In this document: piece by piece, positions 1 to 64,000 of the stretch
Layout: each line of letters begins with the position of its first letter
How positions within the stretch are numbered: the first letter of the stretch is position 1
Assembly (NCBI GenBank): GCA_947448745.1
Contig: CANFOQ010000011.1
Coordinates: 1 to 64,000, forward strand
Source: Comamonadaceae bacterium
GTDB taxonomy: Bacteria; Pseudomonadota; Gammaproteobacteria; Burkholderiales; Burkholderiaceae_C
DNA length: 64,000 bases
Direction of reading: 5' to 3'
Translations under genes and position numbers: made by a program
The notes under the pieces: generated by a model
Seen by the model: the letters and a program-made list of their open reading frames with translations, nothing else
Databases searched by the model: none
What the model was told of the DNA's origin: nothing

Positions 1-153
1 GGCAGCGCAGACTTTGCAGCCGCCGCGTTGCCCCAGTTTTTGCAGACCCAGTGTTTCAATGTGATGTACCACGAGATCTTCAACGACCCTGAAAAGCACC
101 TGGTGTTCAACAAGCTGATGGCGTGGTTGGATCAGCGTTTTGCCAAGGCTTGA
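1..153 (+). CDS. Alpha/beta hydrolase, C-terminal fragment (5' end outside window)
   Basis: Frame 1 is open from the first base to a TGA and encodes the last 50 residues of a protein. The ending, with YHEIFNDPEK and then LMAWLDQR, resembles the C-terminus of lysophospholipase or monoacylglycerol lipase-type alpha/beta hydrolases, where the catalytic His sits in a HEI/HE-like context next to the final helix. The catalytic Ser and Asp would lie upstream of the window, so the substrate cannot be judged. It is convergent with rsmE. Confidence 0.6.
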   Translation, partial: GSADFAAAALPQFLQTQCFNVMYHEIFNDPEKHLVFNKLMAWLDQRFAKA

Positions 154-204
154 TCACGCTGCTTGAAGCTGTTCAGGTCAAGCGCAGGCTACTGGGGCGA
201 GGCC

Positions 205-933
205 TCAAAGCAATTGCGCCAACACCGCCAAGGGCGCCGTTTCTGCCCGCAACACCCTGGTGCCCAATTGCACCGGCACAAAGCCTTTGGCCACAGCCCA
301 GGCTTCTTCTTCAGCGCTTAAACCCCCTTCAGGCCCACTCAACAGCGTGAGCTTGGACGGTGGCGTGGCCCACAGGCTGCGCCATTCTTGCGCACCGGTT
401 TGAAACGACAACAAGACGCGCGGGTGGTCGGCGGCCTCTGGCAATGATTTCAACCAATCGACCAGCGACAGCGGTGCGTCAATCTGCGGCACCCGGTTGC
501 GCCCAGACTGTGCACACGCGGCTTGGGCAATGCCTTGCCAGTGCGCCACGCGTTTCAAGGCGCGTTCGCCGCTCAAGCGCAGCACCGTGTGTTGGGTGCT
601 CAAGGGCGTGAGGTGTGCCACGCCAAGCTCGGTGGCTTTTTCCACCAACCAATCCATGCGTTCGTTGGCCGGCATGCCCAAAGCGATGTGGGTTTCACAC
701 ACCGCTTCGCGTTCGTCGGTCTCGAGCGACAGGACCTCGACATCCACGGTGTGCTTGCCCATGTGCACCACCCGGGCGGTGTGGCTGCCGCCCATGCCGT
801 TGAACAAATTCAAACGGTCGCCAGGCTGCATGCGCAGCACCTGCACATGGCGGGCGGCTTCATCGGGCAGTTGAAAGCTGGTGCCGACTTGCAAGTCACA
901 AGCCGCGTGGATGCGTGGCGGTCGGTTGCTCAC
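205..933 (-). CDS. rsmE: 16S rRNA (uracil-1498-N3)-methyltransferase RsmE
   Basis: This 242-residue protein matches the usual RsmE length. RsmE methylates N3 of U1498 in 16S rRNA using SAM, in the cytoplasm. The SPOUT knot is visible near the C-terminus (LLSGPEGGLSAEE, then the ending VLRAETAPLAVLAQLL), and the central segment MDWLVEKATELGV is typical. I chose the GTG at 931-933 (VSNRPPRIHAAC...). It overlaps the TGA of the upstream kinase gene by 3 nt, which suggests translational coupling, and it gives the family length. A longer open frame upstream lies inside the kinase gene and is not credible. Confidence 0.92.
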   Translation of the reverse strand: MSNRPPRIHAACDLQVGTSFQLPDEAARHVQVLRMQPGDRLNLFNGMGGSHTARVVHMGKHTVDVEVLSLETDEREAVCETHIALGMPANERMDWLVEKATELGVAHLTPLSTQHTVLRLSGERALKRVAHWQGIAQAACAQSGRNRVPQIDAPLSLVDWLKSLPEAADHPRVLLSFQTGAQEWRSLWATPPSKLTLLSGPEGGLSAEEEAWAVAKGFVPVQLGTRVLRAETAPLAVLAQLL

Positions 934-2048
934 ACGCGACCAAACGCATAGCCGCTGACGGCTTGCTCGCCTTCGATCTGATCGAGCAAACGCAGCAAGG
1001 GGGTGAGTTCGCGGTAGCGGCTGGCGGTGGCCCGCATGTAGCCGATGAAGCGCGGCGTGTCGGCCAGGTATTTCGGTTTGCCGTCGCGCAGCGTCAGGCG
1101 GGCAAAGATGCCGGCCACTTTCAGGTGCCGTTGCAAACCCATCCACTCCACGGCGCGGTAAAAGGCGCCGAAATCGGAATGCCAGTCTTCGTGGTTCATG
1201 AACCCCAGAGCGCGTGCTTTTTCCCAATAGCGCACCGTGATGTCCAGGCAAAAGTCTTCGTCCCAGCTGGCAAAGGCGTCGCGCATCAGGCTGGCGATGT
1301 CATAGGTGATGGGCCCATGAACCGCATCTTGAAAATCCAGCACGCCCAAGCGATGTTCGGCGCTGTTGTCCGACACCATCAGGTTGCGCGGCATGAAGTC
1401 GCGGTGCACAAACACCTGGGGTGCCGCCAAGTTGTGGGCCACCAAGCGGTCAAACACGGTTTGCAGGCTTTGTTGTTGCTTGTCATCCAGCACCAACTGT
1501 TTGTACTGGGCCACGTACCAATCGGGGAAGAGTTGCAGCTCGCGGCGCAACAAAGCCTCGTCATAGGCGGGCAGCACGCCGGGCTTGGAGGCTTGTTGCC
1601 ACAACAACAGGGCGTCCACGGCTTGTTCAAACAAGGCTTGCCGTTGTGGCAGTTCAGCGTCGGCCAGCACCTGCATCATGGTCTGCGTGCCCAAGTCGTC
1701 CAACAGCATGAAGCCCTGGGGCTGGTCCCAGGCCAACACCTGCGGTGCCAGCAGACCGGCGTCGGTCATCAGCTTGGCGATGGTGACAAAGGGCTGTGCG
1801 TTTTCTTTGTCAGGTGGGGCATCCATCAGGATGAACGTGCCTTGAGCCCCATCCACTCGGAAGTAGCGGCGAAAGCTCGCGTCGGCCGAGGCCACCCGCA
1901 CCGAAGCGGGGTTCAAGCCATGCGTTGGGGCGATGGCCAAGAGCCAATCGGTGAAGGCTTGGCCGCGCGCGGCCTCAGACCAGCCCAAGGCGGCAACCGC
2001 GGCTTGGGGCGACAGCGCAGAGGCCGGGGTGGTGTGGGAGGTGCTCAT
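930..2048 (-). CDS. amgK: Phosphotransferase of the AmgK/aminoglycoside-kinase fold
   Basis: The 372-residue protein has the APH kinase core: HRDFMPRN at about residues 215-222 (catalytic Asp and Asn) and LDFQDA at 237-242 (metal-binding Asp). Its position divergent from lptD matches AmgK, the anomeric MurNAc/GlcNAc kinase of cell-wall recycling in pseudomonads and betaproteobacteria. The partner uridylyltransferase MurU is usually nearby but is not in this window, because rsmE follows directly. An ampG permease at 15.5 kb supports a recycling role. The start is the ATG at 2046-2048; a longer frame would overlap lptD. Confidence 0.78.
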   Translation of the reverse strand: MSTSHTTPASALSPQAAVAALGWSEAARGQAFTDWLLAIAPTHGLNPASVRVASADASFRRYFRVDGAQGTFILMDAPPDKENAQPFVTIAKLMTDAGLLAPQVLAWDQPQGFMLLDDLGTQTMMQVLADAELPQRQALFEQAVDALLLWQQASKPGVLPAYDEALLRRELQLFPDWYVAQYKQLVLDDKQQQSLQTVFDRLVAHNLAAPQVFVHRDFMPRNLMVSDNSAEHRLGVLDFQDAVHGPITYDIASLMRDAFASWDEDFCLDITVRYWEKARALGFMNHEDWHSDFGAFYRAVEWMGLQRHLKVAGIFARLTLRDGKPKYLADTPRFIGYMRATASRYRELTPLLRLLDQIEGEQAVSGYAFGRV

Positions 2049-2098
2049 GGATAATCCAAATTCTACAAACAGCGCTCTTGCCAGCGATTCCGTTCCCC

Positions 2099-4600
2099 AT
2101 GCGCATGCCTTTCCCCTTGTCGACGCTTGCAGGCTTGCTGCCATGGACGTGTCTTTGGGCGGCGCAGGCTTTGGCGCAAACGGGGCCGCAATTGCAAAGC
2201 GCCGAGCAACTGCAAAGCCTGGACAACCCGCCCAGCACCCAAGCCGTGTTGCCAGCTGCGGCCAACAACACCCCTCCACTCCAACTCAAGCCCAGTGGCA
2301 GCTTGACCGAAAACCTTTCGGCCCAGGACAAAGAAAAACAACCCACGTATGTGCAAAGCGACCAGGTGCAAGGCCGCTCGGATTTGAACGTGCAGTTGCA
2401 AGGCAGCGTGGTGCTGCGCCGTGGCGACACCTTGATCCGTGCCGATCGCTTGGACTATGACCAGGTGACCGACCAGGTGAAAGCCGCTGGTCATGTGTAC
2501 ATGAACCGCGCGGGTAACCGTTATGAGGGCGACTACCTGGACCTGCAGTTGGACGCATTGAACGGCTTCGTGCTGCAACCCCGTTACCAAATTTTGCGCG
2601 GCACCGGCCACGGTCAAGCCGAGCGCATGGACTTTGTGGATGACAAGCGGTCGGCGGCGAAAAAAGCCACCTACACCACCTGCACCCGCAAGCCTGGGCC
2701 GTCCTGGTATCCCGATTGGATGATGACGGCCGATCACATCAGTTTTGACATCGACCAAAACGAGGGCGTCGCCAAAGGCGCGGTGTTGCGGTTTTTGGGC
2801 GCGCCCATTTTGCCGGTCAGCGAGTTCAGTTTTCCTTTGACGCCAGAGCGCAAATCGGGCTTTTTGCCGCCGGTGTTTGGGGTGGACAGTTTGGGTGGCA
2901 TTGAAATGAGCTTGCCCTACTACCTGAACCTGGCCCCGAATCGCGACTTGACCGTGACCGCCACGCCCATGACCCAGCGCGGCGTGAAGTTCAGAAACGA
3001 GTTCAGGTACATGGAGCGGGCCTTGCCCTTGCCGCCGTTTCAGGGCACCTCGCGCTTGGAGCTGATGCCGATCGATGATTTGCGTGGCCAAGCGCGCTGG
3101 GGTTTCAGCCACAACCACACGGGCTGGGGCGACGTGAGCCAACCGATTGGCTTGAGCTTCAACATCAACCGCGTGAGTGATTACAACTACTGGCGGGACT
3201 TCGCCTCGACCACCGGCGACCCGCTGGCGCAACGCATCTTGCCCAACTCTGCCAACATGACCTGGGCCCGCGGCACACTGACCACTGGCGTCAGTGTCTT
3301 GAAGTGGCAAACCATGCAAGACCCCGATCCCGCGGCCTCGATCGCCTCGCCGTTTGACCGCATGCCCCAACTCAACGCCAATTATTTGCGCGCCGATTTA
3401 CCCGGCGGCTTCGATTGGAACCTGGCCGGTGAGTTGACCCGCTTCACGGTCGACCGCTCCACCTATTGCACTTACAACCCAGGCAGCGCTTACTGCTACC
3501 AACCGAATGCCGCCCGCATGGTGGTGCAGAACCAATTGTCACGACCCGTTTTGGTGCCCTATGGCTACTTGACACCCAAGCTGATGTTGCAAGCGCGGCA
3601 GTACCAGTATGAAAACAATTACAAAGGGATTTATGGCGACCGCAGCCAGTCCAGTTTGTCCGAGGGTGTGGCCGTGCCCACCTTCAGCCTGGACACGGGC
3701 GCGGTGCTGGAGCGGCGCACCAACTTGTTTGGCAACGATTGGACGCAAACCTTGGAGCCTCGGGCCTTCTATGTGTACACCCCGTTCCGAGACCAAAACG
3801 ACTTGCCCAATTACGACACCGGCTTCAACGACTTCAACTTCGCCACCGTGTTCACCGAGAACGCGTTTTCTGGCGCCGACCGTATTTCGGACAGCCACAC
3901 CTTCACCATCGGCGCGACCTCGCGCTTGATCAACCCCGACACCGGCGCGGAAGGGGCGCGCTTTGGCTTGGCACAGCGTCTGCGCTTGAGTGACCAGCGC
4001 GTGTTGCTGACCACCAAGGACACACCGATCTCGGGCACCTTCAGCGACATCTTGGCCGGTGCCAGCCTGTACCTGACACCCCGTTTGTCGCTCGACAGCA
4101 TGGTGCAATACAACCAAGAGTTGAACCTGTCGGAAAAATACTCATTGGGTGCACGCCTGAGTCCGACCAGTTACCGCACCGTCACCGCCGCTTACCGTTA
4201 CCAGCGCCAATCCTCAGAAACCGTGGATGTGTCTTGGCAATGGCCGATCAACGACTTGTGGGCCGACTTTGGTGTCGATGCGCAACAAGGCAAAGGATTG
4301 GGCGAGAACCGCTGGTTCAGCTTGGGCCGCATGAACTACAGCATGCTCGAGAAGCGCTTGGTGGAATCGATGCTGGGTTTTGAATACGATGCAGGCTGTT
4401 GGGTGGCGCGGTACGCCATGACGCGCACCCAAATCTCTTCAGACACCGCCACCACCCGCTTGATGTTCCAATTGGAGTTCAATGATTTTTCCCGTTTGGG
4501 CGTGGGCGCTCTGTCCTCGGTCCAAGACAATATCTCGCGCTACCAGAACCTGCGCGAACCCTTGAAATTCACCCCCAGCCGATTTGGTCAATATGAATGA
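2099..4600 (+). CDS. lptD: LPS-assembly outer-membrane protein LptD
   Basis: About 833 residues with an N-terminal export signal, a short linker, then the OstA/LptA-like jelly-roll (DQVQGRSDLNVQLQGSVVLRRG, with DRLDYDQVTDQVKAAGHVY after it), and a long LptD beta-barrel. LptD with LptE inserts lipopolysaccharide into the outer leaflet. Cys pairs expected for LptD disulfides are present (YTTCTRK, STYCTY, SAYCYQ, DAGCWV). Candidate starts are ATG 2099 and ATG 2105; a TTG at 2078 is also open but less likely. No strong ribosome site is visible. It is the first gene of lptD-surA-rsmA, the conserved envelope/ribosome gene order. Confidence 0.95.
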   Translation: MRMPFPLSTLAGLLPWTCLWAAQALAQTGPQLQSAEQLQSLDNPPSTQAVLPAAANNTPPLQLKPSGSLTENLSAQDKEKQPTYVQSDQVQGRSDLNVQLQGSVVLRRGDTLIRADRLDYDQVTDQVKAAGHVYMNRAGNRYEGDYLDLQLDALNGFVLQPRYQILRGTGHGQAERMDFVDDKRSAAKKATYTTCTRKPGPSWYPDWMMTADHISFDIDQNEGVAKGAVLRFLGAPILPVSEFSFPLTPERKSGFLPPVFGVDSLGGIEMSLPYYLNLAPNRDLTVTATPMTQRGVKFRNEFRYMERALPLPPFQGTSRLELMPIDDLRGQARWGFSHNHTGWGDVSQPIGLSFNINRVSDYNYWRDFASTTGDPLAQRILPNSANMTWARGTLTTGVSVLKWQTMQDPDPAASIASPFDRMPQLNANYLRADLPGGFDWNLAGELTRFTVDRSTYCTYNPGSAYCYQPNAARMVVQNQLSRPVLVPYGYLTPKLMLQARQYQYENNYKGIYGDRSQSSLSEGVAVPTFSLDTGAVLERRTNLFGNDWTQTLEPRAFYVYTPFRDQNDLPNYDTGFNDFNFATVFTENAFSGADRISDSHTFTIGATSRLINPDTGAEGARFGLAQRLRLSDQRVLLTTKDTPISGTFSDILAGASLYLTPRLSLDSMVQYNQELNLSEKYSLGARLSPTSYRTVTAAYRYQRQSSETVDVSWQWPINDLWADFGVDAQQGKGLGENRWFSLGRMNYSMLEKRLVESMLGFEYDAGCWVARYAMTRTQISSDTATTRLMFQLEFNDFSRLGVGALSSVQDNISRYQNLREPLKFTPSRFGQYE

Positions 4601-6005
4601 ACGCCGTTTGCAAGCCCCTTTGAAACACACCCTGTGGGGCGTGTTGGTCCTGACCTGTTTCCTGACCCCGTGGGCCTGGTCGCAAACCCTGAAACCCTCG
4701 CAACCCCTGCCATCGAAATCCAGCAGCGGCTTGAGCGTGCGCAACCCCGCCGCCGCCTTGGCCACCATCACGTTGGAGGACAACGCGCCCAAAGCCCTGG
4801 ACTTCATCGTCGCCGTGGTTGACAACGAACCGATCACCAACCTCGAGGTGAACCGCTTGGTGGCATTGGCCGATCCATCGGCCGCCAAAATGAACCGCAG
4901 TGCCTTGTTGCTCGAAGCCTTGGAAACCTTGATCGATGAAACCGCCCAATTGAACGTCGCACGACAAGCCGGCATCCAAGTGCCGCCGGATGAACTCGAG
5001 CAAGCCGTGAACGGCACGGCGCAGCGCAACCAAATCAGCGTCGATGAAATGCGCCAACGCTTGAAGCAGCAAGGCGTGTCATGGGAGCAGTACCGCAGTC
5101 AGATCCGGCGGCAAATCATGTTGCAACGGGTGCGCGAGCGCGAGGTGAGCGGGCGCATCAAGATCCAAGACTTCGAAGTGGACGCTTTTTTGCGCGAACA
5201 AAGCCAGACCAATGGTGGCAAACCGGCCGACATCCACATCGCCCACATCTTGTTGGCGGTGCCCGAAAAAGCCAGCGGTGACGAGGTGGCGCAGTTGCTC
5301 ACCAAGGCCGAGGACCTGTTGAAAAAAATCAAGGCGGGCCAAGACTTTGGCAAGCTGGCCGCGCAGTATTCGCAAGCCCCGGACCGCAACAATGGCGGTC
5401 AACTGGGCTTGCGCAGCCCCGAGCGCTACCCCAGTTTGTTCGCCGATGCGGTCAAAGGCTTGGCGGTGGGCGAAGTCACAGGCCCGGTGCGCTCTGGCGC
5501 CGGTTTTCATTTGCTCAAACTGGTCGAGCGGCGCAGTGCGGGCGACCTGCCTTCCACGGTCACCCAAACCCATGCGCGGCATATTTTGTTGCGCCCCGGC
5601 GGCAAGCTCAGCCAAGACGCGGCCCGCGCGCAACTCACCAGTTTCAAGAAACAAGTGGAAACCGGTTTGGCCAAGTTTGAAGACTTGGCCCGCGCCCACT
5701 CGCAAGACGGCAGCGCCGAACAAGGCGGCGACCTGGGCTGGGCCAACCCCGGCATGATGGTCCCCGAGTTTGAAGCCGCCATGGCCAAACTGTCGCCCGG
5801 CCAAGTGGGGGACCCCTTGGTGTCGCGTTTTGGCGTGCACCTGATTCAGGTGTTGGAGCGCCGTGAAGCGCCGTTGAGCGTGCGTGACCAACAAAACCTG
5901 GCACGCAACGTGTTGCGCGAGCGCAAGTTTGACGAGGCTTTCAAGAACTGGGAACGCGAAGTGCGCGGCCGCGCGTATGTGGAATACCGTGAAACGCCGC
6001 AATAA
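4593..6005 (+). CDS. surA: Periplasmic chaperone/peptidyl-prolyl isomerase SurA
   Basis: The 470-residue exported protein has an N-terminal chaperone domain followed by two parvulin domains, seen at IHIAHILLAVPE and at THARHILLRPGG. SurA escorts beta-barrel proteins, including LptD, across the periplasm. The ATG at 4593 overlaps the end of lptD by 8 nt, so the two are probably translated together. The signal-peptide region is somewhat long, with an N-terminal basic stretch (MNERRLQAPLKH) before the hydrophobic segment. An in-frame TTG at 4584 is less likely. Confidence 0.95.
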   Translation: MNERRLQAPLKHTLWGVLVLTCFLTPWAWSQTLKPSQPLPSKSSSGLSVRNPAAALATITLEDNAPKALDFIVAVVDNEPITNLEVNRLVALADPSAAKMNRSALLLEALETLIDETAQLNVARQAGIQVPPDELEQAVNGTAQRNQISVDEMRQRLKQQGVSWEQYRSQIRRQIMLQRVREREVSGRIKIQDFEVDAFLREQSQTNGGKPADIHIAHILLAVPEKASGDEVAQLLTKAEDLLKKIKAGQDFGKLAAQYSQAPDRNNGGQLGLRSPERYPSLFADAVKGLAVGEVTGPVRSGAGFHLLKLVERRSAGDLPSTVTQTHARHILLRPGGKLSQDAARAQLTSFKKQVETGLAKFEDLARAHSQDGSAEQGGDLGWANPGMMVPEFEAAMAKLSPGQVGDPLVSRFGVHLIQVLERREAPLSVRDQQNLARNVLRERKFDEAFKNWEREVRGRAYVEYRETPQ

Positions 6006-6017
6006 GCGGGCCGTCTG

Positions 6018-6791
6018 ATGGCGCAGCACCACGCCCGCAAACGCTTTGGGCAACACTTCTTGACCGATGGCGCAGTCATCGACCAGATCGTGCAAGCCAT
6101 CGCGCCCCTGCCTGGCGACGCCATGGTCGAAATCGGCCCCGGCTTGGCCGCCATGACGCAGCCCTTGGTGGAGCGCTTGGGCCACTTGAACGTGATTGAA
6201 CTCGACCGTGATTTGGCCCTGCGTTTGCGCCAGCACCCACAGTTGCAGGTGACCGAGGCAGATGTGCTCACGGTGGACTTCACAGCGTTGGCGGCCTCTT
6301 TGAACACCCAGCAGTTGCGCGTGGTCGGCAACCTGCCCTACAACATCTCCACGCCCATTTTGTTTCACCTGCTCGACCATGTGGCGGTGGTGAAAGACCA
6401 GCACTTCATGCTGCAAAAAGAAGTGGTCGAGCGCATGGTGGCCGCACCCTCCACCGCCAACTACGGCCGCTTGAGCGTGATGCTGCAATGGCGTTACGAC
6501 ATGGAGATGGTGTTGTTGGTGGGGCCGCAAGCCTTCGATCCGCCGCCGCGCGTGGACAGCGCCGTGGTGCGCATGACACCTTGGCCGCAACCCGCCGACG
6601 TGCCGCTGAAGCTGTTGAGCGAGTTGGTGCAAGTCGCCTTCAGCCAGCGGCGTAAATTGCTGCGCCACACCTTGGGCCAGTGGTTGGAAGCCCGTGCATT
6701 CAGCGGGGTGTTTGATGTGAAACGCCGCGCCGAAGAAGTGGCGGTGGCGGAGTATGTGGCGCTGGCGCAGGCGCTGACATCCAAGGCCTGA
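6018..6791 (+). CDS. rsmA: 16S rRNA dimethyladenosine transferase RsmA (KsgA)
   Basis: The 257-residue protein has the family pattern: start [18 protein letters not shown] motif [11 protein letters not shown], and catalytic NLPYNIST. RsmA dimethylates the two adjacent adenines A1518 and A1519 near the 3' end of 16S rRNA and acts as a late 30S assembly checkpoint. It follows surA after 12 nt in the same operon, as in many proteobacteria. The start is ATG 6018. Confidence 0.96.
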
Positions 6792-6819
6792 CGCGATTTT
6801 GAAATGAAGCGTGCGGGGT

Positions 6820-8430
6820 TTACGCGGCCCAGCGGGCCAAGTCTTTCAGCAAGGTTTCGCGCATCTCGCGCTTCATCAATTTGCCGTTGGCGTTGCGCGG
6901 CAAGGGCGTGTGGCTGAGCGTGAAACTCTCGGGCACTTTTTCGCGCGACAAGCGGCTGCTGCAAAAGCGGCTGAGCTCGTCATCCGTGGCGTCTTGGCGC
7001 AGCGACACAAACGCATGCACCCGCTCGCCCAACACCGGGCAGGGCTTGGCAACGATGGCGCATTCGGCCACGGCGGGGTGTTCGTAAAGCGTGTTCTCCA
7101 CCTCGATGCAATAAATTTTGTAGCCGCCGCGGTTGAGCATGTCCTTTTTGCGGTCGAGGATCCGCACATAGCCCTCGGCGTCGATGCTGCCCATGTCGCC
7201 GGACTTCCAAAAACCATCGACAAATTCTTGGGATGTGGCCTCGGGGTTGTGCCAGTAACCGGCCACCACCATCGGGCCTTTGATCCAAATTTCGCCCATC
7301 TCACCAGCGGCCAGTTCGTGGCCGTCGTCATCCACCACTTTCATCTCGGCGCAGGGCACCGGCACGCCCACGGTGTCGTTGTGGGTTGCTGTTTCGCCCG
7401 GCGGCATCATGGTGGCGGGCGAGGTGGTTTCGGTCGCGCCATAGCAGTTCATCAGCACCAACTGCGGCAGCTTGTGGGCCAGCGCGTCGATGCTGGCCAC
7501 GGGCATCGGTGCGCCGCCATAAGCCCCCACGCGCCACGCGCTCAGGTCGAGCGTGGCGAACTGGTCTTTCAGCAGGCACAGGTTGTACATGGCCGGCACC
7601 ATCAGGCTGTGCGTCATGCGTTCGCGCACCGCCAAGTCCAAAAACAAAGGCGCTTTGAAGGCGGGCAAGATGACCAATTTGCCCGCGGCGTGCAGCAGGG
7701 TGGTGACCAGCGCCACCAGGCCGGTGACGTGGCTCAGCGGCACGGCGGCGATGCTGCAGTCCTGTGGCCCCAGGCCCATGCCGACTTGGAAATGCATGCA
7801 GGAATGCACCACGCCGAAGTGGCTGAGCATCGCGCCCTTGGGCCGCCCCGTGGTGCCCGAGGTGTACAAAATCACCACCGTGTCTTCTTCTTGCACCGGC
7901 GCGGCATGCGTCAGGGGCGCATCGGCCAACAGGCTGTCAAAGTCCAGTGCGTCGGGGCAGCCGTCAAAACTCACGCGCCATTGCAAACCCGGCAAGCTGT
8001 TTTTTTCAGGCAAGACAGCGTGCAATTCGGCGTCGTGCACCAACAGCCGTGCCCCGCAATGCTCAAGCATGTAGTGCAGGCCGGGTGTTTGTTCGCGAAT
8101 GCTCAAGGGCACGGTGATCGCGCCCAAGCGGGTGGCGGCCAGCAGGCACAGCACGAACTCGATGCGGTTGCTCAGCAGCAGCGCCACGCGGTCGCCGGCT
8201 TGCAGGCCCAGCGTTTGCCAGCCTGCCGCCAAGCGGCCCACCAGTTGGTCGAGAGCGAGGTAGGTCAGGCGCGTGTCGTTGCAGACCAGTGCCGTGCCCT
8301 GCGGGTTGCTCGCCACGGCGTTGTCAAGCAAGGCATGCAGGCTGCGCGGGCGCGGCGTGAAGCAGCGCAGGTTGCGCTGGAAATGCGTTTCAGGGGAGAT
8401 CGTCGGCCAGTGCATTGCAGCGCGTGTCAT
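6820..8430 (-). CDS. AMP-dependent acyl-CoA synthetase/ligase (ANL superfamily)
   Basis: The 536-residue ANL enzyme is complete. It has the P-loop-like ILYTSGTTGRPKGAM, the YGATETTSPATMMPPG core, the hinge SGDMGSIDAEGYVRILDRKKD, and the catalytic lysine region LPRNANGKLMKREM. It should activate a carboxylic acid as the acyl-AMP and transfer it to CoA. The acid cannot be named from sequence; medium/long-chain fatty or aromatic acids are possible. It lies 18 nt downstream of pckG on the same strand, so the two may share a transcript, although that pairing has no obvious pathway logic. Confidence 0.88.
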   Translation of the reverse strand: MTRAAMHWPTISPETHFQRNLRCFTPRPRSLHALLDNAVASNPQGTALVCNDTRLTYLALDQLVGRLAAGWQTLGLQAGDRVALLLSNRIEFVLCLLAATRLGAITVPLSIREQTPGLHYMLEHCGARLLVHDAELHAVLPEKNSLPGLQWRVSFDGCPDALDFDSLLADAPLTHAAPVQEEDTVVILYTSGTTGRPKGAMLSHFGVVHSCMHFQVGMGLGPQDCSIAAVPLSHVTGLVALVTTLLHAAGKLVILPAFKAPLFLDLAVRERMTHSLMVPAMYNLCLLKDQFATLDLSAWRVGAYGGAPMPVASIDALAHKLPQLVLMNCYGATETTSPATMMPPGETATHNDTVGVPVPCAEMKVVDDDGHELAAGEMGEIWIKGPMVVAGYWHNPEATSQEFVDGFWKSGDMGSIDAEGYVRILDRKKDMLNRGGYKIYCIEVENTLYEHPAVAECAIVAKPCPVLGERVHAFVSLRQDATDDELSRFCSSRLSREKVPESFTLSHTPLPRNANGKLMKREMRETLLKDLARWAA

Positions 8431-8448
8431 GGCAGCTGGCCGCGATCG

Positions 8449-10299
8449 TCAGGCCGCCAAGCGCTGGGCGATGGCGGCTTTGGTGGCGGGCAACTCGGGC
8501 GGCAAGTGGTGCGCGAGTTGCTCGAACAGCGCTTCGTGCAATTTCAACTCTTCCACCCAAGCGGCGTTGTCCACGTGCGTGACGGTGTTGAACTGCTCGG
8601 CGCTGAAGCTCAGGCCCGTCCAGTTCAATTCGTTGTAGTTGGGGCTGATGCCGAAGACGTTTTCAGCGCCTTTGGCGCCGCCTTCAATGCGGTCGATCAT
8701 CCATTTCAAAACACGCATGTTTTCACCGTAACCGGGCCAGACAAATTGGCCGTCTTCGCCTTTGCGGAACCAGTTGACGCAGTAAATGGCCGGTAACTTG
8801 GCGCCGCTGGCTTGCAACTGCTGGCCCAGCTTCAACCAGTGTTGGAAATAGTCGCTCATGTTGTAGCCCATGAAGGGCAGCATGGCGAAGGGGTCGCGGC
8901 GCACCACGCCTTGTTGGCCGGCCGCAGCAGCCGTGGTTTCCGAGCCCATGGTGGCGGCCATGTAGACGCCTTCCACCCAGTTGCGGGCTTCGGTGACCAG
9001 GGGCACGGTGGTCGAGCGGCGACCGCCAAAAATGAAGGCGTCGATGGTGACACCCGCGGGGTCGTCCCAGGCGCTGTCGAGGGCGGGGTTGTTGGTGGCG
9101 GCCACCGTGAAGCGGGCGTTCGGGTGTGCGGCTTTGGCGCCGGTTTCTTTGGCGATGGCCGGGGTCCAGTCTTGGCCTTGCCAGTCGATGCAATGCGCGG
9201 GCGCGTCGCTCATGCCTTCCCACCAAACATCGCCGTCGTCGGTCAGCGCCACGTTGGTGAAGATCACGTCGCGGTCCAGGCTGGCCATGCAGTTCGGGTT
9301 GGTCAAGGTGTTGGTGCCCGGGGCCACGCCAAAGTAACCGGCTTCGGGGTTGATGGCACGCAGGCGGCCGTCAGCACCTGGTTTGATCCAAGCGATGTCG
9401 TCACCGATGGTGGTGACTTTCCAGCCCGGCATGCCCGCGGGCGGGATCAGCATGGCGAAATTGGTTTTGCCACAGGCGCTGGGGAAGGCCGCGGCCACGT
9501 GGTATTTTTGGCCCTCGGGGTTGGTGACGCCCAGAATCAGCATGTGCTCGGCCAACCAGCCTTGGTCGCGGCCCATGTTGGAGGCGATGCGCAGTGCAAA
9601 GCATTTTTTGCCCAACAGCGCATTGCCGCCGTAGCCCGAGCCGTAAGACCAGATTTCGCGGGTCTCGGGGTAATGCACGATGTACTTGGTTTTGTTGCAC
9701 GGCCAGCTGACATCTTTGTCGCCTGCTTTCAAAGGCGCGCCCACGGTGTGCACGCAGGGCACGAACTCGCCGTGCTCGCCCAACACCTCATACACGGCTT
9801 GGCCCATGCGGGTCATGATCTTCATGTTGACCGCCACGTAGGCGCTGTCGGACAACTCGATACCGATGTGGGCGATCGGGCTGCCCAAGGGGCCCATGGA
9901 AAACGGCACCACGTACATGGTGCGACCAGCCATGCAGCCGTCAAAGAGCGGTTGTAGGGTTTGGCGCATCTCGGCTGGGGCCATCCAGTTGTTGGTCGGG
10001 CCGGCGTTTTCTTTGTGTTCTGAGCAGATGTAGGTGCGGTCTTCCACGCGGGCCACGTCCGAGGGGTCGGAGCAGGCCAAGAAGGAGTTGGGGCGCTTGG
10101 ACGGGCTGAGTTTTTTGAAGGTGCCCGCATCCACCAAGTCTTGGCAGAGCTGTTGGTATTCGGCCTGGCTGCCGTCGCACCAATGCACCGCGGCCGGTTT
10201 GCACAAGGCCACCATGTCGGCGACCCAAGCGATGAGTTTTTGGTTTTTCACGAACGATGGGGCAGTGAGCCCCGCGCCTGCATGGGCGGTGGTTGTCAT
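8449..10299 (-). CDS. pckG: GTP-type phosphoenolpyruvate carboxykinase
   Basis: The 616-residue protein has the GTP-PEPCK kinase loop [13 protein letters not shown], with downstream metal- and oxaloacetate-binding segments such as [13 protein letters not shown] and [17 protein letters not shown]. The enzyme interconverts oxaloacetate and phosphoenolpyruvate and is the main gluconeogenic entry point in this type of organism. ATG 10297-10299 is preceded by a good ribosome site (taggagact). A 12-bp hairpin sits in the leader at 10332-10358. Confidence 0.97.
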
Positions 10300-10331
10300 T
10301 TCAGTCTCCTAAGCTTCAATTGATTCAGCGC

Positions 10332-10358
10332 AAACACCTGGGGCGGCCCCAAGTGTTT
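10332..10358 (-). promoter_or_regulatory. Strong hairpin in the pckG leader
   Basis: AAACACCTGGGG and CCCCAAGTGTTT face each other across a 3-nt loop, forming a 12-bp stem with one C-A mismatch that becomes a G-U wobble on the pckG-sense strand. No U-run follows on either strand, so it is not a standard terminator. It lies about 33 nt upstream of the pckG start and could be a leader structure or a protein-binding palindrome. Function is inferred only. Confidence 0.5.
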
Positions 10359-10370
10359 CAGCAAAGCCAA

Positions 10371-10395
10371 TAAAAAAGCGCCATGGGACTGGCGC
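10371..10395 (-). terminator. Rho-independent terminator of the 44-residue membrane-protein gene
   Basis: On the minus strand, GCGCCA-gtccca-TGGCGC (positions 10395 to 10378) is followed at once by TTTTTTATT, a classic stem plus U-run. It lies 28 nt past the stop of the small gene at 10423-10557. It should separate that transcript from pckG, implying that pckG has its own promoter between about 10300 and 10370. Confidence 0.8.
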
Positions 10396-10422
10396 TGAGG
10401 GGGTTTTTGCTAACTTGGGACG

Positions 10423-10557
10423 TTACGCCATGAAAACGGCGATGAAGGCCAGCAGGAAGATCAGCACACCGCCGCCGATGGGCAGCACATAGGGCATGTA
10501 AGGAACAATCGACTCGACGACGTCGGTGGTGTCGGTGTGGTGTTGGTTATCGGACAT
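10423..10557 (-). CDS. 44-residue single-span membrane protein, unknown function
   Basis: This small gene is below most length cut-offs. It encodes MSDNQHHTDTTDVVESIVPY followed by MPYVLPIGGGVLIFLLAFIA and VFMA. That is a polar, His/Asp-containing N-terminus of about 20 residues, then one hydrophobic helix reaching the C-terminus. ATG 10555-10557 has the ribosome site AAGGTGA at good spacing, and a clean terminator follows the stop. These signals make a real gene likely. It may resemble small respiratory-complex subunits (CydX-like size), but there is no sequence basis for naming it. Confidence 0.7.
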   Translation of the reverse strand: MSDNQHHTDTTDVVESIVPYMPYVLPIGGGVLIFLLAFIAVFMA

Positions 10558-10650
10558 GAGGTCACCTTTGACAAGAAGAGCCGCATTCTAAAACACCCTG
10601 CCTGACCGAAACCTTATGATTCCCCTCCCTCCCCCGTCTCCTTGGTGACC

Positions 10651-11706
10651 ATGCCCAACCCCCCGACATACACCCGTGGCCAGGCCCTGCCTGGCATCTT
10701 GCAACAGCGCATCGCCATCCTTGACGGTGCCATGGGCACGATGATTCAGCGCTTCAAACTGAGCGAAGCCCAGTACCGAGGCGAGGGCTACAGCGGACCG
10801 GGCAGCGTTGGCGCCCGCTTTGCCGACTTCCCCAAAGACGTCAAAGGCAACAACGAGTTGCTGAGCCTGACCCGTCCGGACGTGATCCGCGACATCCACG
10901 AAGGCTATTTGGCCGCTGGCGCCGACATGGTGGAAACCAACACCTTTGGCGCCACCACCATCGCCCAGGCCGATTACGACATGGCCGATTTGGCCATTGA
11001 AATGAACCGCGCCTCGGCGCAGATTGCCCGCGCCGCCTGCGACAAATTCAGCACCCCCGACAAGCCCCGCTTCGCCTTGGGCGCCTTGGGCCCCACGCCC
11101 AAAACCGCCAGCATCAGCCCGGACGTGAACGACCCCGGCGCCCGCAATGTGAATTTCGAGGAACTGCGCCAGGCCTACTTCGAGCAGGTGCGTGCGCTGG
11201 TGGAAGGCGGCGTGGACGCGCTGCTGCTGGAAACCATCTTCGACACCTTGAACGCCAAGGCGGCGCTGTTTGCCATCGACGAGTATTTCGAGGCCAGCGG
11301 CGAGCGGCTGCCACTCATCATCAGTGGCACCGTGACCGACGCCTCGGGGCGCATCCTGAGCGGCCAAACCGTGACCGCGTTTTGGCACAGCGTGCGCCAT
11401 GCCCAGCCGTTGGCGGTGGGCCTGAACTGCGCCTTGGGCGCGGCGCTGATGCGCCCCTACATCCAAGAGCTGGCCAAGGCGGCCGGCGACACCTTCATCA
11501 GCTGCTACCCGAACGCCGGTTTGCCCAACCCGATGAGCGACACCGGCTTTGACGAGACGCCGGAGGTGACCAGCCGCTTGCTGCACGAGTTCGCCGCCGA
11601 GGGTTTGGTGAACATCGTGGGCGGCTGCTGCGGCACCACGCCCGAGCACATCGCGGCCATTGGGCAGGCGGTGGGGCCTTTGCGGCCGCGCCTGTTTCAT
11701 GCCTGA
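10651..11706 (+). CDS. metH: Homocysteine-binding domain of methionine synthase (split MetH, N-terminal part)
   Basis: The 351-residue protein covers only the first module of cobalamin-dependent methionine synthase. It starts [15 protein letters not shown] and carries the zinc-binding cysteines at GLNCALGA and [11 protein letters not shown]. The folate, B12 and reactivation domains, about 870 further residues in E. coli MetH, are absent. Split metH genes are known in Burkholderiales, where the second part normally follows directly. Here the next gene is on the other strand and a 292-bp inverted-repeat element intervenes. ATG 10651 was chosen; an in-frame TTG lies at 10642. Alone, the protein cannot complete the B12 reaction. 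Confidence 0.9.
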
Positions 11707-11750
11707 CGTGGCCGGGAAGCCACGCTGGCTTGCCGACCACAACAATTGGG

Positions 11751-12042
11751 TAATTGGGGTCAGATTCCAATTAATTCACGCCTGCTTGCCGACCACGGTG
11801 GGCTCGTCCGCCGCTCACCGCAGCGGAGCTGCGACGTTCGCTACGCGGGCCGACCCACCCTGTTCGGCCAGCTGAAGTGGCTTGATTGGTTGACCCAATT
11901 GTTTGTGGAGTGATACACAAAATCGGCAAAATTTTGAATTTATGTATCATAAAAACGCCCGCAAGCCCCGTCCCTGCTGAGCACCCCCTCAAAACAAGGC
12001 TTTTTAGGCAACGCCAAAACAATTGGAATCTGACCCCAATTA
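11751..12042. mobile_element. 292-bp non-coding element with perfect 22-bp terminal inverted repeats (MITE-like)
   Basis: The ends are exact inverted copies: TAATTGGGGTCAGATTCC... at 11751-11772 and its complement at 12021-12042. The interior has no convincing gene but contains nested inverted repeats: a GC-rich GGTGGG...CCCACC arm pair around 11798-11867, and TGATACACAAA/TTTATGTATCA at 11911-11921 and 11939-11949. GGGGTCAGA-type ends occur at mobile REP-type or IS200/RAYT-related elements in proteobacteria (family knowledge, not verified here). No target duplication is evident. The right end supplies the stop codon of the nitronate monooxygenase gene. Confidence 0.72.
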
Positions 12043-13029
12043 ACCAGGCCAGCGCAATCCAGCCGCCTGCGCCGTGATCCGCCGAATCAGCTCGGCCGCG
12101 GGCGGCGCATCGTGCATGAGCCCGACCGCCTCCCCCACCGTCACATGGGCGCGGTCAAAGTCGCCCGCCGCCACACCCGCGTCATAGTCGGCGCGTGCAG
12201 CGTCTGGCGCGGCCCGAAGCTCATTCACGCGCCCCTCCCACTGCCGGTGAAGGCCATTGCGCAGCGCCCGAAAGTCGTAGGGCGCGGGCCAGTGTTTGCG
12301 CCGCAACACATCGAACACCGGGCTTCGGGCGGTGTCGTCGCCGCTGGCGGCCAGGGCCGCGTTCACCGCGCCAGCTGAGGCCAAACTTTCCGCGCTGGCC
12401 CACAAACGGCTGCCCAGCAACACGCCGTCCGCGCCCAGCATCCGAGCTGCTGCCAAGCCCCGGCCATCGGCCATGCCACCGGCGGCCAACAACAAGGTGC
12501 CAGGCGAGCGCACCGCCAAGACATCGGCCAACTCGGGCACCAGGCTGAAGGTGCTGCGCCCGTTCAAGGCGTTCATGCCGTGGCCACCGGCCTCCGCACC
12601 TTGCGCCACCACCACGGCGGCACCGGCTTCCAAGCAGTCATCCAGTTGCGCCAGTTGTTGAATTTGGCAAATGAGCGGCACGCCACGCGCCGCCAATCGC
12701 GCGGCATAGGGGCGCGGGTCGCCAAAGGACAGCATCAGCGCAGCGGGTGTGTGCGCCTGGTCCAGCAGCCAGTCCAAGGCGCTGGCGTCTTCATTCAGTT
12801 TCCAGGTGATGAAGCCGCAGCCCAGGCGCGGTGCGCCTTCGGGCAGCAGGCTTAAAGCCAAAGCGTGTTCGCGCTGCACCCAGGGCAGGTCGCCATAGCC
12901 CCCGCCCAGCAAGCCCAAGGCTCCGGCGTTGGCGCAAGCGGCGGCCAGCGCACCGCCCGCGGCCAGCGCCATGGGGGCCAAGGCGATCGGGGTGGACAGG
13001 CCAAAGGCGGTGGTGAAGCGGGTGTGCAT
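12040..13029 (-). CDS. Nitronate monooxygenase / 2-nitropropane dioxygenase-like flavoprotein
   Basis: The 329-residue TIM-barrel flavoprotein begins MHTRFTTAFGLSTPIALAPM and contains VVAQGAEAGGHG (FMN phosphate and catalytic-His region) and LLAAGGMADGRGLAAA. The family oxidises alkyl nitronates with FMN and O2, but many members have other substrates. ATG 13027-13029 was preferred over an upstream start that would run into the divergent gene. The TAA stop lies inside the terminal repeat of the adjacent element, so the last residues (GLRWPG) may not be ancestral. Confidence 0.85.
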   Translation of the reverse strand: MHTRFTTAFGLSTPIALAPMALAAGGALAAACANAGALGLLGGGYGDLPWVQREHALALSLLPEGAPRLGCGFITWKLNEDASALDWLLDQAHTPAALMLSFGDPRPYAARLAARGVPLICQIQQLAQLDDCLEAGAAVVVAQGAEAGGHGMNALNGRSTFSLVPELADVLAVRSPGTLLLAAGGMADGRGLAAARMLGADGVLLGSRLWASAESLASAGAVNAALAASGDDTARSPVFDVLRRKHWPAPYDFRALRNGLHRQWEGRVNELRAAPDAARADYDAGVAAGDFDRAHVTVGEAVGLMHDAPPAAELIRRITAQAAGLRWPG

Positions 13030-13126
13030 GGCGGCGATTATGGATGCGGGTAAACGATGGGCGCGGCGCGGCGGCTTGCCACCTATATTGAAAAGCCAAA
13101 CAAAACCATTTCTGGAGACTTCGCAC

Positions 13127-14746
13127 ATGCCTTCCTTGTTCAATGTCAAAGCCGTCGCCCTCGCCGCCCTGCTCCTCTCCGGCGCGGTGCACGCGCAAAC
13201 CTACGGCAAGCCGCAGGTGGTGGTGCCGCCGTCCAACTTCAAAGGCGTGCACGGTTTGGCAGTCGACAACCAGGGCCGTTTGTTGGCCGGCAGCGTGGTC
13301 GGCATGTCCATCACCCAGGTCGACCAGCAATCCGGCAAAGGCAGCATCTTGGTGGATGCACCGCAAGGCCAAGCTGATGACATCGCCATCGGTCCCAAGG
13401 GCGAGATGGCCTGGACCTCGTTTTTGCAAGGCGTGGTGCGCATCCGCGACAACGATGGTGCGCCCATCCGCGTGATTGCCAAAGACCTGCCCGGCATCAA
13501 CTCGATTTCCTTCGACCAAAAAACCGGCAAGCTGTACGCCTCCCAAGTGTTCTTGGGCGACGCCCTGTGGGAGCTCGATGTCACCGGCGCGGCCGCCCCG
13601 CGCTTGATCAAAAAAGACCTGGGCGGCTTCAACGGTTTTGAAGTTGGCCCCGACGGCTGGATCGTGGCTCCCCTGTGGTTCAAGGGGCAGATCGTCAAGC
13701 TCAACCCCGCCGATGGCGAGATCAAAGTCATCAACAGCGAATTCAAGGTGCCCGCCGCCGCCAACTACGACAGCAAGGGCAACATCTGGGCGATCGACAC
13801 CAAGACCGGCGAGCTGTTCAAGATCAACCCGGCTGACGGCAAGCGCAGCAAAGTCGCGCAGCTGGCCACCGGCATCGACAACCTGGCGCTGGACAAACAA
13901 GACAACATCTTCGTCTCCAACATGGTCGACAACGGTGTGCAACAAATCAACCCCAGCAACGGCAGCGCCCGTCAAATCACCAAGGGCGGCATGGCCGCGC
14001 CCGGCGGCCTGAAGCTGTCCGAGGACGGCAAAACCCTGCACGTGGCGCATTTGTTTGGCCTGCGCTCGGTGGACTTGGCCAGCGGCCAATTGACCGACGT
14101 GGCCCGCATGCACGGCGACGCCATCGAGTACCCCTTCGCCGTCACGCTGTCCAAAGACCACTACGTGTTGTCCAGCTGGTTCACCGGCACGGTGCAACTC
14201 CTGAGCCGCAAAGACAACAGCAGCAAAGCCATGGCGCACGGCTTGGCCGCGCCCATGGACGCGGTGCAATTGCCCAATGGCACGGTGCTGGCACTGGAGT
14301 TGGCGGCAGGCGCACTGACGCAACTCAGCGGTGCAGACCTGCATGACAAAAAACAAGTTGTCACCGGCTTGCAAGGCCCCACGCAAATGATCTTGGGCCA
14401 AGACGGCGCGGTCTACATCACCGAAATGGCTGGCCGCTTGCTGCGCGTGGACACCTCCAACTGGAGCATGCGCACCGTGGCCGAAGGTTTGGCGGGCCCC
14501 GAAGGTTTGGCGCAAACCCCGGGCGGCAAGTTCATCGTGGCCGAAGCGGCCAAGCGCCAACTCACCGAAGTGGACCCGGCCAACGGCAGCAAACGCGTGA
14601 TTGCCAGCGACCTGCCGATTGGCTTTGAAGCTGGCCCCGGCCTGCCCCCGCCTTACCTGACCACCGGCGTGGCCGTGGCGGCTGACGGCACGGTGTATTT
14701 CAGTGCGGACCGGGACAACGGGATTTACAAAATCAAGCCGAATTGA
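13127..14746 (+). CDS. Exported beta-propeller protein (SMP-30/NHL/Vgb-like)
   Basis: The 539-residue protein has a clear signal peptide (VALAALLLSGAVHAQ), then repeated propeller blades of the kind DNQGRLLAG, DSKGNIWAIDTKTGELFKI, DKQDNIFVSN and DGTVYFSADRDNGIYKI. Such folds occur in gluconolactonase-like, streptogramin-lyase-like and NHL proteins; no catalytic set is clear enough to assign one. ATG 13127 is preceded by the ribosome site tctggag. It is divergent from the nitronate monooxygenase and probably works in the periplasm. Confidence 0.75.
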   Translation: MPSLFNVKAVALAALLLSGAVHAQTYGKPQVVVPPSNFKGVHGLAVDNQGRLLAGSVVGMSITQVDQQSGKGSILVDAPQGQADDIAIGPKGEMAWTSFLQGVVRIRDNDGAPIRVIAKDLPGINSISFDQKTGKLYASQVFLGDALWELDVTGAAAPRLIKKDLGGFNGFEVGPDGWIVAPLWFKGQIVKLNPADGEIKVINSEFKVPAAANYDSKGNIWAIDTKTGELFKINPADGKRSKVAQLATGIDNLALDKQDNIFVSNMVDNGVQQINPSNGSARQITKGGMAAPGGLKLSEDGKTLHVAHLFGLRSVDLASGQLTDVARMHGDAIEYPFAVTLSKDHYVLSSWFTGTVQLLSRKDNSSKAMAHGLAAPMDAVQLPNGTVLALELAAGALTQLSGADLHDKKQVVTGLQGPTQMILGQDGAVYITEMAGRLLRVDTSNWSMRTVAEGLAGPEGLAQTPGGKFIVAEAAKRQLTEVDPANGSKRVIASDLPIGFEAGPGLPPPYLTTGVAVAADGTVYFSADRDNGIYKIKPN

Positions 14747-14771
14747 GACTGGCGGTTTGGCAGGCTAACGT

Positions 14772-14807
14772 GAGCCGACGGATGGCGTGACAAACGCCAT
14801 CGGGCTC
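14772..14807. terminator. Hairpin between convergent genes
   Basis: GATGGCG-tgacaaa-CGCCATC forms a 7-bp stem at 14781-14801, extended by GAGCC/GGCTC at 14772-14776 and 14803-14807 with a bulge. It sits between the ends of the propeller gene (+) and the antitoxin gene (-). No U-run is present, so bidirectional termination is only inferred. Confidence 0.45.
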
Positions 14808-15153
14808 AAGCAGCCTGCAATAAAAACTCCACTTTCACGGCGTCAAATGCAAACTCAATTTGGCCATCTGTGGTTTTGTCGATCACGCCCGCTTCCAATA
14901 GGGCGGTGATGTCACCATGAACAGCCTTCACGTCCCGCTCAACACGGCGGGCGGCTTCGCGAATGGACATGGGGCCAGCGCCGCACAAGGCTTTCAGAAG
15001 CTCCCACCGCTTGGCCGTCAGCACTTGCCATAAAAGCTCCGGCGTCGCGAAACTGATGCGAGCAGCTTGACGCGATTGGCCGGTTTTCCAAGCCGACACA
15101 AAGTCACCCATGGCGCTAGCGGGTTGTCTTACATCAAGGATGATTGTTTTCAT
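14806..15153 (-). CDS. HVO_A0114-type DNA-binding antitoxin partner of TumE
   Basis: The protein of about 115 residues has a winged helix-turn-helix typical of this antitoxin family: TAKRWELLKALCGAGPMSIR, then EAARRVERDVKAVHGDITAL and LEAGVIDKT. It should bind DNA to autoregulate the pair and neutralise the toxin. ATG 15151-15153 has the ribosome site gaggtgg at good spacing; an adjacent ATG at 15154-15156 is also possible. It overlaps the toxin gene by 20 nt, and the toxin comes first. Confidence 0.85.
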   Translation of the reverse strand: MKTIILDVRQPASAMGDFVSAWKTGQSRQAARISFATPELLWQVLTAKRWELLKALCGAGPMSIREAARRVERDVKAVHGDITALLEAGVIDKTTDGQIEFAFDAVKVEFLLQAA

Positions 15154-15430
15154 CATTCCACCTCGCAATGTCTTTTTGAAAATCGTCCATCAACTTTTCG
15201 GGTGATAGAAACCGATAAGCTGACTCCGATGCGCCCCAATGTCGGTGATCGCCTTTGCCGTCTTCATTGTCAAATCGAAGCACACATTCCCCAGCAACCA
15301 CATAAGCCAATCTGTACTTGAAAAAATGAGTTGAGCCATGCAAGGGTTTTGAAATTTCCCACAGAACCAATTCTGCAAATGCAGTGCTTGTAAAAACAAC
15401 TCGGGTCCGGACAAGAAGAATGGCATTCAT
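15134..15430 (-). CDS. TumE-family toxin (DUF6516)
   Basis: The 98-residue protein shows the family pattern: N-terminal beta strands with ELVLWEI, then FKYRLAYVVAGECVLRFDNE, the conserved GKGDHRH-type segment, and a C-terminal EKLMDDFQKDIARW helix. TumE proteins are toxins paired with an HVO_A0114-type antitoxin, which follows with a 20-nt overlap. The order is toxin first. The upstream leader (15431-15511) is short and relatively AT-rich. The cellular target is not known to me. Confidence 0.82.
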   Translation of the reverse strand: MNAILLVRTRVVFTSTAFAELVLWEISKPLHGSTHFFKYRLAYVVAGECVLRFDNEDGKGDHRHWGASESAYRFLSPEKLMDDFQKDIARWNDENNHP

Positions 15431-15511
15431 TCAAGGCACGTTAGCAATGTAGCAGAGCGTTGTCAATTTCTCCAACACAAAAATGAAAAGTGTTTTATGA
15501 ACACATCCGGC

Positions 15512-16846
15512 TCATTCGTTCAACGCATGAAACCTGCTCGCCAACCACACCAGCAGCAACACCGGCACACCCAACAAGGCGGTGCCGACAAAGAAACTGG
15601 CATAGCCGCCAGCGTCCACCGCCACGCCTGAGAACCCGGCCAAAAATTTCGGCAGCAGCAACATCAGCGAGCTGAACAAAGCGTATTGCGTGGCCGAGTA
15701 CTGCACGTTGGTGAGCGACGACAAGTAGGCAATGAAGGCGGCCGAGGCGATGCCGCTGCTCAGGTTGTCGGCCGACACCACGGCGATCAGCGCCACCACA
15801 TCGTGGCCATGCCCTGCCAACCACGCGAACAGCAAGTTGGTGGCCGCGCTCATGACCGCGCCCCACATCAGCACCCGCATCACGCCAAAGCGCAGCACCA
15901 TCACGCCGCCCACGAACGCGCCGACCAAGGTCATCACCACGCCATACAGCTTGGTGACGGTGGCCACTTCTTCTTTGCTGTAACCCATGTCCACGTAAAA
16001 CGGATTGGCCATGATGCCCATGACGATGTCGCTGATGCGGTAGGTGCCAATCAGCGCCAGCAACAACACGGCGTGCCAACGGTAGCGCCGAATGAACTCG
16101 GCAAAGGGTGCCAGCACCGCCACCTGCAGCCATTGGCGCAGGTTGTGCGCGGGCGGCAAGTCCACCGCCGCCGGTTCTTTGGAGAACAACACCGTGGCCA
16201 TGCCCACCGCCATCGAGATCGCCATCACGGTGTAGGCCCAGGCCCAGGCACCGTCTTGGTAGGTGCCCGCTGGCAAGCCACCCACCTCGGCTTTGGCGGC
16301 GATCCAAAACACCCCGGCGCCGGCCCAAATCATGGCCAAGCGGTAGCCGGTTTGGTAGCTCGCCGCCAGCACCGCTTGCAAGCGGGCCGAGGCGGATTCA
16401 ATCCGAAAGGCGTCCAGCGCAATGTCTTGCGTGGCCGAACCAAAAGCCACCAACAGCGCAAAACCGACCAAGGGCGAGAGCGCATCTTGCGGGTTGGCTG
16501 CGGCCATGCCCAACAGCCCCACCACAATCGCCACTTGCGCCAGCAACAACCAACTGCGGCGACGGCCCAAGAGCGGCGTCAACACGGGAATCGACAGGCG
16601 GTCGACCAGCGGCGCCCAGACCCATTTGAAGCCGTAGGCCAACCCCACCCAACTCAAGAAACCGATGGTGGCGCGGTCGATGCCGGCTTCGCGCAAACGA
16701 AAACTCAAGGTGCCCAACACCAGCAAAAGTGGCAAACCCGCTGAAAACCCCAAAGCCAACATGCGCAGACTGGGGGGACTCAGGTAAATGAACAAGCTGT
16801 CTTGCCAACGCAAGGACAATCGAGGCGGAGTTGGGTTATCGTTCAT
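15512..16846 (-). CDS. ampG: AmpG-type muropeptide permease (MFS)
   Basis: The 444-residue protein has about 12 to 14 hydrophobic segments and the AmpG-like opening LGFSAGLPLLLVLGTLSFRL, then GIDRATIGFLSWVGLAYGFK with WAPLVDR. AmpG imports GlcNAc-anhydroMurNAc peptides from the periplasm for wall recycling, consistent with the amgK-like gene at 0.9 kb. The start is ATG 16844-16846, divergent from the M48 protease with start codons 21 nt apart. Another AmpG-like transporter role cannot be excluded. Confidence 0.85.
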   Translation of the reverse strand: MNDNPTPPRLSLRWQDSLFIYLSPPSLRMLALGFSAGLPLLLVLGTLSFRLREAGIDRATIGFLSWVGLAYGFKWVWAPLVDRLSIPVLTPLLGRRRSWLLLAQVAIVVGLLGMAAANPQDALSPLVGFALLVAFGSATQDIALDAFRIESASARLQAVLAASYQTGYRLAMIWAGAGVFWIAAKAEVGGLPAGTYQDGAWAWAYTVMAISMAVGMATVLFSKEPAAVDLPPAHNLRQWLQVAVLAPFAEFIRRYRWHAVLLLALIGTYRISDIVMGIMANPFYVDMGYSKEEVATVTKLYGVVMTLVGAFVGGVMVLRFGVMRVLMWGAVMSAATNLLFAWLAGHGHDVVALIAVVSADNLSSGIASAAFIAYLSSLTNVQYSATQYALFSSLMLLLPKFLAGFSGVAVDAGGYASFFVGTALLGVPVLLLVWLASRFHALNE

Positions 16847-16867
16847 GCCCTTATTGTGCGACCCCTG

Positions 16868-17713
16868 ATGGACAAAACACCGATGTTGACCAAACGCGCT
16901 TTTCTTCATTCCTGTGCCGGTTGTGCGGCGGGCTTGTTTGCATTCGACGCCTTGGCGCGTGACGGCGTGGAAGTGGGCGGCACCTCGAAGTTTGCCAAGC
17001 TGGTGCCCGCAGAACAGGTTGAGGGCTCGGCACTCACGCAGTACGGGCAAATGCTGAAACAGGCCAATGAAAAAGAGGCCTTGGCCGGCGACGACCATCC
17101 GCAGCTCATTCGGCTGCGTGCCATCGCCAACAAAATCATCCCGTTCAGCTACGAGTGGAACCCACGCGCCCGCGATTGGAAATGGGAAGTGAACTTGTTG
17201 GGCTCGACGCAAATCAATGCGTTTTGCATGCCCGGGGGCAAGATCGCTTTTTACAGCGGCATCCTCACCAAGCTCGAATTGACAGACGACGAAGTGGCGA
17301 TGGTGATGGGTCATGAAATCGCCCACGCCCTGCGCGAACACGCCCGCGAGCGCATGGGCAAGAGCATGGCCACCAACGGCTTGTCGCGCTTGGGCGGCGC
17401 CTTGATTGCCGGCTACTTTGGCATCGATGCGCGTGTCACCGACGCCGTGGCCCAACAGGGTGCGCAACTTTTGACATTGAAGTTCAGCCGCGAAGACGAA
17501 AGCGAAGCGGATTTGGTGGGCATGGAGCTGGCCGCTCGCGCCGGCTTCAACCCGCGTGCTGGCGTGAGCCTGTGGCAAAAAATGAGCGCTGCCAACAAAG
17601 GCGCACCCCCGCAGTGGCTCAGCACCCACCCCTCGGGCAACACCCGCATCAAAGACATCGAAGCCAACTTGCCCAAAGTGAACCCGCTGTATGAGCGGGC
17701 CAAGGCGTCTTGA
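16868..17713 (+). CDS. M48-family zinc metalloprotease, exported
   Basis: The 281-residue protein has HEIAHALREH at about residues 149-158 (zinc-binding HExxH) and the downstream Glu segment EDESEADLVGMELAARAGF typical of M48B proteases. STHPSGNTRI is the usual C-terminal family motif. The N-terminus has basic residues followed by a short hydrophobic stretch with cysteines (FLHSCAGCAAGLFAF), suggesting export or lipid anchoring. Related proteins such as LoiP and BepA perform outer-membrane protein quality control. ATG 16868 was chosen; ATG 16883 is an alternative. Confidence 0.88.
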   Translation: MDKTPMLTKRAFLHSCAGCAAGLFAFDALARDGVEVGGTSKFAKLVPAEQVEGSALTQYGQMLKQANEKEALAGDDHPQLIRLRAIANKIIPFSYEWNPRARDWKWEVNLLGSTQINAFCMPGGKIAFYSGILTKLELTDDEVAMVMGHEIAHALREHARERMGKSMATNGLSRLGGALIAGYFGIDARVTDAVAQQGAQLLTLKFSREDESEADLVGMELAARAGFNPRAGVSLWQKMSAANKGAPPQWLSTHPSGNTRIKDIEANLPKVNPLYERAKAS

Positions 17714-17752
17714 ATCTCCTACCAAACCCGTGAAAGTTGAGCCTGAAACTGC

Positions 17753-17778
17753 GCATCTGATGCGTTTGCATCAGATAC
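17753..17778 (+). promoter_or_regulatory. Palindromic operator upstream of vapBC
   Basis: GCATCTGATGC-gttt-GCATCAGATAC is a near-perfect inverted repeat (one mismatch per arm pair at the outer edge) ending 9 nt before the vapB start. VapB antitoxins autoregulate through such palindromes. The right arm, with AGATACACT, may include the -10 element. Confidence 0.7.
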
Positions 17779-17787
17779 ACTGGGATC

Positions 17788-18054
17788 ATGCGAACCACCA
17801 TAGACTTGGATGATGACGTGCTGGCAGCGGCCAAAGCCTTGGCCAAAGCGGGTCAAACCACGGCTGGGCGCATCATTTCGGACACCATGCGCCGTGCCAT
17901 TCAACGTGGCTTGGCCGACCCGGCTTCCCGTCATGACGTGCTGACGGTGAAGGAAGCGCCAGCGGTTCACGGCTTCAAGCCCCTCATCTTGCCGGGGCAG
18001 AACATCGTCACCGCCGACATGGTGCGTGCCATCCGCGACGAACTGGGCGATTGA
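17788..18054 (+). CDS. vapB: VapB-type ribbon-helix-helix antitoxin
   Basis: This 88-residue protein starts MRTTIDLDDDVLAAAKALAK, a ribbon-helix-helix DNA-binding N-terminus, and ends with a flexible tail that would thread into the toxin. It should repress its own promoter through the palindrome at 17753-17778 and block the PIN toxin encoded next. Its stop overlaps the toxin start by one base (TGATG). Confidence 0.88.
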   Translation: MRTTIDLDDDVLAAAKALAKAGQTTAGRIISDTMRRAIQRGLADPASRHDVLTVKEAPAVHGFKPLILPGQNIVTADMVRAIRDELGD

Positions 18055-18482
18055 TGCGGGCCTTGTTGGACACCAGTGTGTTGATCGCCTTGCTGGACGC
18101 CAACCATGTGCACCACCGCTTGGCCACCACCTGGTTTCAATCACACGCAGACGGCTGGGCCAGTTGCCCCATCACCCTCAATGGCTGCATTCGCATCTTG
18201 TCGCAAGCCAATTACCCGAACCGATTGCCCATGCACGTTGTGGTGCAAGGCTTGCAAGAAGCCATGCAACACCCTATGCATGTGTTTTGGGCAGACGACA
18301 TTCACCCCTTGGACACAAACGGTATCAACTGGGGCCAAGTCATGCGCCCTGCGGACATCACCGATGCCTACCTGCTGGCCCTGGCTGTGAAAAACCAAGG
18401 ATGTTTGGTGACTTTGGACCAAGGCATCTCCTTGTCTTGGGCCATCGGCGCTGAAGCACAACATCAATATGCTGTGAAGTGA
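18054..18482 (+). CDS. vapC: VapC-type PIN-domain ribonuclease toxin
   Basis: The 142-residue PIN protein has the expected acidic residues: LLDTSVLIALLD at the N-terminus, the Asn/Glu-position segment around NGCIRILSQ, PADITDAYLLALA, and LVTLDQGIS near the end. VapC toxins cleave tRNA or rRNA at specific sites; the target here is unknown. One acidic position, usually Glu in this subgroup, appears as Cys or another residue in the NGCIRI stretch, so activity should not be assumed. ATG 18054 overlaps the vapB stop. Confidence 0.87.
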   Translation: MRALLDTSVLIALLDANHVHHRLATTWFQSHADGWASCPITLNGCIRILSQANYPNRLPMHVVVQGLQEAMQHPMHVFWADDIHPLDTNGINWGQVMRPADITDAYLLALAVKNQGCLVTLDQGISLSWAIGAEAQHQYAVK

Positions 18483-18520
18483 ACAAGGAAAACTTAAATT
18501 AAACTCAGATTCAAAATGAG

Positions 18521-18597
18521 CTAGTAAATACCACTAGTCGCATTTAATGACATACAAATAGAGTCGTTCTCCCGGCCCGCTGAATACCTCAGCAGGC
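18521..18597 (+). promoter_or_regulatory. xoxF leader with two inverted repeats
   Basis: The 146-nt gap before xoxF holds CTAGT-aaatacc-ACTAG at 18521-18537, a possible operator, and GCCCGCTGA-atacc-TCAGCAGGC at 18575-18597, a 9-bp hairpin ending 31 nt before the ATG. The ribosome site is aaggGAGACG. The first repeat would suit a dimeric regulator and the second may shape the mRNA leader. Neither role is demonstrated. Confidence 0.45.
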
Positions 18598-18628
18598 TTC
18601 ATATTTCATTACATCAAGGGAGACGAGC

Positions 18629-20482
18629 ATGGATCGTGTGAATTCAGGAGGGGTGAGGGCAAACCTGCGCCAAACAGCAGCCCATCGGCTGTGGCGAGGT
18701 TTGGGGCTGAGTCTGGGCTTGGCGCTATGCGCCTCGGCCTGGGCCAATGGCGATGTGGAAAAAAACATTGCCAACGAAAAAAACTGGGCCATGCAGGCCG
18801 GTGACATGGCCAACACGCGCTACAGCCGCTTGGGTCAAATCAACAAAGGCAATGTCGACAAGCTGCGCGTGGCCTGGAGCTTTTCCACGGGCGTGTTGCG
18901 CGGCCATGAAGGCTCGCCGCTGGTGATCGATGGCGTCATGTTCTTGCATTCACCGTTTCCCAACAAGGTGTTTGCCATCGACATCGACACCCAAAAAATC
19001 CTGTGGAAATACGAGCCCAAGCAAGACGCGGCTGTGATTCCCCAAATGTGTTGTGACACCGTCAACCGTGGCGTGGCCTACGCAGAAAACAAAGTCATCT
19101 TGCAACAGGCCGACAGCACCTTGGTGGCCTTGAACGCGAAAACCGGCAAAGTCGAGTGGAGCGTGAAAAACGGTGACGCCAAACTCGGCGCGGTCAACAC
19201 CAACGCCCCCCACATCTTCAAAGACAAAGTCATCACCGGCATCAGCGGTGGCGAATGGGGTGTGCGCGGTTTCATCGCCGCCTACAACCTGTCCGATGGC
19301 AAGCTGGCTTGGAAAGGCTACAGCGTCGGCCCTGACAGCGAAATGCTGATGGACCCGCAATCCACCATGACCTGGACCGACGGCAAGATGGCCCCTGTGG
19401 GCGCCAACTCGTCGCTGAAAACCTGGCAAGGCGACCAATGGAAGATTGGCGGCGGCACCACCTGGGGCTGGTACAGCTACGACAAAGCACTGAACCTCAT
19501 GTTCTATGGCACAGGCAACCCCTCCACCTGGAACCCGGCACAACGCCCCGGCGACAACAAATGGTCGATGAGCATCTTCGCCCGCGATGTGGACACCGGC
19601 AAAGTGAAATGGGTTTACCAAATGACGCCTTACGACGAATGGGACTTTGACGGCATCAATGAAATGATCCTGGCCGACATCGACGTCAAAGGCAAACCCA
19701 CCAAGGCCTTGGTGCACTTTGACCGCAACGGCTTCGCCTACACCATGAACCGTGTCACCGGCGAATTGTTGGTGGCCGAAAAATTCGACCCGAAAGTCAA
19801 CTGGGCGACCCACGTCGACATGAAAACCGGTCGTCCACAAGTGGTGGCGAAATACTCCACCGCGAAAAACGGACCCGACGTCAACACCAAAGGTGTTTGC
19901 CCAGCAGCCTTGGGTACCAAAGACCAACAACCCGCTTCCTTTGACCCGAACACCAAGTTGTTCTATGTGCCCACCAACCATGTGTGCATGGACTACGAAC
20001 CGTTCAAAGTGGAATACACCGCCGGTCAACCGTATGTGGGCGCCACCCTCTCGATGTTCCCCGCACCCGGCAGCCATGGCGGCATGGGCAACTACATCAC
20101 TTGGGACGCTGGCACAGGCAAGATCGTGCAATCCAAGGCTGAGAAATTCTCGGTCTGGAGTGGCTCTTTGAACACGGCGGGTGGCATCTCTTGCTATGGC
20201 ACCCTGGAGGGCTACCTCAAGTGCGTCGATGCGAAAGACATCAACAAAGAACTGTTCAAGTTCAAAACACCCTCGGGCATCATTGGCAATGTGTTCACCT
20301 ATGAACACAAAGGCAAGCAATACATGGGTGTCTTCTCTGGCATTGGTGGCTGGGCCGGTATCGGCATGGCCGCAGGCTTGGAAAAAGACAACGACGGCTT
20401 GGGTGCCGTGGGCGGCTACCGCGAGTTGAACCAATACACAGAATTGGGTGGCTCACTGACCGTCTTCACCTTGCCCAACTGA
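18629..20482 (+). CDS. xoxF: Lanthanide-dependent PQQ methanol dehydrogenase XoxF
   Basis: The 617-residue periplasmic quinoprotein has an N-terminal signal ([15 protein letters not shown]). The vicinal disulfide pair is at MCCDTVNRG (C141-C142). The catalytic Asp lies in [10 protein letters not shown] (D339), and a second Asp two residues on (D341) is the mark of XoxF enzymes that bind a rare-earth ion; calcium MxaF enzymes have Ala there. Propeller tryptophan-docking repeats are present. It oxidises methanol to formaldehyde or formate and passes electrons to a cytochrome c. xoxG and xoxJ follow. It is probably of the XoxF5 clade, which a tree would settle. Confidence 0.95.
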
Positions 20483-20509
20483 TCGACCTCAAGGCAACTG
20501 CCCTTCTTC

Positions 20510-20536
20510 AGCGAGCAACCTCCGTGGTTGCTCGCT
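20510..20536 (+). terminator. 11-bp perfect hairpin between xoxF and xoxG
   Basis: AGCGAGCAACC-tccgt-GGTTGCTCGCT is a perfect stem with a 5-nt loop, followed by gtccttattg, a poor U-run. It lies 28 nt after the xoxF stop and 24 nt before the xoxG start. It is likely a partial terminator or 3'-end stabiliser that raises xoxF expression over the rest of the operon. Confidence 0.65.
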
Positions 20537-20559
20537 GTCCTTATTGAGAAAACACCACC

Positions 20560-20937
20560 ATGAAAAAATTGTTGTGCATTGCTGTATGGCTGAGCAGTGG
20601 CCTGGCGTTGGCCGACTCACCGCTTTACACCGTGACCGACGGCTACAAAGTCGACGAAAACACCATGAAAGGCTTTCGAGCTTGGCGTGCTGCGGCCTGT
20701 GACCGCTGCCATGGCGCCAACCAAGAAGGCATGGTTGGACCGTCCTTGGTCAACAGCCTGAAAACCCTCACCAAAGAAGAATTCATCACCACCGTGCGCG
20801 ATGGCCGCTTGGACAAAGGCATGCAAAGTTTTGGCAACAACCAACAGGTGATGAGCAACATCGATCACCTCTACGCCTACCTCAAGGGCCGCTCGGACGG
20901 GGCCATCACCCGCGCCAAAGTGGAAGCCTTGCCATGA
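20560..20937 (+). CDS. xoxG: XoxG-like c-type cytochrome, electron acceptor of XoxF
   Basis: The 125-residue protein has a signal peptide (LCIAVWLSSGLALA) and a single haem-binding motif CDRCH at residues 47-51, with a possible axial Met near GMQSFGNN. It is the expected electron acceptor of XoxF in the periplasm. It is shorter than some XoxG proteins. ATG 20560 was chosen, and its stop overlaps the xoxJ start by 4 nt. Confidence 0.88.
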   Translation: MKKLLCIAVWLSSGLALADSPLYTVTDGYKVDENTMKGFRAWRAAACDRCHGANQEGMVGPSLVNSLKTLTKEEFITTVRDGRLDKGMQSFGNNQQVMSNIDHLYAYLKGRSDGAITRAKVEALP

Positions 20938-21794
20938 CACTGTGGCGGTTGTGGGCAGGGTTGTGGGCAGTGCTGGTCACGGCGACCAGCGTTGCAGCCA
21001 CGCCCACTCTGGCCAACGGGCAAAGCACGTTGCGGGTCTGCCAAGACCCCAACAACATGCCGTTCTCCAACAGCCAAGGCCAAGGCATCGAAAACAAGTT
21101 GGCCGAGCTCTTGGGTCAAGCCTGGGGCGTGCCGGTCAGTTACTACGCGTTCCCGCAACGCATGGGCTTCATCCGCAACACCTTGCGCTACAAATTGCCC
21201 GGCGAAGACTACCCCTGCGACATCGTCATGGGCGTGCCTGCGGGCTTTGACCAAGTGGCCACCACCGCCAGCTATTACCGCTCCGCCTACGCCTTGGTGT
21301 TTCCCTTGGGCAAAAACCTGGACGCGGTGCACAGCGTGGAAGATTTTTTGAACACCAAGCCGGCGCTGTTGCACAAACTGCGCATGGGCGTCTATGACCG
21401 CTCACCCGCTTCGGCCTGGTTGAGTCGGCATGGTTTGGAAGACGCCGGTGTGCCCTACAAACTGTTGAACGCCGATCCCAACCAATACCCGGGTGAAATC
21501 ATCGAGCGTGATTTGGCCAAGGGGCAGATTGATGTGGCCATTGTGTGGGGGCCAATGGCGGCCTATTTTGCGCACCGCGTGCAGTCGCCCAGTTTGCGCG
21601 TCATCCCCATGCGCTCTGAGCCCGGCGTGACCTTGGAATTTGACATGGCCATGGGTGTGCGCCACGGCGAGCCGGCCTGGAAAGCCCAGGTGAATGCCGT
21701 GTTGCAAAGCCATCAAGCACACATCCAGTCGATCTTGCAAACCTTTGACGTGCCTTTGTTGGCCCTGCCCCATGACACCGCACACACCCCTTGA
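20934..21794 (+). CDS. xoxJ: XoxJ-like periplasmic binding protein
   Basis: The 286-residue protein has a signal peptide (WAGLWAVLVTATSVAAT) and a type-2 periplasmic binding fold: LRVCQDPNNMPFSN at the start, DIVMGVPAGFDQVATTASYYRSAYAL in the middle, and GQIDVAIVWGPMAAYF later. This is the quinoprotein-dehydrogenase-associated family known as XoxJ or MxaJ, thought to help mature or activate the dehydrogenase. The ATG overlaps the xoxG stop (ATGA). Confidence 0.88.
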   Translation: MTLWRLWAGLWAVLVTATSVAATPTLANGQSTLRVCQDPNNMPFSNSQGQGIENKLAELLGQAWGVPVSYYAFPQRMGFIRNTLRYKLPGEDYPCDIVMGVPAGFDQVATTASYYRSAYALVFPLGKNLDAVHSVEDFLNTKPALLHKLRMGVYDRSPASAWLSRHGLEDAGVPYKLLNADPNQYPGEIIERDLAKGQIDVAIVWGPMAAYFAHRVQSPSLRVIPMRSEPGVTLEFDMAMGVRHGEPAWKAQVNAVLQSHQAHIQSILQTFDVPLLALPHDTAHTP

Positions 21795-21816
21795 ACCAAA
21801 AGGCCAGCACCGTTCA

Positions 21817-22494
21817 ATGCAGCCACGTTGGCAGCATCGGTTTTTGTGCGCCATGGTGTGCCTCTGCGTTGGTGCGCCATGGCAAGCCCATGCTGTCGAT
21901 GATTTTTCGGCCGCCGAAACCCAGTTGTTCATGCAAGACCATTTGCGCCCCTTGAAACTGCCCAGCCGCATCCACTACCAGTTTCACAAGTCGGGCAGCT
22001 TGGAGCCTGGGTTTGACGACCGTGTGCAATTGGGCGTGAAGGCCAAACCCCAAGGGCAGTGCTGTCACACCGACGTGCAGTTTTTGTCGAAGGAGCGGCG
22101 CTTGCAATTGCCCGAGCCCGAGGAGGCCAAAGGCAACCCGGTCATTTTGTATTTCCTAGAACGAGACATCCGAGACATGCAACGCCTCACCCATGGTCAA
22201 AGCAATTACTTTCGCACCCGCATTCGCAAAGCCCTGTACCAAACCGCCCAAGAACGACAAGTGCGGCTGCAATACAAAGGCCGCTGGGTGAACGCCCAAG
22301 AGTTTGAAATCGCGCCGTTTGTGGACGACCCGTTGCGCAACCGCTTTGCCCAACTCGCTGACAAACGCTACAGCTTCACCTTGTCGGATGCCGTGCCGGG
22401 TGGATTGGTGGCGATCCGCAGTTGGGTGCCGGTTGCAAGCAACGCCAGCGCTGTGTGGCAAGAGCAGTTGCTGTTGGAAGGAGCGTCGCTGTGA
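21817..22494 (+). CDS. Exported protein of unknown function in the xox cluster
   Basis: The 225-residue protein has a signal peptide (FLCAMVCLCVGAPWQAHA) and no domain that I recognise. Notable features are an adjacent Cys pair in GQCCHTDVQFLSKE and a charged C-terminal half containing RLTHGQSNYFRTRIRKALYQ. ATG 21817 gives a good signal peptide; the open frame extends upstream into xoxJ but that part is implausible. It is 22 nt after xoxJ and overlaps the next start (GTGA), so it belongs to the xox transcript. A role in dehydrogenase maturation is inferred from position alone. Confidence 0.7.
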   Translation: MQPRWQHRFLCAMVCLCVGAPWQAHAVDDFSAAETQLFMQDHLRPLKLPSRIHYQFHKSGSLEPGFDDRVQLGVKAKPQGQCCHTDVQFLSKERRLQLPEPEEAKGNPVILYFLERDIRDMQRLTHGQSNYFRTRIRKALYQTAQERQVRLQYKGRWVNAQEFEIAPFVDDPLRNRFAQLADKRYSFTLSDAVPGGLVAIRSWVPVASNASAVWQEQLLLEGASL

Positions 22495-22847
22495 ACCCCC
22501 AAACCCTGGCCACAACGGGGCTGCTGCTGGTTGGGCTGCTCAGCCCCTTGGCCCAAGCCAACGACTTTCCCACTGCCGAGCGGGTGTTGGCCGTGCAGTC
22601 TTGCATGCGCCAGCACGAGGGCCCATTCCACGAGATGCTGCACAAGTGTTCGTGCGCCTTGGATACCTTGGCCGGCCAACTCAGCTTTGCCGAGTACGTG
22701 GAGCTCAGCACGATTGCCAACGCCATGACGATCGCGGGTGAACGTGGCAATGGCATGCGCGACAACGAATCATTGAAGGCGCCGCTGGCGCGTTTCAAAC
22801 GCATGAACCAAGAGGCCAACAAGGCCTGTTTTCTCAACCCACCTTGA
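22491..22847 (+). CDS. Small exported Cys-containing protein in the xox cluster
   Basis: The 118-residue product starts at GTG 22491 inside the stop of the previous gene. The signal peptide is LATTGLLLVGLLSPLAQA. The mature part has cysteines in VQSCMRQHEG, HKCSCALD and NKACFL, so two disulfides are possible. The layout resembles small helical proteins with a CxC-type centre and no haem motif. No family is recognised. Overlap with its neighbours on both sides supports co-expression with xoxF. Confidence 0.65.
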   Translation: MNPQTLATTGLLLVGLLSPLAQANDFPTAERVLAVQSCMRQHEGPFHEMLHKCSCALDTLAGQLSFAEYVELSTIANAMTIAGERGNGMRDNESLKAPLARFKRMNQEANKACFLNPP

Positions 22848-22856
22848 AAGCCAACC

Positions 22857-24524
22857 ATGCTGTACCGCTTGCTTCGTTGTTGCTTGTGGGTTGTGATCTG
22901 GGCTGCTGTGCCCGTGGCGCAGGCGGCACCTGTTTCGTTTCAACCCGAGGACGACCCGCAAGCCAGCGTGGTCTGGCAGCGTTTGCGGCAAAGCTTGTTT
23001 GGCGAGCGGCCCATCCAAGCGGCCACGCCCCAACTGCTCAGCCTCAAGGTGCCGCCACGTGCCTTGGAGTCGGCGTTTGTGCCGGTGCAAGTGATCGCCG
23101 GTCCCGCCTCGGGGTCGGTGCACACCCTGTACCTGATCGCCGACGCCAACCCCTCGCCTTTGGCCGCCAAGGTGCAGTTTCAACTGCTGGGCATGCCCAT
23201 CCATTTGGAAACCCGCATCCGCATTGACGCCTTCACCCACATCCGGGTGGTGGCCGAAACCACCGATGGCCAGTTGTTCATGGCCACCCGATTCACCAAG
23301 GCCACGGGCGGCTGCACCGCACCGGCCACCATCGATGTGCAAGCAGCGTTGCAACGCTTGGGCGGCATGCATTTCAACATCGACCACCAAGCGCAAGCGC
23401 AACGTGTGCGTTGGCGCATGGACCACCCCAACCACTCGGGCTTGGTGATGGACCAACTGAGCCGGCTCAACATCCCCGCGCACTATGTGCAGCAGATTGA
23501 GGTGCGCTTGAATGACCAACCGGTGTTGCTGGCCGATGTGGATTTTTCGCTCAGCGAAAACCCCAGCTTGCAGTTCAGTTTGCCAGGCCACCCCGAGGGC
23601 GTGTTGCAGGTTCAAGTGCAGGACTCGCAAGGACTGCGTTTTCAGGGGCAGCAAAGCCTGGGCCCAGCCCAAGTCCAAGCTGTCGCGCCAGGTGTGTATG
23701 CCGTGCTGGGAGATGCGCAACAGCAACAAGGCAACGCGGGCTTCATCGTCGGGCCGCAAGGCGTCATGGTGATAGACAGCGGCCACTCGTGGCGGCAAGG
23801 CCAGGCTTTGTTGGACACGGTGCGCAGCATCACCCCCTTGCCGATCCAGTTGCTGTTGCTGACCCATGCCCGGGGTGAATTCATTTTTGGCGCAGGGCCT
23901 TTTCAAGCGCAGGGCATACCGGTGCACATGCACCAAGACGCCGCCCGCTTGGTGCAAGCACGTTGCGCCACTTGTTTGCAGCAGTTGCAACAACGCTTTG
24001 GCGCCGAGGCCATGGCGGGCACCGCGTTGCCCCATGCCGATGTTTTGCTCACCCACAGCACCCGCATGCAGCACACCGGCCGACAGGTGCAGGTGCTGGC
24101 CGCTGGCCACAGCAGTTCACCCGGCGCTTTGGCCGTGTTGGACGAGCAAAGCGGGGCCATCTTCGCCGGATCATGGTTGGACGTGCAGCACATTCCCGAT
24201 TTGCGTGACGCGCAAGTCACGCCGTGGCTGAACGCCTTGGCCCCGTGGTTGAAAGACGATGAGCGCTCGTGGATACCGGGCCATGGGCCGGTGGCCAGTG
24301 GTCACCAGGCGCTGCAATTGCTGGACTATTTACAAGCCTTGCAAAGCTGTGTGCAGCAGCATGTGGCGCAAGGCACCTCGCTCATCGACATGGACAAAGC
24401 CTGCCCGCAACCCGCGTTTGCGCAGTGGGCGTTTTACGACAGCCAGCACCCGCGCAATGTGGTGCGCTTGTATTTGCAAACCGAGCGCGAGGCGTTGTTC
24501 TCCACCGACATGGCCAACCCTTGA
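22857..24524 (+). CDS. Fusion of SoxYZ-like carrier and metallo-beta-lactamase fold (quinoprotein relay system)
   Basis: The 555-residue exported protein has two parts. Residues 30-265 match the quinoprotein-associated SoxYZ-like carrier: RQSLFGERPI, then the sulfur-carrier-like GGC at residues 151-153 (TGGCTAPA), then a SoxZ-like domain with MDHPNHSGLVMDQL and SLSENPSLQF. Residues 280-500 are a metallo-beta-lactamase fold of the relay-system hydrolase type. Its first metal motif reads THARGEFIFG (H337) in place of HxHxDH, while H418 (GHSSS) and H476 (PGHGP) remain, so normal zinc binding is doubtful. These two parts are normally separate genes. The role is unproven. Confidence 0.82.
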   Translation: MLYRLLRCCLWVVIWAAVPVAQAAPVSFQPEDDPQASVVWQRLRQSLFGERPIQAATPQLLSLKVPPRALESAFVPVQVIAGPASGSVHTLYLIADANPSPLAAKVQFQLLGMPIHLETRIRIDAFTHIRVVAETTDGQLFMATRFTKATGGCTAPATIDVQAALQRLGGMHFNIDHQAQAQRVRWRMDHPNHSGLVMDQLSRLNIPAHYVQQIEVRLNDQPVLLADVDFSLSENPSLQFSLPGHPEGVLQVQVQDSQGLRFQGQQSLGPAQVQAVAPGVYAVLGDAQQQQGNAGFIVGPQGVMVIDSGHSWRQGQALLDTVRSITPLPIQLLLLTHARGEFIFGAGPFQAQGIPVHMHQDAARLVQARCATCLQQLQQRFGAEAMAGTALPHADVLLTHSTRMQHTGRQVQVLAAGHSSSPGALAVLDEQSGAIFAGSWLDVQHIPDLRDAQVTPWLNALAPWLKDDERSWIPGHGPVASGHQALQLLDYLQALQSCVQQHVAQGTSLIDMDKACPQPAFAQWAFYDSQHPRNVVRLYLQTEREALFSTDMANP

Positions 24525-24528
24525 AGCC

Positions 24529-25167
24529 TCAGGTGCCACCCACATAGGGGTTGCTGCGCCGCTCGCGGCCAAACGTGCTCTCAGGCCCATGGCCAGGAAT
24601 GAACACCGTGTCGTCGCCCATCGGCCACAAGCGCTGCGTGATGCTGTCAAGCAAGTCTTGGTGGTTGCCTTGCGGGAAATCGGTGCGGCCAATGCTGCCG
24701 GCAAACAGCACATCGCCGACAAACGCACGTTTCAATTCGGCCGAATAAAACACCACATGGCCGGGCGTGTGGCCGGGGCAATGCCGCACGTGCAAAGTGT
24801 GCTGGCCCAAGGTGACCGTGTCGCCATCGGTCAACCAGCGTGTCGGTTTGAAGGGGCGTGCCGGTGGAAAACCATAACTCTCAGCGGCTTCTTTCAAACC
24901 ATCAATCCAAAACTGATCGCCGGGGTGCGGACCGATGATGGGCAGGTTCAAGCTTTCGGCCAAATCGGCGGTGGCGCCCGCATGGTCCAAGTGCGCATGG
25001 GTGATCCAGATGGCCACCAGCGTCACGCCGAGTTGCTTGCAAGCACGTTGCAATAAATCCAAGTCACCACCCGGGTCGATGATGGCCGCTGTCATGCCCT
25101 CGTCCTCCCAGACCACAGAGCAGTTTTGTTGAAAGGGCGTGACGGGGATGGTTTCGTAGTGGAGCAT
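24529..25167 (-). CDS. MBL-fold hydrolase, glyoxalase II-like (YcbL type)
   Basis: The 212-residue protein has a complete metal site: THAHLDH, the later CPGHTPGH, FVGDVLFAGSIGRTD and IPGHGPESTFG. Proteins of this size and pattern are YcbL/GloB-like thioester hydrolases. It is cytoplasmic (no signal). It is convergent with the fusion gene, with only 4 nt between them, and its intact motif makes the contrast with the degenerate one next door clear. Confidence 0.9.
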   Translation of the reverse strand: MLHYETIPVTPFQQNCSVVWEDEGMTAAIIDPGGDLDLLQRACKQLGVTLVAIWITHAHLDHAGATADLAESLNLPIIGPHPGDQFWIDGLKEAAESYGFPPARPFKPTRWLTDGDTVTLGQHTLHVRHCPGHTPGHVVFYSAELKRAFVGDVLFAGSIGRTDFPQGNHQDLLDSITQRLWPMGDDTVFIPGHGPESTFGRERRSNPYVGGT

Positions 25168-25545
25168 GGTGTTCAGGCAAGGGCTTGATAAAAATGTTTA
25201 GAACTTGAGGTCACAGTTAGAAACTCGCACAAATCTTATGCTATTGCGACATTGCCAAAGTGTTGAATTTGTCCGGTTTATAGGCGATTTACGGCCTCCG
25301 GACAGAGCGAAATGGCCTTACTCCGAACACTGATAACAAAGTATAGAACTGGGATTTAGGGCATTCCGGCTCGCGACCTTGCGCGTGAATTTCCCAAAAA
25401 CTCTGCGAAGCCTCGAAATTGGTCCGCAGTTCCTCGCTATTACTGTTGGTTTGCGAGGGACGGCGATGCAGCGGTTGCCGTCATTCGGCGTGGAATACTG
25501 GACTCACCCTTTTGGATTAGGTCAGGACATTGATGTCGTGGTCTG
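25168..25545. other. Non-coding stretch at the core/accessory boundary
   Basis: These 378 bases follow the MBL gene start and hold no gene that I can support. A 66-residue open frame at 25379-25579 lacks a ribosome site and any recognisable pattern, and it runs into the inverted repeat at 25546. Base composition becomes more AT-rich here. Confidence 0.5.
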
Positions 25546-25615
25546 TAATCCTCCCCTTTTGCAAGGGACGCAGAAGTAGAAACGTTACGCAGCCACCCAA
25601 CCATCAGTTATTCAA

Positions 25616-25671
25616 AGTTGCACTTCGTGCTTGAATCCAACAAGGCAGATTCAAGTTCGAAGCGCAACGCG
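25616..25671. repeat. IS30-type end sequences facing each other
   Basis: GTTGCACTTCGTGCTTGAATC (about 25616-25636) and GATTCAAGTTCGAAGCGCAAC (about 25648-25668) are imperfect complements separated by about 11 nt. The right one is the 3' edge of an IS30-family transposase relic. The arrangement suggests the junction of two element ends. Confidence 0.55.
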
Positions 25672-25776
25672 CTTGAGTGATTGATGAAAGACCTCTGCGG
25701 GTGTTTTGAATTCAAATCTTTTTCTTGGTCTGTTATTCAATCTGTTTTGAATCATCCTAATTTCCTCATCAGTGAC
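25651..25776 (-). pseudogene. IS30-family transposase, C-terminal relic
   Basis: On the minus strand, 41 codons read VTDEEIRMIQNRLNNRPRKR, then FEFKTPAEVFHQSLKRVALR and T before the stop. The NNRPRK...FKTP.EVF pattern is the conserved C-terminus of IS30-family DDE transposases. Everything upstream of this piece is missing, and the preceding sequence is unrelated. A shorter copy of the same tail occurs at 28505-28543. Confidence 0.8.
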
Positions 25777-25821
25777 CCCAATGAGTGGACAAATTATATT
25801 TTCAAAATCTGAATTGGAGAA

Positions 25822-25971
25822 ATGCAAATGCAAAGAGCCAAATACACACCTGAGTTCAAAGAAGCGTCCGTACGGCAAGTTATCGACAACGGGCACTCAG
25901 TAATCGATGTTGCCAAGAGGCTTGGCATTGGAGATCCGATGCATAGTAGCCAGCAAGAGCTTTACAAATGA
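25822..25971 (+). pseudogene. IS3-family OrfA transposase, N-terminal relic
   Basis: Starting at ATG 25822, after the ribosome site ttggaga, the frame encodes KYTPEFKEASVRQVIDNGHS and VIDVAKRLGI. That is the helix-turn-helix start of IS3/IS911-type OrfA. The similarity then breaks off and the frame ends after 49 codons. No OrfB is nearby, so this is a broken copy. Confidence 0.8.
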
Positions 25972-26198
25972 CCATGAATCACCGCAACCGCTCTTGGCGC
26001 GCGAACTGGACACCCGAAAGGGTGTCGCGCACAGCTACTCACAAATCTGGCGTGACTGCCCGCGTTTCAGTCTCGCTTACCGATCCAAGCAAAGACCGGA
26101 TCACGCTAGAAAATACCGCCACGCTTGACCTGACGCGCTGGGATTTGGGGGCGCTGACGCAGGAGGCCGTCGAGCTGTGGATGGATGGACAATTTTGA
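25968..26198 (+). CDS. Possible 76-residue protein of unknown function inside the inverted-repeat segment
   Basis: The open frame encodes a polar protein (HKSGVTARVSVSLTDPSKDR, then LTRWDLGALTQEAVELWMDG). Its composition looks protein-like, but the ribosome site is weak. A hairpin, GACACCC-gaaa-GGGTGTC at 26009-26026, falls within it. No family is recognised. It may be element cargo or a relic. Confidence 0.35.
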   Translation: MTMNHRNRSWRANWTPERVSRTATHKSGVTARVSVSLTDPSKDRITLENTATLDLTRWDLGALTQEAVELWMDGQF

Positions 26199-26301
26199 TG
26201 AACAACAAAATCTCGATCAGCAGCAGGCCATGGCTGCATAACATTTCTACTTCTGCGGCCCTTGCAAAAGGGGGGATTACCGTGCAACCGTTACGTGGAG
26301 G

Positions 26302-26808
26302 ATGGTCGTGAACAGCTTGATGAAACCAGCATTATTTGAATCACATAAATTACGAGTGATTAGTCTTCTAATTACCTCGGTTGCGATTCTAGGTTGGTGT
26401 ATTCCATCACAGGCACATTGGGAATACACAGGAGTTGCTGATCCACAGACGAAACAGCTACTTCGAATCGCCACAAGCAAAAGCCTTACTTGGGAAGGCG
26501 TTCTGATGGTTCGACTTTCTCCAGAGGGGGGAGCAAACATAGTGCTTGGCACAAAAGGCGAAATTATTTGTGCTGATCCATGTACCGTGAGAATTGCTTT
26601 TGATGGCAAGGATGGTGGTATGCGAGAGGCGCGTTATCCAGGCAGCATAAAGAACATGCTCTACCTCTCTCCTAGAGAAACCACTTTAAATATGATTAAA
26701 AGTTCCAAGAAGATTGAGGTAGAAATAAAGACTTTGGATTTTGGTTGGCGGGTCATGCAATTTGATACGGCAAACTTTGATCTTGATCACCTCATTCGTG
26801 TGCAATGA
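26302..26808 (+). CDS. Exported hypothetical protein
   Basis: The roughly 168-residue protein has a hydrophobic export signal (VISLLITSVAILGWCIPSQA) and a beta-rich mature part with two close cysteines (GEIICADPCTVRIAFDGKDG). It is not a recognised family. ATG 26302 directly follows ggagg; GTG 26308 has better spacing to that site and may be the true start. Codon use is AT-richer than in the core genes, in keeping with acquired DNA. Confidence 0.6.
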   Translation: MVVNSLMKPALFESHKLRVISLLITSVAILGWCIPSQAHWEYTGVADPQTKQLLRIATSKSLTWEGVLMVRLSPEGGANIVLGTKGEIICADPCTVRIAFDGKDGGMREARYPGSIKNMLYLSPRETTLNMIKSSKKIEVEIKTLDFGWRVMQFDTANFDLDHLIRVQ

Positions 26809-26826
26809 TCCTTAAACAGCGACACT

Positions 26827-27327
26827 ATGCCTGATTTCAGTATAGATTTCGCGGCGAAACTTTCAGAAGTAGCTGAAACATTGAACCATGAAATCGACCA
26901 AGACTTTGAATCCGGTAGGACTATCCTGTACCTCAGTCGGTTGTCAATAGAAATCGCATTGAAATCAATGCTTGAACAAGCTGGCGTGCCTGAACAGGTT
27001 ATTCGAAAACGGTCACATAATCTTCATGCACTTCTAAGTGATCTCTCAAATTGCGAAGTAGAGATCGACATTGAACCACAGGTAAAAGCATGGGTGACAG
27101 CAACCGCTCTTAGAGCAATCACCATCCAGCAGGACAACGGTGTTATAACCGTTGGCGAAATAATTGAGGCTGAAGTACAAGGTGCCTCTAAATATCCGAC
27201 TCGAATTCGCTATGGCAGCAGCGTTGTGGACTTCTCTCCGCAGTTGGTTGCAGTATGTTCAAAAAAAGTAGTGGAGTGGGTGAAGTTGCACTGGCATACG
27301 GTACGAACTAGGAGGAAGACCTTATAG
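26827..27327 (+). CDS. HEPN-like helical protein
   Basis: The 166-residue cytoplasmic protein has a helical N-terminal two-thirds, with LYLSRLSIEIALKSMLEQ followed by RKRSHNLHALLSDL. That layout is seen in HEPN-domain proteins, in which an Rx4-6H-type motif can be an RNase centre; here RKRSH fits loosely. HEPN proteins often act in toxin or defence systems, but no nucleotidyltransferase partner is adjacent. It follows the exported protein after 18 nt. The assignment is tentative. Confidence 0.5.
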   Translation: MPDFSIDFAAKLSEVAETLNHEIDQDFESGRTILYLSRLSIEIALKSMLEQAGVPEQVIRKRSHNLHALLSDLSNCEVEIDIEPQVKAWVTATALRAITIQQDNGVITVGEIIEAEVQGASKYPTRIRYGSSVVDFSPQLVAVCSKKVVEWVKLHWHTVRTRRKTL

Positions 27328-27416
27328 CCATCTACCGTTTACTCAAAGCCAAAGCGGTATTTTCAATTTAGTCGTGACGGACACAAGTATTGAGTCTGAA
27401 GTCAGCCCCGTCTAAC

Positions 27417-27836
27417 TTACCAAACATTCCACCATTTTTTTCCCCGCTTACAAAGCTCAGAGTGAACCGGTTCCCAATGGCCATTAGGAACGACAGGCAA
27501 ATCTTTATATTCTTTGTGGTACGTCTCTTTACCATCTACTCCGACAATTGTGTACTCGGAAATTTGGAGAGTTCTGTCCTCGCATAGTGCCCCCATCAGT
27601 ACTCGGAAAGTTACACCATCTTTTTCTTTCCATTGAACCCAAGCTTTGATCCAACGCTTCCCCTTATTCACCCCATCATCGACGGTAAGTGCCTCAAATG
27701 TTTTTGTATCGACCTGATAACCGGGCGAAAGTATTTGCCATCTGTCTCCTATCGGCTGAGCAACTGCAAAACCAAACCATGCCCATCCAAGCAAAGCCGC
27801 AAATATGGCCATGATCTTTGAGTTTTTTAGTGGCAT
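27417..27836 (-). CDS. Exported hypothetical protein, possibly surface-adhesin E-like
   Basis: The 139-residue protein has a signal peptide (IMAIFAALLGWAWFGFAVAQ) and a short mature domain ending GHWEPVHSELCKRGKKWWNV. The sequence WQILSPGYQVDTKTF...VWVQWKEKDG-like layout recalls small adhesin-E-type proteins of betaproteobacteria, but the match is weak. It is one of several short exported proteins on the minus strand here. Confidence 0.55.
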   Translation of the reverse strand: MPLKNSKIMAIFAALLGWAWFGFAVAQPIGDRWQILSPGYQVDTKTFEALTVDDGVNKGKRWIKAWVQWKEKDGVTFRVLMGALCEDRTLQISEYTIVGVDGKETYHKEYKDLPVVPNGHWEPVHSELCKRGKKWWNVW

Positions 27837-27847
27837 AAATTAAGTCC

Positions 27848-28111
27848 TCATGTTGCGACTGGTAATCTGAAAAATTTGTTAAGGCCAAGAGCGACGACAC
27901 TTTTGGCGAAACAAGTCACACTCGCTCTGTCAAGTTCTTTTTCTTTAATAGGCCAAAATGTGCACTTATCCCAACCATGAATTCTTAATATGTCAATATT
28001 GAAACGCCCTGCATGTTTCATAATATTTCCAAAAAATAACAGCTGCAAAGTTGGCCAAGCCCAGCTCGATATTGAAAGGGTTGTGAAAAATAGTGCTATT
28101 ATGAATTTCAT
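27848..28111 (-). CDS. Small exported hypothetical protein
   Basis: From ATG 28109-28111 the frame encodes 87 residues with a hydrophobic N-terminus (FIIALFFTTLSISSWA) that looks like a signal peptide, then a basic mature part with two cysteines. No family is recognised. It lies between two other small exported proteins on the same strand. The start is uncertain because the open frame continues upstream. Confidence 0.4.
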   Translation of the reverse strand: MKFIIALFFTTLSISSWAWPTLQLLFFGNIMKHAGRFNIDILRIHGWDKCTFWPIKEKELDRASVTCFAKSVVALGLNKFFRLPVAT

Positions 28112-28131
28112 GAAGTTGAATAACTCTAAAA

Positions 28132-28479
28132 TTACCGCTTGTCGTAACCCATATTTGACATGCAACCATACACATATCCAAATCTACTGTAGAAATTACT
28201 ATCTTCTGTTTGTCCTTCGAGAATTATTGAAGGATTGGTTCGGCAATTAATACTTGTGGAGGATCCAGAACAGTATGTAGAACCAGTAATTATCTGCGTG
28301 GGATTTTTTATAAAATTAGGAGGGTATAAAGTTAACGCTTTATCGCTGCATCGATTAAGATTTGACTGAGTCGTCAATGGATCATCCCCTGCGCGAGTCC
28401 AGGAGCTAGCAAGAAATGGTGAGCTTGCGCAGGCGGTCAATGTAACGCAGCAAATTAAAATATTTAATTTTTTTATCAT
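28132..28479 (-). CDS. Small lipoprotein, unknown function
   Basis: The 115-residue protein begins MIKKLNILICCVTLTACASS, with the lipobox LTAC. The mature part has four further cysteines (NRCSDK, TYCSGSS, NCRTNP, YGCMSN), probably forming disulfides. ATG 28477-28479 was chosen because further upstream the frame enters the IS30 tail relic. Function unknown. Confidence 0.6.
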   Translation of the reverse strand: MIKKLNILICCVTLTACASSPFLASSWTRAGDDPLTTQSNLNRCSDKALTLYPPNFIKNPTQIITGSTYCSGSSTSINCRTNPSIILEGQTEDSNFYSRFGYVYGCMSNMGYDKR

Positions 28480-28504
28480 TGTGAACTTTCTATTGGTGGT
28501 GGAT

Positions 28505-28543
28505 TCAAGTTCGAAGCGCAACGCGCTTTAGTGATTGATGAAA
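28505..28543 (-). pseudogene. Second IS30 transposase tail relic
   Basis: The minus strand encodes FHQSLKRVALRT and a stop, identical in protein to the end of the relic at 25651-25776 and nearly identical in DNA. The two tails are in the same orientation and enclose the 2.8-kb stretch of small exported genes, which points to past IS30 activity around this segment. Confidence 0.75.
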
Positions 28544-28653
28544 CTGACCTGCCCCCTTTTGCCATACTACTCATTAGTTGGAAGTCCGGGTTAGAGCCAA
28601 CCCGACAAATGTCATCAATACAACCCATTTCAACATCCGCTCATACCTTTAAA

Positions 28654-29109
28654 TTAAAATCCTTTTTCAATCTTTTCGCATTGGTACGAAGATTCATTTA
28701 GAGCGCCACCAACATGGTCATTCAAGTAAGCGACAAGCGTATTTCGGTTTATTTTTAGCAAGCCTCTTGTAAATAGCGGAATTGCAGTTACCTCACTATG
28801 AGTTTCTGTAACGATTGAATACTCCCAAGGCTCATACGGACTCGGTGCATAAATCTTCATTCCACGTTCATCTTTCTCTTTATCAGCCTGCTGATAATTC
28901 CGCGACCGCATTTGATTAAATTTCTCCCAACTCTGCCTTTGTAAATGGTCATCAACGAAAATTTTTCTATTACCAAAATCAATCTCAAGATAGACCTTGT
29001 TTGCTCCTTCTCCAATTTGTTTGCACTGAAGAACGACTAAGTTGTTTTGTGCTTGTGCGCTACCAAGAGAGGCCATGGCTAAAAAAAACCAAAAGAACGA
29101 TTTATTCAT
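28654..29109 (-). CDS. Exported hypothetical protein
   Basis: The 151-residue protein has a clear signal peptide (FFWFFLAMASLGSAQAQ) and a beta-rich mature part with one Cys near each end (VLQCKQ, YQCEKI), probably joined. No family is recognised. ATG 29107-29109 gives the best signal peptide. It has an AT-rich upstream region of about 200 bases (29110-29316) that should carry its promoter. Confidence 0.6.
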   Translation of the reverse strand: MNKSFFWFFLAMASLGSAQAQNNLVVLQCKQIGEGANKVYLEIDFGNRKIFVDDHLQRQSWEKFNQMRSRNYQQADKEKDERGMKIYAPSPYEPWEYSIVTETHSEVTAIPLFTRGLLKINRNTLVAYLNDHVGGALNESSYQCEKIEKGF

Positions 29110-29316
29110 AAACCTATGCCTCCAAAAGAGCCGCAAACCTATACAAATGATAATTTTGTAGTGTCAATCAAGCCTAAATTTTACTATTTTTTGTACAATA
29201 AATGATATTTTGTGTTGTATTTTTAATTAAAATATGTACAGGTGGACCAATCTAGCTGATCTAGGAAAAAACCGCCACTTCTGAACCTGTAGGGTGTAGA
29301 TCGATAAGGCCAACTA

Positions 29317-30402
29317 ATGCTGAACAAAAACTTTTGGATGGTTCGCACCGCAGAGCGCGGTTACCCCTTTGAAGACTTTAGAGAAAAGTCGCTGATCAGC
29401 ATCGGCTGGGGTAGGGTTGGCGTGACGATGCGATTCTTAATCTTTGTCTTAACTGCTATTTCAATTTGGGCTAATGCGTTAGCGGCAGAGCCCAATAATC
29501 AGCAAGTTCTTTTGGCGCAGGCCAATTTTCAAGAACACACTGCGCAAAAGATGGTGGAAATTGCGAACTCGAAACGGGACAGATCAAGCGACCCAGACTA
29601 TATTGCGGCCAAGGAAGGGGTTGTCAATACTTTACTGAGCTTTGTCGTTTTCTGCTATCTCTATCTCGGCTATACGTACATCACCAACCGCCCTACGGGC
29701 TTTGGCAATGGTGCTATCTCAACAAGACACAAGACACCAAAGCACGAAATGATAAAAATACCGGGCGGTACTTTTGAAATGGGGACAGATATTTTTCGAA
29801 ACACAAAGCCCGTAAGACAAGTAACAGTGCGCGCCTTCATGCTGAGCAATATCGTTGTAACTCAAGAGCAGTGGAGTTCCTTGATGAATGGGGATAACCC
29901 AAGCAGCAATCAAGAAGGTGGAGATCATCCCGTCAATTGTGTTAGTTGGCATGAGGCGCAAGCCTACATAACAAAGCTGAACGAGAAAACAGGAAAGCAG
30001 TACCGACTCCCAACAGAGGCGGAATGGGAATATGCGGCCAGAGCTGGTAGCGGTGGTCGATGGTGCTTTGGTGATGAGGAGTCGCAGCTTGGCGATTTTG
30101 CGTGGTATCAGGCGAATTACCACTATATCCGGCGCAAGGTTGGGCAGAAGAAGCCGAACTCATTTGCACTCTACGACATGCACGGTCTCATACAAGAGTG
30201 GGTTCAAGATGTGTGGCATTCAAACTATAAAGATGCCCCGCATGATGGCACTGCGCGGACGGCGGGTAATCAAACCAAGCGTGTAATTCGAGGAGGGCCG
30301 CCGTCAGGGGACGCAAAGAGCCTTTGCTCAGCATCGCGAAATCATGCTTCAGCTGAAATGAAGGCTAGTGATATTGGTTTTCGAATCGCTCATTCTTGCT
30401 AA
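29317..30402 (+). CDS. SUMF1/formylglycine-generating-type domain protein with a chimeric start
   Basis: Residues 140-361 form a sulfatase-modifying-factor fold: IPGGTFEMGTDIF, VTQEQWSSLM, HPVNCVSWHEAQAYITKLNE, RLPTEAEWEYAARAG and the ending SDIGFRIA. The catalytic Cys pair of true FGEs is not apparent, so this is probably a non-catalytic relative. Before it are a signal-like segment (FLIFVLTAISIWANALAA) and a membrane helix. The first 35 residues (NFWMVRTAERGYPFEDF) look instead like the start of an Mrr-type restriction-enzyme N-domain fused in frame. The native start may be ATG 29428. Confidence 0.78.
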   Translation: MLNKNFWMVRTAERGYPFEDFREKSLISIGWGRVGVTMRFLIFVLTAISIWANALAAEPNNQQVLLAQANFQEHTAQKMVEIANSKRDRSSDPDYIAAKEGVVNTLLSFVVFCYLYLGYTYITNRPTGFGNGAISTRHKTPKHEMIKIPGGTFEMGTDIFRNTKPVRQVTVRAFMLSNIVVTQEQWSSLMNGDNPSSNQEGGDHPVNCVSWHEAQAYITKLNEKTGKQYRLPTEAEWEYAARAGSGGRWCFGDEESQLGDFAWYQANYHYIRRKVGQKKPNSFALYDMHGLIQEWVQDVWHSNYKDAPHDGTARTAGNQTKRVIRGGPPSGDAKSLCSASRNHASAEMKASDIGFRIAHSC

Positions 30403-30565
30403 TGTGGCATGTGCTGCGCTTGAACCAATGGCAATAAGCAACCTTAATGCACTACAACCCAACAAAACGATTCAAAGCTTTGTCCACCTGACCTTCCATC
30501 TGCACGTCCCCAAATAGAAACACCTTTCCACATTTAATGAGTTGCGTACTTCAGAAAGTTCCAAA

Positions 30566-31183
30566 ATGAATGAACCATTTCCGATACGCGAGTATGAAGA
30601 GGCGGTGTATATATTTTGGTTCGGGCCTAAACTGCAAGCGGTCAAGATCGGTCATACAAATGACCCACGCAGGCGACTTGCAGAGTTGACCAGCGCAACT
30701 GGGGTCCCAGGATTTGTTTCTGAATATGCTGCTGTAGTTTGGCTCGATAGAACTAGAGAAAAAGTTGAGGCGATGGCGAATGAACTCGCATCTGAATTCC
30801 GCAGGGATGGAGAGTGGTTTGATTTGACGGCGGCAGAGGGCTTGAATTATGTCGTGGCTGCAGCTAAGCAGCTGGGCGTCAGATATGAAATCGAGGATTT
30901 GGCGAATCTACAAGCTCAAACAAAAGAAGTTCGTGCGGAGGGTATTAACGAGGAAATAGATCATTTTGAATTGGCTAGACAATGGGAAATTGCCCACAAT
31001 TATGAAAAAAACTATGCGGCGAGACGTGAAGTCCTTATTGAAGACCAGCAATATCGGACTGAATATTTGAAACAAAAATGGCGAGCAAGCGACGGCTCAC
31101 AAGCCGTTCAGCATGATCATTCAGCCAAGCCTATTTGGATGTGGTACCGACCCGCAATGGGTAACTCGAAGAAAAAAGATTGA
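30566..31183 (+). CDS. T5orf172/MUG113-type GIY-YIG-like protein
   Basis: The roughly 205-residue protein has the GIY-YIG-related pattern VYIFWFGPKLQAVKIGHTND, PRRRLAELTSATGVP, and then a REDGEW-like FRRDGEWFDL. The remainder is helical and charged. Such domains occur in phage proteins and nuclease-like proteins; activity here is unproven. ATG 30566 was chosen over an upstream in-frame start because it fits the domain start. Composition resembles the rest of the accessory region. Confidence 0.72.
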   Translation: MNEPFPIREYEEAVYIFWFGPKLQAVKIGHTNDPRRRLAELTSATGVPGFVSEYAAVVWLDRTREKVEAMANELASEFRRDGEWFDLTAAEGLNYVVAAAKQLGVRYEIEDLANLQAQTKEVRAEGINEEIDHFELARQWEIAHNYEKNYAARREVLIEDQQYRTEYLKQKWRASDGSQAVQHDHSAKPIWMWYRPAMGNSKKKD

Positions 31184-31284
31184 GATGAACAGGGTCTGGC
31201 TTTGGAAGAGATTCGCCTGTATTCGGAGCAGATGACATTGGATCTATTTATCGGGTTTATTGCGAATGCGGCTACAGCGAAGAT

Positions 31285-31626
31285 GTGACGGTAGGTGGAA
31301 ATCGAAGCTCTTTTTTAGATCACTCAAGCTTTCCTTTTTTTTGCGGTCGGTGCGGACTTGTTAGCGTCAATATTGCCAAGTTAGCGCGTGAGCAAGTGGT
31401 ATCGACCTGTCCATCATGTCTATCACCAGGATGTACGCAGTACGGCATTCCACCCTTGTCGCTTCATGATTTAAGGCCTATGTCTTCGTTGAGAAAGTTG
31501 TTTTCTCGCCCAAAAAAGGACGCCCCCGCAACATCAGTCATTCGATGGGGCAATCGGGAGGCGAGCGATGAAGGTCACACATGCCCTAGATGCCGTGAGA
31601 TGCGGCAGCGTCAAACTGCGCTATGA
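31285..31626 (+). CDS. Zinc-ribbon hypothetical protein, start possibly damaged
   Basis: The frame contains three Cys pairs (CGRC, CPSC, CPRC), and the same frame continues upstream through YCECGYSEDV, which would complete a zinc ribbon. There is no normal start in that frame before GTG 31285. An ATG at 31187 would join it if a single A were missing (ATG-A-ACAGGG). The intact gene may therefore have begun at 31187 and suffered a one-base insertion. Function unknown. Confidence 0.45.
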   Translation: MTVGGNRSSFLDHSSFPFFCGRCGLVSVNIAKLAREQVVSTCPSCLSPGCTQYGIPPLSLHDLRPMSSLRKLFSRPKKDAPATSVIRWGNREASDEGHTCPRCREMRQRQTAL

Positions 31627-31967
31627 AAAGTGTCTACAGGTTTGGGGGAATGCCAGGTATCTGCAACCGCAGTCATTCGATCGTCGAGATTGACCGACGG
31701 CAGTCAGCCTTAAACAGTCACTGATGCGAATGGCTGAGGCCAGCCTTGAACTTGCAAGTCGAATGTCTTATAAATCAACGCGGTTCAATACATTGACTCA
31801 CAAAAAAATTCGGCACCCGTCTCTGCTTTGCACAGTTATTCGACACTTTTACAAAGAATTTTTAACCTGATTTGGTCTCTTCTCAGAGGAAACAGAGCTT
31901 TAAACTTTGTTATCAGGTCCCTGGCAGGCGCAAAGACGGATGTGCCTAGTTTAGGCTTGCATTGACA
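31627..31967. other. Intergenic stretch with no gene found
   Basis: These 341 bases separate the accessory region from the two-component system. No open frame, tRNA or strong hairpin was seen. The part nearer 31800-31920 is AT-rich. The stop of the response-regulator gene is at 31968-31970. Confidence 0.5.
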
Positions 31968-32651
31968 TCAAGCCGGCACATCAAACCGATAACCCAACCC
32001 ATACACCGACGCGATGCAATCACCGTCCGCGTCCAAGGCCTGAATTTTTTTGCGCAGATTCTTGATGTGCGTGTCAATCGCTCGGTCGCTGATGTCGCGC
32101 TGGCTGTCGTGCACCGAGGCCAGCAACTGGTCGCGTGAATACACCCGCCCCGGGCGGCTCAGAAGCAGTCTGAACATCAAAAATTCAATCCGTGTGAGCG
32201 ACAACCACTCGCCGCGCCAGCTGATGCGAAACGCCGCGTCGTCCACCTGCCACAGTGCGGGCGTGGCTTTGAGTAGCCCTTGCGAGCGGCGCAGCAAAGC
32301 CCGCACCCTCGCCACCACCTCGCGGGGCGCAAAGGGTTTGCACACATAGTCATCTGCGCCGGTGTTGAGACCCAGCAGCCTGTCGAGTTCATCCACGCGG
32401 GCGGTCAGCATGAGGATGGGCACATCACTGAAACCACCCACCGACTTGCACAGCGTGATGCCGTCCATGCCGGGCAGCATCCAATCCAAAATCACCGCAT
32501 CCGGGGCTTGTTGTTGAATCAAGCGCAGCGCCTCATGGCCGTCGTGTGCAGATGTGGCTTCCAAGCCTTCATCGCGCAAATAACTCAGCAGCAAGGCGGC
32601 AATTTTGGGGTCGTCTTCCACCACCAAGACGCGGCTGTGGTTGCTGTTCAT
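31968..32651 (-). CDS. OmpR-family response regulator
   Basis: The 227-residue regulator has a receiver domain with the phosphorylation site D56 (VILDWMLPGMDG), then a winged helix ending in RKKIQALDADGDCIASVYGL and GYRF. It should be phosphorylated by the kinase encoded upstream, whose gene it overlaps by 4 nt. Likely targets are the two 48-bp sites at 34175 and 35814. Its cue is unknown. Confidence 0.92.
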   Translation of the reverse strand: MNSNHSRVLVVEDDPKIAALLLSYLRDEGLEATSAHDGHEALRLIQQQAPDAVILDWMLPGMDGITLCKSVGGFSDVPILMLTARVDELDRLLGLNTGADDYVCKPFAPREVVARVRALLRRSQGLLKATPALWQVDDAAFRISWRGEWLSLTRIEFLMFRLLLSRPGRVYSRDQLLASVHDSQRDISDRAIDTHIKNLRKKIQALDADGDCIASVYGLGYRFDVPA

Positions 32652-34144
32652 GCCGCTGGGGCTGCCTGCAAGGGCAGCTGAATCTGAAATAACACGCCGC
32701 CAAGTTCAGAGGCAGAGGCGCTGATGTGGCCGTGGTGCGCTTTGGCGATTTGTTCGCCAATGGCCAAGCCCAAGCCGCTGCCGCCAGCGTCCCGACTGCG
32801 CGACGCCTCGGCGCGGTACAGCGGCTCAAAGACGCGGGAAAGCTCGGCAGGGGAGAGGCCTGGGGCGCTGTCTTCGAGGTCGATGACCACCAGCGTGTCT
32901 TGGCAATGCAGGCGCAATACCACCTGCCCCGGCGCGTGGGTGTAGCGCAAGCTGTTGTCCAGCAGGTTGCCCAGCAGTTGTTCGATGCGCTTGGCGTCCC
33001 ATCGCACGCTGAGCGATGGCCATGTGGTTTCAAACTGCAAAGTCAAACCGGCTTGTTGAGCACGCAGCGCAAAGCGCTGTGTGATGTTTTGCAGCAGTGC
33101 GACAGCATCGAGGGTTTCAAAGTAACAAGGCAGGGCGTTCAAGTCGGCCATGGCCAACAGGTGCAAATCATCCACCAGTGCATTCAACTTCAGCACCTCT
33201 TCACGCAAAGACTGCAAGGTGGCCGGTGAGGCGCTGTGGATGCCGTCGACCAGCGCGTCAATTTCACCACGCAGCACCGTGAGCGGTGTGCGCAGTTCAT
33301 GCGACATGTTGGCAATCCATTGACGTCGACTCGCCTCAAGTTGTTGCAAGCCTTCGGTCATGAGGTTGATGTTGCGCATGGTGTCGCCCAGTTCATCCGA
33401 GCGTTGTGTCTGCAGTCGAGTGTCCAACTTGCCTTGCGCAATCTGCTCGGTGGCGGTTTGAATTTGAAGCAAAGGCCGCACCACCTGACCTGCCGCCCAA
33501 CGCGCCACCCATGCGGCCACCAACAGCAACGCAGCGGCCACGACCAACATGCTTTGGTACTGCGCTGTCAAAAAATGCGTTTCCACGTCGCTGGGCACCG
33601 GCTTGAGTTTCACCATGCGCACCGTGGCCACCACGTGCCCCTTCAGCAACACCGGTCGCTCAATCACGGGTCCGGGCGTTGCACGCCACACAGTGCCCAA
33701 CAACAGATCACCGTTGAGACCAAAGATCGCCACCCGGTTTTTGAAAGCCTCTTTGCTGTCGCTGGGGCGTGGCGGGGGTCGAAAGAAACCACCTTGATCG
33801 GGGCCGTCGTGCGGCGGTGGCCGGTTCATGCTTTCTGGGGCCGGTCGATCATGGGGCGGTGCAGGCGGGCGAATGGCAAACCCTTGTTGGGTGCCGCCAA
33901 ACGCATGGAACAAGGCCTCTATGTTGACGCCTTGCGCGGTCATGGCCTCCATGCCACCCGCTTCTTCGGCGCGAGCCGACACCAGCGCGGTGAACGCTTC
34001 CAGTCGTTCCACATCGCGGCTGGCCAAGAAATCGGTGAAGCCATTGCGCAGGTTCCACGCGTTCAAGGCGCCCATGCACAACACCGTCAGCAGCACAGCG
34101 GACAGCAGCAACAGGGTTTGGGTGTGGGCAAGGCGAAAGCGCAT
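32648..34144 (-). CDS. Sensor histidine kinase with a His/Pro-rich periplasmic loop
   Basis: The 498-residue kinase has an N-terminal membrane helix, a periplasmic domain, a second helix, HAMP, the His box ANMSHELRTPLTVLRGEID (H282), and an ATPase domain with DNSLRYTHA and GGSGLGLAIG. The periplasmic loop is unusually rich in Pro and His (for example RPPAPPHDRPAPE and NRPPPHDGPD), suggesting a possible metal-binding sensor. ATG 34142-34144 was chosen; a TTG upstream at 34162 is less likely. It is divergent from the mipA-like gene and overlaps the regulator. Confidence 0.92.
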   Translation of the reverse strand: MRFRLAHTQTLLLLSAVLLTVLCMGALNAWNLRNGFTDFLASRDVERLEAFTALVSARAEEAGGMEAMTAQGVNIEALFHAFGGTQQGFAIRPPAPPHDRPAPESMNRPPPHDGPDQGGFFRPPPRPSDSKEAFKNRVAIFGLNGDLLLGTVWRATPGPVIERPVLLKGHVVATVRMVKLKPVPSDVETHFLTAQYQSMLVVAAALLLVAAWVARWAAGQVVRPLLQIQTATEQIAQGKLDTRLQTQRSDELGDTMRNINLMTEGLQQLEASRRQWIANMSHELRTPLTVLRGEIDALVDGIHSASPATLQSLREEVLKLNALVDDLHLLAMADLNALPCYFETLDAVALLQNITQRFALRAQQAGLTLQFETTWPSLSVRWDAKRIEQLLGNLLDNSLRYTHAPGQVVLRLHCQDTLVVIDLEDSAPGLSPAELSRVFEPLYRAEASRSRDAGGSGLGLAIGEQIAKAHHGHISASASELGGVLFQIQLPLQAAPAA

Positions 34145-34174
34145 GGGAAGAGATTGGGCCAATCAAATGTGAGC

Positions 34175-34222
34175 AGATTGTGAGGCTGCGCCCACATTGT
34201 CACCACATTGGTTTTTCAAAAT
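34175..34222. promoter_or_regulatory. 48-bp regulatory element, copy 1
   Basis: This 48-bp block, between the kinase and porin genes, aligns without gaps to 35814-35861 with 38 identities. It holds CACATTGT-cac-CACATTGG, two ACATTG units 11 bp apart, the spacing typical of OmpR-type binding sites, plus TTTTTCAAAAT. Its end is 46 nt before the mipA-like start. Confidence 0.65.
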
Positions 34223-34268
34223 GCTGTCACGGTCAACGTTTGGCTTGACCTTTCGAGAAAGTAGAACC

Positions 34269-35114
34269 ATGAAAAACAAACTCGGCCTGGGCGCCCTGGA
34301 GATGGAAGTGCAGCAAAGACATTGGGCAGCGCGGCTGCTCTTGGTCAGCACGATCTGGGCATGCAGTGGGCCTGCTGTGTTGGCACAAGAAGCCATCGGT
34401 GCCGACCCCACCTTGCCGTTTTACGCGCGTGAAGGCGGCAGTGTGCGCTTGGGTGCTTCAACCCGATCAGACACATCAGGCGACAAGCGCCCAGGTCTTG
34501 CTGTGATGCCCTCGGTGGAATACCACTGGGCCAACGGCTGGATGATCGGCACCGACCGTGGTGTTGCCTACAACTTCTCCAAAGAACCGGGCGTGCAATA
34601 CGGCTTGGGGCTGGGCGCGGACATGGGCCGCCGCGCCACCAGCACGGGTGAACTCTCGGGCATGGGCGGCATCGATGCGCAACTCGAATACACCGGCTTT
34701 GCCATGGTCGAGTTGCAACACGACTGGCGTGTGTTGTCGGCACTGCGTTATGGCGCGGGTGACAACCAACAGGGCGCGGTGCTGGAGTTGGGCGTGAACT
34801 ACAGCTTGGACTTGGCCCCGCGCTGGCGTGCTGGCTTGAACCTGGGGGCCAAGTTGGCCAACCAAAACTACATGCAAACCTATTGGGGGGTCAGCAGCAG
34901 CCAGTCGGTTTCAAGCGGCCATGCGGTCTACACACCCTCGGGCGGCTTGAGCGAGTTGAACGCAGGCGTCAACCTCAACTACCAAATCACCCCGCGTGTC
35001 TCGGTGTCTACCGGCGTCAACGCCATCAGTTTGCAAGGGGCTGCACGCAACAGCCCCTTGGTCACCAAGCCCGACAGTTTGATGGGCACGGTGTCCATCG
35101 GCTATTCATTTTGA
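34269..35114 (+). CDS. MipA/OmpV-family outer-membrane protein
   Basis: The 281-residue protein has a signal peptide ending near VLAQEAIG and a beta-barrel with VRLGASTRSDTSGDKRPGL, SVEYHWANGWMIGTDRGV and an aromatic end (GTVSIGYSF), the outer-membrane C-terminal signature. OmpV/MipA proteins are outer-membrane or murein-linked scaffolds. The start is ATG 34269, with the 48-bp site upstream. It is probably the first gene controlled by the adjacent two-component system. Confidence 0.82.
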   Translation: MKNKLGLGALEMEVQQRHWAARLLLVSTIWACSGPAVLAQEAIGADPTLPFYAREGGSVRLGASTRSDTSGDKRPGLAVMPSVEYHWANGWMIGTDRGVAYNFSKEPGVQYGLGLGADMGRRATSTGELSGMGGIDAQLEYTGFAMVELQHDWRVLSALRYGAGDNQQGAVLELGVNYSLDLAPRWRAGLNLGAKLANQNYMQTYWGVSSSQSVSSGHAVYTPSGGLSELNAGVNLNYQITPRVSVSTGVNAISLQGAARNSPLVTKPDSLMGTVSIGYSF

Positions 35115-35131
35115 AATTCAAAGGAGAAAAC

Positions 35132-35791
35132 ATGTCCAACATTGGCGCCGTCAATTCAAAAGCCGTTCTACAAACCATGCCGCAGGCACGCACCACAGCT
35201 GGCATTTCAGCCGATCAAAAAGAAAGCATGAACAAGGTGTTGAGTCAATTTGATGCCAACAACCTCAGCAGCGCTGACGCCAAAAAAATCACCACAGCGT
35301 TCAAAAAACTTGGCGTTGAACCCGGACGCGCTTTGGAAGAGGTGATGGCCGCCTCCGGCTTCAATGCGCAGCAAGTGGGGCAACTCGCATTTGGCGCAGG
35401 TGCCACGCCTGCTGAAGGTCCGGGTGGCAGCAAGGGCGTGGACACGGTGCGCAGTTCGTTGGCTGAACTCAAAGGATCGATGCCGCCTGCTGGAGGCCCA
35501 CAAGGAGGCCCGCCCCCACCGCCGCCAGCGGGTGGCGGCCAAGACGGCACGGACATTGCCAGTTTTTTGAAAGAGTTGCTGGATGCTTTGTCCACCAGCA
35601 GCAGTCAAAGCACGAGCAGCACAACCACGGACACCAGCTTTGACAAAGTGCTGCAAAGCGCATCCAAATTGTTGAAAACCAATGGCATGGATGCTTCAGA
35701 AGACAACCTGAAAAGTTTCATGCAAATCGTGCAAAAAAACCTGGTGAGCTCCATGGACGACAAAGGCAGCTTGATCGACAACATGACCTGA
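35132..35791 (+). CDS. Proline-rich-linker protein of unknown function
   Basis: The 219-residue protein has a ribosome site (aaggag) 17 nt after the porin gene. No signal peptide is evident. The N-half is helical (SADQKESMNKVLSQFDANNL, then AFKKLGVEPGRALEEVMAAS) and a Gly/Pro linker (GGPPPPPPAGGG) leads into a Ser/Thr-rich stretch and a helical C-end. This resembles small regulatory or EF-hand-like modules seen with similar clusters, but I do not recognise it. It is probably co-transcribed with the porin. Confidence 0.65.
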   Translation: MSNIGAVNSKAVLQTMPQARTTAGISADQKESMNKVLSQFDANNLSSADAKKITTAFKKLGVEPGRALEEVMAASGFNAQQVGQLAFGAGATPAEGPGGSKGVDTVRSSLAELKGSMPPAGGPQGGPPPPPPAGGGQDGTDIASFLKELLDALSTSSSQSTSSTTTDTSFDKVLQSASKLLKTNGMDASEDNLKSFMQIVQKNLVSSMDDKGSLIDNMT

Positions 35792-35813
35792 TCAAGTCAA
35801 CAAGAAGATGGAG

Positions 35814-35861
35814 AGATTGTGGGGATCGCGCCATCTTTTCACCACATTGTTTTTTCAAAAT
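35814..35861. promoter_or_regulatory. 48-bp regulatory element, copy 2
   Basis: Ungapped match to 34175-34222 (38 of 48), including AGATTGTG, TCACCACATTG and TTTTTCAAAAT. It ends 47 nt before the next start (35909), the same distance as at copy 1. It probably drives the 35909-37911 genes. Confidence 0.65.
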
Positions 35862-35908
35862 CAATGCACAGCCACAACAGTGTTGGCTGATTTCAAAGGA
35901 GCTTATTC

Positions 35909-36196
35909 ATGAACCATTTGTCTCAACAAACCATCCGCGCACTGATCGCGTCAGCGGCGGTTGCCGCACTCACCGCTTGCGGTGCATTGAACGCGCAACA
36001 AGCCCCGCGCCACGAGGGCGGCCACAAACCACCCCCTGAAGCCATCGAGGCCTGCAAGTCCTTGAAGAGTGGCGACGACTGCAGCTTCACGGCGAAACAG
36101 GGTGAGGCCAAGGGCAACTGCTGGGCACCTGAAGGCAAGCCCTTGGCATGCAAGCCCAAGAAGCCCATGAACGAAGCTTCACCTGCTCAGAAGTAA
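35909..36196 (+). CDS. Small Cys-containing lipoprotein
   Basis: The 95-residue protein has the lipobox LTAC (VAALTACGALN). The mature part has four cysteines in PPPEAIEACKSLKSGDDC and GNCWAPEGKPLACKP, a pattern repeated in small secreted proteins of this bacterial group. It is the first gene after the second 48-bp site. Function unknown. Confidence 0.72.
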   Translation: MNHLSQQTIRALIASAAVAALTACGALNAQQAPRHEGGHKPPPEAIEACKSLKSGDDCSFTAKQGEAKGNCWAPEGKPLACKPKKPMNEASPAQK

Positions 36197-36211
36197 ACAA
36201 GGAGAAAGCAC

Positions 36212-37189
36212 ATGAGGTTTGAAAACACAGTGAAAGTTGGCTTGTTGGTTTTGGGTCTCATGTTGCTCAGCGCCTGCGGCAGTTCAGACAATTCCACATT
36301 GGGTACGGCTTGTTCAGGTGGTGACAGTTCATCGGGTACCACCGCAGGCACCGGCACCAGTGCCAACACCAGCGGTGTGTTGTGCAGTTATGCCACCAAG
36401 GCCTACAACAGTTCACCTTCTGTGAATGCTTGCGCGGTGGTGCAATGGTCGTGCAGCGGTAGCCGCCGAACGGTGACGGGCAATGGCCTGCCAGACCACA
36501 GCGTGGGCACCTTTCCCAACGCCGACAACCCGAACACCATGACCGCACAAACCGTGTCAGCGTCGGGTCCTCTGTCGCCGATTTGGACGAATGCCAAAAC
36601 AGCCGTGAGCGGCCCTGGTGTGCCGATGGGCTATGCCTTGAATGGCATCAAAATCGATCCGGGCACCGCTGGCAGTTGCAACGACGCGGGCACATCTTGC
36701 CCGCTGGGACCAGGCGGTGGCGGCAGTTGGAACATTGAGGCCATGGGATCGACCGCTTTCAAATTTGGCACCGACAGCAACAACGCCCATGTTCAACCTG
36801 ATGGTGCCTACCATTACCACGGCGTGCCTGAAGGCTTGGTATCCAAACTCAACAAAGGGCAGGCCATGACCCTCATTGCTTGGGCGCCTGATGGCTTTCC
36901 CATTTATGCGCGTTACGGCTACAGCAGTGCCAACGATGCTTCCTCCGCGATCAAGGTGATGGTGTCCAGTTACACCCTCAAAACCACCCCGGACGCCAAC
37001 CGACCAGCGACCACTCTTTACGCCATGGGCAGCTTCACGCAAGACTACCAATACGCGCTGGGCGCAGATGGCTTGGACGAATGCAATGGCCGAACTGGGG
37101 TGACACCTGAATTCCCGAACGGCATCTACCACTATTACGCCACCGACACCTATCCCTTCTTTCAGCGCTGTGTGAAAGGCCAACTCTGA
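36212..37189 (+). CDS. YHYH-domain lipoprotein
   Basis: The 325-residue protein has a signal with a lipobox (LLSACGSS) and a central YHYH domain with the hallmark GAYHYHGVP, followed by FPIYARYGY. A second histidine/tyrosine cluster, NGIYHYYATDTYPFF, lies near the end. The YHYH family has no firm function; its histidines suggest metal binding. The ribosome site aaggag precedes ATG 36212, and the stop overlaps the next start (TGATG). Confidence 0.8.
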   Translation: MRFENTVKVGLLVLGLMLLSACGSSDNSTLGTACSGGDSSSGTTAGTGTSANTSGVLCSYATKAYNSSPSVNACAVVQWSCSGSRRTVTGNGLPDHSVGTFPNADNPNTMTAQTVSASGPLSPIWTNAKTAVSGPGVPMGYALNGIKIDPGTAGSCNDAGTSCPLGPGGGGSWNIEAMGSTAFKFGTDSNNAHVQPDGAYHYHGVPEGLVSKLNKGQAMTLIAWAPDGFPIYARYGYSSANDASSAIKVMVSSYTLKTTPDANRPATTLYAMGSFTQDYQYALGADGLDECNGRTGVTPEFPNGIYHYYATDTYPFFQRCVKGQL

Positions 37190-37911
37190 TGACAACGGCC
37201 CTTGCAACGCGATTGCTCAAAGGGTGGGCGACGGCATGTCTTGTCAGCATGATGTGCATCGCATCTGCGCAAGCGCATGTGATGGCCGCACAACAGGGCA
37301 CGCTCAACATCGTTGGTGACGCCGCCTTCATGGTGCTGTCGGTGCCGGTGTCTGCATTCACGGCAGTTGATGATGATGGCGACGGGGCTTTGTCCAAAGG
37401 CGAACTGGCGGCCCACACAGGCACGGTTCGGCAGCAGTTGAAAGAAGGTGTGCAGTTGTTCGAAGGTGAGCAAGCCTTGCCACTGTCTTTGATGATGGTC
37501 GATGTCGTGGGCCATGACAACGCGCCTGAAGCCCCCAGCACACAGTTGATGGTGATGGGTCGGTTTCAGTTGCGCGGTGATTCTTCGGATGGGGTATCTG
37601 AGCTGGCGCAAACCGACACCATGCGCCTTCACTTCAACTTGTTTGGCCGTGACAGCGATGAACAAGCACAGGACATCAGCATCACGCGACAAGAGGATGC
37701 GCATTCGGCACACTTCACACCTGAGCGCACCACGCAATCAGTGTTTCCAAGTGGTTTGACGCAGGTGCGTGAACGCGTGAGCCACCATCCCAAAAAAGCC
37801 CTGCTATTGTTACTGGCGGCAGGCGGGATGGGCCTGCTGATGATCAGGGCTTGGTGGCGCAGGCGGCCACTTGCATGTCACATGAACTCAAGCCGCTCTA
37901 CTGAAGCGTAA
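37189..37911 (+). CDS. EF-hand exported/membrane protein
   Basis: The 240-residue protein has a signal peptide (CLVSMMCIASAQA), an EF-hand-like loop DDDGDGALSKGEL around residue 64, and a C-terminal hydrophobic helix (ALLLLLAAGGMGLLMI) followed by basic residues, so it is probably anchored in the inner membrane facing the periplasm. A calcium (or similar ion) site fits with the YHYH and Cys lipoproteins beside it. Its end overlaps the convergent flavin monooxygenase gene by 24 nt. Confidence 0.75.
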   Translation: MTTALATRLLKGWATACLVSMMCIASAQAHVMAAQQGTLNIVGDAAFMVLSVPVSAFTAVDDDGDGALSKGELAAHTGTVRQQLKEGVQLFEGEQALPLSLMMVDVVGHDNAPEAPSTQLMVMGRFQLRGDSSDGVSELAQTDTMRLHFNLFGRDSDEQAQDISITRQEDAHSAHFTPERTTQSVFPSGLTQVRERVSHHPKKALLLLLAAGGMGLLMIRAWWRRRPLACHMNSSRSTEA

Positions 37912-39330
37912 AGCGCCATCTTTCAGCGACGCCAAGCGCAAGCCCCAAAGGTCCAGCAAGTAGTTTTGCGGAACCCGCCAGGGGCCGTGGTCGCCTTGCT
38001 TGGGCAGTTGGTGGCTGCTGCGCGTCACATAGCCTGAGCTGAAGTCCATGAAGGGTTGCGCGTTCATCGGCCGCGCTGGTGTCGGCCGCACCTCGCGGTA
38101 AGCGTGTTGGTCCATGTGCTTGAGCAGTCGGCAGACAAAGCCGGCGATCAAATCGGCTTTCAAGGTCCAGGATGCATTGGTGTAGCCAAAGGTGACCGCG
38201 ACATTGGGCAGGCCCGACAACATGCAGCCCTTGTAGCTGAAGGCTTGGCCCGGTTCAAACGGCACGCCATCAACAGCAAACGCCACATCGCCCAAGACAT
38301 TGAGTTGCAAGCCCGTGGCCACCACCACGATGTCGGCAGGCAGCGGCTGCCCGTTTTGCAGCACCACACCCTCCGGTGTGAAATGCGCCACTTCATCGGT
38401 GACCACGCTGGCACGACCCGCTTTCAGGGCTTTGAACAAATCACCATCGGGCAGTGCGCAGACCCGTTGCGTCCACGGGTTGTAGCGCGGCGTGAAATGC
38501 GTTCGCACATCAAAACCGGGCCCCAAGGCTTGGCGCACCATGCCCACCAAATACTTTTTCAAGAAGGCGGGTTGTTGTCGCGCCAATTGGAAATACGCCA
38601 TGCCTTGCACAATATTTTTCCAACGTGCAATGGTGTGCGCCCAAGCCTTGGGCAACCAGCGCCCGAGCAGCATGGGCAGTGGGTCTTGGCTGGGCAGGCT
38701 CACCACATACGAGGGCGAGCGCTGCAACATGGTCACGTGCGCTGCGTTTTGCGCCATGGCGGGCACCAGCGTGACGGCCGTGGCCCCACTGCCAATCACC
38801 AGCACGCGTTTGTTCGCATGGCTCAAGCCTGCGGGCCAAAACTGGGGATACACCAGCTCGCCCTTGAAGTCGTCTTGCTGCGCAAACACCGGCTGGTGAC
38901 CGCGTTCATAGCTGTAATAACCGCCACACAAATGCACAAAGCGGGCGCGTTGTTGCACGGTGTCGCCATTGGCCAGCACCGCGGTCAAGGTCCAACAAGC
39001 GTCCAAGCTGGACCATTCGGCGTGCGTGACTTTGTGGCCATAGCGGATCTGCGCAGCCACACCGGTTTCATGCGCTGCGTCTTGGATGTAGCTCAGGATG
39101 GAGGCGCCATCGGCCATGGTTTGCGTGCCCACCCAAGGTTTGAAGGCGTAACCCAGCGTCAGCATGTCCGAGTCGGAGCGCACGCCGGGGTAGCGGAACA
39201 AATCCCAGGTGCCGCCCATCTGTGCGCGGGCTTCCCAAATGCGCCAGGTTTTTTCAGGGCACTTGTTTTGCAAATGGCGTGCGGCCCCGATGCCGGACAA
39301 GCCCGCACCAATGATCAAGACATCCAACAC
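37888..39330 (-). CDS. Flavin-containing monooxygenase (EthA/BVMO-like)
   Basis: The 480-residue protein begins VLIIGAGLSGIGAARHL (FAD-binding GxGxxG). A central FKGELVYPQFWPAG segment has the shape of the FMO/BVMO fingerprint (FxGxxxHxxxWP) with Tyr in place of His. A second dinucleotide motif is VLVIGSGATA. Such enzymes use NADPH and O2 to oxidise ketones, sulfides or amines. The start is GTG 39328-39330. The altered fingerprint makes Baeyer-Villiger activity less certain. Confidence 0.85.
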   Translation of the reverse strand: MLDVLIIGAGLSGIGAARHLQNKCPEKTWRIWEARAQMGGTWDLFRYPGVRSDSDMLTLGYAFKPWVGTQTMADGASILSYIQDAAHETGVAAQIRYGHKVTHAEWSSLDACWTLTAVLANGDTVQQRARFVHLCGGYYSYERGHQPVFAQQDDFKGELVYPQFWPAGLSHANKRVLVIGSGATAVTLVPAMAQNAAHVTMLQRSPSYVVSLPSQDPLPMLLGRWLPKAWAHTIARWKNIVQGMAYFQLARQQPAFLKKYLVGMVRQALGPGFDVRTHFTPRYNPWTQRVCALPDGDLFKALKAGRASVVTDEVAHFTPEGVVLQNGQPLPADIVVVATGLQLNVLGDVAFAVDGVPFEPGQAFSYKGCMLSGLPNVAVTFGYTNASWTLKADLIAGFVCRLLKHMDQHAYREVRPTPARPMNAQPFMDFSSGYVTRSSHQLPKQGDHGPWRVPQNYLLDLWGLRLASLKDGALRFSRAA

Positions 39331-39377
39331 AGGGCGCCTCCCGTCAAAACAAAGAAAGCCAAAGAGGTGGGCATGGT

Positions 39378-39785
39378 TCAGTCGATCACTTTGCCACGTG
39401 TGGCTTTGGTTTGCCCGCGCAACACCTTGCTGTCCACGCGTTTGCGTTGTGAGCTCAGCGTGGGGCGGGTGGCGCGGCGTGGCTTGACCGGTTTGGCGGC
39501 GATGGCCACCATGTCGTGCAAACGTTCAATGGCTTCAGCGCGGTTTTTGTCTTGGCTGCGCGTGGTTTGCGCTTTGATGACGATCACGCCTTCGCTGGTG
39601 ATGCGCTGGTCTGAGGTGGCCAAGAGTTTCTCTTTCACCGCATCCGGCAACGAAGACGCGCGGATGTCAAACCGCAAATGCACCGCGCTGGAGACTTTGT
39701 TGACGTTTTGACCGCCCGCACCTTGGGCCCGGATCGCGGTGAATTCGATCTCGTGTTCAGGAATGAGGATGGGCGGGGTCGACAT
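39378..39785 (-). CDS. arfB: Ribosome-rescue peptidyl-tRNA hydrolase ArfB
   Basis: The 135-residue protein has GAGGQNVNK (catalytic GGQ at residues 24-26), followed by SSAVHLRFDI and a basic C-terminal tail (RPTLSSQRKRVDSKV...RGKVID) that inserts into the mRNA channel. ArfB frees ribosomes stalled without a stop codon. Its short length and lack of codon-recognition domains set it apart from RF1/RF2. Start ATG 39783-39785. Confidence 0.93.
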   Translation of the reverse strand: MSTPPILIPEHEIEFTAIRAQGAGGQNVNKVSSAVHLRFDIRASSLPDAVKEKLLATSDQRITSEGVIVIKAQTTRSQDKNRAEAIERLHDMVAIAAKPVKPRRATRPTLSSQRKRVDSKVLRGQTKATRGKVID

Positions 39786-39875
39786 GCTCGTAGATTACTG
39801 CACGAGCGTCCATAGGGGTTTTCAGTTGTCAAATGAACCACATAATGGCTGCTCATTCAACCTCCAAGGAATCAC

Positions 39876-40274
39876 ATGACGCCTCTCATGACCATCGTGC
39901 TCGACATGACCATTTTGACTTGGGTCACCATCATTGCTGCCAGCACCATTCGCGCGAAAGGCTGGACCTTGCGCGGTTTGAATTACTCTTTGAGCAACCG
40001 CGAAGAAACTTTGGAGCACAACCCCTTGGCGCACCGTGCGGACCGCACCGCCAGCAACACCAAAGAAAACTTTGTTTTGTTTTTGGCTTTGGCGTCGGTG
40101 GCCATGGCCAGCGCTGCAACATCCCCCTTGATCTTGCAAGGTGCCGAGTTGTTCTTGATAGCACGTTTGGTGTTTGTGCCGGTTTATTACGTTGGCATCA
40201 TTTATGTACGCACCTTGGTGTGGCTGGCAGGTGTCGTCGGTTTGATCATGATGATGATGGGCTTGATGGCCTGA
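39876..40274 (+). CDS. MAPEG-family membrane protein
   Basis: The 132-residue protein has four predicted membrane helices and the MAPEG core: a basic/Asn loop (RGLNYSLSNREETL, then HNPLAHRADRTASNTKENF) and VPVYYVGIIYVRTLVWL. The family covers membrane-bound glutathione S-transferases and related lipid enzymes; bacterial members of this size have no proven substrate. It is convergent with the xthA gene 4 nt away. Confidence 0.85.
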   Translation: MTPLMTIVLDMTILTWVTIIAASTIRAKGWTLRGLNYSLSNREETLEHNPLAHRADRTASNTKENFVLFLALASVAMASAATSPLILQGAELFLIARLVFVPVYYVGIIYVRTLVWLAGVVGLIMMMMGLMA

Positions 40275-40278
40275 AGTT

Positions 40279-41076
40279 TCAACTCAGCAAGGACGGCTCA
40301 TAGACCACGGTGACCGGCGCGTGGTCTGAAAACTTCTCGTCTTTGTAGATAGACACCGCTTTGGCCAACGCCGCCAAAGCAGGTGTCGCCAAGTGGTAGT
40401 CCAGTCGCCAACCCACGTTGTTGGCATAGGCCTGGCCCCGGTTGCTCCACCAGGTGTAGCAAGCATCGGTGGTGTCGGGGTGCAGTTGCCGGTAGACATC
40501 GACCATGCCGCCCTCGGTGGTGAAGCGTGTCATCCAAGCCCGCTCTTCGGGCAAGAAGCCCGAGTTTTTCTGGTTGCTGCGCCAGTTCTTCAAGTCTTTT
40601 TCCTGGTGCGCGATGTTCACATCGCCACACAAAATGAACTCGCGCTTTGTCTTCAAGGCCATCAGGTGCGGCTCGATCGCGTCCAAAAAACGGTATTTGG
40701 CTTCTTGCCGCTCGGGGCCCGAAGACCCGCTTGGAAAGTACACGCTCAGCAAGGACAGTTTGCGTTTGGGTGTGTCAAAGCGCAGCTCCAGACAGCGGCC
40801 CTCGGCGTCAAACTCGCCGCCGTCAAAGCCTTCAATGACGGCGCTGGGCGCATGCCGGGTGTAGATGCCCACCCCCGAATAGCCTTTTTTCTCGGCGCAG
40901 TGAAAGTAGCCGTTCAAACCCGCCAAGACCTCGAATTTGCCCGCCAAGTCGGGCGCTTGGGCTTTGATTTCTTGCACACACATACAATCCGGCTTGGCTT
41001 TTTCCAGCCAGTTTTCAAGGCCTTTGCTGCTGGCAGAACGGATGCCGTTGAGGTTGAGGCTGGTGAGTTTGAACAA
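40279..41076 (-). CDS. xthA: Exodeoxyribonuclease III
   Basis: The 265-residue protein has [27 protein letters not shown] (catalytic Glu), CGDVNIAH and [12 protein letters not shown]. It is an AP endonuclease/3'-5' exonuclease in base-excision repair. TTG 41074-41076, with ggggga upstream, gives the expected LFKLTS start. ATG 41086-41088 is also possible and would overlap the pyrE start on the other strand (CATG). Confidence 0.93.
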
Positions 41077-41086
41077 GGAATCCCCC

Positions 41087-41779
41087 ATGTCGGTGCAAGA
41101 CACGCCAAACAGCTTGGCGCAAGCATTCATTCAATTCTCGCTGGAATCGGGGGTGCTGAAATTTGGCAGCTTCAAGACCAAAGCCGGACGCCTCTCCCCT
41201 TATTTTTTCAATGCAGGCTTGTTTGACGACGGTGCCAAGCTGAGCCGTTTGGCCGCCTTTTACGCGCAAAAACTCCTGCAAAGCGATTTGCAATTCGACA
41301 TGATTTTTGGCCCCGCTTACAAAGGCATTCCTTTGGGCGCGGCGGTCGCCATCGAATTGGCCCGCTTGGGGCGCAACCTCCCGTTTGCCTACAACCGCAA
41401 GGAAGCCAAAGACCATGGCGAGGGCGGCAGCTTGGTCGGCGCACCCTTGAAGGGCCGGGTCTTGATCGTGGACGATGTGATGAGTGCGGGCACCGCGGTG
41501 CGCGAGTCCATCGCGCTCATCCAAGCTGCCGGGGCCCAGGCATATGGCGTGGCCATTGCCTTGGACCGCCAGGAAATGGCCACCGAGGTGGTGGACGGCC
41601 AGGTGCGGGACGTGGCGCACAGCGCAGTGCAGTACGTGCGTGAACAGCTGGGTTTGAAAGTCTGCGCGGTGGCGCAACTCACCGACCTGCTGGGCTACTT
41701 GCAATCCGCGTCAGGGCCCGACACCACGGCGCATCTGGCGCAAGTGCAGGCTTACCGCGACCGCTACGGCGTGGCCTAA
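41087..41779 (+). CDS. pyrE: Orotate phosphoribosyltransferase
   Basis: The 230-residue protein has [18 protein letters not shown] and the PRPP motif [13 protein letters not shown]. It joins orotate and PRPP to form OMP in pyrimidine synthesis. ATG 41087 follows a ribosome site aagga with good spacing. The start region is shared head-to-head with xthA, so the two promoters must lie inside each other's coding ends. Confidence 0.95.
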
Positions 41780-41870
41780 AGTCCTCGTCAACTGCGGGAC
41801 AAACCCGCTGTCAAATTCCATGTCCTGCCCCTAAACTGGGTCGGTTGTCAGTTGCTGTTGGAGACCCCGT

Positions 41871-44800
41871 ATGAACGCCCCCCTGCCCGAACACATTCGC
41901 CAAGCGCTGGAAACCGTCCAGTTGGACGACAAATATGCACTTGAGCATGGCCGCGCTTTCATGAGTGGGGTGCAGGCACTGGTGCGCTTGCCCATGTTGC
42001 AGCGCCAACGTGATGTGGCCCAAGGCAAAAACACCGCCGGCTTCATCAGCGGTTACCGCGGCTCGCCTTTGGGCAATTACGACCAAGCGCTGTGGAGCGC
42101 CCGCAAATACTTGCAAGCCCAGCACATCGTGTTCCAACCCGGCGTCAATGAAGAACTGGCGGCTACCGCTTTGTGGGGCACGCAGCAACTCGGTTTTGCG
42201 CCCCCCGGCAACAACAAATTCGACGGCGTGTTTGGCATTTGGTATGGCAAAGGCCCGGGCGTGGACCGCACCTCGGACGTGTTCAAGCACGCCAACATGG
42301 CCGGCACCACGCCATGGGGCGGCGTGTTGGCCGTGGCCGGTGACGACCATGTGTCCAAAAGCAGCACCGCAGCGCACCAAAGCGACCACATCTTCAAGGC
42401 CTGCGGCCTGCCGGTGTTTTTCCCTGCGTCGGTGCAAGACGTGCTGGACTACGGTTTGCACGGTCTGGCCATGAGCCGCTTTGCCGGCATTTGGGCCGGC
42501 ATGAAAACCATCCAAGAAGTGGTCGAGTCCAGCGCCACGGTGATGATCGACCCTGATGGTTTGGACATCGTCATCCCCGAATTCGAGATGCCTGTGGGTG
42601 GCGTGCACATTCGCTGGCCGGACGACGCCTTGAGCCAAGAAGCCCGTTTGTTCAATTACAAGTGGTATGCCGCGCTGGCCTATATCCGCGCCAACAAACT
42701 CAACCACACCGTCATCCAAGGCCCGCACGACCGCATCGGTTTCATGGCCAGTGGCAAGGCTTACAACGACACACGCCAAGCCTTGCTCGACCTCGGTTTG
42801 GACGAGGCCACCTGCAAGCGCATCGGCATTCGGGTGCACAAAGTCGGTGTGGTCTGGCCTTTGGAATCGCACAGCACGCGCGAATTCGCGCGGGGCTTGC
42901 AAGAAATCGTGGTGGTGGAAGAAAAGCGCCAGCTCATCGAATACCAACTCAAAGAAGAGCTTTACAACTGGCCCGATGGCGTGCGCCCGCGCGTGTTGGG
43001 CAAGTTCGATCAGGTCGAAGGCGACGCCGGCGGCGAGTGGACCGGCATCAACCCGATCGACCATGTGCTCTTGCGTGCCAATGCCGATTTGTCACCCGCC
43101 CTCATCGCCCAAGCGATTGCCAAGCGCTTGAAAAAAATCGGCATCGACAGCGACACCACGGCCCGCATTGACGCGCAGTTGGCGGTGTTGGAAGCCAAGC
43201 AACAAGCCATGAATGTGTTGGAAGTCAAGGCCGATCGGCAGCCTTGGTTTTGCTCGGGCTGCCCGCACAACACCAGCACCCGCGTGCCCGAAGGCTCACG
43301 CGCCATGGCCGGCATTGGCTGCCATTTCATGAGCTTGTGGATGGACCGCAGCACCGTGGGCTTCACCCAAATGGGCGGCGAGGGCGTGCCTTGGGTCGGT
43401 CAACAACCGTTCAGCAACGACCAACATATTTTTGCCAACATCGGCGACGGCACCTACTTTCACAGCGGCTTGTTGGCGGTGCGCCAAAGCGTGGCAGCGG
43501 GTGTCAACATCACCTACAAAATTTTGTACAACGACGCGGTCGCCATGACCGGCGGCCAACCCGTGGGTGAACGTGCCGAAGGGCACAGCGTGATTCAAAT
43601 TGCGCAAAGCATGCGGGCCGAAGGCGCCAAGCACATCGTCATCGTCACCGACGAGCCCGAGAAATATGCGGCCGTTGGACACAACGGCATTCCTGGCGGC
43701 GTGCTGGGTTTGCCCGAGGGCGTGGCCATCGAACACCGCGACGAGCTGGACCGGGTGCAGCGCACCATGCACAGCATCTTGGGCTGCACCGTCATCATTT
43801 ACGACCAAACCTGTGCCACTGAAAAACGCCGTCGCCGCAAGCGCGGCACCATGGTGGACCCCGCGGTCAGCGTCATCATCAACGAGGCGGTGTGTGAAGG
43901 TTGCGGCGACTGCAGCAGTCAAAGCAATTGCTTGAGCGTGGAGCCTTTGGAAACCGAACTTGGCCGCAAACGCAGCATCAACCAAAGCACTTGCAACAAA
44001 GACCAAAGCTGCGTCAAAGGGTTTTGCCCCAGCTTCGTTTCGGTCAAAGGCGGCAAGCGTCGTCAGCAAAACAAGAGCGGCTTGCCGCAACCCCAGGACT
44101 TGGGCGCACTGCCATCCCCTGAACTGCCCTCGCTCAGCCGTGGCGTCTACCCCGGCGGCTACGGCATCGTGGTTGCAGGTGTGGGCGGCACGGGTGTCAT
44201 CACCATCGGCCAGTTGTTGGGCATGGCCGCGCATTTGGAAGGCTTAGGCATCGTCACCCAAGATGCTGCGGGCTTGGCACAAAAAGGCGGCGCCACTTGG
44301 AGCCATGTGTTGATCGCGCAGCAGCAGTCCGACATCCAAACCACCCGCGTGTCCACCGCCGCGGCCGACTTGGTGCTGGGCTGCGACCCGATCGTGAGCG
44401 CGGGCAAAGAAACCATGTTGCGCATGCGCCCGGGCCGCACCCGGGTGGCCATCAATGGCCAAGGCACGCCCACCGCCGCTTTTGTGAAAAACGGCGCATG
44501 GGCCAACCCGAGCGACAACTGTGTGGCCGACATCTTGCTGGCGCTGGGTGGCGAGGCGAACAACTTGGGCGCGTTTGACGCCAACCGCGTGGCGACCCAA
44601 TTGCTGGGCGACAGCATCTACATCAACCCGATGGTGTTGGGCTATGCCTGGCAGCGCGGCTGGATCCCCTTGAGCGAAGCCGCCATGTCACGCGCCATCG
44701 AACTCAATGGTGTGCAAGTCTCGTCCAACCTGAATGCGTTTTTGTGGGGCCGTTGGTGCGCCCACGACATGGCCCGGGTTGAGCAGTTGATGCGCCCCAG

Positions 44801-45470
44801 CCAAGTGATGCAGTTCAAGGCCAAGCCGCACCTGAATACCGTCATTCAACAGCGCAGCGAATGGCTGACGGCCTACCAAGACGCGGCGTATGCCAAGCGG
44901 TACACCGACTTTGTGCAGCGCGCACAAGACAAATCATCGAACTTGGTGACCGATGCCGTGGCGCGCAATTTGTACAAGTTGATGGCCTACAAAGACGAAT
45001 ACGAGGTGGCGCGTTTGCACGCTGACCCGGCGTTCTTGAAGCGCATCGCCGAACAGTTCGAGGGCAACTTCACCCTGAACTACCACCTGGCACCGCCTTT
45101 GATCGCCAAGAAAAATGACAAAGGCGAATTGGTGAAACAAGCCTTTGGCCCGTCCATGTTGTGGGGCTTCAAACTGCTGTCGCGCTTGAAGTTTTTACGC
45201 GGCGGTGTGTTCGATGTGTTTGGTTACACCGACGAGCGCCGCGAAGAACGCGCCTTGGTGGACGAGTACATGGCCAGCATCAACGAGGTGCTGCGCGACT
45301 ATGCGTCAGAGCGGCAAGCGCTGGCGCTGGAAATCGCCCGCATCCCCGAAAAAATCAAAGGCTACGGCCATGTGAAAGCACGGCATCTGCAAGCCGCGCG
45401 GGCACAGTGGGAAGGTTTGATGCAGGCCTGGCGTGCGTCCGTGCAAGCGGCGGGTAAGCAAGCGGCTTGA
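41871..45470 (+). CDS. Indolepyruvate ferredoxin oxidoreductase (fused IorA-IorB type)
   Basis: The 1199-residue enzyme carries three blocks: a TPP/pyruvate-binding front half (FISGYRGSPLGNYDQAL, then SSCGCPHNTSTRVPEGSR-type Cys segment), a ferredoxin-like iron-sulfur stretch around CEGCGDCSSQSNC, and a C-terminal gamma-like domain (GVGGTGVITIGQLLG). It oxidatively decarboxylates aryl or branched-chain 2-oxo acids, passing electrons to ferredoxin. The fused form is typical of Burkholderiales. It is convergent with the CDF gene, with a stem-loop between. Confidence 0.93.
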   Translation: MNAPLPEHIRQALETVQLDDKYALEHGRAFMSGVQALVRLPMLQRQRDVAQGKNTAGFISGYRGSPLGNYDQALWSARKYLQAQHIVFQPGVNEELAATALWGTQQLGFAPPGNNKFDGVFGIWYGKGPGVDRTSDVFKHANMAGTTPWGGVLAVAGDDHVSKSSTAAHQSDHIFKACGLPVFFPASVQDVLDYGLHGLAMSRFAGIWAGMKTIQEVVESSATVMIDPDGLDIVIPEFEMPVGGVHIRWPDDALSQEARLFNYKWYAALAYIRANKLNHTVIQGPHDRIGFMASGKAYNDTRQALLDLGLDEATCKRIGIRVHKVGVVWPLESHSTREFARGLQEIVVVEEKRQLIEYQLKEELYNWPDGVRPRVLGKFDQVEGDAGGEWTGINPIDHVLLRANADLSPALIAQAIAKRLKKIGIDSDTTARIDAQLAVLEAKQQAMNVLEVKADRQPWFCSGCPHNTSTRVPEGSRAMAGIGCHFMSLWMDRSTVGFTQMGGEGVPWVGQQPFSNDQHIFANIGDGTYFHSGLLAVRQSVAAGVNITYKILYNDAVAMTGGQPVGERAEGHSVIQIAQSMRAEGAKHIVIVTDEPEKYAAVGHNGIPGGVLGLPEGVAIEHRDELDRVQRTMHSILGCTVIIYDQTCATEKRRRRKRGTMVDPAVSVIINEAVCEGCGDCSSQSNCLSVEPLETELGRKRSINQSTCNKDQSCVKGFCPSFVSVKGGKRRQQNKSGLPQPQDLGALPSPELPSLSRGVYPGGYGIVVAGVGGTGVITIGQLLGMAAHLEGLGIVTQDAAGLAQKGGATWSHVLIAQQQSDIQTTRVSTAAADLVLGCDPIVSAGKETMLRMRPGRTRVAINGQGTPTAAFVKNGAWANPSDNCVADILLALGGEANNLGAFDANRVATQLLGDSIYINPMVLGYAWQRGWIPLSEAAMSRAIELNGVQVSSNLNAFLWGRWCAHDMARVEQLMRPSQVMQFKAKPHLNTVIQQRSEWLTAYQDAAYAKRYTDFVQRAQDKSSNLVTDAVARNLYKLMAYKDEYEVARLHADPAFLKRIAEQFEGNFTLNYHLAPPLIAKKNDKGELVKQAFGPSMLWGFKLLSRLKFLRGGVFDVFGYTDERREERALVDEYMASINEVLRDYASERQALALEIARIPEKIKGYGHVKARHLQAARAQWEGLMQAWRASVQAAGKQAA

Positions 45471-45479
45471 AGTGCTGGG

Positions 45480-45508
45480 TCACCAGCGCGCATCAAGGGC
45501 GCTGGTGA
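45480..45508. terminator. 10-bp hairpin between convergent genes
   Basis: TCACCAGCGC-gcatcaagg-GCGCTGGTGA forms a perfect 10-bp stem spanning the space between the oxidoreductase stop and the CDF gene's own 3' end. No U-run follows, so bidirectional termination is inferred. Confidence 0.5.
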
Positions 45509-46449
45509 ATCTCAATCGTGCTGTGGATGATTTCTTCGTGCACGGCCAAGCGTTCACGCACCACCGCAGGGGTTAAAGCGCGGTCACGTGTCACCACCGT
45601 GAGTGCACAGGCATAGACTTTTTTGCCCACCCGCCACACATGCAAATCGGCCACTTGGCTTTGCGTGTCGGCTTCCACCACGTCTTTGATTTCTGCCACC
45701 ACCGGGTGGTCCATTTCCCGGTCAAGCAAGACCTTGCCGGTTTCAATCAACAGGTCTTTGGCCCACAGTGCCACCAGCACCGCGCCGATGATGCCCATCA
45801 GCGGGTCCAGCCACGACCAGCCGAACAGCCAGCCGCCGGCCAGCGCCAAGATGGCCAGCACCGAGGTGAAGGCGTCGGCCACCACGTGCAAATAAGCGGA
45901 CTTCAAATTCAGGTCGTGATGGCCATGCGCGCCCTGCGCCCCATGCTCGTGTGCATGGGGATGACCGTGCCCCGGGCCGTGGTCATGGTGGTGCGCCCGA
46001 CCCAAGATCAGCGCACACACGATGTTGACGGCCAAGCCCAGCACGCCAACCACCATGGCCTCTTGGTATTGAATGGCTTCGGGGGCTATCAATCGCTCTA
46101 GCGAACCAATCACCATGGTGATGGCCACGCCCACCAAAAAGAGCGCACTGGCAAAACCAGCCAGCACTTCAATCTTCCATGTACCAAACGCAAAGCGCGG
46201 GTCTTTGGCATAGGTCCGCGCGGTCACGTAGGCCATGGCGGAGAGGCCAATCGCCAGTGCGTGCGAGCTCATGTGCCAGCCGTCGGCCAACAGGGACATC
46301 GAGTTGTAGAGCCAACCCGCGGTGATCTCCAGCACCATCATGGCAGCGGTGATCCACATCACCAAACGCGTGCTGCGCTCGGCGGTTTCGCTGCTCTCGT
46401 CAAACACGTGATCGTGGAGCCAATCAGCCAAGTCGTCTTTGGAATTCAT
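45493..46449 (-). CDS. CDF-family cation efflux transporter (DmeF-like)
   Basis: The 318-residue protein has six predicted helices with SLLADGWHMSSHALAIGL (the HxxxD-type metal site of CDF) and LNLKSAYLHVVADAFTSV, and a cytoplasmic loop very rich in His (16 or so between residues 160 and 185). It likely exports cobalt, zinc or nickel in exchange for protons; DmeF of Cupriavidus is a close type. It overlaps the upstream MFS gene by 4 nt. Confidence 0.88.
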   Translation of the reverse strand: MNSKDDLADWLHDHVFDESSETAERSTRLVMWITAAMMVLEITAGWLYNSMSLLADGWHMSSHALAIGLSAMAYVTARTYAKDPRFAFGTWKIEVLAGFASALFLVGVAITMVIGSLERLIAPEAIQYQEAMVVGVLGLAVNIVCALILGRAHHHDHGPGHGHPHAHEHGAQGAHGHHDLNLKSAYLHVVADAFTSVLAILALAGGWLFGWSWLDPLMGIIGAVLVALWAKDLLIETGKVLLDREMDHPVVAEIKDVVEADTQSQVADLHVWRVGKKVYACALTVVTRDRALTPAVVRERLAVHEEIIHSTIEIHQRP

Positions 46450-47627
46450 GCACTGCTTTCTGTGGGCGGTTGGGGTCGCAGACCAAGCACCAGCAAGGCC
46501 AACACCGCCAACACGCCGCCGCCCACAAAAGTGAACGACGCGCCTTGAGTATCCCAAAGCCAACCGGCCAGCACACTGGCCAGCAACATCGCCACGCCGC
46601 TGACCAGGTTGAACACGCCATAGGCGGTGCCGCGCAAGTCGCGGGGTGCGGTGTCGGCCACCATGGTGGCCAACAAACCTTGCGTCATGCCCATGTGCAC
46701 GCCCCACAAGGCCACGCCGCACAGCAGGCTGATCCAGTCGGTGCTGACCGCCAAGACGGCGTCGGCCAACACCAACACCAAGACGCCTGCCACCAGCAAA
46801 CGGCTGTGGCTGACGCGGTCCGACAGCCAACCAAACGGATAAGCGCAGGCGGCATACACCAGGTTCATGGCCACCATCACCAGTGGCACCCAGGCCATGG
46901 CCACCTCCAACTGTTGGGCGCGCAAGACCAAAAAAGCTTCGCTGAAGCGGGCCAACGTGAACACCGCGCCAATCGCCACCACCCACCAGTAAGCAGCGTT
47001 CAAGCGGCGCATGTTGGCCATTTGGATGGGGTTGGTTCGGGGTGCGTCGGCATGTCGCTCGGGCTCGGTCACGCCAACCATCAGCAACAACACGCTGAGC
47101 AAGCCCGGAATGACCGCCACCCAAAACACAGCGCGAAAGTCGTTGGCCCACAAGAGCATGAGGCCCACGGCCAACAGCGGGCCGGTGAAAGCACCCACGG
47201 TGTCCAACGATTGACGCAGACCAAACGCCGCACCGCGCACCTCGGGTGGCGCGATGTCAGCCACCAGTGCGTCACGAGGCGCACCTCGGATGCCCTTGCC
47301 CACGCGGTCCACCAAGCGCGCCGTGATGATCAGACCCGCGCCGGAAGCGATGGCAAACAGCGGTTTGGTGAAAGCGCCCAAGGCATAACCCAGCACCGCC
47401 AAGCCTTTGCGCTTGCCCAAGTAGTCGCTCAGGGTGCCCGAAAAAACTTTGACAATGAGCGCCGTGGCCTCGGCCAAGCCTTCTATGACGCCGACCACCA
47501 GCACGGACACACCGAGCGTGCCCACCATGAACATGGGCAGCAAGCTGTGCACCATCTCCGAGGAGATGTCCATCAGCATGCTGACAAAGCCCAACACCCA
47601 AATGCTGCGGGGAATGCGGGGTTTCAT
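46446..47627 (-). CDS. MFS transporter
   Basis: The 393-residue protein has twelve predicted helices and the MFS loop FSGTLSDYLGKRKGLAVLGY. A typical opening (PRSIWVLGFVSMLMDISSEM) is shared with predicted drug or metal-linked MFS permeases. Substrate unknown. Both ends overlap neighbours by 4 nt (ATGA), so 47624-47938, this gene and the CDF gene form one operon. Confidence 0.83.
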   Translation of the reverse strand: MKPRIPRSIWVLGFVSMLMDISSEMVHSLLPMFMVGTLGVSVLVVGVIEGLAEATALIVKVFSGTLSDYLGKRKGLAVLGYALGAFTKPLFAIASGAGLIITARLVDRVGKGIRGAPRDALVADIAPPEVRGAAFGLRQSLDTVGAFTGPLLAVGLMLLWANDFRAVFWVAVIPGLLSVLLLMVGVTEPERHADAPRTNPIQMANMRRLNAAYWWVVAIGAVFTLARFSEAFLVLRAQQLEVAMAWVPLVMVAMNLVYAACAYPFGWLSDRVSHSRLLVAGVLVLVLADAVLAVSTDWISLLCGVALWGVHMGMTQGLLATMVADTAPRDLRGTAYGVFNLVSGVAMLLASVLAGWLWDTQGASFTFVGGGVLAVLALLVLGLRPQPPTESSA

Positions 47628-47938
47628 CGACCGCTTTCGCAGTCCGCTTGCATCACCGCGCCTGCACTCTCCACGGTCCAGTTGTCACCATAGCTGCCAT
47701 ACACCAGCGCCATGACCATGCGCAGGTTTTTCTTTTCAATCGCGTCTTCAGGCCGGAGGCTGTCAAGCTTGGATTTCGCATCGGTCCATGTGACGCCGTT
47801 TTCTCGCCACTGCATCGCTTGAGAGGCAAAAACGCCAATGTCTTTGCACGTCATGCTGCCTAGCGGGTAGGGATTGGCATGGGCTGTGAGCGTTGCGAAA
47901 CACACCGCACTGACGAAGACCCAGATTGTTTTTTTCAT
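47624..47938 (-). CDS. Small exported protein, unknown function
   Basis: The 104-residue protein has a signal peptide ([17 protein letters not shown]) and a compact helical mature part with two cysteines ([20 protein letters not shown] and VMQADCESG). The pattern recurs as an unnamed exported family in Comamonadaceae. It sits between lipA, which overlaps by 4 nt upstream, and the MFS gene, which overlaps by 4 nt downstream. Confidence 0.65.
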
Positions 47939-48915
47939 GGCGCCGCCAAAGCCGCATGCGCCTGCTGATCAGCGTGGTAGCTGGAGCGCACCATGGCCCC
48001 GACGGCGGCATGCTGAAAGCCCATTTCGCGGGCCTTGTCTTCGAACATCTTGAAAGTGTCGGGGTGCACGTAGCGGCGCACCGGCAGGTGGTGGCCACTG
48101 GGTGCCAGGTATTGGCCGATGGTCAGCCTGTCAATGTCATGTGCCCGCATGTCGCGCATCACGTCCAAAATTTCTTCGTCGGTTTCGCCCAAGCCCACCA
48201 TCAAACCGCTTTTGGTTGGCACGTGGGGGAACAGGGCCTTGAATTTTTTCAACAGGTTCAAGCTGAAGGCGTAGTCGCTGCCCGGGCGCGCTTCTTTGTA
48301 CAAGCGCGGCACGGTTTCCAGGTTGTGGTTCATCACGTCCGGTGGGGCGGCTTGCAAGATGTTCAGCGCGCGGTCGTCGCGGCCACGGAAGTCGGGCACC
48401 AGCACTTCAATTTGGGTGGTGGGCGACAAGGCGCGGGTTTGCTGGATGCATGCCACAAAATGCCCGGCACCGCCGTCGCGCAAATCGTCGCGGTCCACGC
48501 TGGTGATCACCACATACTGCAGCTTCAAAGCGGCGATGGTTTTGGCCAGGTTCAGCGGCTCGTTCACATCCAGCGGGTCGGGGCGACCATGGCCGACATC
48601 GCAAAACGGGCAGCGCCGGGTGCATTTGTCCCCCATGATCATGAAGGTGGCTGTGCCCTTGCCAAAGCATTCGCCAATGTTGGGACAACTGGCTTCCTCG
48701 CACACCGTCACCAATTTGTTGGCACGCAAGATGTCTTTGATCTCGTGAAAGCGTGAATTCGGCGAGCCGGCCTTGACCCGAATCCAATCGGGCTTTTTCA
48801 GCACCTCACCGGTGTGCTCTACCTTGATTGGGATGCGCGACACCTTGGAGGCGGACTTTTGCTTGGCGCTGGCGTCGTAGGCGGGCGGGGTGGGTTGGTC
48901 GGGCGCAGTGGTCAT
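47935..48915 (-). CDS. lipA: Lipoyl synthase
   Basis: The 326-residue radical-SAM enzyme has the auxiliary-cluster [12 protein letters not shown] segment, the radical motif [11 protein letters not shown] and a C-terminal RSSYHADQ stretch. It inserts two sulfurs into octanoyl groups to make lipoate on 2-oxoacid dehydrogenases. Start ATG 48913-48915. It follows lipB by 24 nt on the same strand. Confidence 0.97.
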
Positions 48916-48939
48916 GGCATGAGCGTTGGGTAGGCCGTG

Positions 48940-49632
48940 TCAAGGCGAGAGATAGGTGACAAGCTTGTGGCTCAGCACGTCAGCCGCTTCTTGCCAGCTG
49001 ACATCGACACCCATTGTAAAAAGATCGGTGGTTTGCAAACCCGCATAGCCGCAGGGGTTGATGCGCTCGAAAGGTGACAAGTCCATGTGCACATTCAAGG
49101 CCACACCGTGGTAAGTGCAGTGGCGCGACACCTTCACGCCCAAGGCGGCGATTTTGGCCAAACCGGTGAAGTCCGGCGTGGTGTTGGCCGCAGCTTTTTG
49201 AGGGCGTTGCGGCAGCGGGCTGTGGTTGTGCGGGTCGAGGGTGCGCACATAAATACCGGGTGCGCCCGCCACCCGGTGACCTGTCACATTGAAATGCAGC
49301 AAGGTTTTCAGCACCGCTTCTTCGATGCGGTGCACATATTCCTTGACGAAATAACCCGACCGTTTCAAGTCCACCAGCGGATAGGCCACCACTTGGCCGG
49401 GGCCGTGGAAGGTGACTTGCCCGCCCCGGTTGGTGGCCAGCACCGGAATATCGCCCGGGGCCAGCAAGTGCGTGTCCTGTCCCGCCAAACCCAACGTGAA
49501 AACAGGGGGGTGCTCACACAGCCACAACTCGTCGGGCGTATCCGCTTGCCTGGCGGCCGTGAAGTCTTGCATGGCTTGGTAGGTGGTTTCAAAACCAACC
49601 TGACCCCAAGAGCGCAACAAAAAATCGCTCAC
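48940..49632 (-). CDS. lipB: Octanoyltransferase
   Basis: The 230-residue protein has [11 protein letters not shown], the [17 protein letters not shown] loop and the Lys-containing [17 protein letters not shown]. It moves octanoate from acyl carrier protein to lipoate-dependent proteins, the step before LipA. The start is GTG 49630-49632, overlapping the DUF493 stop by one base. Confidence 0.96.
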
Positions 49633-49910
49633 TAAAGTACCACTTTGGCCATCGGGTGGCTGCTCAGGGTGCGGTACAGCTCGTCAAGCTGCTCGCGGCT
49701 GGTGGCGCGCACGGTGAAGGTCAGGCTCAGGTACTTGCCGCCAGCGCTTTCGCGGGTTTCCAGCCGGTCTTCGGTCCAATCCGGGTCGAATTGGCGCACC
49801 ACATAAGACATGGCGGCGGTGTAGCCCTCGGCATTCAGGCCCATGACCTTGATCGGGAAGTCGCTGGGGTATTCAATCAAGCTGTCGGCGGCAGGCGGTT
49901 TGGCATTCAT
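49632..49910 (-). CDS. YbeD-like DUF493 protein
   Basis: The 92-residue protein has [20 protein letters not shown] at its start and [21 protein letters not shown] in the middle, the DUF493/YbeD pattern. The gene commonly precedes lipB and may influence lipoate metabolism; no activity is shown. Start ATG 49908-49910, stop TAG overlapping lipB. Confidence 0.9.
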
Positions 49911-49995
49911 GAGCAGTGATTAACCATTTCAGAAATTTGTCAGTAAGTTGCCCTACAATAGCAGGCTTTGCTGCACTGAAAGCGGCTTGTCAAGC

Positions 49996-50511
49996 ATGAC
50001 CAAGACATTGTCCAGTTCAGTCAGCAGCCAGTGCCCGCCGCCTGGTTTGGAAGATTCGCCGGAGGAAGAGTTTCATACACTTTCAGCCGAAGAAGCCCAA
50101 GTTTGGCGGCAAAACCAACCGAAATTGTCGGTTTGGTGGGTGTTGGTGGCGCAATTGTTGACGGCCTTGGTGTTGGCCACAGCAGTGTTTCTCTGGTTTG
50201 GCCGGTGGGCGCTGTTTGTGTCGCTGATCTACGGTGCTTTGTCGGTGGTGGTGCCCGCGGCTTTGTTTGCCCGGGGCCTGAAATCCCCGGCCGCATCGGT
50301 CAATGCTTTCACGGCCACCCTGAGTTTTGCCGTTTGGCAGGGCGTCAAGATGGCCCTGACCGTGTTGCTGATGGTGTTGGCACCCCGGTTGATTGAAGAT
50401 TTGAGTTGGCCTGCCTTGTTGGCGGGCTTGATTGTGACGATGAAGGTGTATTGGTTGGCATTGATTTGGGGCAAGCCTCCAGCAAAGCCAAACCCTTCCA
50501 CCCATTTGTAA
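49996..50511 (+). CDS. atpI: ATP synthase subunit I (AtpI)
   Basis: The 171-residue protein has a polar N-terminal third and four hydrophobic segments (WWVLVAQLLTALVLATAVF, WALFVSLIYGALSVVVPAAL and others). Position at the head of the atp operon, 10 nt before atpB, identifies it. AtpI helps assemble the c-ring. ATG 49996 was chosen. Its sequence is weakly conserved, as usual. Confidence 0.88.
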   Translation: MTKTLSSSVSSQCPPPGLEDSPEEEFHTLSAEEAQVWRQNQPKLSVWWVLVAQLLTALVLATAVFLWFGRWALFVSLIYGALSVVVPAALFARGLKSPAASVNAFTATLSFAVWQGVKMALTVLLMVLAPRLIEDLSWPALLAGLIVTMKVYWLALIWGKPPAKPNPSTHL

Positions 50512-50521
50512 AGAGTTGAAC

Positions 50522-51370
50522 ATGTCGGAACCCACCAATACGCTCACCGCAGGGGAGTACATCGGTCACCATTTGACCCACTTGCAAAGCAAGCCCATGG
50601 GCGGTGTGATTGATTTCTCCGTGGTCAATCTGGACTCGATTTTCTGGTCCGTGTTGTTGGGCGTGGTTGGCTGTTTTTTCCTGTGGCGCGCAGCACGCGT
50701 GGCCACCTCTGGCGTGCCCGGTCGCTTCCAGGCTGCGGTTGAAATTTTGTTTGAAATGGTTGATACCCAGGCGCGTGGCATTGTTCACAACGCCGAAAGC
50801 CGCAAACTGGTGTCCCCCTTGGCTCTTACGGTTTTTGTCTGGATTTTCCTGCTCAACAGCATGGACTTTTTGCCCGTCGACTTGTTCCACCAGATTTTTG
50901 AATGGACTGGCATCGACCACAGCATCCACTACTTCCGCGTGGTGCCCACTGCCGATTTGTCCACCACCTTGGGCATGTCTTGCTCGGTGCTGCTGATTTG
51001 CTTGTTCTACAACATCAAAATCAAGGGCATTGGCGGCTGGTTCCACGAACTCACCACGGCACCGTTTGGCGCCCACCCCATTTTGTGGCCCATCAATTTC
51101 GGCTTCCAAATGATTGAATTTGTCGCCAAAACCGTCTCCCACGGCATGCGACTGTTCGGCAACATGTATGCCGGCGAACTCATTTTCATGCTCATCGCCT
51201 TGATGGGCAGTGCCGCCGCCATGAGCCTGAGCGGCATCTTGCTGCCCATCGGCCACATCATTGCTGGCTCCATCTGGGCCATCTTCCACATCTTGATCGT
51301 CGCGTTGCAAGCCTTCATTTTCATGATGTTGACCTTGGTCTACATCGGGCAAGCACACGATGCGCATTGA
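50522..51370 (+). CDS. atpB: ATP synthase subunit a
   Basis: The 282-residue Fo subunit has the essential Arg in MRLFGNMYAGELIFMLI and multiple membrane helices. It forms the proton half-channels next to the c-ring. ATG 50522 was chosen over an in-frame upstream TTG. Confidence 0.96.
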   Translation: MSEPTNTLTAGEYIGHHLTHLQSKPMGGVIDFSVVNLDSIFWSVLLGVVGCFFLWRAARVATSGVPGRFQAAVEILFEMVDTQARGIVHNAESRKLVSPLALTVFVWIFLLNSMDFLPVDLFHQIFEWTGIDHSIHYFRVVPTADLSTTLGMSCSVLLICLFYNIKIKGIGGWFHELTTAPFGAHPILWPINFGFQMIEFVAKTVSHGMRLFGNMYAGELIFMLIALMGSAAAMSLSGILLPIGHIIAGSIWAIFHILIVALQAFIFMMLTLVYIGQAHDAH

Positions 51371-51407
51371 TTTCTCGTTTTTTTCAACCTTCCATCATCT
51401 TGCTTAG

Positions 51408-51665
<258 letters not shown>

Positions 51666-51696
51666 TTCTTGCCACAACCCTTAGAGAGGTGTTGAC

Positions 51697-52167
51697 GTGA
51701 GCATCAACGCAACCCTGTTCGTTCAAGCCATTGTTTTTGCCATTTTGGTGTGGTTCACGATGAAATTCGTGTGGCCACCCATCGCAACAGCTTTGGATGA
51801 GCGCGCTGAAAAAATTGCCCATGGCTTGAAAGCCGCTGAGCACGCCCATATCGAACTCACCAACGCGCACAAGCATGTTGAGGTGGAGTTGGCCAAAAAC
51901 CGCAATGATGCAGCTGCCCGCATCGCTGACGCCGAGCACCGCGCTTTGGCCATCATTGAAGAAGCCAAGCTCAAAGCGACGGAAGAAGCCAACAAAATCA
52001 TCGCGGCTGCTGGCATCGAAACCGAGCAAGCCATGCTGAAAGCGCGCGAATCATTGCGCGACCAAGTGGCGGTGTTGGCGGTCAAAGGTGCCGAGCAAAT
52101 TCTGCGCAAAGAAGTCAATGCCAGTGTGCATGCCGACTTGTTGGGCCGATTGAAGTCGGAACTTTGA
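51697..52167 (+). CDS. atpF: ATP synthase subunit b
   Basis: The 156-residue protein has one N-terminal helix ([20 protein letters not shown]) and a long charged coiled coil forming the peripheral stalk. The start is GTG 51697. Confidence 0.95.
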
Positions 52168-52176
52168 GGACGCAAC

Positions 52177-52707
52177 ATGGCTGAACTCGCTACCATTGCC
52201 CGCCCCTACGCTGAAGCTTTGTTTCAGGTGGTCAAGGCCGATGCCGCCAAAGCTGCTGAGTGGCTGGACGGTTTGGCGGTGGTTGCAGCAGACCCCGGTT
52301 TGCTGCAATACGCCCATGACCCCAAGGTCACCCATGCCCAAGTGCTGGATCTGATCGCCCAAGTCGGCCCCAAAGGCCTGCCTGCGGCGGCGGTGAACTT
52401 TGTCACCATCTTGGTTGACAACGGACGTTTGGCGGCCTTGCCCGAAATTGCGCATCACTTTCATGCTTTGGTGGACGCCATGTCTGGCGTGCGGCAAGCC
52501 ATGGTGTACAGCGCGTTTCCCATCGAGGGCGCAGCCCTTGACGATTTGACCAAAGTGATTGAAAAACGCTTTGGCAGCAAACTCAGTGTGCGTGTGGCTT
52601 TAGAGCCCGAGCTCATTGGGGGCGTACGAGTGGTGGTCGGCGACGAGGTGCTCGACACTTCGGTCAAAGCCCGTTTGGAACAAATGAAAGTCGCGCTGAC
52701 AGCCTGA
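52177..52707 (+). CDS. atpH: ATP synthase subunit delta
   Basis: The 176-residue protein begins [15 protein letters not shown] and ends in the typical [20 protein letters not shown] segment. It links the peripheral stalk to F1. It follows atpF after 9 nt. Confidence 0.95.
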
Positions 52708-52756
52708 GCAATCCCGCTCATGCACGTTGGCCTCACATAGGAAGAAGGAAAGAGTC

Positions 52757-54295
52757 ATGCAACTCAATCCCGCAGAAATCTCTCAACTCATCAAAACCCG
52801 CATCGAGGGTTCTAGCGGCAACACGAACGTGCGCAATCAAGGCACCGTGATTTCCGTGACCGACGGTATTTGCCGCATCCACGGTTTGTCCGATGTGATG
52901 CAAGGCGAGATGCTGGAGTTCCCCAACAACACCTTCGGCCTGGCGCTGAACCTCGAGCGCGACTCTGTCGGCGCGGTGATTTTGGGTGAATACGAACACA
53001 TCTCTGAAGGCGACACGGTCAAGTGCACCGGCCGTATTTTGGAAGTGCCCGTGGGCCCCGAATTGATTGGCCGTGTGGTCAACGCTTTGGGCCACCCCAT
53101 CGACGGCAAAGGCCCAATCAACGCCAAAATGACCGACGTGATTGAAAAAGTCGCGCCCGGCGTGATTGCCCGCCAATCTGTGGACCAGCCCATGCAAACC
53201 GGCTTGAAGTCCATCGACTCCATGGTGCCGATTGGCCGTGGTCAGCGCGAGTTGATCATTGGTGACCGTCAGACCGGTAAAACCGCTGTCGCGATTGACG
53301 CCATCATCAACCAAAAAGGTCAGCACATGACCTGTATCTATGTGGCCATTGGCCAAAAAGCGTCTTCCATCAAAAACGTGGTGCGCTCTTTGGAACAAGC
53401 TGGCGCCATGGACTACACCATCGTGGTGGCAGCCTCTGCTTCTGAATCAGCCGCCATGCAATACGTGTCGGCCTACTCGGGCTGCACCATGGGCGAGTAC
53501 TTCCGCGACCGCGGTCAAGACGCCCTGATCGTGTATGACGATTTGTCCAAGCAAGCGGTGGCTTACCGCCAAGTGTCCTTGCTGTTGCGCCGTCCTCCAG
53601 GCCGTGAAGCCTACCCCGGCGACGTGTTCTATTTGCACAGCCGTTTGCTCGAACGCGCAGCCCGCGTCAATGCCGACTACGTTGAAGCGTTCACCAAAGG
53701 TGAAGTCAAAGGCAAAACCGGTTCACTCACAGCCTTGCCCATCATTGAAACCCAAGCGGGTGACGTGTCGGCCTTCGTGCCTACCAACGTGATTTCCATC
53801 ACCGACGGCCAGATCTTCTTGGAAACCTCATTGTTCAATGCCGGTGTGCGCCCCGCCATCAACGCGGGTATTTCCGTCTCTCGTGTGGGCGGTGCCGCTC
53901 AAACCAAACTGGTGAAAAACCTGTCTGGTGGTATCCGTACCGACTTGGCCCAGTACCGCGAGTTGGCCGCCTTCGCGCAGTTCGCCTCCGACCTGGACGA
54001 AGCCACCCGCAAGCAGTTGGACCGTGGTGCCCGCGTGACCGAATTGTTGAAACAAGCCCAGTACAGCCCACTGGCCATCAGCTTGATGGCCTCCACGCTG
54101 TATGCCGCCAACAAAGGCTACTTGGACGACATCGAAGTCAACCAAGTGCTGCATTTTGAAGCTGGCTTGCACCACCATTTGAAAGACAAGTGCGCAGCCT
54201 TGTTGGCCAAAATGGAAAAAGACAAAGCCTTGGACAAAGACGCCGAAGCCGACTTGGTGAAAGCCATCGAAGCCTTCAAAAAGTCCTTCATCTAA
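52757..54295 (+). CDS. atpA: ATP synthase subunit alpha
   Basis: The 512-residue protein has the P-loop [13 protein letters not shown] and the family segment [17 protein letters not shown] 52757 starts [13 protein letters not shown]; an in-frame start 30 nt upstream reads through the leader and is unlikely. Confidence 0.97.
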
Positions 54296-54322
54296 TCGCC
54301 ATCAAGCAGCAAGGAGCACTTC

Positions 54323-55198
54323 ATGGCAGTAGGCAAGGAAATACGCGGCAAGATCAAATCGGTGGAAAACACCAAGAAGATCACCAAGGCCATGGAAATG
54401 GTGGCAGCGTCCAAAATGCGCAAGGCGCAAGAGCGCATGCGTGCGGCGCGTCCTTACAGCGAAAAGGTGCGCAACATCGCCACGCATTTGGGCCAAGCCA
54501 ATCCCGAGTATGTTCATCCGTTCATGAAAATCCACGATGCCAAAGCCACCGGCTACATCGTGGTCACCACCGACAAAGGTTTGTGCGGTGGGATGAACAC
54601 CAACATCTTGCGTGCACTCACCCATCAATTCAAAGACCTGCAAGCTGCTGGCGCCACCCCCCAAACGGTGGCGATTGGCAACAAAGGCTTGGGCTTTTTG
54701 AACCGTGTCGGCGCCCCCGTGTTGGCCCATGTCACCCAGTTGGGTGACACACCGCATTTGGAAAAACTCATCGGCGCCGTCAAGGTCATGATGGACGCTT
54801 ACACCGAAGGCAAATTGGATGCGGTGTACCTGTGCTACACCAAGTTCATCAACACCATGAAGCAAGAGCCGGTCATCGAGCAATTGCTGCCTTTGTCTGA
54901 CCACAAGATGCGCACTGAAACACGCGCGGCTGGCAGCTACGCATGGGACTATTTGTACGAACCTGATGCACCGACGGTGATTGACGATTTGCTCGAGTTG
55001 TACATCGAGTCCTTGGTCTATCAAGCTGTTGCAGAAAACATGGCCTCTGAACAATCTGCACGCATGGTGGCCATGAAAGCGGCCACCGACAACGCAGGCA
55101 ATGTCATTGGTGAACTCAAACTCATTTACAACAAAACCCGTCAAGCAGCGATCACGAAGGAATTGTCCGAAATCGTGGCCGGCGCAGCGGCGGTGTAA
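54323..55198 (+). CDS. atpG: ATP synthase subunit gamma
   Basis: The 291-residue rotor shaft begins [20 protein letters not shown] and ends [20 protein letters not shown], both family marks, then [18 protein letters not shown]. Confidence 0.97.
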
Positions 55199-56647
<1,449 letters not shown>

Positions 56648-56684
56648 TGCAGGTTTGCAGCAACGCACCTGACAAGGAAGCCTC

Positions 56685-57101
56685 ATGAAAACCATGCAAG
56701 TTGATGTGGTCAGTGCCGAAGAGCTGATTTACTCGGGTGAAGCCACTTTTGTGGCTCTGCCCGGAGAAGTTGGTGAACTGGGCATTTACCCCCGCCACAC
56801 ACCGCTGATCTCGCGCATCAAAGCCGGATCGGTGCGCATCCACAAACCCGATGGCGAACAAGAATTCGTGTTCGTCGCCGGGGGCATTTTGGAAGTCCAG
56901 CCCAACGGCGTCACTGTGTTGTCGGACACCGCCGTGCGTGGTGAAGACCTGGATGAAGAGCGTGCCAACGCGGCCAAAAAAGCCGCCGAAGAAAACCTGA
57001 AAAACGCCAAGTCCGAAGTGGACATTGCCGCCGCCCAAGCCGAATTGTTCGTGTTTGCTGCGCAACTGGCTGCGCTGCGTAAATTCCGCAGCCATAAATA
57101 A
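56685..57101 (+). CDS. atpC: ATP synthase subunit epsilon
   Basis: The 138-residue protein has a beta-sandwich N-domain ([20 protein letters not shown]) and a helical C-domain that can inhibit F1. It closes the synthase gene set; the next gene begins at its stop. Confidence 0.95.
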
Positions 57102-57554
57102 TTGCCCAAGGCCAAGCTTCAAGCAGCCACCATCGGCGGCAGCGCCGATGAGATTGAAGCGGCCTTTTACGAAGCCTTGCGGACCGGCGATATTGAACGC
57201 CTGATGGCCTGTTGGGCCGACGAAGAAGACATCGTGTGTGTGCATCCCGGCGGCCCGCGCTTGCTGGGCGGCGACAGCATTCGCAACTCTTTTGACACCA
57301 TGTTCGCCAACGGCGTCATCGCCGCATACCCCGAGCATGTGCGCAAAGTTGAAACCATCACCAGTGCGATGCACAACTTGGTGGAACGCATCGAGCTGCA
57401 CACTCCCGAAGGTGATGCTGTGGCCTATGTGGTGGCCACCAATGTTTATATGCGCACCCCACAAGGCTGGCGCATGGTGGCGCACCATGCCAGCCCAGGC
57501 ACCCAGCAAGAAATGCTGGCGCACATCGAATCCCTGCCGTCCGTTTTGCACTGA
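57102..57554 (+). CDS. NTF2/SnoaL-like protein
   Basis: The 150-residue protein has the small cone-shaped fold of NTF2-like proteins: FYEALRTGDIERLMACWADEED, then VYMRTPQGWRMVAHHAS. Ligand unknown. The start is TTG 57102, directly after the atpC TAA, so it may depend on coupling. It belongs to the atp transcript by position only. Confidence 0.8.
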   Translation: MPKAKLQAATIGGSADEIEAAFYEALRTGDIERLMACWADEEDIVCVHPGGPRLLGGDSIRNSFDTMFANGVIAAYPEHVRKVETITSAMHNLVERIELHTPEGDAVAYVVATNVYMRTPQGWRMVAHHASPGTQQEMLAHIESLPSVLH

Positions 57555-57560
57555 CCAACC

Positions 57561-58094
57561 ATGGACGACCTGGTCCAACAAGCGATGCGCAAGTGGCCAA
57601 ACGTGCCGGCTTGCTACGGCTGGTTGGGACTAGACGATAGGGGCGACTGGTACATGCGGGACGACGCCACGCAAGCGCTGGGCCCGTTTCCGCAAGCCAA
57701 AGGCGGCAAGCTGGTGCACACCAAGCTGATCGAATTCATCCAACGAAATTTCATGCACGACGAACACGGCCAGTGGTATTTCCAAAATGGTCCACAGCGT
57801 GTGTTTGTGGAGTTGTCCTCCGCGCCGTTTGTCTGGCGCATCCAAGCCGACTTGAGCGTGACCGACGGTGCTGGCGTGGTGCAACAGGTGCAGCACTGCG
57901 TGATTGATGATGCGGGGCGGGTGTATTTGGCCACCAACCAAGGCTTGGGCTTGGTGCACAGCCAAGACATGTTGCAGGCCGCGCAGGCTTTAGAAGAGCA
58001 CCGTTGGCCAGACAAAAAAATACCTGCCAGCGAACTGGCAGGCAGGTATGGCTTTGTGAAGAGCCCGCAGCAGCGGGCGGCTTCAGTTACTTAG
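57561..58094 (+). CDS. Conserved hypothetical (DUF29xx-type) of Burkholderiales
   Basis: The 177-residue protein starts MDDLVQQAMRKWPNVPACYG and has WLGLDDRGDWYMRDDATQAL, a pattern common in Comamonadaceae and of unknown role. No signal or membrane helix. Its last 80 bases hold the terminator of the opposite cytochrome gene, and the two coding regions overlap by 8 nt. Confidence 0.75.
   Translation: MDDLVQQAMRKWPNVPACYGWLGLDDRGDWYMRDDATQALGPFPQAKGGKLVHTKLIEFIQRNFMHDEHGQWYFQNGPQRVFVELSSAPFVWRIQADLSVTDGAGVVQQVQHCVIDDAGRVYLATNQGLGLVHSQDMLQAAQALEEHRWPDKKIPASELAGRYGFVKSPQQRAASVT
58013..58042 (-). terminator. Terminator of the cytochrome c gene inside the opposite gene
   Basis: On the minus strand, CCTGCCAG-ttcg-CTGGCAGG is followed by TATTTTTTT. 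It lies about 45 nt past the stop of the 58087-58587 cytochrome gene and within codons of the plus-strand hypothetical gene. Confidence 0.82.
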
Positions 58095-58587
58095 CAGGGG
58101 CTGTGGGCTCTGGGAACTTGGCGCCACCGGCGTTGGCCATGTAAACCACGGCGCGGCCAATTTCAAAATCATCATGGTCACCACCACCTTGTGGGCCCAT
58201 GGCGTTTTTGCCTTTGAGGGCTGAGTTCAGCAAAGCTGCATAGCCTGTTTTGATGCGCGGGCCCCAAGCAGCGGTGTCGCCAAACTTGGGTGCACCTGCC
58301 GCGCCCGTGGCGTGACAAGCAGAACATTGGCCCTTGAACACTTCTTCGCCGGTTTTGGGCGCGCGGTTGGCATCCTTGACTTGAACGGTGCCAACTTTTT
58401 GGATGTGGGCTGCGGTGGCTTCAGCGGCATTGGTGTCGGTGCCAGAAGGCTTGTGGCTGCTGGCCACGTAGTTGACCAAGCCGATGATGATGAAAATAGG
58501 CACAACAAAAGACAAAACAACCAAGGTTAAAAATTGCTTGGGTGTTTTAACAGGGCCTGTGTGGGCTTCTTCGTGGTGATCGCTCAT
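58087..58587 (-). CDS. Membrane-anchored cytochrome c (c5-type)
   Basis: The 166-residue protein has one N-terminal membrane helix (FLTLVVLSFVVPIFIIIGLV), a linker, and a C-terminal haem domain with CSACH, then GAPKFGDTAAWGPRI and GLMYMA-type ending (AVVYMANAGG). It should carry electrons in the periplasm to an oxidase. It has its own terminator and is convergent with the atp-linked genes. Confidence 0.9.
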   Translation of the reverse strand: MSDHHEEAHTGPVKTPKQFLTLVVLSFVVPIFIIIGLVNYVASSHKPSGTDTNAAEATAAHIQKVGTVQVKDANRAPKTGEEVFKGQCSACHATGAAGAPKFGDTAAWGPRIKTGYAALLNSALKGKNAMGPQGGGDHDDFEIGRAVVYMANAGGAKFPEPTAPAK

Positions 58588-58705
58588 GTGAACTTTCTAA
58601 AAGAGGGGAAAAGTAACCCGAAATTATAGCCAGCCACCACCTTCCACAAGGCTGACAAACGCACACATGAAAAGAGAAAAAAGGCGACACCTACAATAGC
58701 GGCAT

Positions 58706-58781
58706 GCGGCTGTAGCTCAGTGGATAGAGTATTGGCCTCCGAAGCCAAGGGTCGTGGGTTCGATCCCCGCCAGCCGCACCA
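58706..58781 (+). tRNA. tRNA-Arg (anticodon CCG)
   Basis: Acceptor arms GCGGCTG and CAGCCGC pair fully; the D-loop (TAGCTCAGTGGATAGAG) and T-loop (GGGTTCGATCCCC) are standard. The anticodon loop is CTCCGAA, reading codon CGG. CCA is encoded. Confidence 0.97.
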
Positions 58782-59717
58782 TCAGGTTTTGGGTTGCCGC
58801 AATTCCCCAAACTGCCCCGCCAAATAACTTTCGGCGTGTTCCAAAACAAAGTAACGAAAAGCCTCGGCGGCCGGCGAGAGCATTTTGGACAGCATGTGCA
58901 CCACGTTCCAGGCCCGCACCATCGGCGTGTCGTTCACATCCAAAATACAAAGTTGCTCGGTTTGCAACTCCAACGCAATCGTGTGTTGGGACAAAAAACT
59001 CAAACCCAAATTCGCTTTCACTGCTTGCTTGATGGCGTCATTGCTTTGCAACTCCATGGTCAGGTGCGGCTGAAAACGCGCTTGGCTGAAAAAGGCTTCC
59101 ATGGCGCTGCGGGTGCCCGAGCCTTGCTCGCGAACAATGAAGGACTGTTGCCGCAAGTCTTCAGCCCGCAAGCCGCGCTCGCCGGCCAAAGGGTGTTCGG
59201 GTGACGCCACAAACACGAGAGGGTTGGCGGCAAAGGGCTCGGAGCGGGTGGACATTTCCGACGGTGGGCGGCCCATGATGGCGATGTCCACTTCGCTGTT
59301 GTTGAGCCACTGAATCAGGTCATGCCGGTTGCCCACATTCAGCACCAACTCAATCCCTTCGTGTTCTTTTAAAAACTGACTCAGCAGGGCGGGAATGAAA
59401 TAAGTGGTGGTGTCGACCATGCCGATGGTCAGTTTGCCGGTCTCAATCCGCTGCAAGCGGGCGGCGGCGTCTTCGGCGTCTTTGAGCAAAGCCAGCATCT
59501 TGCGGGCATAGACCAGCATGTACTCGCCGCTGGTGGTCAGCGACACCTTGCGGCCCTGCCGCTCGAACAGCGGCATGCCGACCTCCGCTTCTAACTCCTT
59601 GATTTGCATGGTGATTGCGGGTGCAGACACGTGCAAAGTCTCGGCCGCTTTGGCGAAACTCAGGTGGCGAGCAACGGCATTGAAGACCCGCAATTGGCGG
59701 AAAGTGGCGTTTTTCAA
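58782..59717 (-). CDS. cbbR: LysR-type regulator of the Calvin-cycle operon
   Basis: The 311-residue regulator has an N-terminal helix-turn-helix (LSFAKAAETLHVSAPAITMQ) and a substrate-binding domain. It lies divergent from cbbL, the usual CbbR position, and probably senses a Calvin intermediate or NADPH. The start is TTG 59715-59717, because an in-frame TAA lies directly before it. Confidence 0.92.
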   Translation of the reverse strand: MKNATFRQLRVFNAVARHLSFAKAAETLHVSAPAITMQIKELEAEVGMPLFERQGRKVSLTTSGEYMLVYARKMLALLKDAEDAAARLQRIETGKLTIGMVDTTTYFIPALLSQFLKEHEGIELVLNVGNRHDLIQWLNNSEVDIAIMGRPPSEMSTRSEPFAANPLVFVASPEHPLAGERGLRAEDLRQQSFIVREQGSGTRSAMEAFFSQARFQPHLTMELQSNDAIKQAVKANLGLSFLSQHTIALELQTEQLCILDVNDTPMVRAWNVVHMLSKMLSPAAEAFRYFVLEHAESYLAGQFGELRQPKT

Positions 59718-59718
59718 T

Positions 59719-61272
<1,554 letters not shown>

Positions 61273-61290
61273 ACTTAAGGAACACACACC

Positions 61291-61731
61291 ATGATGACCA
61301 ACCCCACCGGCAAACTGACGCAAGGCCAGTTCAGCTTTTTGCCCGATCTCACCGACGCTGAAATCAGCCTGCAAATCAAATATGGTTTGTCCAAAAGCTA
61401 CGCATGGAGCGTGGAATACACCGATGATCCGCACCCACGCAACACCTACTGGGACATGTTTGGCATGCCCATGTTTGATCTGCACGACCCCGCAGGTGTG
61501 CTGTTGGAGGTGAACAATTGCCGCAAAACCTTCCCCAACCACTACATCCGTTTGATGGCGTTCGACTCGACACGCGGTATTGAATCGGTGGCCATGAGCT
61601 TCATCGTGCACCGCCCACCCAACGAACCCGGCTTCCGTTTGGATCGCCAGGAAGTCCAAGGCCGCAGTTTGCGTTACACCACGCACACCTACGCCACCGA
61701 CAAGCCTGAAAACAGCCGCTACAGCAAGTAA
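61291..61731 (+). CDS. cbbS: RuBisCO small subunit
   Basis: The 146-residue protein has [20 protein letters not shown], then [20 protein letters not shown] and the C-terminal extension ending [19 protein letters not shown] typical of red-type form I small subunits. Start ATG 61291, with a second ATG directly after. Confidence 0.96.
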
Positions 61732-61739
61732 GCCACACC

Positions 61740-62711
61740 ATGAACGCACCTGCCTACAACCTGCCTGGCGTGAGCCCCATGCCCGAGTCCAAGCCCCATG
61801 CGAGTGGCTCGGGCATGGTGGTGGCCGACACAGGTGCGCGCACCGTGGCCGAAGTGATGGCGCAAACCCAGGTGCAGCAGGTGATGGATGCCTTGGACCG
61901 CGACCTTGTGGGTTTGAAGCCCGTGAAGTCGCGCATCCGCGACATCGCCGCACTGCTGGTGATTGACCGCTTGCGCATGAACTTGGGACTGGCCGCGCAA
62001 GCGCCGTCCCTGCACATGAGCTTCACCGGCAACCCCGGCACCGGCAAAACCACGGTGGCGATGCGCATGGCGCAAATCCTGCACGAACTGGGCTATGTGC
62101 GCAGCGGCCATTTGGTGGCGGTCACGCGGGACGATTTGGTGGGTCAGTACATTGGCCACACCGCGCCCAAGACCAAAGAAGTGCTGAAAAAAGCCATGGG
62201 CGGTGTGCTGTTCATTGACGAGGCTTACTACCTGTACCGCCCTGAAAACGAACGTGACTATGGCCAAGAAGCGATCGAGATTTTGTTGCAAGTCATGGAA
62301 AACCAGCGTGATGATTTGGTGGTGATCTTGGCCGGTTACAAAGACCGCATGGACACCTTCTTCATGTCCAATCCCGGCATGAATTCGCGCATTGCCCACC
62401 ACATTGACTTTCCAGATTACGCTGAAGATGAACTGGCGCAAATCGCCCAGCACATGCTGCAAGTACAAAACTACAAGCTGGATGACGAAGCGCAAACCGC
62501 GTTTGAACGCTATTTGCATTTGCGCAAGCAGCAACCGCACTTTGCCAATGCACGCAGTGTGCGCAACGCCTTGGAGCGCGCTCGTTTGCGCCAAGCCAGC
62601 CGCTTGTTTGCCAACCCCAACAAAGAACTGACCGCTGAAGAACTGTGCACCTTGCGCGCCCAGGACATCTTGGCCAGCCGCGTGTTTCAAACAACCGAGG
62701 TGAACCCATGA
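61740..62711 (+). CDS. cbbX: RuBisCO activase CbbX
   Basis: The 323-residue AAA+ protein has the P-loop [14 protein letters not shown], Walker [14 protein letters not shown] and an arginine-finger region. CbbX removes inhibitory sugars from red-type RuBisCO, and its pairing with cbbS of this kind is consistent. Confidence 0.96.
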
Positions 62712-63427
62712 CAACATTGAACGCCTTGATTTTTGACGTGGATGGCACGCTGGCGGACACCGAGATGGTGCACATGGCCTCCTTCAACCAAGCCTTTGCC
62801 GAAGAAGGCTTGGATTGGAACTGGGATGTGCCGCTTTACACCGAGTTGTTGAACATCTCGGGTGGCAAAGAGCGCATTCGCCATTACTGGATGCAGCAGC
62901 ACCCCGACATGAAAGACATTGATGGTGGTGGTTTGCAAGACACCATCGAGCGCTTGCATGCCATCAAAACAGCGGCCTATGAAAGCGCCGTGCAACAAGG
63001 CTTGGTGCAATTGCGCCCTGGCGTGTTGGCCCTGATTGAAACCGCACATGCGCAAGGGCTGCGCTTGGCGATTGCCACCACCACGTCACCCGTGAATATC
63101 GCCGTGTTGTTGCGCGGCGCCATCGGCCCGCACTGGAAAGACCTGTTTGCGGTCATCGAAGACGCGTCCACAGCACCCAAGAAAAAACCCAACCCGCAGG
63201 TGTATTTGCAAACCTTGGCACGCCTGGGTTTGCCTGCAAACCAATGCTTGGCGTTTGAAGATTCCAGCAACGGTTTGCAAGCTGCCAAAAGCGCGGGCTT
63301 GGCCACCATCATCACACCCACCGGCTTCACCGCCCACCAAGACTTCAGTGGCGCGGCCCAAGTCTTGACCGACCTGGGCGCGGTGGATGTGGCGCAGTTG
63401 CGCACCTGGCATGGCCAACAACATTGA
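62708..63427 (+). CDS. cbbY: CbbY xylulose-1,5-bisphosphate phosphatase
   Basis: The 239-residue HAD hydrolase has [32 protein letters not shown] and [13 protein letters not shown], matching CbbY rather than phosphoglycolate phosphatase. It destroys the misfire product xylulose-1,5-bisphosphate that blocks RuBisCO. It overlaps cbbX by 4 nt. Confidence 0.9.
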
Positions 63428-63441
63428 CATCGGAGACCACC

Positions 63442-64000
63442 ATGCCCTTGCGACACCGCACCACCCTGACCCAATACCTGATTGAAGAGCGCCGCCGTTT
63501 TCCTGGCTCCAAGGGCGACTTCAACGCGCTCATCCTCGACGTGGCCTTGGCCTGCAAAGCCATTGCGCGGGCAGTGGCCATGGGCGAGTTGGGCGGCCTC
63601 TATGGCGACCATGCCGCGGATGCGGGGGGGGCCATCAATGTGCAAGGTGAAACCCAAAAGAAACTCGATGTGCTGAGCAACGATTTGTTCATCCGCATGA
63701 ATGAATGGGGTGGTCATTTGGCGGGCATGGCGTCCGAAGAGATGACCGAGCCGTACCAAATTCCCAAGCCGCACCCACGTGGCAAGTACATGCTGGTGTT
63801 CGACCCCTTGGATGGATCGAGCAACATCGATGTGAACGTGTCGGTGGGCAGTATTTTTTCAGTGCTGCGCGCACCCCAAGACGCCATCGACAGCGGGCGT
63901 GATTTGACCGAGCAAGATTTTTTGCAGCCCGGCACCACCCAAGCCGCGGCCGGGTATGCCTTGTACGGCCCCACCACCATGCTGGTGTTGACCGTGGGCA
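63442..64000 (+). CDS. cbbF: Fructose-1,6-bisphosphatase class I (3' end outside window)
   Basis: 186 codons are in the window. The enzyme starts [19 protein letters not shown] and includes [12 protein letters not shown] and the metal site [20 protein letters not shown]. It releases phosphate from FBP (and possibly SBP) in the Calvin cycle. It is continuous in the cbb operon, with 14 nt after cbbY. Confidence 0.95.

Follow-up and report, generated by a model that had tools for sequence, protein, structure and literature searches.

The window analysed here is the whole stretch of 64,000 nucleotides, and at 22857–24524 on its forward strand it holds a fused gene, whose uninterrupted frame of 555 residues joins a SoxYZ-like carrier to a metallo-beta-lactamase (MBL) domain of the branch that we call type A; the assignment draws on the open frame, on family matches and on fused orthologues in two other genomes. 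A preliminary description of the locus had already proposed one frame of this length with this pairing and a GGC motif at residues 151–153, and the translation, the Pfam matches and the score of the carrier half against the NCBIfam family TIGR04557 (residues 40–263, 226.2 bits, cut-off 140) bear it out. Reading from the N-terminus, with all features on the same (+) strand, the protein has a probable signal peptide, recognised by eye in the translation (residues 1–23, ending in AQA; 22857–22925), a SoxY-like part (residues 45–153; 22989–23315; PF13501, 84.1 bits) whose last residue is the carrier cysteine of GGC, C153 (codon 23313–23315), and a SoxZ-like part (residues 180–265; 23394–23651; PF08770, 75.5 bits). 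Ser or Thr directly follows GGC in all 65 of the 65 carrier rows aligned. Six residues lie between the SoxZ match and the MBL match, the latter covering residues 272–547 (23670–24497); in three unfused pairs, the MBL starts with a leader-like sequence of its own, which is gone in the fused protein. The longest overlapping frame on the opposite strand runs from 22770 to 24110 (446 residues).

Homology of the second half to the MBL superfamily is established by a Lactamase_B match (PF00753, residues 290–438, 30.5 bits, cut-off 22.7). The protein scores 410 bits against our type A profile, with the fused protein itself among the 15 rows behind that profile, versus 143 bits against the type B profile; together with the CxxC found in the alignment of MBL relatives (C370 and C373, in RCATCL; 23964–23975), this best match places it within our definition of type A. 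At the position of the dinuclear metal motif HxHxDH the alignments have HARGEF instead (residues 337–342; 23865–23882), and two candidate metal ligands are retained further on, H418 (24108–24110; H in 20/38 type A rows, W in 11/38) and H476 (24282–24284; H in 27/38); the preliminary description had given this motif and both histidine positions. All three fused proteins have a second cysteine pair, C498 and C516 (the first and last codons of 24348–24404); in type A as a whole, C498 occurs in 3/38 rows and C516 in 4/38. Once the presumed leader is set aside, the cysteines of each fused protein number five and match in position: C153, C370, C373, C498 and C516. The MBL half stays below the cut-offs of both relay hydrolase families, with 150.0 bits against TIGR04559 (relay hydrolase 2, cut-off 280) and 133.3 bits against TIGR04558 (relay hydrolase 1, cut-off 300), and the fused protein is likewise below those of TIGR04488 and TIGR04490.

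The fused gene is the last of a xoxF–cytochrome–xoxJ cluster on the forward strand. The cluster comprises a XoxF-type PQQ methanol dehydrogenase (18629–20482; TIGR03075, 711.8 bits), whose best solved relative is the lanthanide-dependent XoxF 6dam (921.8 bits); a cytochrome c (20560–20937; PF13442, 47 bits), called XoxG by position and below the MoxG cut-off (24.8 versus 147.8 bits); a XoxJ-like periplasmic binding protein (20934–21794; TIGR03871, 273 bits, cut-off 212.15); and two conserved proteins that match no Pfam or NCBIfam model. The first of these (21694–22494), whose true start is probably later than 21694, recurs in other xox clusters (alignment of 21 rows), and the second, a small protein (22422–22847), has C61, C76, C78 and C136 in all 24 aligned rows. 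The window's XoxF has adjacent cysteines in common with 6dam, and its WDFDG aligns to WDYDG of 6dam, the Asp of which we take to be the lanthanide-binding residue and a mark of lanthanide use. The xoxF–xoxG–xoxJ order, with XoxG assigned by position only, and this extra Asp are those of a lanthanide XoxF cluster, and the carrier has the setting typical of TIGR04557, beside a PQQ dehydrogenase gene on the same strand.

In the genome from which the window comes (G000; 96.24% complete, PQQ dehydrogenase present) our search gave no PqqC match and no PqqE match above cut-off; PQQ may be taken up, or its genes may lie in a missing piece. One of the other two genomes with the fusion, G015, has PqqC. 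On the 3′ side of the fused gene lies a glyoxalase-II-like MBL with THAHLDH (24529–25167, reverse strand), whose best model is GloB (98.8 bits, below its cut-off of 200.8). Just past the cluster the G+C fraction drops from 0.62 to 0.39–0.48 (window positions 25000–30000), and an ORF at 25651–25896 on the reverse strand resembles, by eye, the end of a transposase. Directly before xoxF, two small overlapping ORFs (17788–18482) have, again by eye, the look of a VapBC-type toxin–antitoxin pair.

The carrier half resembles the TIGR04557 carrier PP_2677 of Pseudomonas putida, a SoxYZ-like carrier according to PMC12997753, in that a single chain contains both SoxY and SoxZ, has a GGC arm and is encoded next to a PQQ alcohol dehydrogenase, but here the chain runs on into an MBL domain. 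The MBL half is homologous across its full length to the SoxH-like relay hydrolases 2 and 1, which occur in the same gene neighbourhoods (comparison of the type A and type B profiles gives a probability of 100 at 25% identity); unlike them, it has CxxC, has no HxHxDH and falls short of both family cut-offs. PP_2678 is named as a quinoprotein relay zinc metallohydrolase in PMC12997753, and soxH is named in the gene cluster around xoxF5 in PMC5934484. The GGC carrier fold, with its SoxY and SoxZ Pfam domains, is also common to thiosulfate-oxidising SoxYZ, in which, unlike in the window, soxY and soxZ are separate genes. An instance is contig C24 of the same genome: soxY and soxZ each have an open frame of their own there, and the genes around them are of Sox type as judged by eye, so that the contig was rejected as a broken relay locus. 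Beside them stands an open SoxH-like MBL (L058:7690–8292) without about 71 residues; the missing segment holds HxHxDH in the close relatives L039, L035 and L033, and its absence is either a real deletion or an assembly collapse.

Looking for the same pairing in other genomes, a check that the preliminary description had suggested, revealed two further open fusions. Among the matches listed for 199 related genomes, at least 162 of which have some match at E ≤ 0.001, a single frame matches both halves of the query in three genomes, all of one genus, namely our own, G007 and G015, and the fused proteins of the latter two are both 73% identical to the window's. The fusion is present in 3/84 genomes of the genus, beside xoxF every time. 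It was also met as contig CANGHG010000027.1 of a Comamonadaceae MAG, apparently the same contig as the G007 copy. A SoxYZ-type match at E ≤ 1e-20 occurs in 53 of the 84 genomes and exceeds the carrier cut-off in five: the three strong carriers (229–241 bits) are the fused ones, and the remaining two matches (140–142 bits) have a stop inside, which is what separate soxY and soxZ genes would give. We also searched even samples of the family (399 genomes) and the phylum (398 genomes), taking the best three candidates at most per genome, with G007 and G015 absent from both lists; matches at E ≤ 1e-50 were found in 35 genomes of the first and at E ≤ 1e-25 in 32 of the second, and both halves were spanned in our own genome only.

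Plasmid records match the query in 123 cases, and in 25 of these at least 80% of it is covered at one place. The best of them, pAZKH of Azoarcus sp. KH32C, gave a single-piece match and was considered as a further fusion; this was ruled out, as the carrier (7917–8750) and the MBL (8751–9704) are two adjacent genes in the same frame. By annotation, its xox cluster (AZKH_RS24110 to RS24075) has the same order as the window's, with a PQQ dehydrogenase, cytochrome c, XoxJ-like protein, two hypotheticals, carrier and MBL, but there the last two are separate and a relay hydrolase 2 (387.6 bits) stands in front. Viral contigs gave no match to the type A profile and, for the type B profile, two loci (33% identity across 55 residues) in which a follow-up scan matched nothing.

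As the source is a draft genome of 67 contigs, an assembly error or a decaying gene might be suspected behind the fusion. The same open fusion in G007 and G015, in proteins that differ from the window's at more than a quarter of their residues, speaks against an assembly error, and between the three fused genes dN/dS is 0.11–0.18 for the carrier half and 0.17–0.19 for the MBL half (three pairs), ratios that are rough given dS values of 0.69–1.38. Purifying selection acts on both halves, and error or decay as the origin of the gene is extremely improbable. The fusion is real, lineage-specific and rare.

To place the MBL half among its relatives, we aligned 119 MBL rows, leaving out two matches too short to align, and drew type A as the 38 rows with CxxC near residue 370, so that the motif is present in 38/38 by definition; the other 81 rows have no CxxC over residues 355–385. 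HxHxD occurs in 0/38 type A rows and HxHxDH in 74/81 of the others, and among the columns kept in at least 36/38 type A rows, C370 and C373 alone are common to no outsider. Four type A rows (L046, L052, L072 and L150) have HxHxE and look like partly eroded sites. Seven rows outside type A (L036, L037, L038, L040, L092, L103 and L059) are also without HxHxD, showing altered metal motifs in other MBL branches too. When scored with profiles built from 15 (type A) and 13 (type B) of the aligned rows, 37/38 type A rows show a lead of 146 bits or more for type A, against no more than 59 bits in the 81 outsiders; the remaining row, L150, has CxxC, yet leans towards type A by only 63 bits, hardly above the outsiders. 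In a quick tree without the motif columns a branch with a support of 87, short of the starred level, sets 37/38 apart and L150 falls elsewhere, and a tree holding all 38 together scores better than this free tree (p-AU 0.831).

The three fused rows sit inside a larger starred group (23 rows, all type A), and only 3/38 type A frames, the fused ones, also contain a carrier; from these two observations we infer that HxHxD was lost before the fusion. An origin of HARGEF together with the fusion is ruled out by the same counts, with HxHxD kept in no type A row and only three of the 38 fused. The zinc site had been called eroded in the preliminary description, which holds as far as the absence of HxHxDH goes, but the erosion is not tied to the fusion.

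Curated families do not separate this CxxC-bearing branch of relay MBLs. Two free-standing members, L074 (TIGR04559, 207.1 bits; TIGR04558, 180.6 bits) and L125 (180.6 and 145.1 bits, respectively), are below both cut-offs, the best E-values in the 15-row type A alignment (1.7e-65 and 4.7e-68) also suggest scores below them, and the pAZKH copy is annotated merely as ‘MBL fold metallo-hydrolase’. The type A sequences belong either to genomes of the same order as the window or to one of two plasmids, pAZKH and Caballeronia M1242, and the loci fetched from outside that order gave no type A.

The usual order in Burkholderiaceae relatives is xoxF, cytochrome, xoxJ, two unknowns, in some a type B hydrolase, then carrier, type A MBL and second carrier; relative to it, the cluster in the window is without a type B hydrolase and without a second carrier. 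That second SoxYZ-like carrier, with an SGGCSAPPN-type arm, directly follows the type A MBL in many of the xox clusters (L071–L089, e.g. L074:9159–9986), and locus L074 has three more genes in its gaps, for an HtrA-like protease, a YncE-like propeller and an SRPBCC protein. Of the 35 fetched stretches that include a type A gene, 31 (counting the three with the fusion) contain a carrier of at least 60 bits, and a further one, L060, has a carrier of 51 bits; the stretches had been gathered with the fused query, a search that favours loci holding both carrier and MBL. Family scores, these neighbourhoods, pAZKH and the XoxF match agree with the earlier statement that the parts are otherwise separate genes beside PQQ dehydrogenases. 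When the three genomes with the fusion, of which G007 is 69% complete, were searched with the type B profile, the fused gene was the best match in each (133–145 bits) and anything else reached at most 87.4 bits. Judged by its gene content, the compact cluster seems to have the fused gene as its whole carrier–MBL set.

We propose, with a probability of about 40%, that the fused protein is a carrier plus an MBL-fold module that lost its dinuclear zinc site before the fusion, that its CxxC cysteines are probably working residues exchanging thiol or sulfur groups with Cys153, and that it supports the lanthanide-type methanol dehydrogenase. Two neighbouring genes of a xoxF cluster would have fused to give one protein, probably exported, at a time when, according to the tree, the dinuclear site was presumably already gone. 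Type A proteins would work through the CxxC: the groups exchanged between C370/C373 and Cys153 would be thiol, disulfide or sulfane sulfur, and the exchange would run in cis in the fused protein and in trans in most species; this chemistry is what the sequence comparisons lead us to infer. Less certainly, the exchange may mature or protect the dehydrogenase, for instance its adjacent-cysteine disulfide or its PQQ. The proposal is supported by the absence of HxHxD from every CxxC row against its presence in 74/81 others, the profile scores, the tree, the carrier company of type A genes, pAZKH, the dN/dS values, the matching cysteines and the suggestions made in PMC12997753, where disulfide formation, cofactor stabilisation or PQQ protection are put forward for the Pseudomonas relay proteins. 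Several observations weigh against it. A CxxC can also form a structural disulfide or act in metal binding; the pattern of motifs may go back to one evolutionary event and not to 38 independent ones; L150 carries the CxxC with a weak type A score and a different place on the free tree; and the relatives were found with the fused query, with the bias noted above. Two AlphaFold2 models, each made with a two-row alignment from the window and L041 and of very low confidence, place C370 and C373 within a long helix and not at its start (mean pLDDT 35.6 for the full fused protein and 42.4 for the MBL half), and, according to PMC12997753, disruption of the Pseudomonas relay genes had minimal effects, under rare-earth-deficient conditions.

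The preliminary description had offered two roles for the MBL half, a hydrolase acting in cis or a scaffold, and we keep both as rivals; the cysteine-based module was missing from its list, the CxxC of the 38 rows having been overlooked. Four candidate metal ligands remain in the fused protein, which speaks against the CxxC proposal and would allow the MBL half to be a metal enzyme still, with one metal on H337, E341, H418 and H476 hydrolysing a Cys153-bound group in cis. Position 341 is E or D in 38/38 type A rows, and H337, E/D341, H418 and H476 are jointly kept in 17/23 rows of the Burkholderiaceae clade, the window included; a single-metal site in that clade is possible on the strength of these alignments, and the retention counts against a simple ‘dead enzyme’ reading. 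All four are kept in 0/15 of the other type A rows, however, R339 and F342 stand where the classic motif has two more histidines, position 439, an Asp in 80/81 outsiders, is Asp in only 1/38 type A rows, and the CxxC is left unexplained, so that we regard a surviving hydrolase as unlikely. A scaffold that binds the dehydrogenase, the cytochrome or the carrier, with C370–C373 and, in the fused proteins, C498–C516 as structural disulfides, would account for the absence of HxHxD throughout type A and for purifying selection without a known active site, and a stabilising disulfide would suit the extra cysteine pair. Nothing obliges a pure scaffold to retain residues of the old active-site loop, yet E/D341 (38/38) and H337 (H in 32/38) are still there, and we consider this role rather unlikely.

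On the role of SoxYZ-like carriers and their MBL partners beside PQQ dehydrogenases, the one discussion that we found, in PMC12997753, offers competing guesses. The fusion names a partner for the carrier, and the CxxC names two candidate residues. Taken further, an MBL-fold clade in the window's order may have swapped its zinc site for a redox-active or sulfur-transferring CxxC and become the partner enzyme of the SoxYZ-like carrier, with the fused gene as a natural one-chain version and the pair acting on the lanthanide methanol dehydrogenase or on its PQQ, where sulfur groups would be loaded, unloaded or repaired; this wider idea is tentative and somewhat doubtful, and if true it would answer what the ‘quinoprotein relay’ does. 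Our results suggest that one branch of the relay MBLs is misnamed by the term ‘zinc metallohydrolase’. The parts of the relay system are already known; their fusion and the CxxC-bearing branch are described in none of the titles and abstract openings found in the open-licence PubMed Central literature. The small four-cysteine protein encoded at 22422–22847 is possibly part of the same thiol chemistry.
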